A stretch of 40,255 nt of DNA from Phycisphaerales bacterium (GTDB lineage: Bacteria > Planctomycetota > Phycisphaerae > Phycisphaerales > SM1A02). Below the pieces are notes generated by a model, which was not told the DNA's origin, searched no databases, and worked only from the letters and a program-made list of their open reading frames with translations. The DNA lies in assembly GCA_022446795.1 (NCBI GenBank), contig JAKVBX010000019.1, positions 1 through 40,255 of the forward strand, in the 5' to 3' direction. The position numbers and the translations under genes were made by a program. Of the stretch, positions 1 to 40,255 are shown one piece after another (position 1 is the first letter of the stretch; each line of letters starts with the position of its first letter).

Positions 1-1110
1 CGCGGTAATGGGCTTACTGACGCTGCCAAATCGAAACTTCGCTGTCGGCTCGGTGGGAATCGATTGCATGACTGGATCGCCGGTCCACGTGTACCCCCGT
101 GCCATGACCAGGCGACCATCCTTGCTGACAGCCAGCGCCCCCTGGGTCGCATCACGAGCCTGCATGTAGGCCTTCATGCCATCATCGAATGCCGACAGCC
201 CGGGAACCTCATCCCCCGTGGTGATCCAGGTCCGAGGTGGATCGAACTGCCAACCGGATGTCACCCGGAGGCCGCTGTCACCATCCACCCGGCGAACGAA
301 GGTCGGCTCGAAACCCGCCGACTCGAGTTCATCCACGGTGTTGCTGAAGGCCGCCGCGGACTGACCATGCAATACCTGCCACTCCGGCTGGATCTCACGG
401 ACCCAGGTCGCCGCGACGAACGGAACGCCGATGTACGTCCAGGTCGCCATCGATCGAAGTCGATCACCGGCCCGCTGGAACGAGTCTCGCTGGGTGGCCT
501 CGAAGTCGGCGGCCGGAATGGTCGCACTGAGGCGATACCGATCCGTGGACCAGTTGGCGCCCTCCGCCTCGAACACCAGCGCGAATCGAGGCTCCGCAAA
601 CTGGCTGGCCCCCTGGCACACCGAAACCCAACTGGGTTCGTAATTCTGCTGCTCCAGTTCCAGGAGGGTGTCGTCAAGGTCTGACAAGGCCACTCGATGG
701 CGCCCGCGTGCCGCCTGGCCGTCGTTGACCATGACGGCCGCGTATCGCTCGTTCGGGTAGGTCCCATAGACCTCGACCAGCATCGGCCGGTATCCATCGG
801 CCGCGGAGTCCTCGAAGAAGGACTGGTACCCCGCGGCGTCCTCATTGCTGCAGGCCACCCACGGAACACCACCGTCGCACCCCAGCACGACATCGAAGAC
901 CGGATCGGCCGCTGTCCCGCGAGCCGTAAGCGAGACGGGCCAATCATCGCCGAACACGGCCTCGTACAACAGGATGGCTCCGAGGCCATCGACATCAAGG
1001 CCCTGAATCAGTTCGTAGGGCTCGTCGCAGTCCTGGTCCGCCATGACCGACGCAGACAATCCGACGGCCATCACGACTCCACAGGCAACGGACCAGTTCA
1101 TCTGGATCAT
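1..1110 (-). CDS. Secreted beta-lactamase-fold serine hydrolase, C-terminal part cut by window edge
   Basis: The reading frame is open for 370 codons from ATG at 1110 to base 1, where the window ends. A GAGGAG ribosome site lies 8 bases before the ATG. Residues 1-22 form a signal peptide ending near SASVMA. Residues 30-320 hold loosely repeated units with an aromatic-rich pattern (GYRPMLVEVYG, NYEPSWVSVCQG, GFEPTFVRRVDG), which resemble the tandem structural repeats found before some serine hydrolase domains. The last visible residues, FRFGSVSKPIT, match the SxxK catalytic motif of class C beta-lactamase/DD-peptidase-like hydrolases, with Ser363 as nucleophile and Lys366 as base. The catalytic domain therefore starts here and continues outside the window. 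The true substrate (peptide, ester or beta-lactam) cannot be told. Family assignment is fairly safe; the repeat name is tentative. Confidence 0.82.
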   Translation of the reverse strand, partial: MIQMNWSVACGVVMAVGLSASVMADQDCDEPYELIQGLDVDGLGAILLYEAVFGDDWPVSLTARGTAADPVFDVVLGCDGGVPWVACSNEDAAGYQSFFEDSAADGYRPMLVEVYGTYPNERYAAVMVNDGQAARGRHRVALSDLDDTLLELEQQNYEPSWVSVCQGASQFAEPRFALVFEAEGANWSTDRYRLSATIPAADFEATQRDSFQRAGDRLRSMATWTYIGVPFVAATWVREIQPEWQVLHGQSAAAFSNTVDELESAGFEPTFVRRVDGDSGLRVTSGWQFDPPRTWITTGDEVPGLSAFDDGMKAYMQARDATQGALAVSKDGRLVMARGYTWTGDPVMQSIPTEPTAKFRFGSVSKPITA

Positions 1111-1338
1111 CAGCAAGGCTCCTCGACCGATCGAGTCTACCGCTCCGTGCTGACATGACGACAGCACGACACGGGAGTCGGTCGCAAAATGTCCTTGCTG
1201 GTGGTCCGATGTGGCCCGTTTCGCCTTTTCCGGCGTCGGCCTCAACGAAGGACGGGTTCGTGATTCCGGACGGCACTTCTCGATGAAGTCGCCGCCCATA
1301 CCAGATAGGCCTGAAAACGCCGATGCCGCGCATCAGCC

Positions 1339-1382
1339 AAAAAAACACGCGGCCCGGCTTCAACTGAAGCGCGGGCCGCGTG
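1339..1382 (-). terminator. Intrinsic terminator of the C25 protease gene
   Basis: A perfect 10-bp stem (1346-1355 with 1373-1382) continues, with one bulged base, into a second stem (1357-1361 with 1366-1370) and a 4-base loop. On the minus strand it is followed by seven T residues (1345-1339). It lies 20 bases after the stop codon of the protease gene. Confidence 0.93.
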
Positions 1383-1402
1383 ATTGGATCAAGACAGGGA
1401 AA

Positions 1403-4123
1403 TCAGCAGGGATTTCCGAACTCAGCAAGGATGAGCAGGACATCATTGACGTCGGTGTAGCCGTCGCCGGTCACATCGCCGTTGGGCGTGCCCCAAGCTG
1501 CGATCAGCGCGAGGATGTCGTTCACATCCGTCGTGCCATTCCCGTCCAGGTCGGTCGGGCAGTCCGGGCCGTCATCCGGAGCAACGCCCCAGATCTCGAC
1601 GTCATCGAGGTTCCAGCCGGAGTAGGTCCAGGCATACTGGCCGACTTCATAGCCCCAGCGGACATAGACCGTCGACTGCTGATCGGCCACGCTGGAGATA
1701 TCGAACTCCTGGAGGCTCCAGCTGTTGTCCGTGATCTCGCTGGTGCCATTCTCCCAGAGCATCGTCCAGGTCGATCCGTCGTTGGAGATCTCGACGAACG
1801 AGCGGACGTAGGGCTGGTAGTCCGAGTTGAGCCAGCGCTGGAACTTCAGGCCGGTCTCGGTGAGGTTGGAGCAGTCGATCGCCGTCGTGGTCAGGTTCCA
1901 CGAACCAACGGTCTCGTTGTAGTCACCATTGAGGTCGACGCCGCAGACATTGGCTCCGGTGAACCCACCATTGGGATCCGGGTTGCCGTAGCTGCTGCCG
2001 CCGCCACCGCTGGGCGAACCCCAGGCCCATTCACCTTCCATGGACCAGCCAGGATTGCTGCTCATGTCAAAGGTGTGAATGGCCACGGGCGTGCCGACGT
2101 CGAGATTGAACTCCTTGTCGACCGAATCGCCATTGCTGCCGGTGATGTTCACGGTGCCCACGTAGGGACCGTTGCCAAGGCTGTTGGCCAGGGCATTGAG
2201 CGATACGGTGATCGTGGCGCCTTCGCCGGCACCCACGACGCCTTCGCCATTGGCGACGTCCAGCCAGTCCACGTCGACCGTGGTGGTGTAGGTCAGGTCC
2301 GTATCGTCATAGTTGGTCACCACGAGGTCCGCGGTGTCCGGCGTGAAGGGGCCACCGTTGGGACCAGAAGCCTGGAAGCCGCTGCCCGAGATGACCATGC
2401 CCGTGGGCGGTGCGGTAGTGCCCACGACGCGAAGCGTCGGGTCACCGAAGATGTGCCAGGTGAGGTACATGTCCTCGCCACTGGAACCGTACTCGTCCAT
2501 CATCAGGCAGGAGCCGGCGTAGCACAGGGCGCCATAGGTGACGTAGGTCTCGGCCACGAAGAGGTCGAAGATCTCGTCCTCGGCGGACATGGGCTCGGCC
2601 CAGTACTGGTTGACGCTCGAAGCGTAGATCGCGATCGCCCCACTGGGCTGACCACCGTAGGTGGCTCGCATCCACGTCTCTCCGAAGCAGGTGCCGGCGT
2701 TGAACTGACCGTTCACGCAGGCGACGCTGACGATCCAGGGAAGCATCTCGGTATTGGTGAGGCCGTTGACATCGCTGTTGCACAGCGGTGCACCGTTGCC
2801 CCAGCAGGTGACGGAGCCGTGACCGCAGTACGCGATCGCTCCGCAACCGGTGGAGTTGATGAAGTTCACGGCCTGGGAAACGGTACCACTGGGGTCAGCA
2901 ATGACCTCGGTGTCGGTGTACCCGGCGCTCACCAGGTCGGCCATGATGTTGGCCACGTGCTGGTCGTCGGTCTCGTTGTCATCACCAGGCCCCTGGTTGG
3001 AGGCGATGCCCAGGGCATGCTTGTAGTCGGCTCGCTGGGTCCAGTTCTCGGTCTCGAACGCAATGGTCCGCTCGACCTGGGTCGCGATGTCCGCTGACGT
3101 CTCGCCACTGAACCGACCCATGATGATGTCGGGGTACATGTCGGCCGTCTGGAGGGCATAGGTCGGATCCGAGAGCCCGTTCTCGATCGGAACGGTCGGA
3201 GACGAGATCTGGGCGATATCGCCGACCAGGAGCACGTAGACCAGGTCCTCGCTCGCGTACATCGTGTTGATGTAGTTCTGAATGCTGGTGGGATTGTTGC
3301 CGATGGCCGAGACGGCCACGAGCATCGTGGAGATGCCAATGCCGTTCTTGTGATCCACGAACGGCTGGATGTCGCTCATGAAGGAATCGTGGCAGATGAC
3401 CAGGAGGTCACCCTCGGACTCGATCGGGTCGTAGCGAAGATCACGCTCGTAGTTGATGAAGTGGTTCTTGTAGATGCCGTGGAACGCCGATCCGTCGACC
3501 TTCTTGTCGCGCCTCGGGTTCAGGACATTGTCGTTGGCCAGGCCAACGGGCTCGACCATGACGGTCATGTTGCGATACACCCGAAGAGTCCGGGTCACCG
3601 GGTTGTACTGAACGGGGTTGACGTCAACGACGACACCACGCTGGTTCCGGATGATGTACGGGCTGCCCAACTCGACGGCCTCGGCCGGCCAGAAGGCATC
3701 CTGGTCATAGACATCGCCATAGGTGTAGGGCACGGTGGACGGGTCAATGGTCCGCAGGATCGGACCCTTGGACGGCGCCACGTCGACATCGCTGATCTCG
3801 ACAAAGTCGCCATCGATGATCGATGCGGCGACCGAGGCATTGGGGCCAATCGAGATGGAGCGGCGAACGTCCGCGATGGCCGGCTCACCAGCCGCGGCCG
3901 AGATGCTCTCATCACCCAGTTCGATCACGACCTTGGCGTCCAGGCCGTCCCGGACGTTCTTCATGGTCGGTGCCGCAAACTCGTACCTCAGGACGACCCC
4001 CGTCTCGTCATTCTGGAGCAGCTCGACCGCCGCTCCGGTATCTGCCTGGGCCGATCCAACTGCCAGAGTGGCCGCACCGATCGCCATGGCTGCGATTACG
4101 TTTCTCGTGAAATCAATCTTCAT
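1403..4123 (-). CDS. Secreted gingipain-like cysteine protease (peptidase C25) with C-terminal dockerin
   Basis: A 906-residue exported protease. Residues 1-28 are a signal peptide. Residues about 30-230 match the gingipain propeptide type (VVVDVNPVQYNPVTRTLRVY). The C25 catalytic domain follows (residues about 238-565), with the His in YCGHGS (His435) and the Cys in VSVACVNG (Cys469). Their spacing of 34 residues is close to the 33 of RgpB gingipain. A beta-sandwich region and a jellyroll-like domain (about 570-850) come next, then a 52-residue dockerin-like pair of EF hands at 1406-1561 ending in Cys. ATG at 4123 directly follows a GTG at 4126; GGAGAG lies 9 and 6 bases upstream respectively, so the start could be either. 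A strong terminator follows. The gene is divergent from the beta-helix gene at 4422. Confidence 0.93.
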   Translation of the reverse strand: MKIDFTRNVIAAMAIGAATLAVGSAQADTGAAVELLQNDETGVVLRYEFAAPTMKNVRDGLDAKVVIELGDESISAAAGEPAIADVRRSISIGPNASVAASIIDGDFVEISDVDVAPSKGPILRTIDPSTVPYTYGDVYDQDAFWPAEAVELGSPYIIRNQRGVVVDVNPVQYNPVTRTLRVYRNMTVMVEPVGLANDNVLNPRRDKKVDGSAFHGIYKNHFINYERDLRYDPIESEGDLLVICHDSFMSDIQPFVDHKNGIGISTMLVAVSAIGNNPTSIQNYINTMYASEDLVYVLLVGDIAQISSPTVPIENGLSDPTYALQTADMYPDIIMGRFSGETSADIATQVERTIAFETENWTQRADYKHALGIASNQGPGDDNETDDQHVANIMADLVSAGYTDTEVIADPSGTVSQAVNFINSTGCGAIAYCGHGSVTCWGNGAPLCNSDVNGLTNTEMLPWIVSVACVNGQFNAGTCFGETWMRATYGGQPSGAIAIYASSVNQYWAEPMSAEDEIFDLFVAETYVTYGALCYAGSCLMMDEYGSSGEDMYLTWHIFGDPTLRVVGTTAPPTGMVISGSGFQASGPNGGPFTPDTADLVVTNYDDTDLTYTTTVDVDWLDVANGEGVVGAGEGATITVSLNALANSLGNGPYVGTVNITGSNGDSVDKEFNLDVGTPVAIHTFDMSSNPGWSMEGEWAWGSPSGGGGSSYGNPDPNGGFTGANVCGVDLNGDYNETVGSWNLTTTAIDCSNLTETGLKFQRWLNSDYQPYVRSFVEISNDGSTWTMLWENGTSEITDNSWSLQEFDISSVADQQSTVYVRWGYEVGQYAWTYSGWNLDDVEIWGVAPDDGPDCPTDLDGNGTTDVNDILALIAAWGTPNGDVTGDGYTDVNDVLLILAEFGNPC

Positions 4124-4421
4124 CACGCCGTACTCTCCGCTATGTCCGGGGTGTCAGGTAAAGGTGTAAGCACAGATCACTCCGCAGCCCATGGCAGCGG
4201 GGATCCCTGTTCGTTGAGAGTATCCGGGAATGGGCCCTTTGCAAGGGACCTACCGGCCTTGAGGGGCCAAAAAACGCGATTCCGTTCGGTCTGAAGAGCC
4301 CCGCCACAGGCCCCATTAACAGCCCCTGGGGCTGGCCACAGGGCGGATATCTGGCATAATGGGACCCAAGGGGCGTTCCTGGACGAATCCCCTGCTGCCC
4401 CCCAGCCGAAGGAAAAGACCC
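4124..4421. promoter_or_regulatory. Divergent intergenic region between two secreted-protein genes
   Basis: No gene is seen in these 298 bases. Toward the plus-strand gene there is a possible extended -10 (TGGCATAAT, ending at 4360) about 60 bases before the start codon, without a convincing -35. A near-perfect inverted repeat, CAGCCCC-T-GGGGCTG, lies at 4320-4334, just upstream of that -10, and another, CCCTT-TGC-AAGGG, lies near 4236-4250. Toward the protease gene a weak TTGCAA/TACTCT pair (16-base spacer) can be drawn. Promoter calls here are by eye and uncertain. Confidence 0.4.
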
Positions 4422-5384
4422 ATGAGGACCCCCGTCGCCACCATCTTGGCCTCCCTCGGCCTCATCGCCGGAACCGCCATGGCCGCTGACTACAGCGTCC
4501 CCGGCGACTTCTCGTCGATCCAGGCCGCTGTCAACGCCGCCTCATCCGGTGATGTGATCACCGTGGGACCCGGCAACTGGCCCGGCCGCCTGGACTTCCG
4601 AGGCAAGAACCTCGCCGTCCAGTCATCGGACGGCCCCGAGTCCACCACCATCGACTCCAACGGGATTGGCAGTTGTGTCCTCTTCCGAACCGGGGAAGGC
4701 GCTGGCGCCATCCTCAAGGGCTTCACGATCTCCGGCGGCTCCGGCAGCATGCATGACGGCGTCATGACCGGCGGCGGCATCCACATCGTGGAAACCAGCC
4801 CCACGATCATCGACTGCATCATTCGCGACAACACGGCACTGCATGGCGCGGGTGTCTCGATCTGGGGCGGCGCCCCCACGATCCAGGATTGCACGTTCAC
4901 CGGGAACCAGGCCAGCGGTGATGGTGGCGGAATCCGCCTGCATCACTACAGCTACCCCGTCATCGAGAACTGCACCTTCACGTCGAATGCCGCATCGGTA
5001 TTCGGCGGCGCCATCGCCTACGGCAATGACAGCGATGGAAGCCACATCGCGTGCATCTTTGAGAGCAATACGGCCGGGCTGCGAGGCGGCGCGATCGCCA
5101 GCGCCTGCGACTGCAATGACCCGAATCTCTGGGACTCGACGTTCTGCAACAGCCTGCCCGATCACATCCTCGGCGGCTGGCACGACAACGGCGGCAATGA
5201 CTTCTGCCCCGTGTGCGCCATGGACATCAACGCCGATGGTGCCGTGGACGTCAATGACGTCCTCCAGGTGATCAACGCCTGGGGCAATTGCATCTGCGTG
5301 GAGGATGTCAACGGCGATACCGTCGTGGACGTCACTGATCTGCTCGCGATCATCGACGAATGGGGCAGCTGCCCCCAGGGCTAG
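4422..5384 (+). CDS. Secreted right-handed beta-helix protein with C-terminal dockerin
   Basis: A 320-residue exported protein. ATG at 4422 is preceded by GAAGGA and starts a clear signal peptide (MRTPVATILASLGLIAGTAMA). Residues 22-240 are parallel beta-helix repeats of the pectate-lyase/NosD type (SIQAAVNAASSGDVITV, then TIIDCIIRDNTA, TIQDCTFTGNQA, VIENCTFTSNAA). Within them the short motifs GGGI/GGAI and FxxN recur, as in chlamydial polymorphic membrane proteins. Residues 265-320 (5214-5381) are two EF-hand-like dockerin repeats bracketed by Cys. No catalytic residues can be assigned; it may bind polysaccharide or act as a surface protein. It is a paralogue of the larger protein at 34560-36290. 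Its stop codon shares the palindrome CTAG with the stop of the facing gene. Confidence 0.9.
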   Translation: MRTPVATILASLGLIAGTAMAADYSVPGDFSSIQAAVNAASSGDVITVGPGNWPGRLDFRGKNLAVQSSDGPESTTIDSNGIGSCVLFRTGEGAGAILKGFTISGGSGSMHDGVMTGGGIHIVETSPTIIDCIIRDNTALHGAGVSIWGGAPTIQDCTFTGNQASGDGGGIRLHHYSYPVIENCTFTSNAASVFGGAIAYGNDSDGSHIACIFESNTAGLRGGAIASACDCNDPNLWDSTFCNSLPDHILGGWHDNGGNDFCPVCAMDINADGAVDVNDVLQVINAWGNCICVEDVNGDTVVDVTDLLAIIDEWGSCPQG

Positions 5385-6766
5385 TGACTGCCGGGCTCGT
5401 CGATCCGCCGAATCCTGATGTTGCGATACGCCACCGGTCCGTGGTCACCCTGCAGCCGCAGCGGCCCCACGGCCACCTCCGGTCCACCGTTTCCGGCCCG
5501 CGTGTAGCCGGTGAGCTCAACGTCCTCATGCACGACGATGCCGTTGTGAACCACTCGCTCGAAACGGGCGTTGGCGATCTTCTTGCCATCGGCATCGAAC
5601 CGGGGCGCCCGGAACACGATGTCATAGGTCTGCCAATGCCCCGGCTTGCGAGCCGCATTGACTCGCGGCGGACGACCCTCGTATCCCCGTGGCTCGCGAT
5701 TGTCATCCCACCGCTGGTAGATGCCACCACAGTCATCATGCTGCGGATCCAGCTTGCCCCAACTGTCGAGGATCTGGACCTCGTATCGATCCTGGAGGTA
5801 GACCCCTGAGTTGCTGCCCTCCGGAACCATGAACTCGACATGGACCTCCACATCACCGAAGTCCGTCGCCGTCCGCAGGTCTGCGACATGCCCATCGCCG
5901 TTCACCATGACGCCACCGTGACCGTCATGAGTCACCGGCGCCAGGGCCTTGGGATTGTCACTGGCCGGTGCAACCGAAGTCGCATTGATCCACTCGTCCG
6001 AGCCCGTCCAACCGTCGAGCCCCGTGGCGGGCACCAGGTCGATCCAGCCATCGTCGATGGCCCAATGAACGCTCCGGAGGAGATGCTCCCGGAACGCCGG
6101 TTCGCTGAAGCTCTCATCCGTATGGCCGCCACCCGTGTAGATCGCCGCCCCCTTGCCCACCGGCGTCGTCCACACGATGGGGTGGTCACCCATGCCGTCA
6201 CGCACCTGGTAGGTCGATTCATCAAGTGATGCCAGGACGTGCACGTGATCCCGCGGGTTGGCGCGGTACTCGTACCACTCGTCGGTCCGGACCCACTTCT
6301 CCGGCAGGTGCGACATGGTCGGATGGTGGCCGTCCTCAACGATGACGGTCGCCTCCTGGACAGCTGGATGGGTCTTGAACCAGGCGCCGCCCAGCAACTT
6401 GCCGTAGAACGGCCAGTCATACTCGGTATCCGCCGCGGCATGAACGCCGACATAGCCACCGCCCGTGAGCAGGTATTCCTCGAACGCTGCCTGCTGCGTC
6501 TCGTCCAGGACGTCCTGGGTCGTGTTCATGAACACGACGGCATCGAAACGACTGAGATTCCCCGGCGTGAATTCGCTGGAGTCCTCCGTCGCCTCGACGA
6601 TGAAGTGGCCCTCGCTGATTTCCTGCATGGCCTTCACCGAAGGCTCGATGCAGCCATGGCGGAAGCCGGCGGTCTTGGAGAAGACCAGCACCCGGGGGAG
6701 TTCCTGGGCTACACCCATGCCTGCGAACACCATGACGACCAGGCCGATCTGAACCACTCGCTTCAT
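5381..6766 (-). CDS. Secreted ThuA-like / DUF1080 (3-keto-disaccharide hydrolase) fusion protein
   Basis: A 461-residue protein with a signal peptide (residues 1-21). Residues 24-238 form a ThuA (trehalose-utilisation) glutamine-amidotransferase-like domain: LVFSKTAGFRH, GGGYVGVHAAADTEYDW and GKGAAIYTGGGHTDESF are typical. Residues about 243-455 form a DUF1080 concanavalin-like domain (GLDGWTGSDEW at its start, GVYLQDRYEVQILDSWG inside). DUF1080 proteins are linked to cleavage of 3-keto-glycosides, so this is probably a periplasmic sugar-degrading enzyme. ATG at 6766 has GAGGAG 7 bases upstream, and that site overlaps the stop codon of the preceding gene, so it is the last gene of a three-gene operon with the oxidoreductase and the isomerase. 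The exact substrate is not visible. Confidence 0.9.
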   Translation of the reverse strand: MKRVVQIGLVVMVFAGMGVAQELPRVLVFSKTAGFRHGCIEPSVKAMQEISEGHFIVEATEDSSEFTPGNLSRFDAVVFMNTTQDVLDETQQAAFEEYLLTGGGYVGVHAAADTEYDWPFYGKLLGGAWFKTHPAVQEATVIVEDGHHPTMSHLPEKWVRTDEWYEYRANPRDHVHVLASLDESTYQVRDGMGDHPIVWTTPVGKGAAIYTGGGHTDESFSEPAFREHLLRSVHWAIDDGWIDLVPATGLDGWTGSDEWINATSVAPASDNPKALAPVTHDGHGGVMVNGDGHVADLRTATDFGDVEVHVEFMVPEGSNSGVYLQDRYEVQILDSWGKLDPQHDDCGGIYQRWDDNREPRGYEGRPPRVNAARKPGHWQTYDIVFRAPRFDADGKKIANARFERVVHNGIVVHEDVELTGYTRAGNGGPEVAVGPLRLQGDHGPVAYRNIRIRRIDEPGSH

Positions 6767-6770
6767 TGCA

Positions 6771-7913
6771 CTACTCCTCGAATCGCTTCCAACCGTCACC
6801 GCCACCGGCGATCACGGCACCGATGAACTTGACCCCGCGGGCACCATCGTGCACCGTCGGATAGTCATGAGTCTCACCATCATCGCGGCCCGCCCGGATG
6901 GCGGCCGCGGCGCCACGGTAGATGTTCGCAAACGCTTCAATGAACGCCTCGGGATGCCCACCGGGCAGCCGCGTCACGGCCGTAGCCGCATCGCAGAGGC
7001 TGCCATCGGCCCGATGATGGATTCGATCAGGCCCCTCGAGCGAGGTTTGCGTCAAGGTATTCGGATCTTCCTGGTGCCAGCACAGGCCACCAGTACTGCC
7101 CCACACTCTCAACCGGAGATCGTTGAGGCAGCCGGGACAGACCTGCGAGGCCGTGAGAATGCCACGTCCGCCATTGTCGAACCTCAGCAGCACCGAGGTG
7201 TCATCATCGATGCTCCGGCCCTCGACATGAGTTGTCACATCGGAGGCGAACTCGGTAATCCCCAGGCCGGTGACATACGAAACGAGATTCTCCGCATGGG
7301 AACCGATGTCCCCCATGGCCCCTCCTGCCCCAGCGCGAGTGGGATCAGTCCGCCAGTCAGCCTGCTTCTGGCCACTGGCCTCCAGCGGCGTGGCCAACCA
7401 GCCCTGGTTGTACTCCACGATGACCTTGCGGACATCGCCGATGGCGCCACTGCGAACCAGGTGACGGGCTTCCTTGACCATGGGGTACCCGGTGTAGTTG
7501 TACGTCACCGCGAAGACCTTGCCGGTTCGTTCCTGCGTTGCCACGAGATCATCCGCCTCGGCCGCATTGAGCACCAGCGGTTTGTCACACACCACGTGGA
7601 AGCCGGCTTCCATCGCCGCTTTCGCGACGGAGTGGTGGACATGGTTGGGCGTCACGATCACGACCGCTTCCATCCGCTCCTCGGCTGGCCGTGCGGCCTC
7701 GGATTCAAGCATCGCCTCCCAGGTGGGATACGCCCGATCCTCCGGCAGTCCCAGGTCGGCTCCGCTGGCAATCGACTTCTCCGGCGTCGAGGACAGCGCG
7801 CCCGCAACCAGTTCCATGCTGCCATCCAGGGTTGCGGCCATGCGATGCACCGCGCCGATGAAGGCGTCGCGGCCCCCACCGACCATTCCCATGCGGACCG
7901 GTTGCTGGGCCAT
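6771..7913 (-). CDS. Gfo/Idh/MocA family NAD(P)-dependent oxidoreductase
   Basis: A 380-residue sugar or inositol dehydrogenase-type enzyme. The N-terminal Rossmann fold shows [16 protein letters not shown], followed by the nucleotide-binding [17 protein letters not shown] and the family's catalytic lysine motif CDKPLVL. The C-terminal alpha/beta domain contains [14 protein letters not shown], where the His is the likely active-site residue. ATG at 7913 overlaps the stop codon of the upstream isomerase gene by one base (TGATG); a GTG one codon earlier is less likely. The pairing with a TIM-barrel isomerase and a ThuA-DUF1080 protein suggests oxidation of a sugar hydroxyl to a keto group, or the reverse reaction, but the position oxidised cannot be read from sequence. 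Confidence 0.92.
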
Positions 7914-8932
7914 CACGCGGTCGCCTCAGCCGCCCGGTCACTGGAATAGGCATCCTCGAAGCCCGTCCCCGGCGGCGCAATCTCAACCGCCCGGACGTAA
8001 TCACAACTCTCGCGAGCTCCCTGCCGGCGGTCCATGGCACTGTCTTCCCATTCCACCGAGAGCGGGCCGTCATATCCCGCCCGGTTCAGGGCTCGAATGA
8101 TCTGGTCGAAGTCGACGTCGCCTCGTCCGACGCTCACGAAGTCCCAACCGCGGCGAGGATCGCCGAACTGGAAATGGGATCCCAGGATGCTGCGCTCGCC
8201 GTCCTGGATGATCCGGGTGTCCTTCATGTGGCAATGGAAGATCCGATCCGGGAAGCGGTCAATGAACTTGGCCGGATCGACGCCCTGCCAGATGAGGTGA
8301 CTGGGGTCGAAGTTGAAGCCGAAGGCCTCGTGGTGCCCCACGGCCTCCAGGGCCGCTTCAGCGGTGTAGATGTCATAGGCGATCTCGCTGGGATGGACTT
8401 CCAGCGCGAACTTCACGCCCTCTTCCTTGAACACGTCGAGGATCGGACCCCACCGGTTGGCGAAGTCGTCATAGCCACGCTGCACGTGATCGGGCGGTGT
8501 CGGCGGGAAGAAGTAGAGGTCGGGCCAGATCGATGATCCGGTGAACCCGTTGACGACGGGTACCCCGAGCTTGGCCGCGGCCCGTGCCGTGTTCTTCATC
8601 TCCTCGGCAGCCCGCTCGCGTACGCCCTCTGCATCCCCATGGCCCCACACGTGATCCGGGAGGATCTGGTGGTGGCGATGATCGATGCGGTCGCAGACCG
8701 CCTGTCCCACGAGGTGGCTGGACACCGCCCAGCACTTGAGGCCGTGGCTCGCCAGCAACTCGTGTCGCCCCTGGCAATAGGACTCGTCCTCCAGGGCCCG
8801 CCCCACGTCGAAGTGGTCCCCCCAGCAGGCCAGTTCCAGGCCGTCATAGCCCATGCCCGAGACCAACTCCGCCATCTCCGCCAGCGGCAGGTCCGCCCAC
8901 TGGCCCGTGAAAATCGTCACCGGTCGTGCCAT
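7913..8932 (-). CDS. Sugar phosphate isomerase/epimerase-like protein (AP-endonuclease family 2 TIM barrel)
   Basis: A 339-residue TIM-barrel protein of the xylose-isomerase-like superfamily. The expected metal ligands are visible: Glu178 (FALEVHPSE), Asp209 and His212 ([11 protein letters not shown]), His235 (HCHMKDTR) and Glu294 (SVEWED). The ATG at 8932 is preceded by GAGGAG at 7 bases, and the gene opens the operon that continues with the oxidoreductase (one-base overlap) and the ThuA-DUF1080 gene. The 84 bases upstream are shared with the divergent sugar kinase gene. Members of this family isomerise or epimerise sugars and inositols, and some act on keto-glycosides; the present substrate is unknown. 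Confidence 0.91.
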
Positions 8933-9016
8933 GATTCAACTCCTCTCAAGTTGTGGCATGCTACCGGACCGGCCCCGATCACGGCGTCGGCCGCTAGGCT
9001 GGAGGAGGGAGGGCCC

Positions 9017-10525
9017 ATGACCGACAGACCTCACGTCCTGGGAATCGACATCGGCACCAGCGGTGCCCGCGTCCTCGTCGTGGACCACGCCAGCGGCGAG
9101 GTGATCCGAACGGCCACCAGCGAGTACGGAAGCATCTCACCCCATGCCGGGTGGTCCGAACAACAGCCGCGGGACTGGTGGAGCGGGTGCTGTTCCGCGA
9201 TCCGACAGGCCCTTGCGGGAAGCGAGATCTCAGGCGAGTCCATTGCGGCCATCGGGCTCAGTGGCCAGATGCACGGCCTCGTTCTGATGGATGACAACGA
9301 CAGCGTGCTTCGACCTGCGATCCTGTGGAACGATCAACGCACGGCGGACGAATGCGAGTTGATGCACGAGACCATCGGCCTGCAGAGGCTCATCGAGATC
9401 ACCGGGAAGCCCGCGATGACCGGCTTCACGGCCCCGAAGATTCTCTGGGTCAAGCGTCACGAGCCCAAGATCTATGCCCGCAGCCGACACGTGCTGTTGC
9501 CCAAGGACTATGTTCGCTGGTGCCTCAGCGGCGTGCATTCAATCGATGTTGCCGATGCCTCGGGAACGTCGCTGCTGGACCTGGAACAGCGTGACTGGTC
9601 CAACGAACTTGTCTCTGGACTGGACCTGGACGCTCAATGGCTCCCGCCCGTGGCCGAGTCCGTCGATGTCACCGCCGAGGTCTCCCGTAGCGCCGCCGCC
9701 GAGACCGGTCTCCGCCCTGGAACGCCCATCGTCGCCGGTGCAGGCGACCAGGCTGCCGGAGGAATCGGCTGCGGAATCGGAGACGAATCGGTGATCTCCC
9801 TGAATCTCGGCACCTCCGGCGTGGTCTTTGCCGCCCGGGATGCTCGCCCGCATGATCCCAGTGGTGCCCTCCATGCCTACTGCCATGCCATGCCGGGAAC
9901 CTGGCATGTGATGGGCGTCATGCTCAGCGCCGGCGGCAGCCTGCGGTGGTACCGCGATACCTTCGAAGGCGCTGAAGCCTCGGCCTACGACCGCATCATC
10001 CAGGGCGCCCGGGGCGTCTCACCAGGATGCGATGGACTGAGCTTCCTGCCCTATCTCACGGGCGAGCGAACACCGCATGCCGATCCACACGCCCGCGGCG
10101 CCTTCACCGGCATCTCCAACCAGCATGAACGCGGTCACTTTGCGAGAGCCGTCCTGGAGGGCGTGCTGTTCGGACTCCGGGATGGACTCGACCTGGTCCA
10201 GGCCGATGGCCAGGCCGTCGACCGCATCCGAATGACTGGCGGTGGCGCCCGCAGCGACTTCTGGCGACAGATGGCCGCGGACGTCTTCGACCTGCCGATC
10301 TACACGGTCAATGTCACCGACGGATCCGCCTACGGCGCCGCCCTGCTGGCGCTCGTGGGCAGCGGTCACTTCCCGGACATCACGGAAGCGATGAAGACCT
10401 GCGTCCGGGAGACCGGTGAAACAACGCCCTCGCCCGACGCACGAGTCTATGGAGACATCCACGCGGCCTGGCGTGATCTCTACCCCGCGCTGGCGCCGAC
10501 GTTCACCCGGCACGACGACTCCTGA
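9017..10525 (+). CDS. xylB: Xylulokinase-like FGGY carbohydrate kinase
   Basis: A 502-residue kinase, close in length to E. coli XylB (484). It shows the FGGY N-terminal phosphate-binding stretch LGIDIGTSGARVLVVD, the sugar-binding region GLSGQMHGLV with ILWNDQRT, the catalytic-base motif GAGDQAAGGIG, and the C-terminal ATP-binding MTGGGARSDFWRQMAADVF. It probably phosphorylates D-xylulose with ATP in the cytoplasm, feeding the pentose phosphate pathway, although a related ketose is possible. ATG at 9017 follows a purine-rich GGAGGAGGGAGGG. It is divergent from the isomerase operon, so the two may share control. Its stop lies one base from the stop of the facing gene at 10527. Confidence 0.92.
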   Translation: MTDRPHVLGIDIGTSGARVLVVDHASGEVIRTATSEYGSISPHAGWSEQQPRDWWSGCCSAIRQALAGSEISGESIAAIGLSGQMHGLVLMDDNDSVLRPAILWNDQRTADECELMHETIGLQRLIEITGKPAMTGFTAPKILWVKRHEPKIYARSRHVLLPKDYVRWCLSGVHSIDVADASGTSLLDLEQRDWSNELVSGLDLDAQWLPPVAESVDVTAEVSRSAAAETGLRPGTPIVAGAGDQAAGGIGCGIGDESVISLNLGTSGVVFAARDARPHDPSGALHAYCHAMPGTWHVMGVMLSAGGSLRWYRDTFEGAEASAYDRIIQGARGVSPGCDGLSFLPYLTGERTPHADPHARGAFTGISNQHERGHFARAVLEGVLFGLRDGLDLVQADGQAVDRIRMTGGGARSDFWRQMAADVFDLPIYTVNVTDGSAYGAALLALVGSGHFPDITEAMKTCVRETGETTPSPDARVYGDIHAAWRDLYPALAPTFTRHDDS

Positions 10526-10526
10526 G

Positions 10527-11429
10527 TCAGTCGAGGACCGGCTCCGCCTCGGCCGCCACGCACTCATCAAACAGACCCGACAGCCGCCTGGTCATGGGCC
10601 CGATATCCCCCGTCCCGATCGTACGCCCATCGATCTCGACGACCGGCGCCAACTCGCCCATCGTTCCGGTGCAGAAGACCTCGTCCGCGCCGTAGGCGTG
10701 ATCAAGTTCCAGGTCGGCCTCGCGGCAGTCGATGCCCTCACGGCGACAGAGATCCAGCACGACCGATCGCGTGACCCCCTCGGGACAGGCCACCAGGAAA
10801 GACGTCGACACCGTCTCCCCATGAACGAAGAACAGGTGGGTGGCATTGGTCTCGGCGATGAAGCCCCGGGCATCCAGCATCAGGGCGTCATCGGCGCCCG
10901 CACCATTGGCCTCGATCTTCGCCATGATCGACTGCAGCAGGTTGCAGGAGTGGATCTGCTGGTTGAGCTGATCCGGTGAGAAACGGCGGATCGAACTCGT
11001 TGCCAGCTTCAGCCCCGTCTTGTCGTAGACCGGTGGCTTGTGCTCCGCCAGGACAATGAGCGTCGGCCCCGAGGTGTTCAACCGGGGGTCCATGCCACTG
11101 GTGACCTTCAACCCACGCGTCAACGTCAGCCGGATGTGCACGCCGTCACGCATGCCATTGGCTTCCAGCGTGCGCTTGACCTCCTGCATGATGTGCTCGT
11201 GGGACGGGATCTCCGCAAACGAGACCCACTCGGCGGATTTTCGGAGCCGATCCAGGTGCTGACGGAAGCGGAAGATCCGACCGTCGTAGACCCGCAGTCC
11301 CTCCCACACGGCATCGCCGCCCTGGACCACCGAGTCGAACGGGCTGATCCCCGCCTCGTCCCGGTGGCGGAGGTCACCATTGATGTTGATCAGGAGATCA
11401 CGATTGCGTTCATCGAATTGCTGCAGCAC
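10527..11429 (-). CDS. Class IV aminotransferase-like protein (BCAT/DAAT fold) with His at the PLP-lysine position
   Basis: A 300-residue protein with the class IV PLP fold. It has the N-terminal stretch ISPFDSVVQGGDAVWEGLRV, the pyridine-contacting Glu193 in GFIAETNATHLFF, the phosphate-binding GVTR (218-221), and a C-terminal GADEVFCTGTMGELAPVV like IlvE. By comparison with D-amino acid aminotransferase (IKSLNLL) and PabC (LKHLNRL), the Schiff-base lysine should sit three residues before the Asn of HSCNLL, but position 160 is His (codon CAC). A nearby Lys171 (MAKIEAN) aligns with a non-catalytic lysine of the family. It may therefore not be a standard branched-chain aminotransferase. The start is GTG, with a TGAGGTGA ribosome site 4 bases upstream; the gap to the upstream sulfotransferase gene is 8 bases, so the two are co-transcribed. 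Confidence 0.88.
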   Translation of the reverse strand: MLQQFDERNRDLLININGDLRHRDEAGISPFDSVVQGGDAVWEGLRVYDGRIFRFRQHLDRLRKSAEWVSFAEIPSHEHIMQEVKRTLEANGMRDGVHIRLTLTRGLKVTSGMDPRLNTSGPTLIVLAEHKPPVYDKTGLKLATSSIRRFSPDQLNQQIHSCNLLQSIMAKIEANGAGADDALMLDARGFIAETNATHLFFVHGETVSTSFLVACPEGVTRSVVLDLCRREGIDCREADLELDHAYGADEVFCTGTMGELAPVVEIDGRTIGTGDIGPMTRRLSGLFDECVAAEAEPVLD

Positions 11430-11437
11430 GGTTCACC

Positions 11438-12169
11438 TCAAGCCACGATCCGATGGACGTGGAGTTGATCGTAGAGGGCCTGGCACTCCTCGTGGACCTC
11501 CACGAGATGCGTCGGCAGTTCGCCCTCGCGTGGTCGCCAGGTCTCGAAACCCGTCGAGGCCCGGACCGAGTCGTACCAGAAGTCCGCCCAGGCCCCGTCA
11601 CTGTCGCGCGACCCGCTGGGCCAGGACAACATGGCCTCGTCAAAATCGAGTTGGAGGACATCGCACAGGGACGCCAGGGTCCCGCGTGGATTCTCCAGGA
11701 CATCGCGGGCCACCACCACGGGCGGTGTCTCCCCCGCTTCCCGACAGCGTTGGAAGATCTCCACCTGCTGGGGCATGCCGGTGTCGGCCAGCCCCATCTC
11801 CGGGTATCGCGCATGCAGCGAGAGAATCATCTCCCGCGGATCACGAAGGAGAAAGGCGTGGGTCACGGTCGCGTCGTCCATCCACGCCCGATCCATCCCG
11901 GGCAGCAGGTGATGGGCCATGTGCTTCTGGTAGACGACCGGCGAGTCGGGCGCCTGGACCAGTCGCGTGGCCACCGCCTCGTACGGAATCTCATGGGCAT
12001 GCGCCTGCAGGACATGATCCCGCCCGGGATGCGACAGCCCGGTCTGGTCCAGGTAGCACGCGTACAGCGGCTCATCCCAGACCGTGGTATCGGCTCGGTT
12101 CTCCCACGCTCGCATCATGGCCGTGGAGATGTTCCGAGGCCCGGACCACATGGCAATGACTCGGCCCAT
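11438..12169 (-). CDS. Small PAPS-type sulfotransferase-like protein
   Basis: A 243-residue P-loop protein of the sulfotransferase superfamily. Near the N-terminus WSGPRNISTAMMRAW fits the 5'-phosphosulfate-binding loop, with Arg in place of the usual Lys, followed by DEPLYACYL. In the middle FLLRDPREMILSL fits the 3'-phosphate-binding motif. No signal peptide is seen, so it acts in the cytoplasm. ATG at 12169 overlaps the stop of the permease gene by one base (TGATG), with AGGGG upstream; a GTG at 12187 is the alternative. From memory, plants encode proteins that fuse this kind of domain to the aminotransferase-like protein encoded next door, which would support a joint function. The acceptor that is sulfonated, if any, is unknown. 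Confidence 0.82.
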   Translation of the reverse strand: MGRVIAMWSGPRNISTAMMRAWENRADTTVWDEPLYACYLDQTGLSHPGRDHVLQAHAHEIPYEAVATRLVQAPDSPVVYQKHMAHHLLPGMDRAWMDDATVTHAFLLRDPREMILSLHARYPEMGLADTGMPQQVEIFQRCREAGETPPVVVARDVLENPRGTLASLCDVLQLDFDEAMLSWPSGSRDSDGAWADFWYDSVRASTGFETWRPREGELPTHLVEVHEECQALYDQLHVHRIVA

Positions 12170-13725
12170 CAGTCGCCCCTGATCCACCGCTTGCGTGTCT
12201 CTTCCGCCCGCGGAAGATCAGCATCCTTGCCCCAGGCCGGGTTGCGGCACTGGAAGAAGATGAACGGCAGGATCACCGTGACCGAGAAGCCGATCGCCAC
12301 GATGGGAATCAGCGTCGAGGCCGACATCTTGATCTCGATCTGCGACGGCGGGAAGAACCCGATCACGATTCCGCTCGCGCATCCCAGGAGGCCGACGCCA
12401 CCGACGATCAGGACACCAGGCAGTCCACCCGGAATTCGGAACGGGCGTTTCACGTTCGGCTGACTGATTCGAAGTCGAATCAGCGAGATGAACATCAACC
12501 CGTACATCACGAGGTAGATCTGGGCGGAGATGATCGTCAGGATGTAGAACACCCGGTTCATGTCCAGCACCAGGTTCAACAGGCAGATCAGGGAGACGAC
12601 CACCGCCTGCACCAGCATGACGTTCCGTGGTGCACCGCCGGAGGTTGTTCGCTGGAAGACCGGTGGAATGACCCCGTCATCGGCCGCTACTCGAAGCGAC
12701 TCGGTCGGCCCAATGACCCAGACCATGATGTGACCGATCATCCCGAACAGGGCGAGGAAGGCGATCACCGGCAACAACCACTCGATCCCCAGCGGGCCAA
12801 AGACCTTCTGGAAGACCTGCAACGTACCGGCCGTGAGGTCCATCTCGTCCAGCGGCACCAGGACCGCCACGCTCAAGGCTCCGAGGATCGAGATCACCAG
12901 GATCAGCACCCCGGAGATGAGCAGGGCCAGCGGAATGGACCGCTGGATGTTCCGGACCCGTCGGAAGTGAACCGCATTCACTTCCAGGCCCGACAGGAAC
13001 GAGAACACCGCCACCGCCGCGACCAGGGCACCGAAGGTCGACACCGTGGAGGTCGACTCCTTGGCACCAGTCTGGGTTGGCGTGAAGTCGAACAAGGCGT
13101 CCCAGGTCAAGGGCACGTAGCTCTCGTTTCCGCTGGCAATCCACCAGATCGCAAACGCGATGGCCAGGAGCACCGGGATGAACGTCCCGGCGTACAGGAA
13201 GATGGTCGTGATGAGACCGCTGAAATGCAGGCCGCGGAAGTTGACCAGGGTGGCGGCCCAGAACACGATCAGCAGGATCGGCAGCGTGAACCAGACGTAG
13301 TTCTCGTACTCGGGGTTGAACATGTAGGCGATCGATGTCGCACAGAGCGCCAGGACCGTCGGGTACCAGACCACGATCTGGACCCACTGGCACCAGATGC
13401 CCACGAAGGCCATCCGCTGTCCGAGCGCCTCCTTGATCCAGTTGTAGACCCCGCCCTCAGCGGGCCATCCCCCACCCAGTTCGGCCGCCGTCAGCCCCAC
13501 CGGGAGGAAGAAGATCAGCGTGAAGAAGGCGTACAGGACAATCAGGCTGAGGCCATAGTTGCCCATGGTCGGCAGGCCTTCGAGGCCAACCACGACGGCC
13601 ACGTTCATCATCGCCAGGACGAAGAGCGAGAGCCGCTTGCCCGACAGTCCGCCGCCTGAATCTGTACCGGAGCCATGCACGGGATGAACAGTACCCGATC
13701 TGGAGCCTTCGCTGCCGAGGGGCAC
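12169..13725 (-). CDS. APC-superfamily amino acid permease
   Basis: About 518 residues with twelve or so hydrophobic segments. The first, after a polar leader of about 30 residues (LSLFVLAMMNVAVVVGLEGL), and the following GLTAAELGGGWPAEGGVYNWIKEAL are typical of APC transporters of the glutamate/GABA exchanger type. It probably imports or exchanges an amino acid or amine across the inner membrane. The start is uncertain: GTG at 13725 has a weak GGTGAAG upstream, and GTG at 13680 is an alternative that would leave more room for the divergent promoter. It is the first gene of the operon with the sulfotransferase and the aminotransferase-like gene, which hints that its substrate is the one they process. 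Confidence 0.88.
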   Translation of the reverse strand: MPLGSEGSRSGTVHPVHGSGTDSGGGLSGKRLSLFVLAMMNVAVVVGLEGLPTMGNYGLSLIVLYAFFTLIFFLPVGLTAAELGGGWPAEGGVYNWIKEALGQRMAFVGIWCQWVQIVVWYPTVLALCATSIAYMFNPEYENYVWFTLPILLIVFWAATLVNFRGLHFSGLITTIFLYAGTFIPVLLAIAFAIWWIASGNESYVPLTWDALFDFTPTQTGAKESTSTVSTFGALVAAVAVFSFLSGLEVNAVHFRRVRNIQRSIPLALLISGVLILVISILGALSVAVLVPLDEMDLTAGTLQVFQKVFGPLGIEWLLPVIAFLALFGMIGHIMVWVIGPTESLRVAADDGVIPPVFQRTTSGGAPRNVMLVQAVVVSLICLLNLVLDMNRVFYILTIISAQIYLVMYGLMFISLIRLRISQPNVKRPFRIPGGLPGVLIVGGVGLLGCASGIVIGFFPPSQIEIKMSASTLIPIVAIGFSVTVILPFIFFQCRNPAWGKDADLPRAEETRKRWIRGD

Positions 13726-13762
13726 TACACTTCACCGCCACCCGCAACCGATGGAGCCCGTC

Positions 13763-14338
13763 ATGACCCCACGTATCCTCGCGTTCAGCGGCAGCCTCCG
13801 CCGCAACTCCTGGAACCAGAAACTCGTCGAGATCGCGGCCCAGGGCGCCCGGGATGCCGGTGCGGAGGTCACGCTGATCCACCTCGCGGACTACCCGCTG
13901 CCGGTCTACAACGAGGACCTGGAGGCCGAGGATGGCCTGCCGAGTCAGGCCACCGAACTGAAGGACCTCTTCCGGGCCCACCAGGGACTCCTGATCGCCT
14001 CACCGGAGTACAACAGCTCCGTGACCGCAGCGCTCAAGAACACCATTGACTGGATTTCCCGACCGCAGGAAGACTGCCCACCACTGGATTGCTATGACGG
14101 CAAGATCGCCGGGCTGATGGCGACCTCGCCGGGAGCACTCGGCGGATTGCGTGGCCTCGGTCCGATTCGCTCGATCCTCGGCAACATCAAGGTCACCGTG
14201 CTCCCCCGGCAGGTGGCGCTGCCACGATGCCATGAAGCCCTGGCGGAACCTGGACGCATCACGCCCGACGCCCTGCATGAGCAGGTTCTCCTGGTCGGGG
14301 CCGAGGTGGCTGAAGCCGCCCGCCGAATGCACCTGTGA
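13763..14338 (+). CDS. NAD(P)H-dependent FMN reductase family protein
   Basis: A 191-residue flavodoxin-fold protein. FSGSLRRNSWNQKL is the FMN phosphate-binding loop and ASPEYNSSVTAALKNTIDW is the characteristic second FMN-binding motif of the SsuE/ChrR/azoreductase-like family. It reduces FMN or small quinone and metal substrates with NAD(P)H in the cytoplasm. ATG at 13763 is preferred because GGAG lies 6 bases upstream, while the in-frame ATG at 13751 lacks a ribosome site. It is divergent from the permease, and its stop codon directly abuts the stop of the facing sufE-like gene, with no bases between. Confidence 0.91.
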   Translation: MTPRILAFSGSLRRNSWNQKLVEIAAQGARDAGAEVTLIHLADYPLPVYNEDLEAEDGLPSQATELKDLFRAHQGLLIASPEYNSSVTAALKNTIDWISRPQEDCPPLDCYDGKIAGLMATSPGALGGLRGLGPIRSILGNIKVTVLPRQVALPRCHEALAEPGRITPDALHEQVLLVGAEVAEAARRMHL

Positions 14339-14773
14339 CTACGCCGCGGCCAGTGCCGCCGCCCGCGACCGCACCTGACGAACCATGCCGTGCAGACCAT
14401 TGCTGCGTGTCGGGCTCAGGTGTTCATGCAGGCCAAGTGCGCTGAACTGAGCCTCCAAGTCACAGGTTGCGATCTCGGCCGCTGTGCGCCCCGACAACAT
14501 GATGATCACCATCGCGGCGAGGCCCTTGACCAGGTCCGAGTCGCTGTGCGCCCGCAGGCGTACCGGCGCCTCCGGGCCATCCGGTGATTCCGCTGATACC
14601 CAGACCGTGCTCTGGCACCCGTGAACCAGGTTCTCCTCGACCTGCTCCGACTCGGGCATCGGAGGGAGCTTCCGGCCCAGGTCCATGATGAACCGATACC
14701 GGTCCTCCCAGTCCTCGAGGAACTCGAAGGCCTCGTTCAATTGCGACAGGCTCATCGGTGCAGATTCGGTCAC
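14339..14773 (-). CDS. sufE: SufE-family cysteine desulfurase activator
   Basis: A 144-residue SufE-like protein. The conserved sulfur-accepting cysteine is Cys53 in NLVHGCQSTVWV, matching Cys51 of E. coli SufE, and the helix SDSDLVKGLAAMVIIMLSG is also typical. It takes persulfide sulfur from a SufS-type desulfurase and passes it to Fe-S cluster assembly. GTG at 14773 overlaps the stop of the upstream molybdopterin gene by four bases (GTGA); ATG at 14755 is an alternative start. No other suf gene is in the window, so this copy is separated from its expected partners. Confidence 0.92.
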   Translation of the reverse strand: MTESAPMSLSQLNEAFEFLEDWEDRYRFIMDLGRKLPPMPESEQVEENLVHGCQSTVWVSAESPDGPEAPVRLRAHSDSDLVKGLAAMVIIMLSGRTAAEIATCDLEAQFSALGLHEHLSPTRSNGLHGMVRQVRSRAAALAAA

Positions 14774-15309
14774 GGCTTCATTGTAGCGCCGGGCCGGAAA
14801 GCCACCAACCGATCAGGGTTGGTTTCCAACCGTGGCCCGCCGATCAGGTCCAGGCAGTACGGCACCGCGGCAAAGACCGCGTCCAGGCATTCCCCGATCG
14901 CCGCGGGCTTCCCGGGCAGGTTGATGATCAACGTCGATCCACGGGTCCCAGCCAGTTGCCGGGACAGGATGGCCGTCGGCACGGATTTGAGCGACTCGGT
15001 CCGCATCAACTCACCGAACCCGGGCAGGATTCGCTGGCAGACCGCCTCGGTCGCCTCGGGTGTGACATCACGTGGTGCGGGTCCGGTCCCCCCGGTCGTC
15101 ACGACCAGGCCACAGCCCACGTCGTCGCACAGTTCCCTGAGAACCGACTCGATCAGTGGTTGCTCATCCGGAACCACCCGACCCACGGCTCGCCATGAAC
15201 TGGACAGGACCTCGTTGAGCCACTGCTCGATGGCCGGACCGCCGCGGTCCTCGTATTCCCCACGATGGGCCCGGTCGGATACGGTGACAATGCCAATATC
15301 AGCAGTCAT
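14770..15309 (-). CDS. mog: Molybdopterin adenylyltransferase (MogA/MoaB family)
   Basis: A 179-residue protein of the MoCF-biosynthesis family. GIVTVSDRAHRGEYEDRGGP near the N-terminus and VVTTGGTGPAPRDVTPEAT in the middle are the nucleotide and molybdopterin-binding motifs; TLIINLPGKPAAIGECLDAV closes the domain. It activates molybdopterin by adenylylation before metal insertion. ATG at 15309 is chosen as the first start that keeps the family's N-terminus; ATG at 15318 is possible, and neither has a strong ribosome site. It lies 26 bases from the divergent RidA-like gene and overlaps the sufE-like gene by four bases. No molybdoenzyme gene is visible nearby. Confidence 0.9.
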   Translation of the reverse strand: MTADIGIVTVSDRAHRGEYEDRGGPAIEQWLNEVLSSSWRAVGRVVPDEQPLIESVLRELCDDVGCGLVVTTGGTGPAPRDVTPEATEAVCQRILPGFGELMRTESLKSVPTAILSRQLAGTRGSTLIINLPGKPAAIGECLDAVFAAVPYCLDLIGGPRLETNPDRLVAFRPGATMKP

Positions 15310-15335
15310 GACCACCATGCTACCGGAGTCCCACC

Positions 15336-15725
15336 ATGACGCGCCAGAACATCTCCAGCGGAGCACCCTGGGAAGTCCAGTTCGGGTACTCCCGTGCCGT
15401 CCGGATCAAGGACCGCATCATCGTTTCGGGCACGATTGCCGTGGATGAGGCCGGGCGCCTGCTGTATCCGGACGACCCCGCGGGACAGGTCGGCGTGGTG
15501 TTCGATCGCATTGAGACGGCCATCCGATCCGCGGGCGGCACGCTCCAGGATGTCGTGAGCCTGCGGATCTACATCACCAGGATGGAGGACGCGGAGACCA
15601 TCGGGCACGCATTCAAGCAACGGCTTGGCAACATCAACCCAGTCGCGACCATGGTTGCCGTCGCCGCCCTCTTCGCGGATGCACGTGTCGAAATCGAGGC
15701 GGAGGCTGCGGTGCCAAGCGCCTGA
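15336..15725 (+). CDS. RidA/YjgF family protein
   Basis: A 129-residue RidA-like protein, the usual family length. The core reads KDRIIVSGTIAVDE, then DVVSLRIYITRMEDAETIG and NPVATMVAVAALFADARVEIE. RidA proteins hydrolyse reactive enamine or imine intermediates released by PLP enzymes. This branch (SLRIYITRM, no arginine at the classical RidA Arg105-type position that I can identify) may have another activity. The ATG has no clear ribosome site. Its 3' end lies 10 bases from the stop of typA, which faces it. Confidence 0.88.
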   Translation: MTRQNISSGAPWEVQFGYSRAVRIKDRIIVSGTIAVDEAGRLLYPDDPAGQVGVVFDRIETAIRSAGGTLQDVVSLRIYITRMEDAETIGHAFKQRLGNINPVATMVAVAALFADARVEIEAEAAVPSA

Positions 15726-15735
15726 AGCGCCGTCG

Positions 15736-17592
15736 TCAGGTCGCCGCCTTCAACTTGCGGGCGATCTGCTTCCGCTTGCTCTCGTCGAGGATCTTCTTGC
15801 GGAGCCGGATGGCATCCGGAGTGATCTCGACCAGTTCATCGTCCTGGATGTACTCCAACGCGGACTCCAACGTGATCTCCCGGGACGCCTTCAGGACAAC
15901 CGTGGCCTCCTTGGTGGACTCGCGGACGTTCGAGAAGGCCTTGCCCTTCACGATGTTCACACCCAGGTCGTTGTCCCGGGAGTTCTCACCGACGACCTGC
16001 CCGGCATAGACGACCTCCTGGGGCTCGACGAAGAGAATGCCCCGCTGGGAGATGTTGATCATCGAGTAGGTTGCCGCCTGGCCATTCATGGTCGCGATCA
16101 GCACGCCATTGCTTCGCCGGTAGGCCGTCGTTCGGGTCGGTGCGTACTTCTGGAAGCAGTGATACATGACCGCCTCGCCACCGGTTGCGGTCAGCATGTG
16201 GCTGCGCAGACCGATCAGGCCCCGTGCCGGGATCTCGCACTCGATGTGCATGCGATCCCCACGCTGCTCCAGCGACTGGACTTCACCGCCACGCGTCCCC
16301 AGCAGTTCCATTGCGGCACCGACATGTCCCTCGTCAACATCCAGGGTCAGCAACTCGATGGGCTCGCACCGCACGCCATCGATTTCCTTCTCGATGACCT
16401 GGGGCCGCCCGACCGTCAACTCGTACCCCTCGCGCCTCATGTTCTCCAGGAGAATCCCCAGGTGCAGCAGGCCACGGCCGGCGACCTTGAACTCCTCGGC
16501 ACTGTCGCCGGGCTCGACACGCAGCGCCAGGTTGCTCCGCAGTTCCCGCTCCAGCCGATCAGCGATCTGCCGCGAGGTCACGTACTGCCCGGAACGACCT
16601 GCGTTGGGCGAGTCATTGATGCGGAAGAGCATGTGCAGGGTCGGCTCATCGACCGCGATGCGGGCAATGGGATTGGGTTGTTCCGGACAGGCGATCGTGT
16701 CACCGATCTCGAACTCCCCGATGCCCTCCACGGCACACAGGTCCCCCACGGAGATCAACTCGGCGGGCGCCTTGCCCAGGTCCTTGAACCGATAGATCTT
16801 CTGGGCCCGGGCCATGCGATGGTTGTGCTCGTGGCAGACCGTGACCGCCTGCCCGGCGGACAGGGCGCCGGCGAAGATCCGGCCGATGGCAATCCGCCCC
16901 GCGTAGGGCGAGTAGTCCTGGCTGGCGATGAGCATCTGCAGCGGCACGTCGGCATAACCCACCGGCGCCGGGATGTGTTCCATGATCCCATCCAGCAGAG
17001 GCTGCATGTCACCCTCGTGAACCCCTTCGTCGGTGGAAGTCCAGCCATCGCGGCCGGACGCGTAGAAGATCGGGAACTCGAGCCGTTCATCGCTGGCCCC
17101 GAGGGCCACGAGCAGGTCGAAGACCTCGGTCAACACGTCATCGGGCCGGGCATTGGGACGATCACACTTGTTCACGACGACGACGATGGGATGATCCAGT
17201 TCCAGCGCCTTGCCCACGACGAAGCGGGTCTGGGGCATCGGGCCCTCGAAGGCATCCACGAGCAGCAGAACGCCATCGGCCATCTTGAGGACACGCTCCA
17301 CCTCGCCACCGAAGTCGGCGTGGCCGGGCGTATCGATGATGTTGATTCGGCAGGTCTTGCCATCATTCGCCCCGGACTGGGGCCGATAGGTCACGCAGCA
17401 GTTCTTGGACGTGATCGTGATCCCCCGCTCCCGCTCCAGCGGGTCGGAATCCAGGACGCAGTCCGATTCCGACCGGTCCAGCGTCATCGAACCACAGAAA
17501 TCCAGCAGCGAGTCGACCAGCGTCGTCTTGCCGTGATCGACATGCGCAATGATGGCGATGTTGCGGAGGTTGGGATCAGCAGTATGCAGCAT
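15736..17592 (-). CDS. typA: GTP-binding translational GTPase TypA/BipA
   Basis: A 618-residue GTPase, near the 607 of E. coli BipA. The GTPase motifs are clear: G1 HVDHGKTTL (residues 17-25), ERERGITI (53-60), the G3 [16 protein letters not shown], and G4 NKCD. Domains II, III and V and the BipA-specific C-terminal region follow, with the typical [16 protein letters not shown] (the EF-G like region) and [18 protein letters not shown]. It acts on the ribosome, in 50S assembly and stress adaptation. The ribosome site is weak. The gene stands alone between two differently oriented neighbours. Confidence 0.97.
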
Positions 17593-17661
17593 GGTGAGCC
17601 TGGGCCGGGGAAGGGCCGGAACGATACCACAGGACTCCCCCGGCGAACAGCACCCCGCCGA

Positions 17662-19029
17662 TCATGGGGCCGGCAGGTCCGTTCGAGAGCGGTCGACGTC
17701 AAACGCCAGTGACTGGAACCAGGGGAAAAGGTCCTCGTTCACCGCCAGGCTCCAGACGGCTACGCAATCATCCATCGTGTAGGCCTGCCGATTCGGCTCC
17801 AGTACGCGACGCTTCGTCTGGAAGTACTTCGCCATGGCACCCGGGCCGTGGTTCTTCTCCAACTCTTCGAAGACGTAGTAGGACTTTCCCCAGATCAGGT
17901 CGCGGGCCGCCCCCTTCGCCATCGGGTTCAACTTCGTGAAGTCCGGGTCCAGTTTCCGAGCCTTGGCCAGTTGTCGCTCCAGCGTCCTCGTGGCCTGCGG
18001 CATGTCCATTCGTCGCCCGACCTCGATCCCCAGCCACGTGGCGATGGGTTCATTCCACAGCGGCTCGGGATAGGGCAGCACCCAGGAGTGCCCGGCCTCA
18101 TGCGAGATCAGTTCAACCATCGGATACCGCTTCGCCGGAAAACCGCCCCACCAGGCGCCGATGGCGATGCAGACCCCGCTGGAGAACCCTCCGCCACCGG
18201 TTGGCAGGATGAGCATCCGCTGGATCATGCCCGGCGACGGCTCAACACCGGTGATCGCCAGCAGGTGCGGCCGAACGTCTTCGTACACCGCCACGATGTC
18301 ATCCGCGAATTGCTCGGTTCCATCGTGAAACTCGATCTTGAGTGGCCCGGCCTGCTTGCTGTCCTCGGCCCAGGTGCGCCGTGGCGGGCGCGTGGTGTCG
18401 ATCGCCTTGCGACTGGCCCGCGAGACGAGGAGTGGCCCCACCCAACTGTCATTGATCGGATCGGACGCATCCGGCTTCTGGCCGAAGAGACCACGACTGC
18501 CAAGGATCAACGTCCCTGGCCCCACTCGACGATCCGCGAGCACGACTCGCCCATCACGATCGAGAACAAGCGGGGTCCACTGCTCATCGAGCTCCAAGGT
18601 GCCGCCTCGACGAAGAACGATGTCCTGGCCCTCGAGCTCACCGACACCCGCGAGCGGCTTCGCGGCCGACTCATCGTCCAGGACGGCGCCATAGGCCGCC
18701 ATCACCTCGGCCACGGGCGGCGACTTGCCCGTGCCATCGGCCATGACGAGGACGGTGCCACCACCATCCAGGAATGACGCGATGTTGCGACGGGCACCCT
18801 CGTCATAGGGAATGCGCTCGTCACCACCGGTCAGCAGCAACAGGTTCACGTTCGAGAGATCCAGTTGGGACAGGCTGCCCCAGTTCCGGACATCCCGCGA
18901 TGTGTCCTTCAGGTACTGCCGATGGAATCGGCCGTCCATGTAGAAGCTGAAGTGCTGCGAGATATCCGACACCGAGTGGACCGTCGGATCGGCAGCCATC
19001 GCGACGCTGAGCAACAGGAAGTGGATCAT
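17662..19029 (-). CDS. Secreted M60-like zinc metallopeptidase with N-terminal gatase-like domain
   Basis: A 455-residue exported protein. ATG at 19029 begins a short signal peptide (MIHFLLLSVAMA); no good ribosome site precedes it. Residues about 15-205 look like a ThuA/DUF4350-type Rossmann domain (VNLLLLTGGDERIPYDEGAR, GGGTVLVMADGTG). Residues 225-455 hold a gluzincin signature, HEAGH at 310-314 followed by Glu327 in LWNEPIATWLG, in the arrangement HEXXH-X12-E seen in the M60 (enhancin, mucin-degrading) family. It may cleave glycoproteins. It lies downstream of the dockerin-bearing subtilisin gene, separated by a GC-rich hairpin, so it may have its own promoter. It has no dockerin, unlike most secreted neighbours. 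Confidence 0.8.
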   Translation of the reverse strand: MIHFLLLSVAMAADPTVHSVSDISQHFSFYMDGRFHRQYLKDTSRDVRNWGSLSQLDLSNVNLLLLTGGDERIPYDEGARRNIASFLDGGGTVLVMADGTGKSPPVAEVMAAYGAVLDDESAAKPLAGVGELEGQDIVLRRGGTLELDEQWTPLVLDRDGRVVLADRRVGPGTLILGSRGLFGQKPDASDPINDSWVGPLLVSRASRKAIDTTRPPRRTWAEDSKQAGPLKIEFHDGTEQFADDIVAVYEDVRPHLLAITGVEPSPGMIQRMLILPTGGGGFSSGVCIAIGAWWGGFPAKRYPMVELISHEAGHSWVLPYPEPLWNEPIATWLGIEVGRRMDMPQATRTLERQLAKARKLDPDFTKLNPMAKGAARDLIWGKSYYVFEELEKNHGPGAMAKYFQTKRRVLEPNRQAYTMDDCVAVWSLAVNEDLFPWFQSLAFDVDRSRTDLPAP

Positions 19030-19078
19030 CCACGGACTGTAGCAGGACCGGAACCGTATCGACCGTCTCGTGAACGAA

Positions 19079-19111
19079 CACGGCCCGGCACCGATGTGGT
19101 GCCGGGCCGTG
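19079..19111 (-). terminator. GC-rich hairpin after the subtilisin gene
   Basis: A perfect 14-bp stem (19079-19092 with 19098-19111) with a 5-base loop lies 24 bases after the stop codon of the subtilisin gene. On the minus strand the stem is followed only by TTCGTTC, so termination without a full T tract is possible but not certain. Confidence 0.7.
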
Positions 19112-19135
19112 GGAGTGTCAGGCCGGTCGTGCGTT

Positions 19136-21631
19136 TCAGCACTCGTCGCCGAAGGCACCCAGCAGGAGCAGGATGTCGTCGACATTCGTCGTGCCGTCAT
19201 CGTTGATATCACCATCCGGCGTCTGCCAGGCGGAGATGATGAACAGGATGTCATTGACACCGATGACACCATCGTTGTCAAAGTCACCCGGGCACAGTTC
19301 CTCGTTGCAGTAGTAGTAGCCGATGCGGACATTGTCCACGCCCGCCTCGATGACGGAACCATCATTCAGATCGCCAACCGTGAAGCGGATACGCAGGGGA
19401 TTGCTGGCGTCCACGCCAGGAATCTCCGACGCCAGCCAGGCCCGGTTGATCCATCCGCCACTGACCTCCGAGCCCGTGGGCCCGACCGTTTCCAGGGGCA
19501 GCCAGGTAAGGCCACCATCATCGGAAATCTCCACGACAAAGACATCGTTGAGCGGATCAGCACCGGCACAGGACGAGCCGTTGTTGTACCAGAAGTCATA
19601 TTCCAGCAAGGCCGAGTCGGCACTGGCATCCAACGCCGGAGACGTCAGGATCGTCGTGCCATCATCAACATCCTCGTCGCCGGCATTGCCGGTGACGAAG
19701 CAGTAGCCGGATCCATCCGAGTCACTTCCAGGATCGCAGCGGTCACCACCTTCGGCGGGAATGGCCCGAACCCAGTTCCCGGTGCCGGCTCCGGCATAGA
19801 CGGTCCAGCCGAGGTCCGACTGGAAGTCATCCTTGAAGCTCTCCTCGTAGCCGGAGATGGCCAGGCCGGAGTAGGTCGCGTTGGGCGCGGCATACGGGCT
19901 GTAGGACACGTCGCCATCGGTTGTCTCGATCGAGAACCAATAGGTCACGGTCTGGTTGCACGGCAGTTCCGGGAAGACCGCCCGGAAGTTGGCGCCGCCG
20001 TCGTGGGGCATGGGGATATCGACCACGCCGCCGCCAAGTACCACGTGCAGCGTGGCGGTCCCGGGATCAGGCGTTGCCTGCTGACCCGAGATCGTGATCT
20101 CGATTTCCTCGCCGCCGGTCGGCTCCAGCCACTCGGGACGCCCAGAGGGGAAACTCCAGGACAGCGAGACGGTCGAGAGTGCCTGCAGCACGGCCTCGTA
20201 GGCATCCACGAGACCATTGCCGTAGTCGTTGTCCTCGCCGAAGGGACCGAGGTCCATCGACGTCGAGTACAGGATTTCCTTGATCGTATCGACATCCAGG
20301 TCCGGATTGGCCTGGACAATCAGGGCCACCACGCCATTGACCGCGGGTGACGCCATGGACGTTCCGCTGTACTCCGAGTAACCGCCACCGGGAACACACG
20401 AGAGCGTGTCGACACCCGGGCCGGAGATGTCTGGCTTGATGGCCGGGGCTCCGGATTCGGTGCAGTTGGTCGGGCCACGCGAGGAGAAGCTCGCGATGGG
20501 ATAGCTGGGATAGTGTGGGTCGATCGCCGCCACCGCCACGGTACGCTTGGGATCACTCGCCCGATCACCGGGGCGCCGCAGGCCACTGGTGCCCTCGTTG
20601 CCCGCGGAGAACAGTACGACACAGCCCGCGGCCTCGAGGTTGTCCAGGAAGGTCCAGAAGGTCTGGTCGCAATCGGGGTAGCCGTGGCCACTGGTCAGCC
20701 CCCAGGAGTTGGAGCACACGTGCGGCACGTCCCAGGTCGTGAACGAGAAGCCATCGGGATCCGCGAACCACTCGAAGGCGGCCATCGCGCTGGTCACGGT
20801 GGATCCGATACCACCCTGGTCAATTCCCGCTGAAGAGATCCAGTGGGCACCGGGTGCGACGCCGATGGACTGCCCGGGGCTTCCGCCGCAGACCGTTCCC
20901 ATCGTGTGGGTGCCGTGAGAACCCGAGTCATAGGGATTGCCATGGTTCCCGTTGTAGGGGTCGTAGAACGCCCACTGCGGATTGCCGTTGTACTCGGGAC
21001 GAAGTCCCGCCCAGCGGCTGTAGAGCGCTTCGTGACTGCCATCAACACCGGTGTCCAGCGTCGCCACGAGGGAGCCCTCACCGGTAATGCCCATGTCCCA
21101 GACTTCCGGGGCACGGACCGCGACAACGCCCTCTTCGATGGGCGAGGCGCCCCGGTGTGCGCCATTGGGATGCTGAATCGGACCTCGCTCGACCGGCTCG
21201 ATCAGTTCGATGCCGTAGTTGAAGTAGATGTGCAGCACATCATCACGCTTGGACAACTGGGTCATCACGTCGGGACGACCATCAACGCGGATCGCGTTGG
21301 TGATCCAGAAGGCATCAAAGCGGTCAACCTGTCCCTCCTGGCCCAGCACCTGCAGGCGATCAACCAGCGCAGCCTGCGATTGCATCGCAACGTCCCGCAG
21401 CGTATCCACCACGATCTGGTGGCGGTGCGGTCGAGTGAGTCGCTGCGCGGCGATGTCCGCCGAGAGCTGGGGGATATCAACCTGCTCGTTCAGGTACACG
21501 ATGGCGGACACGGTTCCATCCGGACCGACCGCATCCATCTCGTTCTGGAGATTGGGGTCGATCACATCGGCAGCAGCATGGGTGCCAATGACAGCCGCCG
21601 ACACCAGGCCGACGAGGCGACGAATACGCAT
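19136..21631 (-). CDS. Secreted subtilisin-like serine protease (S8) with C-terminal dockerin
   Basis: An 831-residue exported protease. A signal peptide (residues 1-21) and an inhibitor-like propeptide region (about 25-150) precede the S8 domain. The catalytic triad is Asp193 (ATLDTGVDGSH), His239 (SGSHGTHTMGT) and Ser425 (YSGTSMASPAVNG), with Asn345 (SAGNEG) as the oxyanion residue. After it come beta-sandwich modules (about 480-775), then a 52-residue dockerin-like EF-hand pair at 19139-19294 that ends in Cys. It is probably a degradative surface or extracellular protease. GAGGAG precedes ATG at 9 bases. A 20-bp near-palindrome at 21711-21730 lies in the leader. The dockerin is about half identical by eye (28 of 52) to that of the C25 protease. 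Confidence 0.95.
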   Translation of the reverse strand: MRIRRLVGLVSAAVIGTHAAADVIDPNLQNEMDAVGPDGTVSAIVYLNEQVDIPQLSADIAAQRLTRPHRHQIVVDTLRDVAMQSQAALVDRLQVLGQEGQVDRFDAFWITNAIRVDGRPDVMTQLSKRDDVLHIYFNYGIELIEPVERGPIQHPNGAHRGASPIEEGVVAVRAPEVWDMGITGEGSLVATLDTGVDGSHEALYSRWAGLRPEYNGNPQWAFYDPYNGNHGNPYDSGSHGTHTMGTVCGGSPGQSIGVAPGAHWISSAGIDQGGIGSTVTSAMAAFEWFADPDGFSFTTWDVPHVCSNSWGLTSGHGYPDCDQTFWTFLDNLEAAGCVVLFSAGNEGTSGLRRPGDRASDPKRTVAVAAIDPHYPSYPIASFSSRGPTNCTESGAPAIKPDISGPGVDTLSCVPGGGYSEYSGTSMASPAVNGVVALIVQANPDLDVDTIKEILYSTSMDLGPFGEDNDYGNGLVDAYEAVLQALSTVSLSWSFPSGRPEWLEPTGGEEIEITISGQQATPDPGTATLHVVLGGGVVDIPMPHDGGANFRAVFPELPCNQTVTYWFSIETTDGDVSYSPYAAPNATYSGLAISGYEESFKDDFQSDLGWTVYAGAGTGNWVRAIPAEGGDRCDPGSDSDGSGYCFVTGNAGDEDVDDGTTILTSPALDASADSALLEYDFWYNNGSSCAGADPLNDVFVVEISDDGGLTWLPLETVGPTGSEVSGGWINRAWLASEIPGVDASNPLRIRFTVGDLNDGSVIEAGVDNVRIGYYYCNEELCPGDFDNDGVIGVNDILFIISAWQTPDGDINDDGTTNVDDILLLLGAFGDEC

Positions 21632-21710
21632 GGTCGAATACTCCTCTCAGGGCCACCCTGGGGGCGGCATCGTGGATCTCACCCCCCCAAAGCACAGGGA
21701 AGGCCACAAA

Positions 21711-21730
21711 CCACCATACCCTATGGGTGG
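21711..21730. promoter_or_regulatory. Near-palindrome upstream of the subtilisin gene
   Basis: The 20 bases from 21711 to 21730 have CCACC and GGTGG at their ends and contain CCATA-CCC-TATGG inside, in two overlapping registers. The site is about 80 bases upstream of the protease start codon at 21631 and could be an operator. No promoter can be placed with confidence. Confidence 0.35.
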
Positions 21731-21764
21731 CATGGGGCCATTCAGATATCCGCACCAACTCACC

Positions 21765-23591
21765 TCAGGATCCGGCAAAGTGCCGCCGATAGAGGGCCTG
21801 GTAGGCCCCATCAGCCTTGAGAAGCGCCTCGTGGCTCCCCTGCTCAACGATCTTCCCGCCCTGGATGACGAGGATCCGATCCGCGGATCGAACCGTGGAC
21901 AGTCGGTGAGCGATCACCACGGCAATCCGGCCCTCCAGGATGGCCTCGATACCCCGCTGGATATGGTGCTCGGTCTCCGTGTCTACCGATGACGTGGCCT
22001 CGTCCATGACGAAAACCTGCGGGTCAGCCAGGACGGCCCTGGCCAGCGCGATGAGTTGCCGCTGCCCCATCGACAGGCGACTGCCGCCCTCCCCGACCTC
22101 GAACTCGTACCCGTCCGCCAATTGGGTAATGAAGTCATGGGCCTCAACCGTCCGGGCAGCCGCCTCGATCTGCTCCATCGTCGCCTCCGGTTGACCGTAG
22201 GCGATGTTCCTCGCCACGGTTCCGGAGAACAGGTGTGGATGCTGCAGGACGATACCCAGGCTTGATTGCAGCCAATGCAGACTTCGCTTCCGATACTCGA
22301 TGCCGTTGATGAAGATGCCACCCTCGCACGGTTCGTAGAACCGGCAGAGCAATGACGCGATTGTTGTCTTGCCACCACCGGTCGGTCCGACCAATGCGAT
22401 CGTCTCACCGGCGGCAATCGAGAGGTCCAGGTGCTCCAGCACAGGTTCCTCCGGCTTGTACCAGAAGGACACGTCACGGAAATCGATGGCCTCGATGCGA
22501 TGATCGCCGCCATCAGCCGCCGACCCGTGTCGCTGGCCGGCCGCTGCCGCCGTGATCCGCGACTTGACCTCCTCCGAGTCCGCAATCTCCGGCTCGCGAT
22601 CAAGCAGGCCCTGGATACGTTCAGCTGCCGCCTGGGCGCCCTTGAGGTCCGAGATCCTCGCGGCGAGTTCGCGCACGGGCATGGCGAAGAGCACCGCATA
22701 CTGCATGAACGCGATCAGCATCCCGATCGAGAGTCCCTCCCCATCCTGGATCTGGACGCCACCGACCCACAGCGCGATTCCGACGCCCATGCCACTGATG
22801 CTCGTGACGATGGGCAGGAAGATCGATGTCTCGATCGAGTTCCGCATCGAGTAGTTGCACATCGACTGCGAAACAGTCTGGAACTCGCCGATGTTCTCCG
22901 GCTCGCGGGACAGCGACTTGGTGGTCCAGAGTCCCGTGATGCCTTCGTTGTACACCGCGGTCAATTCCGAGTTCGTCTTCCGCATCAGGCGGGAGCTTCG
23001 CAACAACTTCCGCTGGAAGAAGATGGTGACGAGCACCAGCACTGGAACCACCGCCAGCACGCACAAGCCCAGCACCCAGTCGATCAGGAGCATGCCGCCG
23101 CCGACGACCACCAGGAAGGTGGCGCCCCAGCACAGATCCAGCAGGAACCACGGCATCAACGAGGCCACCTTGCGACAGTCGGAGGTCAACCGGGAGACGA
23201 GCCAGCCCGCGGGCTGGACATCGAAGTAGGCGAACTCCAGTTCCTGGAGCCGCTGGAAGGACGCCTGCCGAAGGTCATGAGCCAACCCGGTCGCCAGTTT
23301 GCCGGCCGCCACGATGAACCACCACACGATGACACAGAAGCTCACGGACAATCCGGCATAAGCCACGCCGAGCCAGGTGATCCGACTGGTGGACGCCTCA
23401 CCGATCACCGCATCGATCAGCAGGCCGGTGACCAGCGGAAGCAGGCTCTCCACGATGGCCAGGATCACACCGCCGGCCATCATGGCATAGGCCGCGCCCT
23501 TGTAGGCCCGGGCATGACCGAGGATACGACGCCAGAGGCGCCGGTCGACCGTGCCCAGGACATCCTCGACGTGTGGGGTTCCCTGGCTCAT
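21765..23591 (-). CDS. ABC exporter half-transporter B (membrane plus ATPase domains)
   Basis: A 608-residue fusion of a six-helix membrane domain (residues 25-320) and an ATPase domain (365-600). Walker A is GPTGGGKTT (402-410), Walker B VFVMDEA with the catalytic Glu531, and the switch His is 562 (IAHRLS). The signature motif is LSMGQ (506-510) instead of LSGGQ. The ATG at 23591 overlaps the stop of the partner gene by four bases (ATGA), so the two half-transporters are co-translated and likely form a heterodimer of the MdlAB/BmrCD/TM287-288 type. It exports lipids, peptides or drugs; the substrate is unknown. The noncanonical signature complements the degenerate Walker B of the partner. 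Confidence 0.94.
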   Translation of the reverse strand: MSQGTPHVEDVLGTVDRRLWRRILGHARAYKGAAYAMMAGGVILAIVESLLPLVTGLLIDAVIGEASTSRITWLGVAYAGLSVSFCVIVWWFIVAAGKLATGLAHDLRQASFQRLQELEFAYFDVQPAGWLVSRLTSDCRKVASLMPWFLLDLCWGATFLVVVGGGMLLIDWVLGLCVLAVVPVLVLVTIFFQRKLLRSSRLMRKTNSELTAVYNEGITGLWTTKSLSREPENIGEFQTVSQSMCNYSMRNSIETSIFLPIVTSISGMGVGIALWVGGVQIQDGEGLSIGMLIAFMQYAVLFAMPVRELAARISDLKGAQAAAERIQGLLDREPEIADSEEVKSRITAAAAGQRHGSAADGGDHRIEAIDFRDVSFWYKPEEPVLEHLDLSIAAGETIALVGPTGGGKTTIASLLCRFYEPCEGGIFINGIEYRKRSLHWLQSSLGIVLQHPHLFSGTVARNIAYGQPEATMEQIEAAARTVEAHDFITQLADGYEFEVGEGGSRLSMGQRQLIALARAVLADPQVFVMDEATSSVDTETEHHIQRGIEAILEGRIAVVIAHRLSTVRSADRILVIQGGKIVEQGSHEALLKADGAYQALYRRHFAGS

Positions 23592-25402
23592 GTGCCCCCC
23601 TCGCCCAGGGCATCCATCCCCTCGTGCTGGATATCCCAGAGCCGTCGATAGAGACCGTCGCGGCGAACCAGGTCCTCATGTGGACCGCGATCGATGATGC
23701 GGCCCTCGTCGAGAACGATCACCTCGTCCGCCTGCATGACCGTGGTCAGCCGGTGGGCAATGATGATCGTGGTGTGCCGATGATGACGTTCCTTGAGTGC
23801 CCCCAGGATCGCCCGCTCGGTCCGCGTATCCACGGCACTCAGCGCATCGTCCAGGACCAGGACCGCCGGATCGCGCAGAAGCGCCCGGGCAATCGACAGC
23901 CGTTGCCGCTGACCACCCGAGAGCGTCACCCCTCGCTCGCCCACGACCGTGGCATAGCCCTCGTCAAACTGCATGATCGAATCGTGAATGGCGGCGACCG
24001 TGGCGACTTCAACGATCTCCGACTCCTCGGCATCACGACGGCCCATCGCCAAGTTGTCATGAAGGCTGCGCGAGTAGAGAAACGGCTCCTGGAGCACAAC
24101 GCTGAGATTGGACCGGAGTGACGCTCGGTCAATCGATCGCAGGTCGACCCCGTCCAGCAGGATCTCCCCCTCGTCCGGATCGTAGAACCGCATGAGCAGG
24201 TTGATGATGGTCGACTTGCCGCACCCACTGGGCCCGACCAGCGCCACGGTCTGTCCGCCCTTGATCTCCAGGTCGATGTCATGCAGCACCGGCATGGACT
24301 CAACGTGAGCGAACGACACACCACGGAAACTGATCGCACCGTCCAGGGCCGCCCCGTCCAGGACCTGACCGGATTCTCCATCCGACTCCTCCGGCTGACC
24401 CAGCACGTAGTCGATCCGCCCCATCGCGACCTGCGCCTTGCCCAGCTCGGCGAGGATCCGTCCCATCTGCCGGATGGGCCAGACGAACATGCCCACGGCC
24501 GTCAGGAAGAAGAAGAAGGCCCCGACCTCCAGCTTCCCCATACCCAGCAGCACGAGGCCGGTACCGACCACGATCATCTTCTGGACCATGCACATCAGGT
24601 CGGATGTGGACCAGAACCAGGCCAGCACCCGGTACAGGTGGTTGTCCAGGTCCCGGTGCCGGCCATTGCGTTCGTCAAAGTGCTCGCACTCCTGCTGCTG
24701 CTGCGCGAACGCCCGGACCACGCGAATGCCCGTGACGTTCTCCTGGACCGTGCTCGTCAGGGCGGCCTCCGCCTCGTCGACGTCCAGGAAGGCGGACCGG
24801 ATCCGCTTGAAGTAGACCACCGCGAAGATCACGATCGGTGGCAGCAGCACCACGGACGCCAGTGTCATCAATGGGCTGACCAGCAGCATGATCGGCAGCG
24901 GAACAATCAGCATCGCCACGGCGCGGGCGACTTCCACGACCTGGGCCGACAGGAAAAGCCGCACCGTGTCCACGTCGGACGTGCATCGCTGGATCAGGTC
25001 ACCGGTCTCGGATTTATCGATGAACCCGACTGGCACACGCTGCAACCGCCGGTACAGGTCATCCCGCATCCGCTGGACGATTCGCTCGGTCGCCAACGCC
25101 GCCCAGACGCCACGGAAGTACGAGAACACACCCGCGGCCGCCGTCAGCAGGAGCACCACGACCGCGGCCCACCACAGGTTGTTTCCGATGAACTCGGCGC
25201 CACCGATCAGCGACAGGATGAACCGTTCGAATCCGGAGGGCCCTTCCCCGGAAGGAAGCAGGACTCCATCGATGACGACCTGGGGAACCAGGGGCGCGAG
25301 GTACAACAGCAGCGATGACAGGACCATCGCCCCGATGGCCGCGCCATAGAGGCGTGGCTCTCCCAACATCACACGGGTGATCCGTGCCGGCCGAGTGCTC
25401 AC
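23588..25402 (-). CDS. ABC exporter half-transporter A (membrane plus ATPase domains, degenerate Walker B)
   Basis: A 604-residue ABC exporter subunit. Membrane helices fill residues 20-320. The ATPase domain has Walker A GPSGCGKST (390-398), a normal signature LSGGQ (494-498) and Walker B VLVLDDA, where Asp519 stands where the catalytic Glu is expected; the switch His550 is kept. In known heterodimeric exporters one of the two ATP sites is degenerate in just this way. The start is GTG at 25402 with GGAG 7 bases upstream. The gene overlaps its partner by four bases. A glycine-zipper lipoprotein gene lies 75 bases upstream on the same strand and may be part of the unit. Confidence 0.94.
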   Translation of the reverse strand: MSTRPARITRVMLGEPRLYGAAIGAMVLSSLLLYLAPLVPQVVIDGVLLPSGEGPSGFERFILSLIGGAEFIGNNLWWAAVVVLLLTAAAGVFSYFRGVWAALATERIVQRMRDDLYRRLQRVPVGFIDKSETGDLIQRCTSDVDTVRLFLSAQVVEVARAVAMLIVPLPIMLLVSPLMTLASVVLLPPIVIFAVVYFKRIRSAFLDVDEAEAALTSTVQENVTGIRVVRAFAQQQQECEHFDERNGRHRDLDNHLYRVLAWFWSTSDLMCMVQKMIVVGTGLVLLGMGKLEVGAFFFFLTAVGMFVWPIRQMGRILAELGKAQVAMGRIDYVLGQPEESDGESGQVLDGAALDGAISFRGVSFAHVESMPVLHDIDLEIKGGQTVALVGPSGCGKSTIINLLMRFYDPDEGEILLDGVDLRSIDRASLRSNLSVVLQEPFLYSRSLHDNLAMGRRDAEESEIVEVATVAAIHDSIMQFDEGYATVVGERGVTLSGGQRQRLSIARALLRDPAVLVLDDALSAVDTRTERAILGALKERHHRHTTIIIAHRLTTVMQADEVIVLDEGRIIDRGPHEDLVRRDGLYRRLWDIQHEGMDALGEGGT

Positions 25403-25477
25403 GCGCCGTCTCCAGCCATGGCGACCGTCAGTTCAATGCCGCCGCGAGCCAGCATGCTCACCGCAGGCGTTTCGAAC

Positions 25478-25759
25478 TCAGTCGTCGTTGTAGGAGTTGC
25501 GACGGTTCTCGTCGATCTCCCGCTGCATCCGATCACGATCTTCCTGGGCCTTCTGCTTGTCCATCTCGTTGCCGACCATGTAGCCGGCCGCAGCGCCGGC
25601 ACCGGCACCGATCAGGGTGGAACTGGTATTTCGACCGATCGCCTGGCCAGCCAACGCACCGATGCCGGCGCCGGCACCAGCACCGACCTGGGCATTGTTG
25701 CAGCCGACCATCGTCGTCATCGCGAGTACCGGAACCAGGAGCAGGGTTGTCTTCTTCAT
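25478..25759 (-). CDS. Glycine-zipper lipoprotein
   Basis: A 93-residue protein. ATG at 25759 has GGAG 9 bases upstream and starts a lipoprotein signal peptide with a lipobox-like MVGC near residue 20. Residues 25-65 are a glycine zipper (QVGAGAGAGIGALAGQAIG and LIGAGAGAAAGYMVGNEM), a motif that packs membrane helices, found in outer-membrane SmpA/OmlA-like, Rick_17kDa-like and OmpA-associated proteins. The charged C-terminus (DRDRMQREIDENRR) suits a periplasmic tail. It is probably an outer-membrane lipoprotein of unknown role. It is divergent from the EamA transporter gene, 76 bases away. Confidence 0.88.
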   Translation of the reverse strand: MKKTTLLLVPVLAMTTMVGCNNAQVGAGAGAGIGALAGQAIGRNTSSTLIGAGAGAAAGYMVGNEMDKQKAQEDRDRMQREIDENRRNSYNDD

Positions 25760-25835
25760 GGGAATAATCTCCATCTTGAGCATGTCAGGACAGTCTACCA
25801 AGCGGAACCCCGCCGGACCTGCTACAACGCCGCGC

Positions 25836-26765
25836 ATGAGCGGTCGTGACCACTCCCTGCCCGGAGGCTTCTCGCAGGGCATTCGCCTTCCACTGCTTGC
25901 CCTCGTCGGTGGCGCGTTGGCGGTCGCCTTTGCCCCGATCTTTCCCAAGATGGCCATGACGGTCTCGGATACCGGCCCGATCGCCACGGCCTTCTGGCGG
26001 CTGGCATTGGCGTTCCCGGTGCTCCTTGTCGCCTGGCTCATCCTGCGAGGTCGTACGAGCCGTCCGACGCCGAGCAAACCAATGCCGCTGTTCTGGCTGT
26101 TCCTGCCGGGGATCATCTTCGGCTTCGACCTGGTGACCTGGCACCTCTCGTTCCCACTGACGACCGCAGCCAATGCAACGCTCCTGGCCAACCTGGAAGT
26201 CGTGCTCGTTGGAATCGTCGGCTGGCTGGTTCTCAAGGAGAACCTCCAATGGCCATTCGCACTCGGCGGCGTGCTGGCCCTGGGCGGTGTCGCGCTCCTG
26301 ATGTGGTCAGGGCCACCGGCCACCGAGGGGCGATCACCACTCATGGGCGACCTGCTCGCGCTGCTCACCGCGGTCTGGTACGCCAGCTATCTGCTGTCAG
26401 TGAAGCGTATTCGGCGGCAGTGGAACGCCATGACGGTCATCCTGATCTCGACCGGGATGAGTGCCATCGTGCTGTTCATCAGCACGATCGTCGGTGGCGA
26501 GTCGTTCATCCCGAATGAACCCCAGGCATGGATCTACCTGATCCTGCTGGCCATCATTCCCCACTGCCTGGGACAGGGGCTGATCATCTACGCGCTCGCC
26601 TCCCTGCCGGCCAGCCTGGCAGCCGTCACCCTGCTGCTTCAGCCGGTCGGGGCGGCGATCTGGGGCTGGCTGCTCCTGGACGAAGCCCTCAACCAGTTCC
26701 AGATCCTCGCGAGCGTCATCGTGCTCATTGGAATCGGCCTGGCGAGACTGGGCAGCGGTGACTGA
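25836..26765 (+). CDS. EamA/DMT-family transporter
   Basis: A 309-residue integral membrane protein with about ten hydrophobic segments and two EamA repeats (about residues 20-150 and 165-305). Motifs such as TAFWRLALAFPVLLVAWL, LANLEVVLVGIVGWLVLKE and LLLQPVGAAIWGWLLLDEAL are typical of drug/metabolite exporters of the RhaT/YdcZ-like family. It exports small metabolites; the substrate is not visible. ATG at 25836 lacks a strong ribosome site. Its stop is three bases from the stop of the facing glycerol dehydrogenase gene. Confidence 0.93.
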   Translation: MSGRDHSLPGGFSQGIRLPLLALVGGALAVAFAPIFPKMAMTVSDTGPIATAFWRLALAFPVLLVAWLILRGRTSRPTPSKPMPLFWLFLPGIIFGFDLVTWHLSFPLTTAANATLLANLEVVLVGIVGWLVLKENLQWPFALGGVLALGGVALLMWSGPPATEGRSPLMGDLLALLTAVWYASYLLSVKRIRRQWNAMTVILISTGMSAIVLFISTIVGGESFIPNEPQAWIYLILLAIIPHCLGQGLIIYALASLPASLAAVTLLLQPVGAAIWGWLLLDEALNQFQILASVIVLIGIGLARLGSGD

Positions 26766-26768
26766 CGG

Positions 26769-27875
26769 TCAACTCGCCCCTGCGGCGCGACCGAGTCGAT
26801 CGGCCGACAAGATGGCCTCGTAGACCGATTCCGCCGACACGGAAAATGGTTCATTGTGAACGAACCCACCGGGCTGAACCGCCCGCTCGGCAATGGCCCG
26901 GAGCGTGGTCTCGTCATCCGCTGACAACCCGACGCCCTCGAGCGTGACCGGAAGACCAACGTCCAGGCAGAACTGCCGGGCATCGTCGACCACCTCCGCA
27001 GGCTGCTCCTCCAGGGCCAGGTGGACCATGACGCCGAAGGCCACCTTCTCGCCATGAAGCGAGGAATGCGTCCCCTCGGCCCCCGTCATCGCATTGTGAA
27101 GACCGTGAGCCGCGGCCAGCCCAGCCGACTCGAAGCCGATGCCGGACAGGAGGGTGTTCGCCTCGACGACGCGTTCGAAAGCCTCGGTCACCTCACCACG
27201 CTTCATGTCCGCCAGGGCCGTCCGTCCATCGGACATGATCGTCCGGTAGCAGGCTTCGCCAATCTCGACAGCCGCGATTGTCGCCAGGCCACCGCGGAGG
27301 TTCTGCTGTGCCGAGGCCCGACAGGCTCGTGCCTCAAAGACCGTCGAAAGAGCGTCGCCCATTCCCGCAACGAAGTAGCGGACCGGGCCCTTCGAGATGA
27401 CCTCGGTGTCCACCAGGACGAGATCGGGATTGCGACCGAACGACTCGAACCCCTCGTAGATGCCCTCTTCCGAGTAGATGACCGCCAGGGCACTGCATGG
27501 AGAATCCGTCGAGGCGACCGTGGGGCAGCAGATGAAGGGACGATCGAGGGTCGCTGCCGTCGCGCGAGCGGTATCCAGCACCTTGCCCCCGCCGGCGCCC
27601 AGGATCACGCCAGCGCCTGCGGCGTCGGCTGCAGCAACCGTCTCCGCAATTGCCGAACGGGAGCACTCGCCCGCGAATGGAATACAGGAGAACTCCACTC
27701 CCGCGTCACCGAGGACCGTCGCCCACGTTTCCCCGAGCAGGCCTTTCACGGTTGGCCCGGAGACGATGGCCACGGGCCCGGGGAGACCGAGATACGCCAT
27801 CTCAGCAGGCAACGAGGCCGTCGCGCCCGTGCCCTGGGTATACCGACTGGCGGAGGCATAGACCGTGTTCACCAT
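26769..27875 (-). CDS. gldA: Glycerol dehydrogenase (iron-containing alcohol dehydrogenase family)
   Basis: A 368-residue enzyme, like the 367 of E. coli GldA. It has the NAD loop GAGGGKVLDTARA, the GldA hallmark TVASTDSPCSALAVIY, and candidate zinc ligands in YFVAGMGDALSTVFEA (Asp), AAAHGLHNAMT (His) and SSLHGEKVAFG (His). It oxidises glycerol to dihydroxyacetone with NAD+ or runs the reverse reaction in the cytoplasm. ATG at 27875 has AAGGA upstream. The gene follows the DUF4870 gene on the same strand after about 50 bases. A related 2-hydroxy-alcohol substrate cannot be excluded. Confidence 0.93.
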   Translation of the reverse strand: MVNTVYASASRYTQGTGATASLPAEMAYLGLPGPVAIVSGPTVKGLLGETWATVLGDAGVEFSCIPFAGECSRSAIAETVAAADAAGAGVILGAGGGKVLDTARATAATLDRPFICCPTVASTDSPCSALAVIYSEEGIYEGFESFGRNPDLVLVDTEVISKGPVRYFVAGMGDALSTVFEARACRASAQQNLRGGLATIAAVEIGEACYRTIMSDGRTALADMKRGEVTEAFERVVEANTLLSGIGFESAGLAAAHGLHNAMTGAEGTHSSLHGEKVAFGVMVHLALEEQPAEVVDDARQFCLDVGLPVTLEGVGLSADDETTLRAIAERAVQPGGFVHNEPFSVSAESVYEAILSADRLGRAAGAS

Positions 27876-27924
27876 CGAAGTTCCTTCCGACCGGTGTGGC
27901 GGTGGCACCAACCGAATGAGAAAC

Positions 27925-28347
27925 TCACGCCGGTTGCTTGATGAGCCTGAGGGTCACGGGGTAGCGGTACGCCTCACCCTGGTTGACGTGGGCCGCCGCA
28001 ATCACACAGAAGACGATGTTGAGCGCCGCAACGCCGGAGATGAGATAGACCCCGATGCCGATGATCGTAAGAATCGAAGCGGCGACGATGGCCAACCAGA
28101 CCGTGATCTGGAAATTGAGTGCCTCGCGGGCCTCCTCTTCCACGAACGCGTCCTTCTTCATCACCAGCCAGATGATCAATGCCCCCAGCGGCCCCGTGAG
28201 AATGCCCAGGAGATGAGCCACCATTGCCAGGAGCCGTTGCTGGCTGGTCGTTGCCGGACCGCTGGCAGGCAGATCACGACGAGTGGGCAGTTTGACGACC
28301 GTGTCGCCCGCGTCATCGACCATGACCTGTTCCTCGTGCTCAGTCAC
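27925..28347 (-). CDS. DUF4870 small membrane protein
   Basis: A 140-residue protein with an N-terminal polar region (residues 1-45) and three membrane segments (about 50-70, 80-105 and 106-130) of the DUF4870/Tic20-like type: LLAMVAHLLGILTGPLGALI, EEEAREALNFQITVWLAIV and ALNIVFCVIAAAHVNQGEAY are characteristic. The function is unknown. GTG at 28347 is chosen because GGAGG lies 7 bases upstream; the next ATG is inside the polar region (28320). The gene is divergent from the esterase gene, 64 bases away. Confidence 0.88.
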   Translation of the reverse strand: MTEHEEQVMVDDAGDTVVKLPTRRDLPASGPATTSQQRLLAMVAHLLGILTGPLGALIIWLVMKKDAFVEEEAREALNFQITVWLAIVAASILTIIGIGVYLISGVAALNIVFCVIAAAHVNQGEAYRYPVTLRLIKQPA

Positions 28348-28411
28348 ACCAAGACCTCCTCTGGCATCATGGCGATAGCCTACCAACCACAAAGACCCTA
28401 CGCTGTCAGCC

Positions 28412-29089
28412 ATGACCGACACGCTTGAATACCTCGCCCGGCCCCCGAGGCTGGACACCGGTGCTCCCCCACCCGTCGTCGTGCTCTTTCACGGGTACGG
28501 CGCCGACATGCATGACCTGGCCTCGCTTGGCGACGTCATGGATCCACGGCTGCTGGTCGTGAGCGTCCAGGCGCCCATCGACCTGACAACGGTTGGTTTT
28601 CCAGGCGGACGAGCCTGGTTCCATCTCCACCAGGGCCCCGACGGCGGGATCCAGTACGACGCCGACGGCGCCCGGGAGAGCGTGGTGATCGCCGCGGAGT
28701 TCATCAAGGCGATGACCTCGGCAATGGAATGCGACGAGGACCGCGTGGTCGTGATGGGATTCAGCCAGGGCGCCATGATCTCGCATGCCCTGCTGCTCAA
28801 GGGCCTCGTTCCACTGGCCGGGATCGCCGCCTGCAGCGGTCGGCTCGTACACGAACTGATCGATGACGCCGACGCCGCGAGGCAGAACGTGCCGGAGGAT
28901 CTTCCGGTCCTGTTGACCCATGGCACGCTCGATGAGCTCATACCCATCGAGAACGGGCATGCCCTGAGGGACTTCTACCAGACCACGCCGGCACACCTGA
29001 CCTATGTCGAGGAGCCCGTCGGCCATGGCATCGGGTCGGATGGCGCCGCCGCCCTGGCGGCCTGGTCCAGGCAGGTCCTGGATGAATAG
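28412..29089 (+). CDS. Phospholipase/carboxylesterase-family alpha/beta hydrolase
   Basis: A 225-residue serine hydrolase of the YpfH/acyl-protein thioesterase type. It shows the oxyanion stretch VVVLFHGYGADMHDL, nucleophile Ser118 in GFSQGAMIS, Asp174 in HGTLDELIPI and His205 in PVGHGI. It hydrolyses short acyl esters in the cytoplasm; no signal peptide is seen. The ATG has no clear ribosome site, so a slightly different start cannot be ruled out. A weak 7-bp stem (29100-29106 with 29120-29126) lies between its end and the small facing gene at 29111. Confidence 0.92.
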   Translation: MTDTLEYLARPPRLDTGAPPPVVVLFHGYGADMHDLASLGDVMDPRLLVVSVQAPIDLTTVGFPGGRAWFHLHQGPDGGIQYDADGARESVVIAAEFIKAMTSAMECDEDRVVVMGFSQGAMISHALLLKGLVPLAGIAACSGRLVHELIDDADAARQNVPEDLPVLLTHGTLDELIPIENGHALRDFYQTTPAHLTYVEEPVGHGIGSDGAAALAAWSRQVLDE

Positions 29090-29110
29090 GTCAGTGGATC
29101 CTGGTCGGAC

Positions 29111-29242
29111 TCAGAACAGGACCAGGTAGCCCACCGCGATGATCCCCAGGATGATCAGGCCAAGGAAGATCCACTTCCAGCAGCCGAATTCAACAGTGTC
29201 CTCGGCCTGGCCGTCAGTCGTTGGCATGGGGTCCGTGCTCAT
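29111..29242 (-). CDS. Small single-helix membrane protein, 43 residues
   Basis: ATG at 29242 (AGGAAG 11 bases upstream; ATG at 29227 is an alternative) opens a 43-residue frame ending at TGA 29113-29111. Residues 1-18 are polar and acidic ([19 protein letters not shown]), then GCWKW and a 20-residue hydrophobic helix ([19 protein letters not shown]) that runs to the C-terminus. This is the shape of a small inner-membrane protein. No family is recognised. It is convergent with the esterase gene and divergent from the superoxide dismutase gene. Confidence 0.6.
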
Positions 29243-29283
29243 CGGGTGATCAACTTCCTGCTCGCGGTGTTTCCGTACCGGGG

Positions 29284-29372
29284 CGAAGCCTCACGCCCGG
29301 CTTCGACACGCCAATGATGCCGGACGCCCGCCATGGCGTCAACGCCGGGAAATCCCGAGATTCGCCTATACT
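29284..29372 (+). promoter_or_regulatory. Candidate promoter region of the superoxide dismutase gene
   Basis: A -10 like TATACT is at 29367-29372, 65 bases before the start codon, with no clear -35. An inverted repeat, CGAAGCC-N8-GGCTTCG (29284-29305), lies upstream and could be an operator site. Confidence 0.4.
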
Positions 29373-29436
29373 CAGCGATCTGCGACGGACCCCCCAGGCC
29401 GCCAGGGCCGCACCACATGAGCAGGAGAATGATGAC

Positions 29437-30084
<648 letters not shown>

Positions 30085-30109
30085 CACACCCCTGAAAGCA
30101 CAGCAAACG

Positions 30110-30144
30110 CGGCCCCGCGAGAGACTCGCGGGGCCGTCGTTTTT
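30110..30144 (+). terminator. Intrinsic terminator of the superoxide dismutase gene
   Basis: A 12-bp perfect stem (30110-30121 with 30125-30136) with a 3-base loop is followed by TCGTTTTT ending at 30144. It lies 25 bases after the stop codon and before the facing response-regulator gene. Confidence 0.93.
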
Positions 30145-30163
30145 CACCAGACACTGACCATGC

Positions 30164-30781
30164 TCAGGAGACTAACTTCTCGGGGAGAAGTTCGAGAATG
30201 TCATCCCGCTGGAGCGGTGGTCGCAGGAACGACTCCACTCCAAGCTCCCGAAGAACTTCCATTTCTTCTCGCTTGTAGCGGCGAGCCATCGCGATCACTC
30301 GCGTTGGGTTTGACTCACCGCGGCCACGCAGTGTCTTGCACACCTGTTCCATGTTCAGGTCGCTGAGACGTGCGTTGACAATCGCCAAGTCCGGTGATGC
30401 GGAAGCCGCCAGAACGCCGGCCTCCCACGCATTCGAAGCCACGTCCAGGCCGATGCGGTCCATCGCCTCCAATGCCGTGGTCACGGCTTCGATCGTTTCA
30501 GGCTCATCATCAATCAACAACACCCGGTAGCTGGATCCCCCGGCCTCTTCCAGCGGAATGCCGTTGGCCTGCATGAACCGGACAAGTTCCTCCCGCGGAA
30601 TGCGGCGAGTCGCAGACCCGGGAACGCGAAAACCGTTGATTCGCCCGGCGTCGAAGCACCGGATCACGGTCTGCTGCGAGAGACCGGTCAAGGAGGCCAC
30701 CTCGCCCGTGGTGTACGCCCGCTTGGCCAAATGGGTACTGAGCCCCTGGGGCTTCACATCAATCATCACTGACTGTTTCAC
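30164..30781 (-). CDS. Excisionase-type HTH plus degenerate receiver domain regulator
   Basis: A 205-residue protein. Residues about 22-75 match a MerR/excisionase (HTH_17) helix-turn-helix: YTTGEVASLTGLSQQTVIR and RINGFRVPGSATRRIPREEL. Residues 86-200 are a receiver-like domain with the acidic pair Asp91-Asp92 (VLLIDDEPETIEAV). The phosphoacceptor position is Asn136 (DLAIVNARL) rather than Asp, the usual Thr/Ser is Ala166 and the usual Lys is Pro188. It should therefore bind DNA but not be phosphorylated in the normal way. GTG at 30781 is preferred because GGAGG is just upstream; ATG at 30766 is possible. It stands alone, with no kinase nearby. Confidence 0.85.
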   Translation of the reverse strand: MKQSVMIDVKPQGLSTHLAKRAYTTGEVASLTGLSQQTVIRCFDAGRINGFRVPGSATRRIPREELVRFMQANGIPLEEAGGSSYRVLLIDDEPETIEAVTTALEAMDRIGLDVASNAWEAGVLAASASPDLAIVNARLSDLNMEQVCKTLRGRGESNPTRVIAMARRYKREEMEVLRELGVESFLRPPLQRDDILELLPEKLVS

Positions 30782-31194
30782 GCTCTCCCTCCACGACGCC
30801 CCCGCCCGGCTTCCTATCGGACGCGAAAGTTATATCCGACGGAATGTTGCCTGTTGCGGCAGTGGACAAACCGTGGGCCAAGAGTCTGCCGTCTTACGCT
30901 AACTCTTTCGGCGACAACAACTCAGGACAAGTGACAGGGGCAGACGCATCCCCACTTCATCCACATCAGGCAATACCTTGCTCGCCGGCGCATACCGAAA
31001 AGCAACTCTGCAAGGTGAGTTAAGGCATTGAATGACATTGTCTTACTGGCGACCAACATCGGGCATGGCCTCACCGGCAACACGCCAGGAATCCGTGGGC
31101 AGTTTTTTCAGCACGGTGTCGTGATTCACCTGGGCTCACCAGTTCGTCCAGGGGCATGGTAAACCCCTGTTTGAAAATGTAAGCCACTGCGAAT
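30782..31194. other. Intergenic region richer in A+T than its surroundings
   Basis: These 413 bases contain no gene I can support. The end near 30782 is the control region of the regulator gene, with a -10-like TATAAC on the minus strand near 30830 flanked by TCGGA and TCCGA. A short stem, CAGGGG-N9-CCCCTG (31149-31169), lies just after the FG-GAP gene and may help end its transcription, though no T tract follows. A 28-codon minus-strand frame (31129-31043, GTG start) has a protein-like start (NHDTVLKKLPTDSWRVAGEA) but no ribosome site, so it is not called as a gene. Confidence 0.5.
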
Positions 31195-32568
31195 TCAGCA
31201 GTTGTTCCAGCCGGCAATCACCAGCAGCACGTCATCGACATTGACGACTCCATTGTCGTCGACGTCCGGGTCACAGGGTGCCGGGCAATCGCCCCAGGAT
31301 TCCAGCACTGCCAGCAAGTCGTTGACGCCGACGCTTCCGTCACCGTCGACGTCACCGGGGCATCCGCACCCGGTGGCGATCCCGTCCCAGGCCTGGAGAT
31401 CTCCGACCGAAGGCTGGTACGGCGCACCGACGAGGGCCCGCTCGCCATCGAGGCCGACGGCCCAGCCGAACTCCGCCTCCGCCACCAGGCCGGTGCCGAC
31501 CAATGAACCCATCGATGCCCATCCCGTCCCGGTGACGCCCATGACATCGACGGTACCAGTGGAAACGCCGTTGACCTCGCCGTAGTACGAACCCACCAGC
31601 AGACGTTCACCCGACAGGGCAAGCGAGACGCCAAAGCACGCCCCGACCTGTGGTGTCGGAGGCGGATGCTTCGTGTATGCCCAGCCGTCAAAGACACGGA
31701 CCATCGTCCAGAGGCTGCCGGCGTCTTCGCCGTAGCTGTCATCGCGATAGGTCCCCGCAGCCATCCGATCGCCATCAATGGCAACACTGAAACCGAAGTA
31801 GTCCGATGGTGCCCCCACCGACTCCATGGTCATGTACCAGGTATGGGTCCAGGTCCCGAATCGCTCCCACAGGTGAATCTCACCACGGCCATCATTGGAC
31901 CACGGCGCTCCTGACAGGATGCGGTCGCCATCGACGGCCAGCGACAACCCCAGTTGGTCGCCAGCCGCTCCGCCGGGATGCAGCAGCTTCGTCTCAAAGG
32001 TCCAACCGCCCGTACCTGTTCGATTGAAGACACAGACCGAGCCGGACGTTGGCCCCTGGTCGTCATCCAGCGGAGCGCCGATGGCGCAGAAATCCGCCCC
32101 GAGCGCCACCGTGCGCCCAAAGGCATCTTCAGGAGCAGCACCAGGCATCACCAGCTTGGCGGACTGGGTCCATCCCAGGCTGGAGTCGTAGTCAAAGACG
32201 TATGCGGCACCAGAATTGCTGCCCGCATCGTTGTCGAACCAGGCGCCCGCGATGATTTGATCACCGAGCACGTCGACACTGACACCCATCATGTCACCGA
32301 TGTCGCCATCGTCAGCCACGAGACGGGAGTGAAGTGCCCAGCCAGCATCGATCCACTCGTACACGTAGATCACGCCGCTTGCCCAGGCGTTTCCCGTATC
32401 CAACGGGGCCCCCACCACGGCCCAATCCCCGTCGATGGAGACAGCCGTACCGATCATCGCATCCAGCGTCGCCTCGCCACTGAGCGGCAGCTCAACCTCG
32501 CAGGGCTCCGCCGCGGCGACACCGCTGCCGATGAGCAAGGCCGTGATTCCAGTTGTGATCCTCAACAC
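31195..32568 (-). CDS. Secreted FG-GAP (beta-propeller) protein with C-terminal dockerin
   Basis: A 457-residue exported protein. A signal peptide covers residues 1-20 (ALLIGSGVAAA). About seven FG-GAP-like repeats follow (residues 30-395), each with a pattern such as FGRTVALGADFCAIGAPLDD, LGLSLAVDGDRILSGAPWSN and FGWAVGLDGERALVGAPY, consistent with an integrin-like beta-propeller. The last 55 residues (31198-31362) are a Cys-bracketed EF-hand pair. It could bind carbohydrate or protein at the cell surface. GTG at 32568 is the start, with GAGG upstream. It lies 33 bases after the cohesin-like gene, so the two probably form an operon. Confidence 0.88.
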   Translation of the reverse strand: MLRITTGITALLIGSGVAAAEPCEVELPLSGEATLDAMIGTAVSIDGDWAVVGAPLDTGNAWASGVIYVYEWIDAGWALHSRLVADDGDIGDMMGVSVDVLGDQIIAGAWFDNDAGSNSGAAYVFDYDSSLGWTQSAKLVMPGAAPEDAFGRTVALGADFCAIGAPLDDDQGPTSGSVCVFNRTGTGGWTFETKLLHPGGAAGDQLGLSLAVDGDRILSGAPWSNDGRGEIHLWERFGTWTHTWYMTMESVGAPSDYFGFSVAIDGDRMAAGTYRDDSYGEDAGSLWTMVRVFDGWAYTKHPPPTPQVGACFGVSLALSGERLLVGSYYGEVNGVSTGTVDVMGVTGTGWASMGSLVGTGLVAEAEFGWAVGLDGERALVGAPYQPSVGDLQAWDGIATGCGCPGDVDGDGSVGVNDLLAVLESWGDCPAPCDPDVDDNGVVNVDDVLLVIAGWNNC

Positions 32569-32601
32569 GCGGACCTCGTTCCCCGCCGGCTCCTGCCTGG
32601 C

Positions 32602-33231
32602 CTAGCCACACAGGCCCCAGGCGTTCAAGACCGCCAGCACATCATCGACACCGATCAGGCCGTCGCCATCCACGTCATAGGGACTCGAGGCGCTGCCCCA
32701 GTCACCGAGAATGGCCAGCACATCATTGACGTCGACCGCACCGTCCCCACTGCCGGCGGGATAGACATCCTCCGGACACAGGGTCTCGCCGACGACGAGG
32801 ACGTCATCAGCCACGATGTCGATCTCCTGGGCATCCTGGTTCGCGAAGATCGGCCCGACAAAGGACAGCTCATCGCCCTCGGATGCGGAGAAGCCCATGG
32901 TCACCAGGCCCACGGGTGTTGCGGTGGCGTCGATCTGGGCCCCCTGCTCGATGAGGAAACACAGGACGAGATCATCGGAGTTGTACAACGACCATCCCTC
33001 GTCGCATTCCAACGGAGCCACATCGACGACCAGGAAGTCGTCGGGCACGTTGAACTGGAAGCCGTACAGGGGAACGTCGCATTGCCACATGACCTCGACT
33101 GTTCCCTGCCCGGTTACCGGGTCCCAGGTCGCCTCTCCCCAGGAGACCTCACCCGTGCCCGAACCCGCGAGGGCTCCAGCCGAAACCAGGCACACGACAC
33201 TGCCGACAAACACGCCAAGCTGATTCTGCAT
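32602..33231 (-). CDS. Secreted beta-sandwich protein, possibly cohesin-like, with C-terminal dockerin
   Basis: A 209-residue exported protein. ATG at 33231 has GGAGG 6 bases upstream and opens a signal peptide ending near residue 22. Residues about 25-150 form a predicted beta-sandwich; the order of hydrophobic strands with PLYGFQFNVPDDFLVVDVAP and IVADDVLVVG near its end resembles cohesin domains, but this is a tentative reading. Residues 152-209 (32605-32778) are a dockerin-like EF-hand pair ending in WGLCG. Its promoter has a perfect TTGACA. It is the first gene of an operon with the FG-GAP protein. If the cohesin reading is right, it could act as a small adaptor. Confidence 0.82.
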   Translation of the reverse strand: MQNQLGVFVGSVVCLVSAGALAGSGTGEVSWGEATWDPVTGQGTVEVMWQCDVPLYGFQFNVPDDFLVVDVAPLECDEGWSLYNSDDLVLCFLIEQGAQIDATATPVGLVTMGFSASEGDELSFVGPIFANQDAQEIDIVADDVLVVGETLCPEDVYPAGSGDGAVDVNDVLAILGDWGSASSPYDVDGDGLIGVDDVLAVLNAWGLCG

Positions 33232-33253
33232 GACAGACCTCCGACCTGCTTCC

Positions 33254-33282
33254 ATGCTGGATCCCAGCCGTGGTCATGTCAA
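33254..33282 (-). promoter_or_regulatory. Promoter of the cohesin-like/FG-GAP operon
   Basis: On the minus strand TTGACA (33282-33277) is followed after 17 bases by CAGCAT (33259-33254), a weak -10. Transcription would start near 33247, about 16 bases before the start codon at 33231. Confidence 0.5.
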
Positions 33283-33344
33283 GAGCAAAGCTCCCTGATG
33301 GCGAGCGATCGAGGCTGAGCCGCCACCGGCCGCCCTTCCAGGGG

Positions 33345-33366
33345 AAAAAAGAGGCTGCTACGCAGC
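33345..33366 (-). terminator. Likely intrinsic terminator of the DUF1080 gene
   Basis: On the minus strand a 5-bp stem (GCTGC at 33366-33362 with GCAGC at 33358-33354) and a 3-base loop are followed by CCTC and six T residues (33350-33345), 10 bases after the stop codon. The stem is short, so strength is uncertain. Confidence 0.6.
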
Positions 33367-33375
33367 TGCCGCCGA

Positions 33376-34473
33376 TCAGGGCGCCGGCCGTGATGTCACC
33401 AGCGGCATCACCCGGAGGTTCCGAAAGGCGGCTGCCGTGCCGTGGCCACAGAACCCGAGGTGACCAGACGTTCGCCGGGCACCCTCATGCGCACTGCCCG
33501 AGGCTGTCCCGGCTTCAAGCACCGCATTGATGTCGGCATCAAGAATGATGTGACCATTGAGAACGACCGTCAGCCGGGATCCCTGCAGGCGGATCTCCTC
33601 CCGATTCCAGGTTCCCGGCGGCAACATCCACCCACGCTCGGCGGCAACGAGGCCGTAAGCGGACCCGTGATGTTGCCAGGGCTTCAGGTCGGCATACCCC
33701 GGCGCCATGGAATCAATGACCTGGATCTCCATGCCCTCGTAGGCCGCATTGCCCTCGATGGGCGCTCGGACAGCAATACCGTTGTTCCCGCCGGGAGCCA
33801 GGCGGAACTCGAATCGCAGGATGAAGTCGCCGTACTGGCCGACCGTTCGAAGATCACCACCGGAACCTGGTTTGCACTGGATCGCACCGTCAACGACCTC
33901 GTACCCCTCGGTGTCCCGTATCCAACCCGACAGGGTCTCACCGTCGAAGAGTGACACGAACCCTGCTTCCGGGCCCCCGACACGCTCCAGGGCAATGTTG
34001 TCGACGAGTACCAGTCCCGCGTCACCGGTCCGTTGAAGTCGCAACCAGGCCGAACTACTCGTCCGCTCGCCACCAGCGATCGACACTCGCTGACGGCTCC
34101 ACGAGTCCCCCGGGTCCAGTGACTCGCTTGCGAGCACCTCACCAGCCAGATTGACCAACTGCACATCGAGCCTGCCGCCGGCGGCATCACGCTCACGCAA
34201 TGACAGGTTGATGTCGAGCGTGGTCCCCTTCGGCAGCGACTGGACCATCGGACCACGGGTGCGGACACCCTGGCCCGGGCCCAGCGCCAGGCACATGCCC
34301 GTGCTGGTGTCCGGGGTTCCGTCGGGCGACTCGATCCGGGCCGTTTCCATCGCCAGACCACCCTCTGTTACCCAGGCGGTCACGTCATCATCGAAGGTCG
34401 GATTGATGATCGGCACCGGCGCGACATCGGTCGCCCCCAGAACGATCACGCTCGTCAGAACAGTGGTCAACAT
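33376..34473 (-). CDS. Secreted DUF1080 (3-keto-disaccharide hydrolase) protein with an N-terminal jellyroll domain
   Basis: A 365-residue protein with a weak N-terminal hydrophobic segment (LTTVLTSVIVLGA) that is probably a signal peptide. Residues about 20-165 resemble a carbohydrate-binding jellyroll (NPTFDDDVTAWVTEGGL, LVLVDNIALERVG). Residues about 170-357 form a DUF1080 domain starting with GFVSLFDGETLSGW and containing YGDFILRFEFRLAPGGNNG and HHGSAYGLVAAERGW. It is a second enzyme of the type seen fused to ThuA at 5381-6766 and may cleave 3-keto-glycosides outside the cytoplasm. No clear ribosome site precedes the ATG. The beta-helix gene lies 86 bases upstream on the same strand. Confidence 0.88.
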   Translation of the reverse strand: MLTTVLTSVIVLGATDVAPVPIINPTFDDDVTAWVTEGGLAMETARIESPDGTPDTSTGMCLALGPGQGVRTRGPMVQSLPKGTTLDINLSLRERDAAGGRLDVQLVNLAGEVLASESLDPGDSWSRQRVSIAGGERTSSSAWLRLQRTGDAGLVLVDNIALERVGGPEAGFVSLFDGETLSGWIRDTEGYEVVDGAIQCKPGSGGDLRTVGQYGDFILRFEFRLAPGGNNGIAVRAPIEGNAAYEGMEIQVIDSMAPGYADLKPWQHHGSAYGLVAAERGWMLPPGTWNREEIRLQGSRLTVVLNGHIILDADINAVLEAGTASGSAHEGARRTSGHLGFCGHGTAAAFRNLRVMPLVTSRPAP

Positions 34474-34559
34474 GGCACTACTGTACGGCCAGCGACCACT
34501 ATTGCGGCTGGATGGAACGGGATTACTACCCGATCACCCGGGCGCCCTGGCCACGTGGC

Positions 34560-36290
34560 CTAGGCGCACCAGCCCCAGTTCTCCAGGACGGTCAACAAGT
34601 CGGCGATTCCCACGACACCGTCTCCATCGACATCCTCGGGACAGCCCCCGCAGGCGCCCCAGGAATTGATGACCGCGAGCAGATCGTCGATACCGATGAA
34701 GGCGTCAGCATCGACGTCCCCCGGGCAATCCGAGCATTCCGCCGCAATGGTGTTCGGTGCGAATTCGATGAATGGACCGACGATCTGGTCGGGATCATTG
34801 CCGCAGACGGTACTGCCGCCGATCTGCAACTCACCCGGGGCCTCGATATGAAATCCGCCGCCACCAGCCACGGCACCATTGATGCGAATGTCCGAACCCG
34901 AGACCGTGACATCACATTCCCGGCAGGCCATGCCGCCACCCTTGGTCGCGGTATTGGACTGGAAGTCGGCGTAGAAGAAGTACTGGCCGCCACGAACGGC
35001 ATGCACCGCGCCGCCATCGCCGCCAGCCGCATTCTGACCGGCCTGCCACACCTGGAAACTCCCGCCGGAGTCGATCATCGACAGGGCGGCGCCATGGCGA
35101 CCGGACGTGTTGCCCAGGAAGGCACACTGGTTCGAATTGAACGAGGTCCATTCCGCATGGATGCCACCGCCATCGAGGATGGCATGATTGTCCGTGAACA
35201 CCGTGAAGTGCATGTCGAATTCCGAGATGCCCGTGATCATCAGGCCGCCACCGGTCTCGGCCGAGTTCCCGGTCAGGCTCGATGACCTCAAGGTCGACCC
35301 GAGTTCCAGGTCCAGCCCGCAGAACGCACCTCCACGCCCGGAAGCCGTGTTGTTCTTGAAGTCACATTCCACCATGGTCACCAGCGAGTACTCGTGCATG
35401 AAGCCGCCACCCTCGCCAGCGCCACTGTCGAGAATGGCGCAGTTCCGATAGTGATGCTCACCGTAGTAGGCCAACGCACTGCCCCCGGCCGTCTCGGCCC
35501 CATTGCCCTCGAAGACGCTGTTGGACACGTTGATCGAACACCGGTACGACCAGATTCCGCCGGCCGCCCACGCGGTATTGCTCTTGAACGCGATGTCATT
35601 CATCTCGATGGACGACCAGATGGCATAGACGGCACCGCCGCTGCCCTGGTCCATCGCGTTGTTGCCAGCCTCGTTGTTCTCGATGAGGCTCTTCTTCGCC
35701 TCAAGATGCCCCCACTCGTGGTAGATCGCGCCGCCGGTCGACCAGGCGTAGTTGTCGCGGAAGTCGCAGTCATCCACGGAGGCATTGCCATTGACGAACA
35801 GCCCGCCACCACTGGATGCCACGTTGTTGTCGAACTGGCACCAGTGAAAGACCGGGTTCCCCGAGGACACATAGGCCCCGCCACCGAAGCTCGCGAAGCA
35901 GTTCCGAACGACGCAGCTGCGGAACGTCGGCGAGGCCGCATTGACGTGTATTCCGCCACCCATGACGTCATCGCCACCATCAAGCGTGAAGCCTTCCAGC
36001 ACGGTGGCCGAAGTCTCACCGGACGTCGCGGTCACCACCGAGCCCAGGCCGCCAGCCTGGATCGTCGTAAGTGCCGCACCTGACTCCGATTTGACATGGA
36101 TCGCCTTGCCCATGAAGTCGATCCGCTCCGGGTAGTCCCCGGCCGAGACCAGGATGAGATCCCCAGCCACGGCCACGTTGATCGCATCCTGGATCGTGGG
36201 CTGATCGGCCGGTACGGCGATGGTGGCCGCCCAGGACGGACCCGCAAGGAGGCTGAGAAGCAAGACCTGGAAGAGACGGTTCTGACGCAT
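34560..36290 (-). CDS. Secreted right-handed beta-helix protein with C-terminal dockerin (larger paralogue)
   Basis: A 576-residue exported protein. ATG at 36290 has GAGGG 9 bases upstream and begins a signal peptide ([16 protein letters not shown]). Residues about 23-515 are parallel beta-helix repeats with frequent GGGI/GGAI and FxxN motifs ([26 protein letters not shown]), much like chlamydial Pmp repeats but without an autotransporter barrel. The last 55 residues (34563-34727) are a Cys-bracketed EF-hand pair ending in WGWCA. The N-terminal region is clearly similar to the protein at 4422-5384. No catalytic residues can be assigned. A promoter with an embedded inverted repeat lies just upstream. 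Confidence 0.91.
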
Positions 36291-36312
36291 GGATGAGACC
36301 CTCGCTGATTGC

Positions 36313-36340
36313 ATTCTGACCATGACGGTCAGCCATTCAA
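36313..36340 (-). promoter_or_regulatory. Promoter of the large beta-helix gene with embedded operator-like repeat
   Basis: On the minus strand TTGAAT (36340-36335), a 16-base spacer and CAGAAT (36318-36313) make a fair sigma-70-type promoter, with transcription starting about 16 bases before the ATG. The spacer is largely an inverted repeat, CTGACC-N5-GGTCAG (36316-36332), a possible repressor site. Confidence 0.45.
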
Positions 36341-36380
36341 GCCCGAATAGGCCCCGTCCCCGCAATTGTGTGCCATTCAT

Positions 36381-36419
36381 TACAATCCGGCCCCAGAAAG
36401 GACCTCTTTCTTCAGGTCC
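36381..36419 (+). promoter_or_regulatory. Candidate -10 and leader inverted repeat of pntA
   Basis: TACAAT at 36381-36386 could be a -10, without a good -35. It is followed by GGACCT-N8-AGGTCC (36400-36419), a 6-bp inverted repeat in the leader 40 bases before the pntA start codon, which could be an operator or an mRNA hairpin. Confidence 0.35.
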
Positions 36420-36459
36420 ATCCACCATCCCTGAACCTGACCAGGACACGGCCCCAGCG

Positions 36460-38016
36460 ATGAAAGTCGGCATTCCCCGCGAAGTTGACCCGCTGGAACG
36501 CCGTGTCGCGGCCGTCCCTCAGAGCATTCGGAAATTGCGCGACATGGGATTCGAGATCCTGGTCGAGCGATCCGCTGGCCAGGGGGCCGAGTTCACTGAT
36601 GACCAGTACACCGAGGTTGGCGCCACGATCGTCAATGACACGGCCATCTGGTCCGAGTCCGACCTGATCATCAAGGTCAAGCCACCAACGCCCGATGAGG
36701 TCGCGATGATGCAGGAAGGCACCTGCATCGTCTCCTTCATCCAGCCTGCCGACAACACGGAACTCCTCGAAGCGCTCGCCGCCAAGAAGGCAACGGTAAT
36801 CGGGATGGACTGCGTCCCCCGCATCACCAGGGCGCAGAAGATGGACGCCTTGAGTGCCATGGCGGGAGTCGCCGGATACCGAGCCGTCATCGAGGCCGCT
36901 CACGCCTACCCGCGCTACTTTGCCGGACAGATGACCGCGGCGGGACGCGTCGATCCCGCCAAGATCCTCATCATCGGCGGTGGCGTCGCCGGGCTGGCAG
37001 CCCTGGGAACGGCTCGCGGACTGGGCGCGATCGTCCGCGCCTTCGATACGCGCCTGGCCGTGAAGGAACAGGTGGAGAGCCTGGGCGGCGAATTCCTGGA
37101 ACTGGACTTCGAGGAATCCGGCGAAGGCGAAGGCGGATACGCCAAGGTCATGAGTGATGCCTTCCTGGAAGCCGAGATGGCGCTGTTCGCACAGCAGGCC
37201 ATCGACGTGGACATCATCATCACCACCGCGATCATTCCCGGCCGGGAAGCGCCAACGCTGATCACCGCCGGAATGGTCGAGAGCATGAAGGAAGGCTCGG
37301 TCATCGTCGATGTCGCCGCCGAGAAGGGCGGCAACTGCGCCCTGACGGTGGCCAACGAGAAGATCGTCCACCATGGCGTCACGGTCATCGGCTACACGGA
37401 TCTCGTCAGCCGCATGTCCATCCTGTCGAGTCGTCTCTACGCCAGCACCCTGATCAAGATGATCGAGGAAATGGGTGGCGCCGAGGACTTCACGATCGAT
37501 CGCGAGAACGATGTCGTCCGCGGGGCGCTGGTCATGGAGCAAGGTGAGATCACCTGGCCTCCGCCGCGTGTCGAGGAGGTCAAGCCACCCCCCTACGCCA
37601 AGGATTACGGCTCGCGGCCCATGCCCGACAGTGAGGCGGACGAGGCCGCGGCCCGGGAGGCCGCCGCTACCGGTGGAATGTGGAAAGCCCTCGGTCTCAT
37701 CGGGGCCATCCTGCTGGCCCTTGTCATCGGCTTCTGGGCGCCCATGTCCTTCGTCGAGCACTTCACCGTGTTCGTCCTGGCCTGCTTCATCGGCTGGCAG
37801 GTGGTCTGGAATGTCTCGCCGGCCCTGCACACGCCCCTGATGAGCGTAACCAATGCCATCAGCGGCATCATCATCCTCGGGGGCATGCTGCACCTGTCGA
37901 CCACGGCCACGACGGCGGCCATCGTCTTTGGCGCTTTCGCCGTGTTCTTTGCCACGATCAATATCTCCGGCGGCTTCCTCGTGACCCGCCGAATGCTTGC
38001 GATGTTCAGGAAGTAG
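36460..38016 (+). CDS. pntA: NAD(P) transhydrogenase alpha subunit PntA
   Basis: A 518-residue subunit, like the 510 of E. coli PntA, so the NAD-binding domain and membrane part are fused in one chain rather than split. The N-terminus ([20 protein letters not shown]) and the NAD-binding [18 protein letters not shown] are clear, as are [10 protein letters not shown] and YTDLVSRM from the domain I site. A linker rich in Pro and Glu (about 395-435) leads to membrane segments from residue 408 onward ([20 protein letters not shown], then [15 protein letters not shown]). With PntB it couples proton entry to NADPH formation from NADH. ATG at 36460 has only a weak ribosome site. The pntB gene follows directly. 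Confidence 0.96.
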
Positions 38017-38023
38017 CCCGGTG

Positions 38024-39499
38024 ATGTACGACGCCGACAACCTGGCTACCGCAGGCACACCAACGATGTCGTTGGCCGAAGCCGCTGCCGCCGCTGGTGG
38101 AGACAGCTTCGTGACCATCGCCTATCTCGTCGCCGCCGTCCTGTTCATCATGAGCCTGGGCGGTCTCTCCAAGCAGGAGACGGCCGGCCGAGGCAACATG
38201 TACGGCATCGTCGGCATGATCCTCGCGCTGGGTGTGGCCATCTTCAGTGCCGAGGTCAATCGGTACGGCATCCTGGCCATCGCCATGATCCCGGCCCTGA
38301 TCGGCGGAAGCTGGCTGGCGGTGCGGGTCAAGATGACCGAGATGCCGCAGTTGGTCGCCCTGCTGCATTCCTTCGTCGGCATCGCCGCCGTTCTCGTGGG
38401 CTTTGCAAGCTTCCTCGATCCCCATGGCGGGATGACGCCGGCGGAACTCACCGTTCACCAGATCGAGGTCTACATCGGCATCTGCATCGGCGCGATCACC
38501 TTCACCGGTTCGGTCATCGCCTGCCTGAAGCTGCATGGTGCCCTCTCGGGCAAACCGTTGATGCTGCCCGCGAGGCACCTGCTCAACCTGGTCGGCCTGG
38601 TCATCACCGTTCTGCTGGGAATCTGGTTCCTCTCGTCCGAGGCCACATCGACCGGCGTTGTCCTGCTCGTGATCGCGACGATTCTCACGGGAGTCCTTGG
38701 CGCCCACCTCGTCGCGGCCATCGGCGGAGCCGACATGCCCGTCGTGGTGTCGATGCTCAACTCCTACTCAGGCTGGGCCGCAGCTGCCGCAGGATTCATG
38801 CTGGGCAACGATCTGCTGATCATCACAGGTGCACTGGTTGGAAGCAGCGGCGCCATCCTGTCGTACATCATGTGCCGCGGGATGAACCGATCCTTCGTCA
38901 GCGTGATCCTGGGTGGATTCGGAACCGCCGAGGGCACGGTGTCCGTGGCCACTGAAGGCGCACAGGGCGATGTGATCAAGATCTCGGCAGATGACACCGC
39001 TGATGAAATGCGATCCGCCCGCAGCGTCGTGATCGTGCCCGGGTACGGCATGGCCGTCGCCCAGGCCCAGCATGCCCTGGCCGAGGTCACCCGCAAGCTC
39101 CGCGATGCGGACATCACGGTCCGCTTTGCCATCCATCCCGTCGCCGGCCGCCTGCCTGGACACATGAACGTGCTGCTGGCGGAAGCGGGCATCCCCTACG
39201 ACATCGTGCTGGAGATGGACGAGATCAACGATGACCTCCCGAATACCGACCTCGTGCTGGTCATCGGTGCCAACGACATCGTGAATCCCGATGCCGAGGA
39301 CAACCCCAACAGTCCCATCGCCGGCATGCCGGTGCTCCAGGTCTGGAAGAGCCGCATGGTCGTGGTCATGAAGCGGAGCATGGCCACCGGGTACGCCGGC
39401 GTCGAGAACCCGCTGTTCTTCAAGGAGAACACGCGGATGCTCTTCGGCGATGCCCGCGACAATACCGATGCCATGCTGGGCGGCCTTCGCGGCAGCTGA
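38024..39499 (+). CDS. pntB: NAD(P) transhydrogenase beta subunit PntB
   Basis: A 491-residue subunit, somewhat longer than the 462 of E. coli PntB because of an extra N-terminal stretch of about 35 residues. Membrane helices run from residue 28 to about 275. The C-terminal NADP-binding domain III has [33 protein letters not shown] and [16 protein letters not shown], all diagnostic. ATG at 38024 is 7 bases after the pntA stop, with AGGAAG overlapping that stop region; GTG at 38021 is possible. A small hairpin, CGGCAG-N5-CTGCCG (39490-39506), spans the stop codon but lacks a T tract. Confidence 0.96.
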
Positions 39500-39656
39500 G
39501 CTGCCGACGGGATCCACGGCGAGCCCGACCCCCGGGACCCAGCCCCACAAAAGTGAATTCCAGTGTTCTTTTGAGGAACAGCATGCCTCCCGGCAGCGGA
39601 AGGTGGGGATATCTCGCTCGGCTTCCGCACACCATCCATGAACAGGAGGAGAGTTC

Positions 39657-40255
39657 ATGATTCGCGCCCTGCTGCCGGCTGTTGCCCTCGTGATCACCCC
39701 CGTCGCCCAGGCGGAGCATTTCCAGGTCGGCCCCCTGCCCGCCGATGCCCTGGAGAACTTCGATCAGTTCTTCACCAAGCACGTGGATGTCCTGGGACTC
39801 CATGTCTATGCCTCGGCCTCGACCCCCAACAGCAAGGTGCTCCACGCGGCCAATATCCTGGCCCAGTGGATCGACAACGACGGGGATGGCCAGCCCGATG
39901 ACAGCCTGGTCCACGAAAAGCTGGTGTCCCTCCACTCCTCGATGATCATGTGGAACACCGAGAACCAGTTCGAGAACTCCGGTTTCGAAGAGACCATTCC
40001 CGACAGCGTCTTCGACTCCACCGTGTTGCAACTGCTCTTCGGCTATGAAACGAACCCGGGCTACCCCGCCAACCAGGAGTTCGACGCCAGCCTTGAGGAA
40101 TGCCTGCACCTGGTCACGTGGGGCGGCTACTCACGGGTCTACCCGTCGGTCTTCGGCGAATTCCAAGGCAGCCAGATCGCCAACGCGATGGATACCAATA
40201 TCGCCAACGGCTATTACCACTACGACGATCCCACGTGCGACTACGAATGCCTGGT
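39657..40255 (+). CDS. Secreted protein of unknown function, cut by the window edge
   Basis: The frame is open for 199 codons to the end of the window. AGGAGG lies 7 bases before ATG at 39657. Residues 1-19 are a signal peptide (LLPAVALVITPVAQA). The rest is acidic and aromatic. WIDNDGDGQPDD (about residues 72-83) looks like a calcium-binding DxDGDG loop, and the later FGEFQGSQIANAMDTNIANG and YYHYDDPTCDYECL regions contain Cys and aromatic residues. I do not recognise the family. Given the neighbours it may be another surface protein and may carry a dockerin beyond the edge, but that is not visible. Confidence 0.8.
   Translation, partial: MIRALLPAVALVITPVAQAEHFQVGPLPADALENFDQFFTKHVDVLGLHVYASASTPNSKVLHAANILAQWIDNDGDGQPDDSLVHEKLVSLHSSMIMWNTENQFENSGFEETIPDSVFDSTVLQLLFGYETNPGYPANQEFDASLEECLHLVTWGGYSRVYPSVFGEFQGSQIANAMDTNIANGYYHYDDPTCDYECL

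Follow-up and report, generated by a model that had tools for sequence, protein, structure and literature searches.

What could join an amino acid permease, a sulfotransferase (ST) and a homologue of class IV aminotransferases (AT) in one bacterial operon? We addressed this question for a locus on a contig (JAKVBX010000019.1) of a Phycisphaerales bacterium; the whole stretch of 40,255 nucleotides analysed is referred to as the window.

Results

Organization of the operon and its neighbourhood

The permease, ST and AT genes form an operon on the minus strand, from 13725 to 10527 (Table 1). The preliminary description had read from the DNA three genes on the same strand, with a one-base TGATG overlap and an 8-base gap, and this layout was borne out by the sequence and the ORF coordinates; the 8 bases (11437-11430) separate the end of ST from the beginning of AT. 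The operon is confirmed as real. A longer ST reading frame in the ORF list, extending to 12187, uses an upstream GTG. Scanning for promoters found none, and terminator-like matches were given no weight.

Table 1. Coordinates of the operon genes and of the residues discussed in the text.
Feature	Position	Strand	Remarks
Amino acid permease, APC superfamily, GadC-like, 518 aa	12169..13725	-	First gene of operon; AA_permease_2
Sulfotransferase (ST), 243 aa	11438..12169	-	ATG start; Pfam Sulfotransfer_5 (PF19798)
AT, H-type homologue of class IV aminotransferases lacking the PLP lysine, 300 aa	10527..11429	-	GTG start; Aminotran_4
TGATG, permease stop and ST start sharing one base	12167..12171	-	Sequence
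ST residues 8-19, presumed 5'-PSB counterpart	12113..12148	-	
ST R109 to S117, presumed 3'-PB counterpart	11819..11845	-	
AT codon 160, CAC for His where PLP enzymes have the Schiff-base lysine	10950..10952	-	Alignments
AT codon 108, Lys in both types (H and N); all 14 aligned ordinary relatives have Gly	11106..11108	-	Alignment
AT R61, counterpart of the PLP-phosphate arginine R59 of E. coli BCAT	11247..11249	-	Invariant, 39 rows
AT T220, counterpart of the PLP-phosphate threonine T221 of E. coli BCAT	10770..10772	-	Invariant, 39 rows
AT T256, counterpart of the PLP-phosphate threonine T257 of E. coli BCAT	10662..10664	-	Invariant, 39 rows

The permease matched AA_permease_2 of Pfam with 212.6 bits (cut-off 27, 1.3e-62), and its closest NCBIfam models, both GadC types, scored 384.6 and 369.1 bits, far short of their cut-offs of 650 and 640. 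Among 80 further ST loci, four (L002, L003, L004 and L010, all titled Phycisphaerae or Phycisphaerales, the first two from one MAG) had a permease beside the ST, each time directly before it, and none was found at the remaining 76, some of which are cut by contig ends. In the phylum sample described below, no permease was seen by the ST at any other locus, with about 1.5 kb of flanking DNA covered. The permease, which had been treated as a core member of the group, is lineage-specific, restricted to close kin, and not a general partner of ST and AT.

No third recurring gene near the pair was detected by ORF clustering (80 loci), operon calls or a Pfam scan of the neighbours. The scan covered 53 of the 73 neighbour ORFs of H-type loci (defined below), the 20 omitted being mostly from near-duplicate loci and doubtful calls, and only the permease and a cyclophilin recurred, each in 2 of the 53; the ORFs of the loci came from a home-made gene caller, some of whose calls are doubtful, and the operon calls are rough. 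In addition, SufE and MoaB-like genes near the window's operon were also present in L002-L004 and L010, and here the shared gene order in Phycisphaerae simply reflects vertical descent.

Co-occurrence of ST and AT across genomes

Three genome samples were analysed (149, 200 and 151 genomes, slightly overlapping and not phylogenetically independent). Together they contained both genes in 77 entries, ST without a full AT in two, both with the ST close to a contig end, and AT alone in none. In the window's phylum (149 genomes), ST was present in 21 genomes; 20 genomes, all of them with ST, had a high-scoring AT (380-482 bits), and in the sole ST-only genome (G117) the AT is severed by a contig end; the remaining listed AT matches of this phylum reached at most 289 bits, and the lysine discussed below was kept in all ten that were fetched. 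Among 200 genomes of Pseudomonadota, the phylum of an Arenimonas locus (L060), ST occurred in 11 and AT in the identical 11. In the window's order (151 genomes), ST was found in 47 and AT (at least 388 bits) in 46, every one with ST, the exception (G404) having its ST less than 600 bases from a contig end. Furthermore, the ST adjoins the AT in all five of the 194 genomes of Verrucomicrobiota, the phylum of L066, that carry an AT.

Presence and absence are also joint inside genera: in genus g137, two genomes (G428 and G455) carry both genes and three (G440, G506 and G512) carry neither. Both are kept when unlinked, as in G430, where they lie about 168 kb apart on a single contig. The AT is on the same strand as the ST in 69 of the 80 other loci, some being cut by contig ends, and two ST/AT gene orders occur among the 80. 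The loci include those of culturable bacteria such as Azospirillum sp. TSO22-1 (L036) and Rhodanobacter (L044). Of 11 genomes with an ST locus without an AT neighbour, two showed no H- or N-type AT (G152, with the ST at a contig end, and G155). We conclude that ST and AT are very probably an obligate functional pair, and the pair, spread across several bacterial phyla, is probably one two-part enzyme system.

The functional and apparently old link envisaged in the preliminary description is upheld by the co-occurrence in the samples and by the 69 same-strand loci. It had also been reckoned there that the link would be chance if the two genes were rarely neighbours elsewhere and no fusions existed; as to neighbours, the link held strongly in the samples from the window's phylum, Pseudomonadota and Verrucomicrobiota. 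Fusions of ST and AT were not found in bacteria (0 of 80 loci).

Sulfotransferase

The ST matched Sulfotransfer_5 with 170.9 bits (cut-off 23.2, 3.5e-50; scanned without its first two residues), and its AlphaFold2 model reached a pLDDT of 95.8. VIA-align gave a Z of 14.8 against the olefin synthase ST 4gox (217 residues, rmsd 3.8), 14.5 against TPST1 (5wrj) and 14.4 against the CurM ST (4gbm), and the top PDB matches of the ST profile were CurM (1.4e-8) and the olefin synthase ST (1.4e-7). PAPS-type motifs are conserved. In residues 8-19, WSGPRNISTAMM, which we take to be the counterpart of the PAPS 5'-phosphosulfate loop (5'-PSB), W8, P11, R12, S15, T16 and A17 are invariant (46 sequences); the same holds for R109 and S117 (46 sequences), and the region between them, presumably the PAPS 3'-phosphate-binding motif (3'-PB), aligns with CurM and the olefin synthase ST. 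E33 may be the equivalent of the catalytic Glu of TPST, an assignment made by eye and not used as evidence. PAPS synthesis requires APS kinase, which is present in the window's genome; it was not found in the genome of locus L064 (G168). We infer that the ST is a PAPS-dependent enzyme that transfers sulfonate. In passages of two papers, PF19798 figures just as one among the sulfotransferase models named, and a literature search for sulfotransferases together with BCAT-like names found no description of the ST-AT pair.

Loss of the catalytic lysine in a conserved cleft

The AT matched Aminotran_4 with 156.9 bits (cut-off 28.5, 9.6e-46) and fell under the cut-off of every listed NCBIfam model for BCAT, D-amino-acid transaminase and ADC lyase (best 240.4 bits vs 363). 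Its AlphaFold2 model had a pLDDT of 86.0, and the best Foldseek match was 7z79 (40% identity, 4.9e-34), with BCAT 5mqz at 8.1e-32. At the position of the PLP lysine, His (H type) or Asn (N type) was observed in all 68 paired ATs whose position was readable (the window and 67 loci), and Lys was kept in all 14 ordinary relatives included in the alignment as well as in the two other Aminotran_4 genes of the window's genome. The AT tree and the ST tree both split along the same His/Asn line. Lys108 of both types would lie close to where the O-pocket loop, a cleft-side loop, begins, as placed by alignment with that loop of E. coli BCAT (PMC8320979, Table 2).

The cleft itself is conserved. R61, T220 and T256, whose E. 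coli BCAT counterparts bind the PLP phosphate (PMC8320979, Table 2), are invariant along with R46, and the carboxylate-binding arginine is retained. The counterpart of E. coli BCAT Y164, a Tyr touching the PLP ring/phenolic side (PMC8320979), is lost in both types, being Leu in the window's AT and mostly in the H type, and mostly Lys in the N type. The Glu at the PLP ring-nitrogen position is present as E193 in the window's AT and in the H type and replaced by Thr or Ser in the N type, so that a PLP-based mechanism is weakened for that half of the family. Neither the replaced lysine position nor the phosphate cup drifts inside a type; both are invariant there.

Because the Schiff-base lysine is missing, the AT appears unfit for the ordinary PLP transaminase chemistry that had been ascribed to it; judged by its sequence, it is no longer an ordinary PLP transaminase. 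For the same reason the name branched-chain aminotransferase would mislead, and the Pfam labels say just sulfotransferase and aminotransferase.

Discussion

The model that we favour, with moderate confidence, is an obligate two-component system in which the ST and a partner with a lysine-free PLP-type cleft serve a shared amino-acid-like compound. The ST would move sulfonate from PAPS, and both proteins, possibly in physical contact, would act on this one compound; the group sulfonated may belong to an amino acid or amine, as the preliminary description proposed. With the phosphate cup preserved and an arginine still in place to bind a carboxylate, the most probable occupant of the AT is a ligand that has both a phosphate and a carboxylate, such as an amino acid in the form of a PLP or PMP adduct, and it is reasonably likely that the lysine-free cleft of the AT binds this ligand and acts on the substrate or product of the ST. 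Of the conceivable chemistries, activation followed by removal seems the likeliest, though it is put forward with much more reserve: a substrate hydroxyl would be sulfonated by the ST, and the His/Asn cleft would aid a lysine-independent step such as sulfate loss. The permease would have joined the operon in the window's lineage, presumably moving the substrate or product.

The same observations may be read in other ways. The AT could be a non-catalytic partner that shapes or presents the acceptor for the ST, its old PLP site being structural or regulatory. Such a subunit would agree with the loss of Lys in all readable paired ATs, the pairing of both His and Asn versions with the ST, the additional loss of the ring-nitrogen Glu in the N type and the obligate co-occurrence of the two genes; however, the type-wise invariance of the replaced position and phosphate cup, together with the fixed new Lys108, suggests a ligand site under selection, and we regard a purely non-catalytic AT as possible but on the whole unlikely. 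The persistence of unlinked pairs is common for subunits too and does not separate this possibility from the favoured model. Two successive but separate pathway enzymes, the AT being PLP- or PMP-dependent with His in place of Lys, are a rather doubtful alternative. His substitutes for Lys in ColD, a fold type I dehydratase; the H type has an invariant His and keeps Glu193, the phosphate cup and carboxylate Arg are retained, and relatives of the ST activate hydroxyls for elimination. Nevertheless, a single PLP mechanism for the family is strained by the N type, which has Asn, has lost Glu193 and is equally tied to the ST, and the ring-side Tyr corresponding to E. coli Y164 is missing in both types.

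A three-gene amino acid pathway of import, PAPS sulfonation and then transamination by the AT seems highly improbable. The TGATG overlap of permease and ST in the window and the permease directly before the ST in four other loci would fit it, but no permease was found at 76 of the 80 other ST loci, some cut by contig ends, the AT is without the transaminase lysine, and the window's genome holds two other Aminotran_4 genes with Lys. Finally, some Phycisphaerae synteny is plainly vertical (SufE and MoaB-like genes; L002-L004 and L010), as a chance or inherited neighbourhood devoid of functional link would have it; the co-occurrence in three samples, the joint presence and absence inside genera even of unlinked genes, and the two gene orders refute that explanation as far as the samples reach, and we give it almost no credence.

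Several other roles were considered and rejected. For a defence role, PADLOC gave no match for ST or AT. Nucleocidin sulfamate clusters were dismissed as a precedent, the word "aminotransferase" being absent from the main text of PMC10946740, and a cysteate/aminoacrylate sulfotransferase route was found unsupported.

Comparison with known systems

The nearest solved relative of the AT is the aminotransferase-like protein of Variovorax paradoxus (7z79, wild type; 9j32, N174K), which also has no PLP lysine. It differs from the window's AT by Asn instead of His and, in the alignment, by a Ser in place of the ring-nitrogen Glu. Its closest relatives among the loci (L079 and L036, 66% identity) each lie directly before an ST, which places 7z79 in the N type. 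Searching by PDB code found no literature on 7z79 or 9j32, and a search for Variovorax paradoxus and catalytic lysine returned other transaminases only. The tie to one ST supplies this solved lysine-less structure with a likely partner and with a biochemistry that can be tested.

For the ST, TPST1/2, which are protein-modifying animal enzymes, have the same fold (Z 13.7-14.5, 14-16% identity), and we know of no AT partner of TPSTs. The ST domains of CurM and olefin synthase (4gbm and 4gox) are the best PDB sequence matches of the ST and among the best by fold. According to PMC3903477, they sulfonate a beta-hydroxyl, activating it for decarboxylation and sulfate loss, and beta-hydroxyl sulfonation as a leaving group by such STs is also stated in PMC10946740. 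They are, however, polyketide synthase domains acting on carrier-bound chains, whereas the window's ST is free-standing, with 243 residues and an AT partner; a polyketide synthase context with a thioesterase after the ST is absent, its neighbours in the window being the permease and the AT. As the ST model resembles TPST no less than CurM and its kind (Z 14.5 vs 14.4-14.8), the activation precedent is one of two.

The AT has the fold, phosphate cup and carboxylate arginine in common with branched-chain and D-amino acid transaminases (fold type IV). In contrast to these enzymes, its Schiff-base Lys is gone, the counterparts of E. coli Y164, F36 and Y31 and the Tyr at AT position 98 are replaced, and Lys108 is added.

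In plants, BCAT-like proteins such as Arabidopsis At3g05190 and At5g27410 probably carry a fused N-terminal sulfotransferase-like domain; literature searches by these two identifiers found nothing. It is conceivable, though we propose it tentatively, that the bacterial pair is a new two-protein enzyme in which a PAPS ST and a fold type IV His/Asn protein work on one amino-acid-derived substrate, the cleft having its own PLP-/PMP-assisted or cofactor-free chemistry, and that bacterial phyla have it in common with one another and, should the plant fusion be borne out, with plants. If that fusion carries the same pathway, the pair would represent a hitherto unrecognized part of the sulfur and amino acid metabolism that organisms have in common.

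Operon Organization and Surroundings

The preliminary description had placed three genes in a same-strand operon, and this was borne out by the window sequence and Pfam searches: the permease overlaps the sulfotransferase (ST) at TGATG, and 8 bases separate ST from the class IV aminotransferase homolog (AT).

Genes of the operon and its surroundings in the window
Feature	Position	Strand or placement	Basis
Permease, AA_permease_2	13725-12169	minus	Pfam, far over cut-off
ST, Sulfotransfer_5	12169-11438	minus	Pfam, far over cut-off
AT, Aminotran_4	11429-10527	minus	Pfam, far over cut-off
NADPH-dependent FMN reductase-like gene	start 13751, within 13751-15366	divergent from operon	Pfam
SufE gene	14339-14773	beyond FMN reductase-like gene	Pfam
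MoaB/MogA-like gene	about 14770-15366	after SufE gene	by eye
Gfo/Idh/MocA oxidoreductase and xylose-isomerase-like TIM-barrel protein	within 6771-10525	minus, just downstream of operon	Pfam
Sugar kinase, apparently FGGY-type	inside ORF 8639-10525	plus, convergent to operon	by eye

Neighboring ORFs of ST loci contained no third gene recurring near ST and AT, so ST and AT stand alone as a module of two genes. The permease is a lineage-specific addition and hints weakly at an amino-acid-like compound. Relatives of the sugar kinase and TIM-barrel gene occupy the equivalent place in loci L002-L004. L002 (8001-8726) and L003 (6532-7257), on two contigs of one MAG (NAT149), have the same permease-ST-AT region, perhaps as an assembly duplicate, and are therefore not independent. 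In two Gammaproteobacteria the pair is followed by a protein (L014, 8821-11154; L018, 8678-11062) whose start, by eye, resembles a xanthine dehydrogenase/aldehyde oxidase large subunit.

Conservation of the ST-AT Pair

Scanning public genomes with ST gave 260 related stretches, and among the best 80 of these, AT was present on the strand of ST in 69, with no AT in the flank examined in the other 11. The suggested check for neighbors or fusions across genomes thus bore out neighbors, and none of the 80 loci held a fusion. Gene order followed the residue at the PLP lysine position: ST preceded AT in all 19 loci with His (H type, as in the window), and AT preceded ST in all 48 with Asn (N type), the remaining two being untypable fragments. 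Median gaps were 8 and 11 bases, and distances reached about 4.4 kb in L048 and about 0.3 kb in L042. Nine of the 11 genomes without AT beside ST encoded an H- or N-type AT elsewhere; G152 had only an ordinary Lys-bearing relative, its ST locus (L020) lying at a contig end, and G155 had no AT at the search threshold. A locus from another sample (L165 of G200, 1498-3127) has ST before an N-type AT, against the 48 N-type loci, and is a rearranged pair.

Co-occurrence was assessed by searching the same genome samples with the ST family and an AT alignment. Across 149 genomes of the window's phylum, ST was found in 21 and high-scoring AT in 20, all within those 21; in the 21st, G117, AT is truncated by the contig end. 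AT scores were bimodal: the 20 ranged from 380 to 482 bits, no other listed match exceeded 289 bits, and all 10 fetched low-scoring matches carry Lys. AT or its truncated start lay within 1.5 kb of ST in 17 of the 21 genomes, 2-3 kb away on one contig in G027 and G035, and on different contigs in G045 and G074. In the window's order (151 genomes, sharing at least four positive genomes, G000, G034, G077, and G095, with the phylum sample), ST occurred in 47 and AT in 46, always with ST; in G404, ST is close to a contig end and the AT match reaches only 273 bits. Both matches were on one strand, at most 372 bases apart and ST first, in 38 of the 46, and non-adjacent in eight (G383, G402, G418, G430, G433, G442, G469, G490). 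In Pseudomonadota, the phylum of the Arenimonas locus L060 (200 genomes), ST and AT occurred in the identical 11, and in Verrucomicrobiota, the phylum of L066 (194 genomes, AT search only), AT occurred in five genomes, each with ST adjoining it. Assuming independent genomes, the chance odds of identical sets are about 1 in 10^24 (20 in 149) and 1 in 10^17 (11 in 200), values that are too strong because the genomes are related. A concordant pattern is seen within genera, where the two genes are present or absent together: genus g137 has both genes in two genomes and neither in three, and genus g2 has both in four and neither in G002.

Trees were built by a quick method with SH-aLRT support only. 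In the AT tree (85 rows, nine of them Lys), the H, N, and Lys groups each fell on one side of a branch (support 98, 99, and 100), and in the ST tree (77 of 81 rows labeled by AT type), partners of H- and N-type AT separated with a single change, at a support of 93 that falls short of the starred level. This matching split fits co-inheritance of the pair.

Features of ST and AT

ST residues P11, R12, S15, T16, R109, S117, E33, K82, and H87 were invariant in 46 sequences. Its predicted model (pLDDT 95.8) best matched olefin synthase ST, TPST1/2, and CurM ST (Z 13.7-14.8, next 12.0), and the only credible PDB matches of its sequence profile were CurM and olefin synthase ST. According to PMC3903477, ST in these pathways sulfonates a beta-hydroxyl, after which a thioesterase step loses CO2 and sulfate. 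APS kinase was found in the window's genome and in eight of nine other searched genomes having the pair. A second, distant Sulfotransfer_5 protein (L161; G235 C1:2206226-2206849; 80 bits) has a different P-loop (AVPRSTSTAF), lacks an AT match in a flank of about 1.5 kb, and apparently belongs to another subfamily.

Among solved structures, AT is most closely related to 7z79, an 'aminotransferase-like protein from Variovorax paradoxus'. Its N174K mutant was also solved (9j32), which suggests that the absence of the lysine was known to the depositors. No mention of a partner ST was found in the literature searched, and the nearest relatives of 7z79 among the 80 loci, L079 and L036, both directly precede an ST.

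At the PLP lysine position, none of the 68 aligned ATs (window AT plus 67 of the 80 loci) has Lys; 48 have Asn and 20 have His. Lys was likewise absent from the 20 ATs of the phylum sample (His in 19, Asn in 1), nine ATs apart from their ST (4 His, 5 Asn), and 16 further ATs (11 Asn, 5 His), sets among which a few genomes may repeat. Lys was kept in all 13 fetched ordinary relatives and in the two further Aminotran_4 genes that the window's genome carries. Relative to 14 ordinary sequences, Phe is replaced by W42, Tyr by H98, Gly by K108, and Asn by D186 in both types, neither of which has the Tyr at 37 or 164. Of the E. coli counterparts in Table 2 of PMC8320979, F36 and Y164 are PLP ring-side contacts and Y31 is part of the O-pocket. 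Another lysine might take over the role of the missing one; K108 and K131 are the same in H- and N-type ATs. H-type ATs retain the ring-nitrogen glutamate, which in N-type ATs is replaced by Thr or Ser.

Possible Function of the Pair

Since His or Asn replaces Lys, a normal internal aldimine cannot form at AT position 160. The phosphate-binding R59, T221, and T257 and alpha-carboxylate-binding R40 of E. coli (PMC8320979, Table 2) are retained in the alignment as R61, T220, T256, and R46, so the site looks built for a ligand bearing phosphate and carboxylate. We consider the pair to be a putative sulfotransferase system of two components, one of which has a ligand cleft that lacks the lysine; the main rival reading is that AT may be a pseudo-enzyme subunit. 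The likeliest chemistry, although a doubtful one, would be sulfonation of a substrate by ST followed by lysine-independent elimination. That lysine-independent chemistry can exist is demonstrated by ColD, a fold type I enzyme with His in place of Lys.
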